Source: Ruminococcus sp. AF46-10NS (lineage in GTDB: Bacteria; Bacillota; Clostridia; Lachnospirales; Lachnospiraceae). From it: a stretch of 10,968 nt of DNA. The stretch is taken from the NCBI RefSeq assembly GCF_003474435.1, contig NZ_QRNF01000066.1:1-10968 (forward strand). Reading direction: 5' to 3'. A program made the translations under genes and the position numbers. Each line of letters begins with the position of its first letter. The first letter of the stretch is position 1. Under the pieces are notes generated by a model, which saw only the letters and a list, made by a program, of their open reading frames with translations, was not told the origin of the DNA and did not search any database. Below, piece after piece: positions 1 to 10,968 of the stretch.

Positions 1-209
1 GGACCGGTTGGCTTGCCAAAGCCATGGCCGGGTAGCCAAGTCCGGAAGGGATAAACGCTGAAGGCATCTAAGCGTGAAGCCCCCCTCAAGATGAGATATC
101 CCATTCTTATGAAGTAAACCCCCTTGAAGACGACGAGGTAGATAGGGCAGAGGTGGAAGTGTGGTAACACATGGAGCTGACTGTTACTAATCGGGTGAGG
201 GCTTGACCA
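1..209 (+). rRNA. rrl: 23S ribosomal RNA, 3' end (partial)
   Basis: The sequence matches the conserved last part of bacterial 23S rRNA, including the stretch around GGATAAACGCTGAAGGCATC, the segment leading to GATGAGATATCCC, and the end GGGCTTGACC that would pair with the 5' end of the mature rRNA. The 5' portion lies outside the window. The 3' end at about 209 is set by that closing stem and may be off by a few bases. No 5S rRNA gene follows; the next gene is tRNA-Asp 86 nt downstream. The rRNA and the tRNA cluster are probably one transcript ending at the terminator at 968-995. Confidence 0.96.
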
Positions 210-272
210 AGAAACGCAGGTTAAGAATTGATTCAAAAAGTTTGATTGACCATCAACAAGCATGTATGTAGT

Positions 273-294
273 TTTTAAGGTACAAACCTTAAAA
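273..294 (+). other. Hairpin between 23S rRNA and tRNA-Asp
   Basis: A perfect 9-bp inverted repeat (TTTTAAGGT and ACCTTAAAA) with a 4-nt ACAA loop ends one base before tRNA-Asp. There is no U-run after it, so it is unlikely to terminate transcription. It may be a processing or spacing structure separating the rRNA from the tRNAs; that role is inference. Confidence 0.55.
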
Positions 295-295
295 T

Positions 296-369
296 GGCCC
301 AGTGGCTCAGTTGGTTAGAGCGCCGCCCTGTCACGGCGGAGGTCGAGAGTTCGAGTCTCTTCTGGGTCG
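296..369 (+). tRNA. tRNA-Asp (GTC)
   Basis: A full cloverleaf: acceptor GGCCCAG pairs with CTGGGTC (one G-U), the anticodon stem CCGCC/GGCGG frames loop CTGTCAC with anticodon GTC, and the T-loop is TTCGAGT. The discriminator base is G, as expected for Asp. CCA is not encoded, so the tail must be added by the CCA-adding enzyme. It is the first tRNA after the 23S gene. Confidence 0.97.
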
Positions 370-386
370 TTACAGCTTAGCTGTAA
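370..386 (+). other. Small perfect hairpin in the Asp-Val tRNA spacer
   Basis: TTACAGC and GCTGTAA form a perfect 7-bp stem around a TTA loop immediately after the last base of tRNA-Asp. It may influence 3' end maturation, where a trailer must be removed before CCA addition. No U-run follows, so it is not a terminator. Confidence 0.5.
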
Positions 387-398
387 TGAATTAAATAT

Positions 399-471
399 GG
401 GATCTTAGCTCAGCTGGGAGAGCATCTGCCTTACAAGCAGAGGGTCATAGGTTCGAGCCCTATAGGTCCCA
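399..471 (+). tRNA. tRNA-Val (TAC)
   Basis: Acceptor GGGATCT pairs with AGGTCCC (one T-G). The anticodon stem TCTGC/GCAGA holds loop CTTACAA with anticodon TAC. The T-loop is TTCGAGC and the discriminator is A. CCA is not encoded. Confidence 0.97.
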
Positions 472-479
472 TAGATTAT

Positions 480-561
480 GGATGGATTCCCGAGTGGCCA
501 AAGGGGGCAGACTGTAAATCTGTTGGCACCGCCTTCGAAGGTTCGAATCCTTCTCCATCCA
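480..561 (+). tRNA. tRNA-Tyr (GTA)
   Basis: An 82-nt class II tRNA with a long variable arm. Acceptor GGATGGA pairs with TCCATCC, and the anticodon stem CAGA/TCTG frames CTGTAAA with anticodon GTA. The discriminator is A, and CCA is not encoded. The long variable arm together with GTA separates it from Ser and Leu tRNAs. Confidence 0.97.
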
Positions 562-568
562 TTTAAAT

Positions 569-641
569 GCCGATGTGGCTCAATTGGCAGAGCAGCTGAT
601 TTGTAATCAGCAGGTTATCGGTTCGAGTCCGATCATCGGCT
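569..641 (+). tRNA. tRNA-Thr (TGT)
   Basis: Acceptor GCCGATG pairs perfectly with CATCGGC. The anticodon stem GCTGA/TCAGC holds TTTGTAA with anticodon TGT. The T-loop is TTCGAGT and the discriminator is T. CCA is not encoded. Confidence 0.97.
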
Positions 642-656
642 TTTAACATTTAATAA

Positions 657-730
657 CGCGGGGTGGAGCAGTCTGGAAGCTCGTCGGGCTCATAACCCGA
701 AGGTCATAGGTTCAAATCCTGTCCCCGCTA
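657..730 (+). tRNA. Initiator tRNA-fMet (CAT)
   Basis: The CAT anticodon sits on the stem TCGGG/CCCGA, whose three consecutive G-C pairs next to the loop mark the initiator. The first acceptor pair is unpaired: C1 faces T72 (acceptor strands CGCGGGG and CCCCGCT), and A73 follows. Lack of a 1-72 pair is the known formylation determinant; the common bacterial form is C1 with A72, so C1-U72 is a variant here. The T-loop reads TTCAAAT. CCA is not encoded. Confidence 0.96.
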
Positions 731-735
731 CTTAT

Positions 736-808
<73 letters not shown>

Positions 809-818
809 TGTTTTAATG

Positions 819-839
819 TAAAGTATACATAAAGTATAC
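819..839 (+). repeat. Two direct copies of TAAAGTATAC in the Phe-Lys spacer
   Basis: TAAAGTATAC occurs at 819-828 and 830-839, an 11-bp period close to one helical turn. Each copy contains the palindrome GTATAC. The spacer (809-883) is the longest inside the tRNA cluster. It could be a protein-binding site or a remnant of a deleted tRNA; nothing in the sequence decides. Confidence 0.5.
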
Positions 840-883
840 GAATGGCTGGTTAGAAAAAGCCTGAGCATCAATTAATTTAATAT

Positions 884-956
884 GGGGTATTAGCTCAGTC
901 GGTAGAGCACTTGACTTTTAATCAAGTTGTCCGGGGTTCGAATCCCCGATGCCTCA
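884..956 (+). tRNA. tRNA-Lys (TTT)
   Basis: Acceptor GGGGTAT pairs with ATGCCTC (G-T and T-G wobbles). The anticodon stem CTTGA/TCAAG frames CTTTTAA with anticodon TTT. The T-loop is TTCGAAT and the discriminator is A. CCA is not encoded. It is the last tRNA before the terminator. Confidence 0.97.
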
Positions 957-967
957 CTAATTTTAAG

Positions 968-995
968 AGCACTGTCAAACTGACAGTGCTTTTTT
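968..995 (+). terminator. Intrinsic terminator of the rRNA-tRNA operon
   Basis: A perfect 10-bp stem (AGCACTGTCA and TGACAGTGCT) with an AAC loop is followed directly by TTTTT. It starts 12 nt after tRNA-Lys and has the classic form of a Rho-independent terminator. Confidence 0.93.
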
Positions 996-1070
996 CATGT
1001 CCGGAAAGTCACGTGGAATACCATCCTACACATTGTATGAAAACACCCGTTAAAACTCCACGTTATAGAG

Positions 1071-1101
1071 TATACAGATTTAAAAAAGTATCTGCTACAA
1101 T
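1071..1101 (+). promoter_or_regulatory. Candidate promoter of the methyltransferase gene
   Basis: TACAAT at 1096-1101 is preceded by TG with one intervening base, which makes an extended -10 element. A -35 is weak: TATACA at 1071-1076 lies 19 bp upstream. It sits between the tRNA terminator and the gene at 1188, leaving a leader of about 80 nt. Confidence 0.45.
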
Positions 1102-1187
1102 AGAGTCAGTTAAGAAAAAGACAGCGTGTTTCGGGGGATTCATAGCTGTACGTTTTGTGGGAAAGAATACTTCAGGAGGTGTAGCAA

Positions 1188-2003
1188 ATGATTATTATTG
1201 GCGAAAAGATCAATGGTTCCATTCCTTCTGTGGCAGAGGCCATTGCAAAAAGAGATGCGGAATTTATCAAAGACCGTGCAAGAAAACAGGCAGAGGCCGG
1301 AGCAACATTTATCGATTGTTGCGCATCTGTTCCGGAAGAAGAGGAAGTTGAAACACTGAAATGGATGATCGACTGTATTCAGGAAGTAACAGATCTTCCG
1401 ATTTCTGTGGACAGCCCGAGTGCGGATGTACTTGTACAGGCGTATAAATTCTGTAAGAGACCGGGACTTTTCAATTCTGTATCCGGTGAAGGTGACAAGA
1501 TTGATAAGATTTTTCCTGTTATGGCACAGGAAGAGAATAAGAAATGGGAAGTTATCGCTCTTCTCAGTGATGACACCGGAATCCCGAAGAATGCAGCAGA
1601 CAGGCTTCGCGTATTCGATAAGATCATGGAGAAAGCTAAGGAATATGGAATCTCCCCATCCAGGATCCACATTGATCCGCTGGTAGAGATGCTTTGTACA
1701 TCAGAGAATGGAATTGAGACAAATATTGAAGTTATCACTTCTGTTCGTGAGCAGTATCCGTCCATTCATATTACAGCAGCGATCAGCAATATTTCTTTCA
1801 ACCTGCCGGTTCGTAAGCTGATCAATCTTGGATTCATGGTACTGGCTATGAATGCCGGTCTGGACAGTGGAATCCTTGACCCGACAAACAGAGACATGCT
1901 TGGTCTTATTTATGCAACAGAAGCTCTTCTTGGAGAAGATGACTACTGTATGGAATACATCGGAGCATACAGAGAAGGTCTGATCGGTCCGGTAAAGAAA
2001 TAA
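1188..2003 (+). CDS. Methyltetrahydrofolate-type corrinoid methyltransferase (MT2 / AcsE-MtgA-like)
   Basis: A 271-aa protein forming a single pterin-binding TIM barrel of the dihydropteroate synthase-like superfamily. Recognisable blocks are IIIGEKING (2-10), the GATFIDCCAS strand (38-47), SVDSP (73-77), NSVSGE (96-101), HIDPLVE (161-167) and SNISFNLP (200-207), in the order seen in methyl-THF:corrinoid methyltransferases. Such enzymes move a methyl group between a methylcorrinoid protein and tetrahydrofolate. The length fits AcsE/MtgA-type enzymes (~260-270 aa) and is far below methionine synthase. The start is set by AGGAGGTG at 1174-1181, 6 nt before ATG. The next gene is a corrinoid protein 149 nt downstream, the expected partner; that gap holds no recognisable riboswitch. 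Direction of transfer and substrate pathway are not visible because no MT1 is present. Confidence 0.9.
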   Translation: MIIIGEKINGSIPSVAEAIAKRDAEFIKDRARKQAEAGATFIDCCASVPEEEEVETLKWMIDCIQEVTDLPISVDSPSADVLVQAYKFCKRPGLFNSVSGEGDKIDKIFPVMAQEENKKWEVIALLSDDTGIPKNAADRLRVFDKIMEKAKEYGISPSRIHIDPLVEMLCTSENGIETNIEVITSVREQYPSIHITAAISNISFNLPVRKLINLGFMVLAMNAGLDSGILDPTNRDMLGLIYATEALLGEDDYCMEYIGAYREGLIGPVKK

Positions 2004-2152
2004 TGAATGTATTTAAGAAACCTGCCGGGTTGCGGAGCCTGACAGAATAATCTTAGATAACATATATGGGAAGCACCAATGTACGAAAAAAGATAGCAGT
2101 CCCTAAGAAAAAATTTAATGAGTGCAAAATCAATTTCAGGAGGTAAAGTATT

Positions 2153-2785
2153 ATGAGTAAAATGGATGAAGTTTTTGATCTGGTAGTAAGAGGAAAAGCT
2201 AAACTGATCGGCGCAGCAGTTCAGGAAGCACTTGATGAGGGGAATGCAGCACCAGATGTTCTTGATAACATGATCAAGGCTATGGGTGTTGTAGGTGAAA
2301 GATTTAAAAATAATGAGATATTCGTTCCTGAGATGCTGGTAGCAGCAAGAGCTATGAAGAAAGGTGTAGATGTTCTGAAACCGCACCTTGCAGGCGGAAG
2401 CGCAGGCGTAGCTGGAAAAATGATCATTGGAACAGTAGCAGGCGATCTTCATGATATCGGTAAAAACCTGGTAGCTATGATGATCGAGAGTGCCGGATTC
2501 GAAGTAATTGATCTTGGTGTAGATGTTCCGATCGAGAAATTCGTTGAAGCAGTACGTGAGAATCCGGATGTTAAAGTTGTAGGTGTATCTGCACTTCTGA
2601 CAACAACCATGCCGGCTATGAAAGATACAGTTGAAGCTCTTAATAAAGAAGACTTCCGTAAAGATATCAAGATCATGGTTGGCGGAGCTCCTATCACTCA
2701 GGAATTCGCAGATGAGATTGGCGCAGATGCTTACACAGCAGACGCAGCAACAGCAGCTCAGGTTGCAAAACAGCTTGTAGCATAA
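2153..2785 (+). CDS. Methyltransferase corrinoid (cobalamin-binding) protein
   Basis: A 210-aa protein with the two-domain plan of MtaC/MttC/MtbC-type corrinoid proteins. Residues ~1-85 form the helical methionine-synthase-like cap, and ~88-210 the Rossmann-like B12 domain. The cobalamin signature DLHDIGKN (98-105) contains D98, H100 (lower axial Co ligand) and G103, followed by the usual SALLTTT (146-152) and GGAP (177-180) blocks. It carries the methyl group between a substrate-specific methyltransferase and the MT2 encoded just upstream. The start follows AGGAGGT at 2138-2144, 8 nt before ATG. A strong terminator lies 40 nt after the stop. Substrate class (methylamine, methoxyaromatic, betaine and so on) cannot be read from this protein alone. 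Confidence 0.94.
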   Translation: MSKMDEVFDLVVRGKAKLIGAAVQEALDEGNAAPDVLDNMIKAMGVVGERFKNNEIFVPEMLVAARAMKKGVDVLKPHLAGGSAGVAGKMIIGTVAGDLHDIGKNLVAMMIESAGFEVIDLGVDVPIEKFVEAVRENPDVKVVGVSALLTTTMPAMKDTVEALNKEDFRKDIKIMVGGAPITQEFADEIGADAYTADAATAAQVAKQLVA

Positions 2786-2825
2786 TGTAAATGCAGATGA
2801 AATAATAGTAACGGTCATAAAAATG

Positions 2826-2870
2826 ATCCGCAGAGACTATGAAAATAAAGATAGTTTCTGCGGATTTTTT
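2826..2870 (+). terminator. Intrinsic terminator after the corrinoid protein gene
   Basis: A 15-bp stem with one G-U pair (2826-2840 with 2851-2865) and a 10-nt A-rich loop is followed by a run of six T. It separates the MT2-corrinoid unit from the activator gene, so the activator probably has another promoter or depends on read-through. Confidence 0.93.
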
Positions 2871-2885
2871 ATAATTAAGATATGT

Positions 2886-3046
2886 TCGCAGGGGTTACTG
2901 TTCACTGGCAATGTTCCGCGAGGTGTTTTTTGTGAGCGAAGGTCACAGAAAACCCGAGACATACTGCGCGAATTTATGCAATTAGCATAAATTCTGTGCA
3001 TCGCGAAGCGTGTTACTGAGAACGGAGTGAACAGTAACTCGCAGGG
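2886..3046. mobile_element. MITE-like element with terminal inverted repeats and 8-bp direct flanks
   Basis: The body, 2894-3038 (145 bp), begins with GTTACTGTTCACT and ends with its exact reverse complement (3026-3038). TCGCAGGG directly abuts both ends (2886-2893 and 3039-3046), as a target-site duplication would. Inside are two further hairpins: 2925-2935 with 2943-2953 (11 bp, one T-G pair, loop GCGAAGG), and 2965-2979 with 2985-3000 (one bulged T, loop AATTA). The right end can also fold alone, pairing GTTACTG at 3012-3018 with CAGTAAC at 3032-3038. No protein is encoded. The size, ends and flanks fit a non-autonomous transposon relic; a structured RNA or regulatory repeat is the alternative. 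The rest of the 2871-3240 gap shows no gene. Confidence 0.75.
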
Positions 3047-3240
3047 TTTATCAGTAATAGTTTGTGATGCGTTTTTATGGGAAAAGGTTGTAGATATATG
3101 TTAGAAAATGGATGTATAAGTTAAAACTTTACTTAATGGAGACAAATGGTTAAACTGGTAATAGTGAGAAAATCAGAACAGTAATGAAAACTAAGGCAGT
3201 AGAATACCTGTCTGAAAATATGGGCAGAAATATAAAGTAC

Positions 3241-3248
3241 AGGGGTGG
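3241..3248 (+). promoter_or_regulatory. Ribosome binding site that decides the start of the activator gene
   Basis: The only SD-like sequence near the start is AGGGGTGG. It overlaps the in-frame GTG at 3245, so that codon is unlikely to be the start. It lies at a normal distance upstream of the in-frame TTG at 3254. Confidence 0.6.
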
Positions 3249-3253
3249 CGTAT

Positions 3254-5020
3254 TTGAATACATACAAGGTGTTTTTTACAAAAGAAAAAAAAGAAGTTTC
3301 GGTGCAGGAAGGTACAACTGTACTGGAAGCTGAGAGGATAGCAGGGTTATCCCCGGATGCACCATGCGGGGGTGCCGGAAAATGTGGAAAATGTACCGTA
3401 AAGATCAACGGCTCTGTGGAAAAAGCCTGCCAGATAAAGATTACGGCAGATCTTGAAGTAGAAACAATTGAGCAGGCATCGGAACACAGGATTCTTGTAA
3501 AAGGAACAGAGAGAGCAGTAGCTTTTCAGCCGGAGCTGAAGATCCTGGACATTGAGATACAGCCATGTAAAGTTGGGGAAAACAGCTCAGACTGGAAAAG
3601 ACTTTGCGAAGCTGTAAATAAGAAACTCCGGGAAAAAGGCAGCAAGGCAGACCGGGTGTTCCGGCCGAAGCTGGAAATACTTCCGGTAATCAGCCATCTT
3701 ATGAAGGAAAAAGGAGGAACGGCCAGAGTAATTGTAAGCGGTGATGAAATTCTGGAGCTGAAAGAACAGGACGACAAACCGGTACTGATGGCTGCGTTTG
3801 ATATTGGAACAACAACCGTAGCCGGGTATCTTTTGGATGGAAGAACAGGAGAACAGCTGGCAACAGCAAGTGCTTTGAACGTACAGACAGAATATGGTGC
3901 GGATGTTATCATGCGTGCCAATTATTCTCTGGAGCATGGTGCAGAGGAACTTTCTGCGTGTATCAGAGTGCTTTTGAAAAAACTGATCCGTACACTTTGT
4001 AAAGAAGCAGGAAAAGAGCCGGAGGATATCTATCAGGTCAGTGTTGTGGGAAATACCTGCATGCATCACCTTTTCCTGGGAATCGTTCCGGATTCTCTTG
4101 TTCATGCACCATATAATCCGGCGATCAGTCATGGCCTTACATTCCCGTCAGAAAAATTCCGTCTGGGAATCCATCCGGGTGGACAGCTGATCGCGCTGCC
4201 TGTCATTGCAGGATTCGTAGGAGCTGATACTGTTGCCTGCCTTCTGGCTGTAAATCTTGAAGAAGAGAAAAAGATGACTCTGATGATCGATATTGGAACA
4301 AATGGCGAGATCGTTCTTGGAAATTCAAAACGCCGCATTGCGTGCTCTACTGCGGCAGGTCCGGCTTTTGAGGGCGCAAAGATCGCCTGTGGTATGCGAG
4401 GCGCGGAAGGTGCTATTGAGCATGCACATCTTGAAGAAGGAAGACTTGTATGCAAGGTAATTGGAGACGGCAAGCCAACGGGAATCTGCGGCTCCGGACT
4501 GATCGATATTATTGCAGGACTTCTGGAAGCAGGAGTGATCGATGAGACAGGAAGGCTGATGGAAGGACCGAGAGTTGTTCAGATCGATGACAATACGAAA
4601 ACAGCATATCTTCTGGCAGGTCCGTCTGAATCAGGTAATGGAAAACCTGTATATTTAAGTCAGAAAGATATACGTGAAGTACAGCTGGCTAAGGGGGCTA
4701 TTGCTGCGGGAATCGCCCTTCTGGCGGAGCAGATGGGAATTACTCTGGAGCAAATCGAGCAGGTTTATATTGCAGGAGCTTTTGGCAACTATATGGATCC
4801 TGCAGGGGCATGCAGGATCGGCATGCTTCCGGGAATCCTGAAAGACAGGATCATTCCGGTCGGAAATGCAGCAGGAGAAGGTGCAAAGCTGGCTCTCTTA
4901 AATAATGAAGAACTTGAACGCGCGGAGCGTCTTGCCCGCCATACAGAATTTCTGGAGCTGGCAGCACTGCCTGAATTCCAGGATGAATTTGTAGATCAGC
5001 TGGAATTTCCGGAAGAATAA
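3254..5020 (+). CDS. RACo-type reductive activator of corrinoid protein (2Fe-2S / ASKHA ATPase, DUF4445)
   Basis: A 588-aa protein from TTG; the in-frame GTG at 3245 would give 591 aa but lacks a usable RBS. An N-terminal ferredoxin-like domain has cysteines 38, 44, 47 and 59 (C-X5-C-X2-C-X11-C), the plant-type 2Fe-2S pattern. A linker domain follows, then an ASKHA-fold ATPase part with AFDIGTTTVAGY (~182-193), a second phosphate-binding block MIDIGTNGE (~344-352), ICGSGLID (~411-418) and YIAGAFGNYMDP near 505. RACo proteins use ATP to drive one-electron reduction of inactive Co(II) corrinoid to Co(I). This differs from methanogen RamA, which carries two C-terminal 4Fe-4S clusters. It fits the corrinoid protein encoded upstream. 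A terminator and a mobile-like element separate the two, and no convincing promoter is seen in 3047-3240. Confidence 0.93.
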   Translation: MNTYKVFFTKEKKEVSVQEGTTVLEAERIAGLSPDAPCGGAGKCGKCTVKINGSVEKACQIKITADLEVETIEQASEHRILVKGTERAVAFQPELKILDIEIQPCKVGENSSDWKRLCEAVNKKLREKGSKADRVFRPKLEILPVISHLMKEKGGTARVIVSGDEILELKEQDDKPVLMAAFDIGTTTVAGYLLDGRTGEQLATASALNVQTEYGADVIMRANYSLEHGAEELSACIRVLLKKLIRTLCKEAGKEPEDIYQVSVVGNTCMHHLFLGIVPDSLVHAPYNPAISHGLTFPSEKFRLGIHPGGQLIALPVIAGFVGADTVACLLAVNLEEEKKMTLMIDIGTNGEIVLGNSKRRIACSTAAGPAFEGAKIACGMRGAEGAIEHAHLEEGRLVCKVIGDGKPTGICGSGLIDIIAGLLEAGVIDETGRLMEGPRVVQIDDNTKTAYLLAGPSESGNGKPVYLSQKDIREVQLAKGAIAAGIALLAEQMGITLEQIEQVYIAGAFGNYMDPAGACRIGMLPGILKDRIIPVGNAAGEGAKLALLNNEELERAERLARHTEFLELAALPEFQDEFVDQLEFPEE

Positions 5021-5096
5021 GAAAGTCTGTTTTACTCGATTGGAAACAGATTTTGGCATAGGTTATTAAGTGCAGAATTTATGTGGAGGGAACGAT

Positions 5097-5633
5097 ATGG
5101 ACTTAAAAGAATTACAGCAGATGGGAAAAGAGATCGGCTTTTTTAAAATAGAGGAAATGGATACTGGGAAGATCAAACTGCTTCCGGAGGTGCGCCAGAT
5201 GTGCAGTACAGATAAATGCCACATGTATGGACGAAACTGGAGCTGTCCACCTGCATGCGGAACTTTGGAAGAGTGTGGGGAAGATATCTCAGGTTATACA
5301 AGAGGCATCATTGTCCAGACAAAAGGCGAGCTGGAAGATGAATTTGACGGAGAAGGCATGATGGAAACAGAGGCACTTCATAAAGAACATTTTGTGGAGA
5401 TGCACGACAGACTGAAAAAAGAATTTCCAAAGCTTCTTTCTCTTGGAGCCGGATGCTGTACCAGATGCGCCAAATGCAGCTATCCAGACGCACCGTGCCG
5501 TTTTCCGGAGAAACGTTTTTCTTCAATGGAGGCATACGGAATGCTGGTAACTCAGGCCTGTCAGGACAGTGGGATCGAATATTATTACGGACCTGGAACG
5601 ATTACATACACCAGCTGTTTTTTCCTGGAATAA
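5097..5633 (+). CDS. Cys-rich predicted metal-binding protein, DUF2284 family
   Basis: A 178-aa soluble protein starting at ATG 5097. GGAGG at 5085-5089 is 7 nt upstream; the in-frame GTG at 5070 has no RBS. It has 12 cysteines in two groups: C36, C41, C50, C54, C60 (with NWSCPPACGTLEEC), and C120, C121, C124, C127, C134, C155, C174 (with GCCTRCAKCSYPDAPC). This pattern matches the DUF2284 family of predicted metal-binding proteins, whose biochemical role is not established. The cysteine spacing suggests Fe-S or zinc sites. It lies 76 nt after the activator gene in the same direction, probably co-transcribed, which hints at a role in corrinoid methyl transfer or its redox activation; that is inference from position. 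No terminator is evident after it. Confidence 0.85.
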   Translation: MDLKELQQMGKEIGFFKIEEMDTGKIKLLPEVRQMCSTDKCHMYGRNWSCPPACGTLEECGEDISGYTRGIIVQTKGELEDEFDGEGMMETEALHKEHFVEMHDRLKKEFPKLLSLGAGCCTRCAKCSYPDAPCRFPEKRFSSMEAYGMLVTQACQDSGIEYYYGPGTITYTSCFFLE

Positions 5634-6332
5634 AAAGAATGAAGAGGCATGAACAGGTTAGAGAAATTTTTCGGTTCTATTTCTGCGAAAGGCTGACATA
5701 GATTTTTGGTAGCTGTATAGCTGTGGGAAATGCGCATTCCCGGCTTTGTCCATTGCAGATGGCTGCGGTGGGAAGAGCGAACAGTAATCGGAAACCTGAA
5801 GTTTTAGTCTTTGGCAGAAAGGCGGTATTTTTATGGGATGTGGAAAATTTCATGAATTTCATGATTGCAGTGAACAGAGTGATCGTATGGAAATGCTGCG
5901 GATCTTTCAGGTGGCAGCAGTGTTCTTCGGAATTCTTATGGAAAAAATCTCCCGTGTGAAAACTGCAGGAAGAAAAATGATCGGAAGAGGACAGGCATGG
6001 TATGCAGCTGCCTGGGCAGATTGGAGATGTGAGACAGGTTATGGAAGTGTGCGAAGTGCGGCAGATGCAGGCACAGGACATAATGGTGTGACTGCATCAG
6101 GAACGGAAGTGTGCAGAAATAGATGGGGATATGCCTGCAGGGGACGAAAAACTGTAACGGATAAGGTTGATGTGGGCAATAATCCGAGAGATGGAAATGT
6201 GTGTTGGAAGTATTTGAGTAGAGGGCTGTCAAGATGCAAACTGCGGAACAGGAAGTGCATGTCTGTGTATTTGTAAATGGAGGATTAATCAGTGCCGGAA
6301 AACCGGCAGAGTTTTCCGGCCTGAGCGGAGCT
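5634..6332. other. Long gap without a supportable gene; possible decayed coding sequence
   Basis: About 700 nt lie between the DUF2284 gene and the minus-strand phosphoesterase. The longest plus-strand frame (5833-6276, 147 aa) starts plausibly (MGCGKFHEFHDC) with a weak AGGCGG upstream. Its second half is rich in Trp, Arg, Cys and Gly and resembles out-of-frame translation. From about 6002 another plus frame reads MQLPGQIGDVRQVMEV before stopping, so one or more frameshifts in an old gene are possible. A tandem 9-bp repeat (ATTTCATGA, 5847-5855 and 5856-5864) and a 10-bp palindrome AATGCGCATT (5729-5738) are present. I recognise no family here. Confidence 0.35.
6294..6320. terminator. Inverted repeat downstream of the phosphoesterase gene
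   Basis: GCCGGAAAAC and GTTTTCCGGC form a perfect 10-bp stem with a 7-nt loop, 12 nt beyond the minus-strand stop codon. Neither strand has a U-run after it, so if it terminates transcription it is not a standard intrinsic terminator. Confidence 0.45.
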
Positions 6333-7519
6333 TCAGGAAAAATGCACAGTGATGGCGCAGATCTCGCTGTTTGTTGCAGTTCGCATATTCGGACCCCATA
6401 TGCCGATACCTGAGGTGACGATGTTGTGCATGTTTCCTTTTTTCAGGTAGCCGCAGGAATTTTCCCATACGAGGCTGGTAATGATGTTCAGGGGGAACAG
6501 CTGGCCGTCGTGGGTATGACCGCAGAGATCAAGGTCTGCACCTGAAGAAGCTACCTCGTCCAGCTCGCCGGGCTGGTGATCCATAAAAATAACAGGCGTC
6601 TCAGATCCAGTGATTTGGTAAGCTGGGAAGGACTCTTACGCGTGTCGGCCATTTTGCGGCAGCGGGAAGGGTCCTTTCGTCCTGTAAGATAAAACCGGTC
6701 ATCAATAAGAACAGTCTCATCATTGAGAAGCCGGATGTTGGCATCTTTCAGGAACTGTGTCATTCTGGGATCATCGTAGTCCTTATTCGCAGAGCGGAAA
6801 GTGAATCCCGCAAGGATCGGTTCATTGAGGTCATGGTTGCCCCAGCAGGCATAAACGCCGTATCTGGACCGGATAGAACGAAGGGTGGAGGCAGTTTTTT
6901 TCGGGTTTTTCAGTCCTTCATATTCATTATCAAAAATATCTCCGGCAATGCACACCAGATCCGGCTTTTGGGCATTAATTGCATTTACAAGAAGTTCTGC
7001 ATTTTTTTCTCCGATGCTGTAGCCAAAATGAATATCTGCAAGCAGGACGATCTTAAGGGAATCAGTTCCTTCCACCTGCTTATCTACTTTCACATCATAA
7101 GTTTTTGTCTTAAGATTCCACTGATTTAAAATTCCATAAACACTGATGGCGATAATAAGAAGTGTGCAAATTGCTCCGGTGAGCACGAAAGCTTTCCGGG
7201 TGTAAAGCCAGTCCGGATGCAGCGTATGTTTCAGGATCAGTCTTGCCAGATCTGTTGTGACAATGATGATCAGAATATAAAGAAAAGTGCCCTGAAAATA
7301 ATTTGCTGTATTTTTCAGAAAACGGTGAAATGCCGGCGGTTTCCGGATCAGAAAGCTGGTGAGCAGTGAGGATGCCAGAAAAATATAAACACCCGCAAAG
7401 CACACCCGAAACAGCGGTGTCTGAAACAGATGCGTACAGGCTCCCATCCACAGGATCATCCAGCGGACGATATAAATATTAATGAGAATGTAAAGCGGTG
7501 CGAGAAAAATAGCAAGCAT
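6333..7519 (-). pseudogene. Membrane-anchored metallophosphoesterase, split by a frameshift
   Basis: Reading from ATG at 7519 (GGAGG at 7537-7533, a rather long 13-nt spacer), the N-terminus has about four membrane segments (residues ~3-21, 38-56, 76-97, 110-131). A calcineurin-like phosphoesterase domain follows. DIHFG (162-166), GDIFDN (193-198) and GNHD (227-230) supply metal ligands, but the frame then runs into a stop at 6551. The remaining ligand motifs, MDHQPGE and GHTHDGQ, continue in another frame ending at 6333. The frame change falls near 6596-6601, between LDL and PVIF. One missing base would restore a single 395-aa protein, a normal length for the family. No homopolymer or slippery site is there, so the cause is a recent mutation or a sequence error rather than programmed slippage. 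Such proteins hydrolyse phosphoesters near the membrane; the natural substrate is unknown. Confidence 0.85.
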
Positions 7520-7581
7520 TAAATTTGGTAAACCTCCGTGATTTTCGTAAGTGCAGATGTTCAGGTTGTTACAGAGCAATA

Positions 7582-7625
7582 TCACAGAATGTCTGTGAAT
7601 ACTTGAGCTATAGCTACACAAGTAT
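7582..7625. promoter_or_regulatory. Two adjacent inverted repeats in the divergent promoter region
   Basis: TCACAGA/TCTGTGA (7582-7588 and 7592-7598, 3-nt gap) is followed at once by ATACTTG/CAAGTAT (7599-7605 and 7619-7625). The second encloses the palindrome AGCTATAGCT and overlaps the -10 element and likely start site of the minus-strand promoter. Position and symmetry suggest operators; no regulator is assigned. Confidence 0.5.
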
Positions 7626-7649
7626 AGCGCAAATAATAATTTTTTGCAA
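7621..7649 (-). promoter_or_regulatory. Sigma-A-type promoter of the phosphoesterase gene
   Basis: On the minus strand, TTGCAA (7649-7644) and TATACT (7626-7621) are separated by exactly 17 bp, close to consensus. The leader before ATG 7519 would be about 95 nt. Confidence 0.65.
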
Positions 7650-7689
7650 AAGAACATATATTATGAAAAAGACCGATTATGGTGTTTTT

Positions 7690-8505
7690 ATGAAAAAATA
7701 TGTGTACTTCCGGTATTTTGTGGTGTTTCTGGTGATCGTCCTGCCGTATTTTATGGGGGCGGTGTTTAATGGGGCTGATATGGTCATGGCGGAGCGCAGG
7801 CCGGAAGTGGAGATGTTTCTTCCGATTATTGTGTCTTCCCAGATCGGATCGGATATGAAAAAAGAAACCATAAAAGCGCAGACCGTGATCGCAAGGTCGA
7901 ATATCCGGAGAATACTCGGGGAAGGGAAAATACTTCCGCAGATATTGCAGGAGAAAACTGATGGCAGAGATTATATTAGAAATATTTTTTCCAAAAAAGA
8001 CAAAGTCTATCAGCAGGCAGCAGAAGAAACGAGTGGTCAGGTGTTGACATATCAGGGGGAGCTGAAGCTGCTCCCGTGGCATAAGGTCAGCGGGGGAAAA
8101 ACACGCAGCGGAAAAGAGGCTTTTCGGGATGAGGCATATACATATCTGAAATCTGTGGACAGCAGTGCGGACAAAAAATCGCCGGATTATATGAATGTGG
8201 TTGAAATTCCCGTGAGTCAGGCCGGGGAGGTGAAGATCCGGGAACGGGACAGTGCGGGCTATGTGACAGAGCTTTCCGGCGGAAAAAATCTCCTGGAGGG
8301 AGAGAGTTTTGCTGTGGGTATGGGATTGAAGTCTGCGAATTTCAGTTTGCAGAAAAAGGATGATGTGTATGTTCTGCGGGTGCGGGGCAGCGGACATGGA
8401 GCAGGTTTTTCGCAATTTGGCGGAAATGAGATGGCGAAGGGCGGGAGCAGCGCAGAGGAGATCCTGAAAAAATATTTTCCGGCCATGAAACTGGAAAATT
8501 TGTAA
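7690..8505 (+). CDS. spoIID: SpoIID/LytB-domain sporulation protein (SpoIID-like)
   Basis: A 271-aa protein from ATG 7690, chosen because GGTG lies 5 nt upstream and the membrane segment then starts near residue 8. ATG 7663 (280 aa) is an alternative with no RBS. After the signal anchor (~8-28) comes the SpoIID core, with ETIKAQTVIARSN (~59-71) matching the EALKAQAVAARTY signature. The C-terminal GSGHGAGFSQFGGNEMAKGG (233-252) matches the GRGHGxGMSQYGA motif. SpoIID is a lytic transglycosylase that acts with SpoIIP and SpoIIM in engulfment. The catalytic Glu expected just before KAQA (B. subtilis E88) seems replaced by Gln51 in IIVSSQIG (codon CAG at 7840). The spoIIQ-like gene 103 nt downstream supports a sporulation role. 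No convincing mother-cell promoter was found. Confidence 0.82.
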   Translation: MKKYVYFRYFVVFLVIVLPYFMGAVFNGADMVMAERRPEVEMFLPIIVSSQIGSDMKKETIKAQTVIARSNIRRILGEGKILPQILQEKTDGRDYIRNIFSKKDKVYQQAAEETSGQVLTYQGELKLLPWHKVSGGKTRSGKEAFRDEAYTYLKSVDSSADKKSPDYMNVVEIPVSQAGEVKIRERDSAGYVTELSGGKNLLEGESFAVGMGLKSANFSLQKKDDVYVLRVRGSGHGAGFSQFGGNEMAKGGSSAEEILKKYFPAMKLENL

Positions 8506-8510
8506 AAAGT

Positions 8511-8539
8511 GAATAGAGAGTCATATTCTGGACACCCTA
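8511..8539 (+). promoter_or_regulatory. Candidate forespore (sigma-F/G type) promoter of spoIIQ
   Basis: GGACACCCTA at 8530-8539 matches 9 of 10 positions of the sigma-F -10 consensus GGnnAnAHTR. GAATA at 8511-8515 matches 4 of 5 of the -35 GYATA. The 14-bp spacer is one to two bases short of usual. B. subtilis spoIIQ is under sigma-F, so the placement makes sense. Confidence 0.4.
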
Positions 8540-8608
8540 TAGATACAGAAACGATGTACTGGTGAACAGTTATCGGAAATGAACATATCAGACAGAGGTG
8601 GAAAGAAT

Positions 8609-9535
8609 ATGATGAAAAGTAAAGTTGTGAGAGGAATTATCAACGGTGGAGTTCTGGCAGCAGTGGCAGCTCTTGGGATCACAGTGTATCAGCTGGGAAC
8701 CAAGCCCCTTACGGAGTCAAAAGATGATTCTGTGCAGATGGAGGAGACAGGACTGGAGGAAGAAATCTCCGATGAGGGAGATGCGGAAGTTTCCGGAAGT
8801 GGAAGCACGGATGGGGATTCGGTGAAGAATGCAGCGGTTGATGCGGACGGCATGGCTGGCAGCAGTGGAACAGGAGATATGGCTGACGGAGGTAGCAGTG
8901 CTGAAGGAACTGGTGCGGCAGCTGCAAATGTAAATGAAAGTAATAGTGCTGCGGTTGCCGGTGTGAATGGTTCTGCTGTAAGTAAAGCTGCAGGTAAATT
9001 AGCAGATGGTACTGGAGCAGATTCTGCGGAAACTGCATCTGCAGGTAATAATTCAACCGGAAACACCGGAACAGACAGTACTGAGACTTCTGCAGCGGGA
9101 ATTGCTGCACAGAATCTGAATTTTACCGAGAAGTCTCTTATGGAGTGGCCGGTCCGCGGAACGGTTCTGATCGATTATAATATGAACGAAACAGTGTATT
9201 ATCCAACTCTCGACCAGTATAGAGTAAGCCCGGCGATCGCAGTTCAGGCTGTGGAGGACGCGCCGGTTTATGCGGCTGCAGACGGACAGGTGCTTTCTGT
9301 TGAGCAGGATACCTGCACCGGAACGACTGTGACGATGGAGCTTGGAAACGGGTATCAGGCTGTGTATGGACAGCTTAAAGATCTTACCGTTGCAGAAGGT
9401 GATACAGTAAAAGAAGGCGAAGTGATCGGAAATGTCAGCGAGCCGACAAAATATTATTCTGTGGAAGGCCCGAATCTTTATTTTGCAGTGAAGAAGGATG
9501 GAAATCCGGTGGATCCGTTTGAGTATCTGGAGTAA
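8609..9535 (+). CDS. spoIIQ: SpoIIQ-like M23 (LytM) family protein, catalytically degenerate
   Basis: A 308-aa protein from ATG 8609 (AGAGGTGG at 8594-8601, 7 nt upstream); the in-frame ATG at 8579 lacks an RBS. One N-terminal membrane segment (~6-28) is followed by a Ser/Gly/Ala/Asp-rich low-complexity linker (~36-168) and a C-terminal LytM/M23 domain (~178-308; WPVRGTVLIDY, VYAAADGQV, EGDTVKEGEVIGNV, GNPVDPFEYLE). All four zinc/catalytic positions of M23 appear lost. HxxxD reads S207-A211, the YxHL His is Q255 (YGQL), and HxH reads N289-Y291 (NLYF). B. subtilis SpoIIQ is also inactive and works as a forespore membrane anchor for SpoIIIAH, whereas C. difficile SpoIIQ keeps its zinc site. Adjacency to spoIID, as in Clostridia, supports a structural role in engulfment and the intercellular channel. 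Confidence 0.83.
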   Translation: MMKSKVVRGIINGGVLAAVAALGITVYQLGTKPLTESKDDSVQMEETGLEEEISDEGDAEVSGSGSTDGDSVKNAAVDADGMAGSSGTGDMADGGSSAEGTGAAAANVNESNSAAVAGVNGSAVSKAAGKLADGTGADSAETASAGNNSTGNTGTDSTETSAAGIAAQNLNFTEKSLMEWPVRGTVLIDYNMNETVYYPTLDQYRVSPAIAVQAVEDAPVYAAADGQVLSVEQDTCTGTTVTMELGNGYQAVYGQLKDLTVAEGDTVKEGEVIGNVSEPTKYYSVEGPNLYFAVKKDGNPVDPFEYLE

Positions 9536-9549
9536 AATTTTTATATGAA

Positions 9550-9584
9550 AATTATGCGGGATATGGAATCCATCCCGCATAATT
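9550..9584. terminator. Strong hairpin between spoIIQ and the LacI-family gene
   Basis: A perfect 13-bp stem (AATTATGCGGGAT and ATCCCGCATAATT) with a 9-nt loop, 15 nt after the spoIIQ stop. No U-run follows on the plus strand. Termination is likely from stem strength but not certain. Confidence 0.65.
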
Positions 9585-9617
9585 GTACTATACCCACATA
9601 AAATTTCACGAAGAATC

Positions 9618-9646
9618 TTTTTTACCGGGATGAAAACGTGTATAAT
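9618..9646 (+). promoter_or_regulatory. Promoter of the LacI-family gene, with possible operator
   Basis: TATAAT at 9641-9646 is a perfect -10. The -35 falls in a T-run (TTTTTT at 9618-9623, 17-bp spacing) and is poor. ATGAAAACG at 9630-9638, in the spacer just before the -10, recurs with one change at the downstream promoter (10889-10897), which suggests autorepression. Confidence 0.5.
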
Positions 9647-9718
9647 CATAAATATAAATATCTGCACATAACGACAGCATATGACAGACATAAAGGACAG
9701 AAGAAGAGGTACATATAT

Positions 9719-10699
9719 ATGAATATTAATGAAATAGCCAGACTTGCAGGCGTTTCCAGAGCGACTGTATCCAGATATCTGAATAACGGATATGTAAGCA
9801 GTGAAAAGAAAGCAGTCATCCGGAGAGTGATCGAGGAGACCGGTTATCAGCCGTCCTCCCAGGCACAGACACTTCGTACGAAAAAAACAAGTCTGATCGG
9901 TGTCATCCTTCCAAAGATCAATTCCGATACCATAAGCCGTGAAGTTGAAGGAATCAGTGATATTCTTACACGGAGAGGATACCAGTTGATTCTTGCCAGT
10001 ACCAATAATAATGTGGAAGAGGAACTGAAATATCTTTCGCTTTTTAAAGAGCGTCAGGTGGACGGAGTTGTTTTTATTGCCACCATGTTTACAAGGAAGC
10101 ATAAGCAGATGCTTAAGGATTATAAGGTTCCTATTGTACTTCTGGGACAGCATCTGGACGGATATCCTTGCATTTATCAGGATGATTATAAAGCTGCTTT
10201 TCAGGTGACGGAGAAGCTTGCGGAGAAAGGCAGCAAGTTTGCCTATATTGGAGTTACAGATAAAGATGTGGCTGTAGGTGCACAGAGAAGAAAAGGATTC
10301 GAAGATGCCCTTCGTAAGAAAAAGCTCGAGATTGTGCCTGAGAGGATGAAAGTCGGAAGTTTTACCATGGATTCAGGATATGAGATGGCCAGGGAGCTTT
10401 TTGAGGAGGATCCGTCCATTGATTCTCTTGTGTGCGCTACAGATACCATGGCAGTGGGAGCCATGACTTACCTTAAGGAGATAGGACTTCGCATTCCCGA
10501 GGATGTGCAGATTGCGGGAATCGGTGACGGAGTTCCGGGCAAGATCGTGGAGCCGAAACTTACTACCATGCATTTTTATTACAAAACAAGTGGGATGGAG
10601 GCAGCAGCTATGCTGGCCGACCTTATTGAGAATGATACCGGGATCAGCAAGGAGATCAAGATGGGATGTGAACTTGTGGAACGGGAATCTCACAGATAA
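9719..10699 (+). CDS. LacI-family transcriptional repressor (sugar-type, possibly ScrR-like)
   Basis: A 326-aa protein, standard length for LacI/PurR repressors. ATG 9719 is the start: AGAGGT at 9705-9710 is 8 nt upstream, and the in-frame GTG at 9638 lies within the promoter. The N-terminal helix-turn-helix reads INEIARLAGVSRATVSRYLN (3-22), followed by the hinge region and a periplasmic-binding-protein-like effector domain (~58-326). Recognisable C-terminal blocks are CATDTMAVGA and the PKLTTMHFYYKTSG segment, which resembles sucrose-operon repressors; I treat that as a hint only. Family members bind palindromic operators with a central CG and release DNA, or bind it, on sugar binding. Its targets are probably itself and the operon starting beyond 10849. 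A terminator follows 20 nt after the stop. Confidence 0.93.
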   Translation: MNINEIARLAGVSRATVSRYLNNGYVSSEKKAVIRRVIEETGYQPSSQAQTLRTKKTSLIGVILPKINSDTISREVEGISDILTRRGYQLILASTNNNVEEELKYLSLFKERQVDGVVFIATMFTRKHKQMLKDYKVPIVLLGQHLDGYPCIYQDDYKAAFQVTEKLAEKGSKFAYIGVTDKDVAVGAQRRKGFEDALRKKKLEIVPERMKVGSFTMDSGYEMARELFEEDPSIDSLVCATDTMAVGAMTYLKEIGLRIPEDVQIAGIGDGVPGKIVEPKLTTMHFYYKTSGMEAAAMLADLIENDTGISKEIKMGCELVERESHR

Positions 10700-10718
10700 C
10701 AGAATAGTTAAGTCAGGC

Positions 10719-10758
10719 AGAAGCAGGTTCTTTTTGGAAAGGGATCTGCTTCTTTTTT
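10719..10758 (+). terminator. Intrinsic terminator of the LacI-family gene
   Basis: AGAAGCAG (10719-10726) pairs with CTGCTTCT (10746-10753) and the stem extends inward by wobble pairs. A T-run to 10758 follows directly. Confidence 0.88.
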
Positions 10759-10848
10759 GTGCCATTGGGGACGGGGATTTTGGTTCTGATATCGGTTCTT
10801 ATGGAATATGTACAATTTTCAGTATGAAAATTTGTGAGATGTTTCGGA

Positions 10849-10877
10849 TTTACAAATGAGATCGTTGTGGTTATAAT
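10849..10877 (+). promoter_or_regulatory. Strong sigma-A promoter for a gene beyond the right edge
   Basis: TTTACA (10849-10854) and TATAAT (10872-10877) are separated by exactly 17 bp, one base from consensus. No start codon with a good RBS occurs before the window ends, so the transcribed gene lies outside. The leader 10878-10968 is AT-rich and shows no gene. Confidence 0.75.
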
Positions 10878-10888
10878 ACAATCAAGAT

Positions 10889-10904
10889 ATGAGAACGATT
10901 CCAT
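10889..10904. promoter_or_regulatory. Candidate LacI-type operator at the start site of the downstream operon
   Basis: ATGAGAACGATTCCAT is an imperfect palindrome centred on CG (10 of 16 positions symmetric), the usual layout of LacI-family sites. It lies about 12 bp after the -10, where a bound repressor would block initiation. It shares ATGA(A/G)AACG with 9630-9638. Confidence 0.42.
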
Positions 10905-10968
10905 ATTAAAACGCAATGAAGAAAATGAAATATATGTGAGAAACTAAACAGAATATTGATAAATGATA

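Follow-up and report, generated by a model that had tools for sequence, protein, structure and literature searches.

Among the short non-coding MITEs of bacteria, the Correia, RUP and ERIC elements have inverted ends, duplicate their target (2 bp, TA) and are mobilised in trans. The element described here is likewise short and non-coding and has inverted ends, but it differs from them in its 8-bp target duplication, and none of the three is known to have a core that covaries and persists while the ends change. The ISs of the IS66 family have ends of the type GTAA and possess accessory genes, tnpA and tnpB. The candidate mobiliser proposed below resembles this family in its PF03050 domain, which scores above the Pfam cut-off, but it falls under the NCBIfam cut-off and has ends that begin with GTTAC instead of GTAA; the MITE itself, unlike an IS66 element, has no gene. 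For two IS66 members one report gives an 8-bp target duplication (PMC3281130), the length also observed for the candidate. Retrozymes share with the present element the combination of a non-autonomous mobile element and a conserved structured RNA, but they are described as plant retrotransposons with a hammerhead ribozyme (PMC4918200), whereas here we are dealing with DNA transposition in bacteria and with an RNA that gave no Rfam ribozyme match.

The element occupies positions 2894-3038 (+ strand) of a 10,968-nt stretch of Ruminococcus sp. AF46-10NS (contig NZ_QRNF01000066.1), which is referred to below as the window. Direct reading of the sequence revealed everything that the preliminary description had reported of its outline, namely a length of 145 bp, perfect 13-bp inverted ends (the left one, GTTACTGTTCACT, at 2894-2906 on the + strand, and the right one, its exact reverse complement, at 3026-3038, - strand) and, immediately outside, an exact 8-bp duplication (TCGCAGGG, at 2886-2893 and 3039-3046). 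The end motif, with up to two mismatches allowed, occurs three times in the window against 0.14 times expected from shuffles; the third occurrence, which has two mismatches, is at 5776-5788. The element is not overlapped by any ORF of at least 80 aa, in agreement with the claim that no protein is encoded. The RNA fold of the 161-nt region including both duplications has an energy of -67.2 kcal/mol (z = -6.5; equalled by none of 200 shuffles), and the opposite strand, folded as DNA, gave z = -5.1 against its shuffles.

The first 210 nt of the window are the 3′ end of a 23S rRNA gene, which is followed by seven tRNA genes (295-957) and, directly after them, by a gene module. The left neighbour of the element is an inverted repeat followed by T residues (2818-2873), which does not appear in the results of a terminator scan confined to loops of 3-8. 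According to the preliminary description the element could re-wire the module; a consensus scan of 2780-3300 gave no terminator-like site and one promoter-like site, with 2.0 expected. Downstream lies a gene for a 591-aa protein (3245-5020). The neighbouring genes putatively encode a corrinoid protein, a methyltransferase and an activator, names that come in part from the preliminary description. The 591-aa protein has matches in Blautia schinkii MSK.6.26 (99% identity), a member of the Lachnospiraceae, and in B. luti MSK.16.34 (86%). The former strain carries an identical element at the same site, in surroundings that are 98% identical.

A search with the element (E up to 10) yielded 51 matches in B. 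schinkii and 13 in B. luti. Nine of the former, including the window's own site, and one of the latter were nearly full-length, and these copies were flanked by differing 8-bp repeats. The element also matched 16 of the 64 genomes of the genus Blautia at E 1e-8 or better; the best 13 candidates per genome were scored, which means that the copy numbers are to be read as "at least". From 134 loci we extracted 71 distinct full copies. These loci comprise the best matches and 40 picked by hand, and the fractions with target duplications are therefore not representative of whole genomes: the 8-bp flanks were exact repeats in 43 copies and had one mismatch in 9 (52/71 with at most one), with more mismatches in the other 19, among them a copy (L011) whose 8-bp repeat is shifted by one extra base. 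All 43 exact duplications differ from one another, and their A+T content is 68%. The same table contains 11 rows classed as partial, of which at least L026 resembles a chance match inside a gene. L130 and L131, from two different genomes, share an insertion of approx. 56 bp on the loop side of hairpin P5; this insertion itself contains palindromes.

Two empty sites were spotted by their joined flanks, fortuitously, among the loci in hand. A single CTGTGAAA in genome G018 (L199) corresponds to a site filled by the element in B. schinkii (L013), and a single AATTCTTG in G011 (L073) corresponds to a filled site of G018 (L072), where the two flanking repeats are mismatched in 2 of 8 positions. The preliminary description had proposed a search for sites with a single TCGCAGGG; B. 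luti does lack the element at the corresponding place (L002), but its spacer is too divergent to reveal one, and empty sites were thus obtained for two other copies and not for that of the window. The same description had named a single-copy element, or copies with shared flanks, as observations that would speak against transposition; the element proved to be multicopy, with flanks that differ among the copies. Taken together, terminal inverted repeats, a duplication of fixed length that differs from site to site, empty sites, numerous copies without a transposase gene and an autonomous relative with similar ends make it close to certain that 2894-3038 is a transposed MITE, as had been suspected.

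Copies of the element also undergo deletion. At one site, bordered in both genomes by the same GAATTCTG repeats, the element is 145 bp long in G053 (L040) and 60 bp long in B. schinkii (L032), where the 85 bp enclosed by two CGCG copies, which lie at the base of the folded core, have been lost; eight further facing end pairs in the end-motif lists are exactly 60 bp apart. Smaller scars of 27 bp (GTTACTGAGAACGGAGTGAACAGTAAC type) are flanked by 8-bp duplications that are exact in L195 and L214 and have one mismatch in L197 and L206 and two in L200, while a 23-bp scar (L210) has an exact one. The 23-27-bp scars apparently originate from a deletion of the MITE interior, extending from the left GTTACTG to the inner direct copy of this heptamer (3012-3018, + strand) or to its vicinity; such an event between the two heptamers would yield the 27-bp scars of L195, L197, L206 and L214. 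The third hairpin, claimed earlier for the right end, is real (GTTACTG at 3012-3018 pairs with CAGTAAC at 3032-3038), and the role of the inner GTTACTG as a deletion endpoint would account for it more simply. Decay by deletion at the hairpin bases, leading to remnants of 60 and 27 bp, is seen directly at one site and is presumed for the others.

The GTTAC-type ends and the 8-bp duplications led us to consider IS66 as the family of the mobiliser. A Pfam search revealed the IS66 transposase domain in 11 of 22 chosen genomes, at 30 loci among the 32 places listed. Eight of these loci, whose open frames span 514-592 aa, form a divergent clade, and at all eight at least one end of the form GTTACT[GT]TTCA was present; at the remaining 22 no facing end pair was found with up to two mismatches. 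When one protein of the divergent clade was used as a query, 16 of the 397 genomes of the family matched. Ends were sought at 11 of the 19 loci from this family-wide search (those other than L311-L318): both were found at nine, one at L303, which lies at a contig end, and none at L306. The resulting table of 12 copies with both ends, which omits the one-end copies L280, L291, L292 and L303 as well as L306, comprises elements of 2.0-2.4 kb with GTTAC..TTCA on both sides. Their end sequences (GTTACTGTTCA, GTTACTTTTCA, GTTACCATTCA or GTTACAGTTCA) are the same on the two sides, and an exact 8-bp duplication borders 6 of the 11 testable copies, one of the 12 starting at a contig end. Five proteins scored 71.8, 64.4, 90.4, 82.3 and 71.6 bits with DDE_Tnp_IS66 (PF03050; cut-off 23.1), and the NCBIfam IS66 equivalog gave 143.8 and 137.1 bits (cut-off 180); we use the name IS66-type because the former cut-off was passed and the latter was not. 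The one upstream ORF that was examined (100 aa, in L293) had no Pfam match.

The MITE and the IS66-type ISs have the length of the duplication and the first 11-12 end bases in common. The autonomous IS with the same ends that was to be sought has been found with regard to these bases, though not over all 13. End variants run in parallel in the two groups: GTTACTTTTCAC occurs in a MITE (L182) and an IS (L307), and GTTACCATTCAC in another MITE (L175) and another IS (L308), the matching variants being located in different genomes. No subterminal similarity was seen between the MITE and the ISs beyond the 11-12 end bases, and none of the eight IS66-type loci searched contained a copy of the core. 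Copies without an exact duplication occur in both groups (28/71 for the MITE, 5/11 testable ISs). Judging from the end bases and the duplication length, it is likely that an IS66-type transposase moves the MITE family, which fits the earlier claim that a transposase encoded elsewhere is required. The core (26 genomes) and the IS66-type transposase (16 genomes) co-occur in two of the 397 genomes, with approx. 1.05 expected by chance, and the IS66 domain gave no match in B. schinkii MSK.6.26 at E 1e-10, although this genome contains a 226-bp deletion remnant that has IS66-type ends and flanks with two mismatches in 8 positions. In view of the missing domain in B. schinkii and of the low co-occurrence, the MITE may be a legacy of past transposition activity in many of its hosts.

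Another family, IS256 (PF00872, matched in 6 of 15 genomes), was rejected as a source of the mobiliser: in the 9 of 25 loci tested, no end pair with an exact 8- or 9-bp duplication was found within 400 bp. Inspection by eye of the lists of MITE-type end pairs 0.7-3 kb apart gave none in G001, G002, G011 and G018; these lists allowed one mismatch per 13 bases, and IS66-type ends diverge after base 11.

The two interior hairpins that had been claimed were located at 2922-2955 (P4) and 2966-2999 (P5), both on the + strand. They are enclosed by a short closing stem, P3, in which CGCGA (2917-2921) pairs with TCGCG (3001-3005), and are separated by the single strand GAGACATACT (2956-2965), of which GAG is nearly invariant among the aligned copies. 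P4 is flanked by conserved GAGGTG and CCCGAG motifs, and P5 is formed by GCGCGAA...TTCTGTGC. According to the structure model, the GAGACATAC strand is expected to be unpaired and the arms of P4 and P5 paired. The folding and covariation analysis of the copies that had been recommended was performed with 35 of the 71 copies, sharing less than 96.5% identity with each other (Blautia set). In this alignment 97.9% of the cells were paired (29.7-55.8% when the pairing was slid), and 64 cells were doubly changed in comparison with 17.9 in shuffles, a value reached by none of 500; such cells are not independent events. Two of the five measures were weak in this set, namely the number of pairs with a double change (8 against 5.5, reached by 10/500 shuffles) and the number of pair types (23 against 21.2, reached by 73/500).

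An alignment-free comparison, in which each hairpin arm was folded with its own or a foreign partner, gave -10.5 against -5.2 kcal/mol for P4 (36 distinct hairpins), where the foreign arm was equally good in 88 of 1030 tests, and -9.5 against -4.2 for P5 (13 distinct arm pairs, after the exclusion of 7 of the 71 copies, six of them miscut by the pattern and one with a short hairpin). Covariation shows one preserved secondary structure in the interior, made up of P4, P5, the conserved junction motifs and, in near relatives, P3, whose stem sequences turn over by compensatory change.

A model of this core without the ends, applied with strict filters and with the best 9 candidates per genome scored, matched 26 of the 397 genomes of the family. 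Of 29 core loci inspected, a sample that includes repeats of earlier copies or of one another, 18 combine inverted ends with a duplication of 8 or 9 bp (up to one mismatch). In the divergent relatives the ends have drifted and P3 is absent; both hairpins are kept, together with motifs like CGCGAGGTG, CCCGAG and TGTGCAT, and the base of P5 has changed from G-C to C-G in many copies. The arm comparison gave -8.5 against -4.3 for P4 and -15.3 against -7.7 for P5 in 17 and 18, respectively, of 20 divergent copies; some P5 cuts were ragged, and, as these copies were found with the core model, the comparison is not blind here. In a wider alignment of 43 matches, 24 of 26 pairs were doubly changed (12.0 in shuffles) and all five measures lay above all 500 shuffles, with the qualification that this alignment is fitted to the model and contains, besides copies in decay, an antisense match of the window. 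Rfam 15 gave no match to the core in the window at the gathering score, and nothing overlapping the core in four loci at E up to 10. On balance, these results favour selection on the core as a structured RNA.

Many MITE ends are occupied by a second IS. It belongs to the IS4 family, since its transposase (L150) scored 157.5 bits with the NCBIfam IS4 model (cut-off 115); relatives of this protein in G063 share 36% identity with it. The ends of the IS are CAATGTCATTAACTTAAG. In L156, away from any MITE, it is bordered by a 10-bp duplication. Subgroup IS4 is characterized by ends of the form -AATR--------WTW and by repeats of 10-13 bp (PMC2266710); on this basis CAATGTCATTAACTTAAG fits subgroup IS4 better than IS231, a name that we considered and dropped, though the repeats observed here are 9 and 10 bp long. 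A 345-bp unit of G016 (L055:1437-1781) contains IS4-type sequence within MITE-type ends and has an exact 8-bp duplication, which suggests that the outer ends are able to move the DNA they enclose. L148, from position 1430, has likewise MITE-type outer ends and an IS4-type interior.

The account that we regard as probable combines movement of the MITE in trans by a divergent IS66-type transposase with the retention of its core as a structured RNA. Insertion with an 8-bp target duplication has taken place at many sites, as their sequences show. The MITE ends would be recognised by a transposase with the DDE_Tnp_IS66 domain, and the + strand would be transcribed and act as RNA. This RNA would most likely serve the upkeep of the element itself, e.g. 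as a ligand of a host or transposition factor, or by rendering insertions beside genes tolerable. The copies decay through deletions at the hairpin bases. A competing mobiliser, suggested by L141 and L150, is the IS4-family IS, as it adjoins so many copies: 17 of its 30 distinct ends abut MITE-type ends at a fixed point (14 from the outer side and 3 from the inner; loci L155, L157, L161, L162 and L240-L269). However, this IS has ends of its own, and in L155 and L161 (both G063) it is nested in a MITE end with its own 9-bp duplication, taken from that end; in L161 the outer 8-bp duplication of the MITE is still intact around it. These nested duplications identify it as a guest rather than the mover, and we consider its role as mobiliser highly improbable. 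It is also improbable, though less so, that the core is a host regulatory RNA, comparable to a 5′ leader, which was spread by transposition and kept where useful, e.g. in front of the 591-aa gene. When genes were called crudely around 55 sites, 35 of 51 downstream neighbours at a distance of up to 500 bp had the same orientation as the core (p = 0.011), and convergent genes enclosed 3 of 47 sites. Moreover, the G018 copy of L072, absent from G011 (L073), precedes by 45 bp a gene for a protein that has 234 of 271 residues identical to the product of window positions 1188-2003; a module of this kind has thus been hit elsewhere as well. Two results speak against such a host function: upstream neighbours are oriented either way about equally often (27 to 24 of 51, p = 0.78), and the sites are polymorphic among close genomes. 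The gene calls are also error-prone: at the window's site in B. schinkii, the antisense frame of the upstream gene was mistaken for the left neighbour, and at a minimum L168 and L194 seem to represent a single site present in two genomes. The orientation of the neighbours gives a slight indication of transcription through the core.

The most serious objection to an RNA function concedes that the MITE is real but regards its interior as a by-product of DNA structure, in which template switching or palindrome correction preserves the likeness of the arms. The length and near perfection of the arms agree with this, as do the deletions at the hairpin bases, which point to structures that arise, or are traversed, in the course of replication. 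However, the junctions CGAGG, CCCGAG and TGTGCAT remain nearly constant while the stems change, and the wobble pairs are distributed unevenly: G-U was counted in 54 cells of 12 pairs and A-C in 8 cells of 5 pairs. As these counts would be exchanged on the opposite strand, the + strand looks like the one selected as RNA; the core also folds better as RNA on this strand in 50 of the 71 copies. The 54 cells do not represent 54 events, since 40 of them come from two positions, and at one of these the alignment register is uncertain for the B. schinkii group. One main position is G-U in 28 of the 35 copies of the Blautia set (A-U in 6, G-C in none) and C-G in 3 copies of the wider set. We judge the DNA by-product to be unlikely, though clearly less so than a host leader, and favour a core that is a structured RNA cargo maintaining itself. 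A broader version of this preferred reading, in which a transposon lineage extends through the Lachnospiraceae with the two-hairpin RNA as its constant part, while the ends, and presumably also the IS66-type transposases, have changed, is put forward tentatively; we hold it to be somewhat doubtful.

In the literature covered, from which most subscription journals are absent, no title or abstract opening among the papers listed refers to the element, and the 12-base end sequence had no match there. Eleven faecal contigs deposited in GenBank as 'Bacteriophage sp.' match the element, two of them over most of its length, and four such contigs (L061-L064) contain the MITE or its ends. A phage origin was nevertheless rejected: the exact 27-base core motif had 0 matches in IMG/VR, and the 'Bacteriophage sp.' records are probably bacterial DNA in virome records. 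The search of plasmids gave one weak match (E = 2).

The new part of this element is its interior, an undescribed folded core that matches no Rfam family. MITEs are usually regarded as barely more than two ends, and here it is the core that keeps its motifs and shape despite the drift of the ends. The analysis also offers an IS66-type partner, an ordered series of decay products and a second IS that lands in the MITE ends, and it may help in the annotation of intergenic repeats in Blautia. If the broader version of our reading is correct, the RNA would itself be the selfish unit, recruiting transposition or rendering the insertions harmless or useful. The persistence of the core makes the family a testable case of an RNA that subsists on transposition in common bacteria of the gut.
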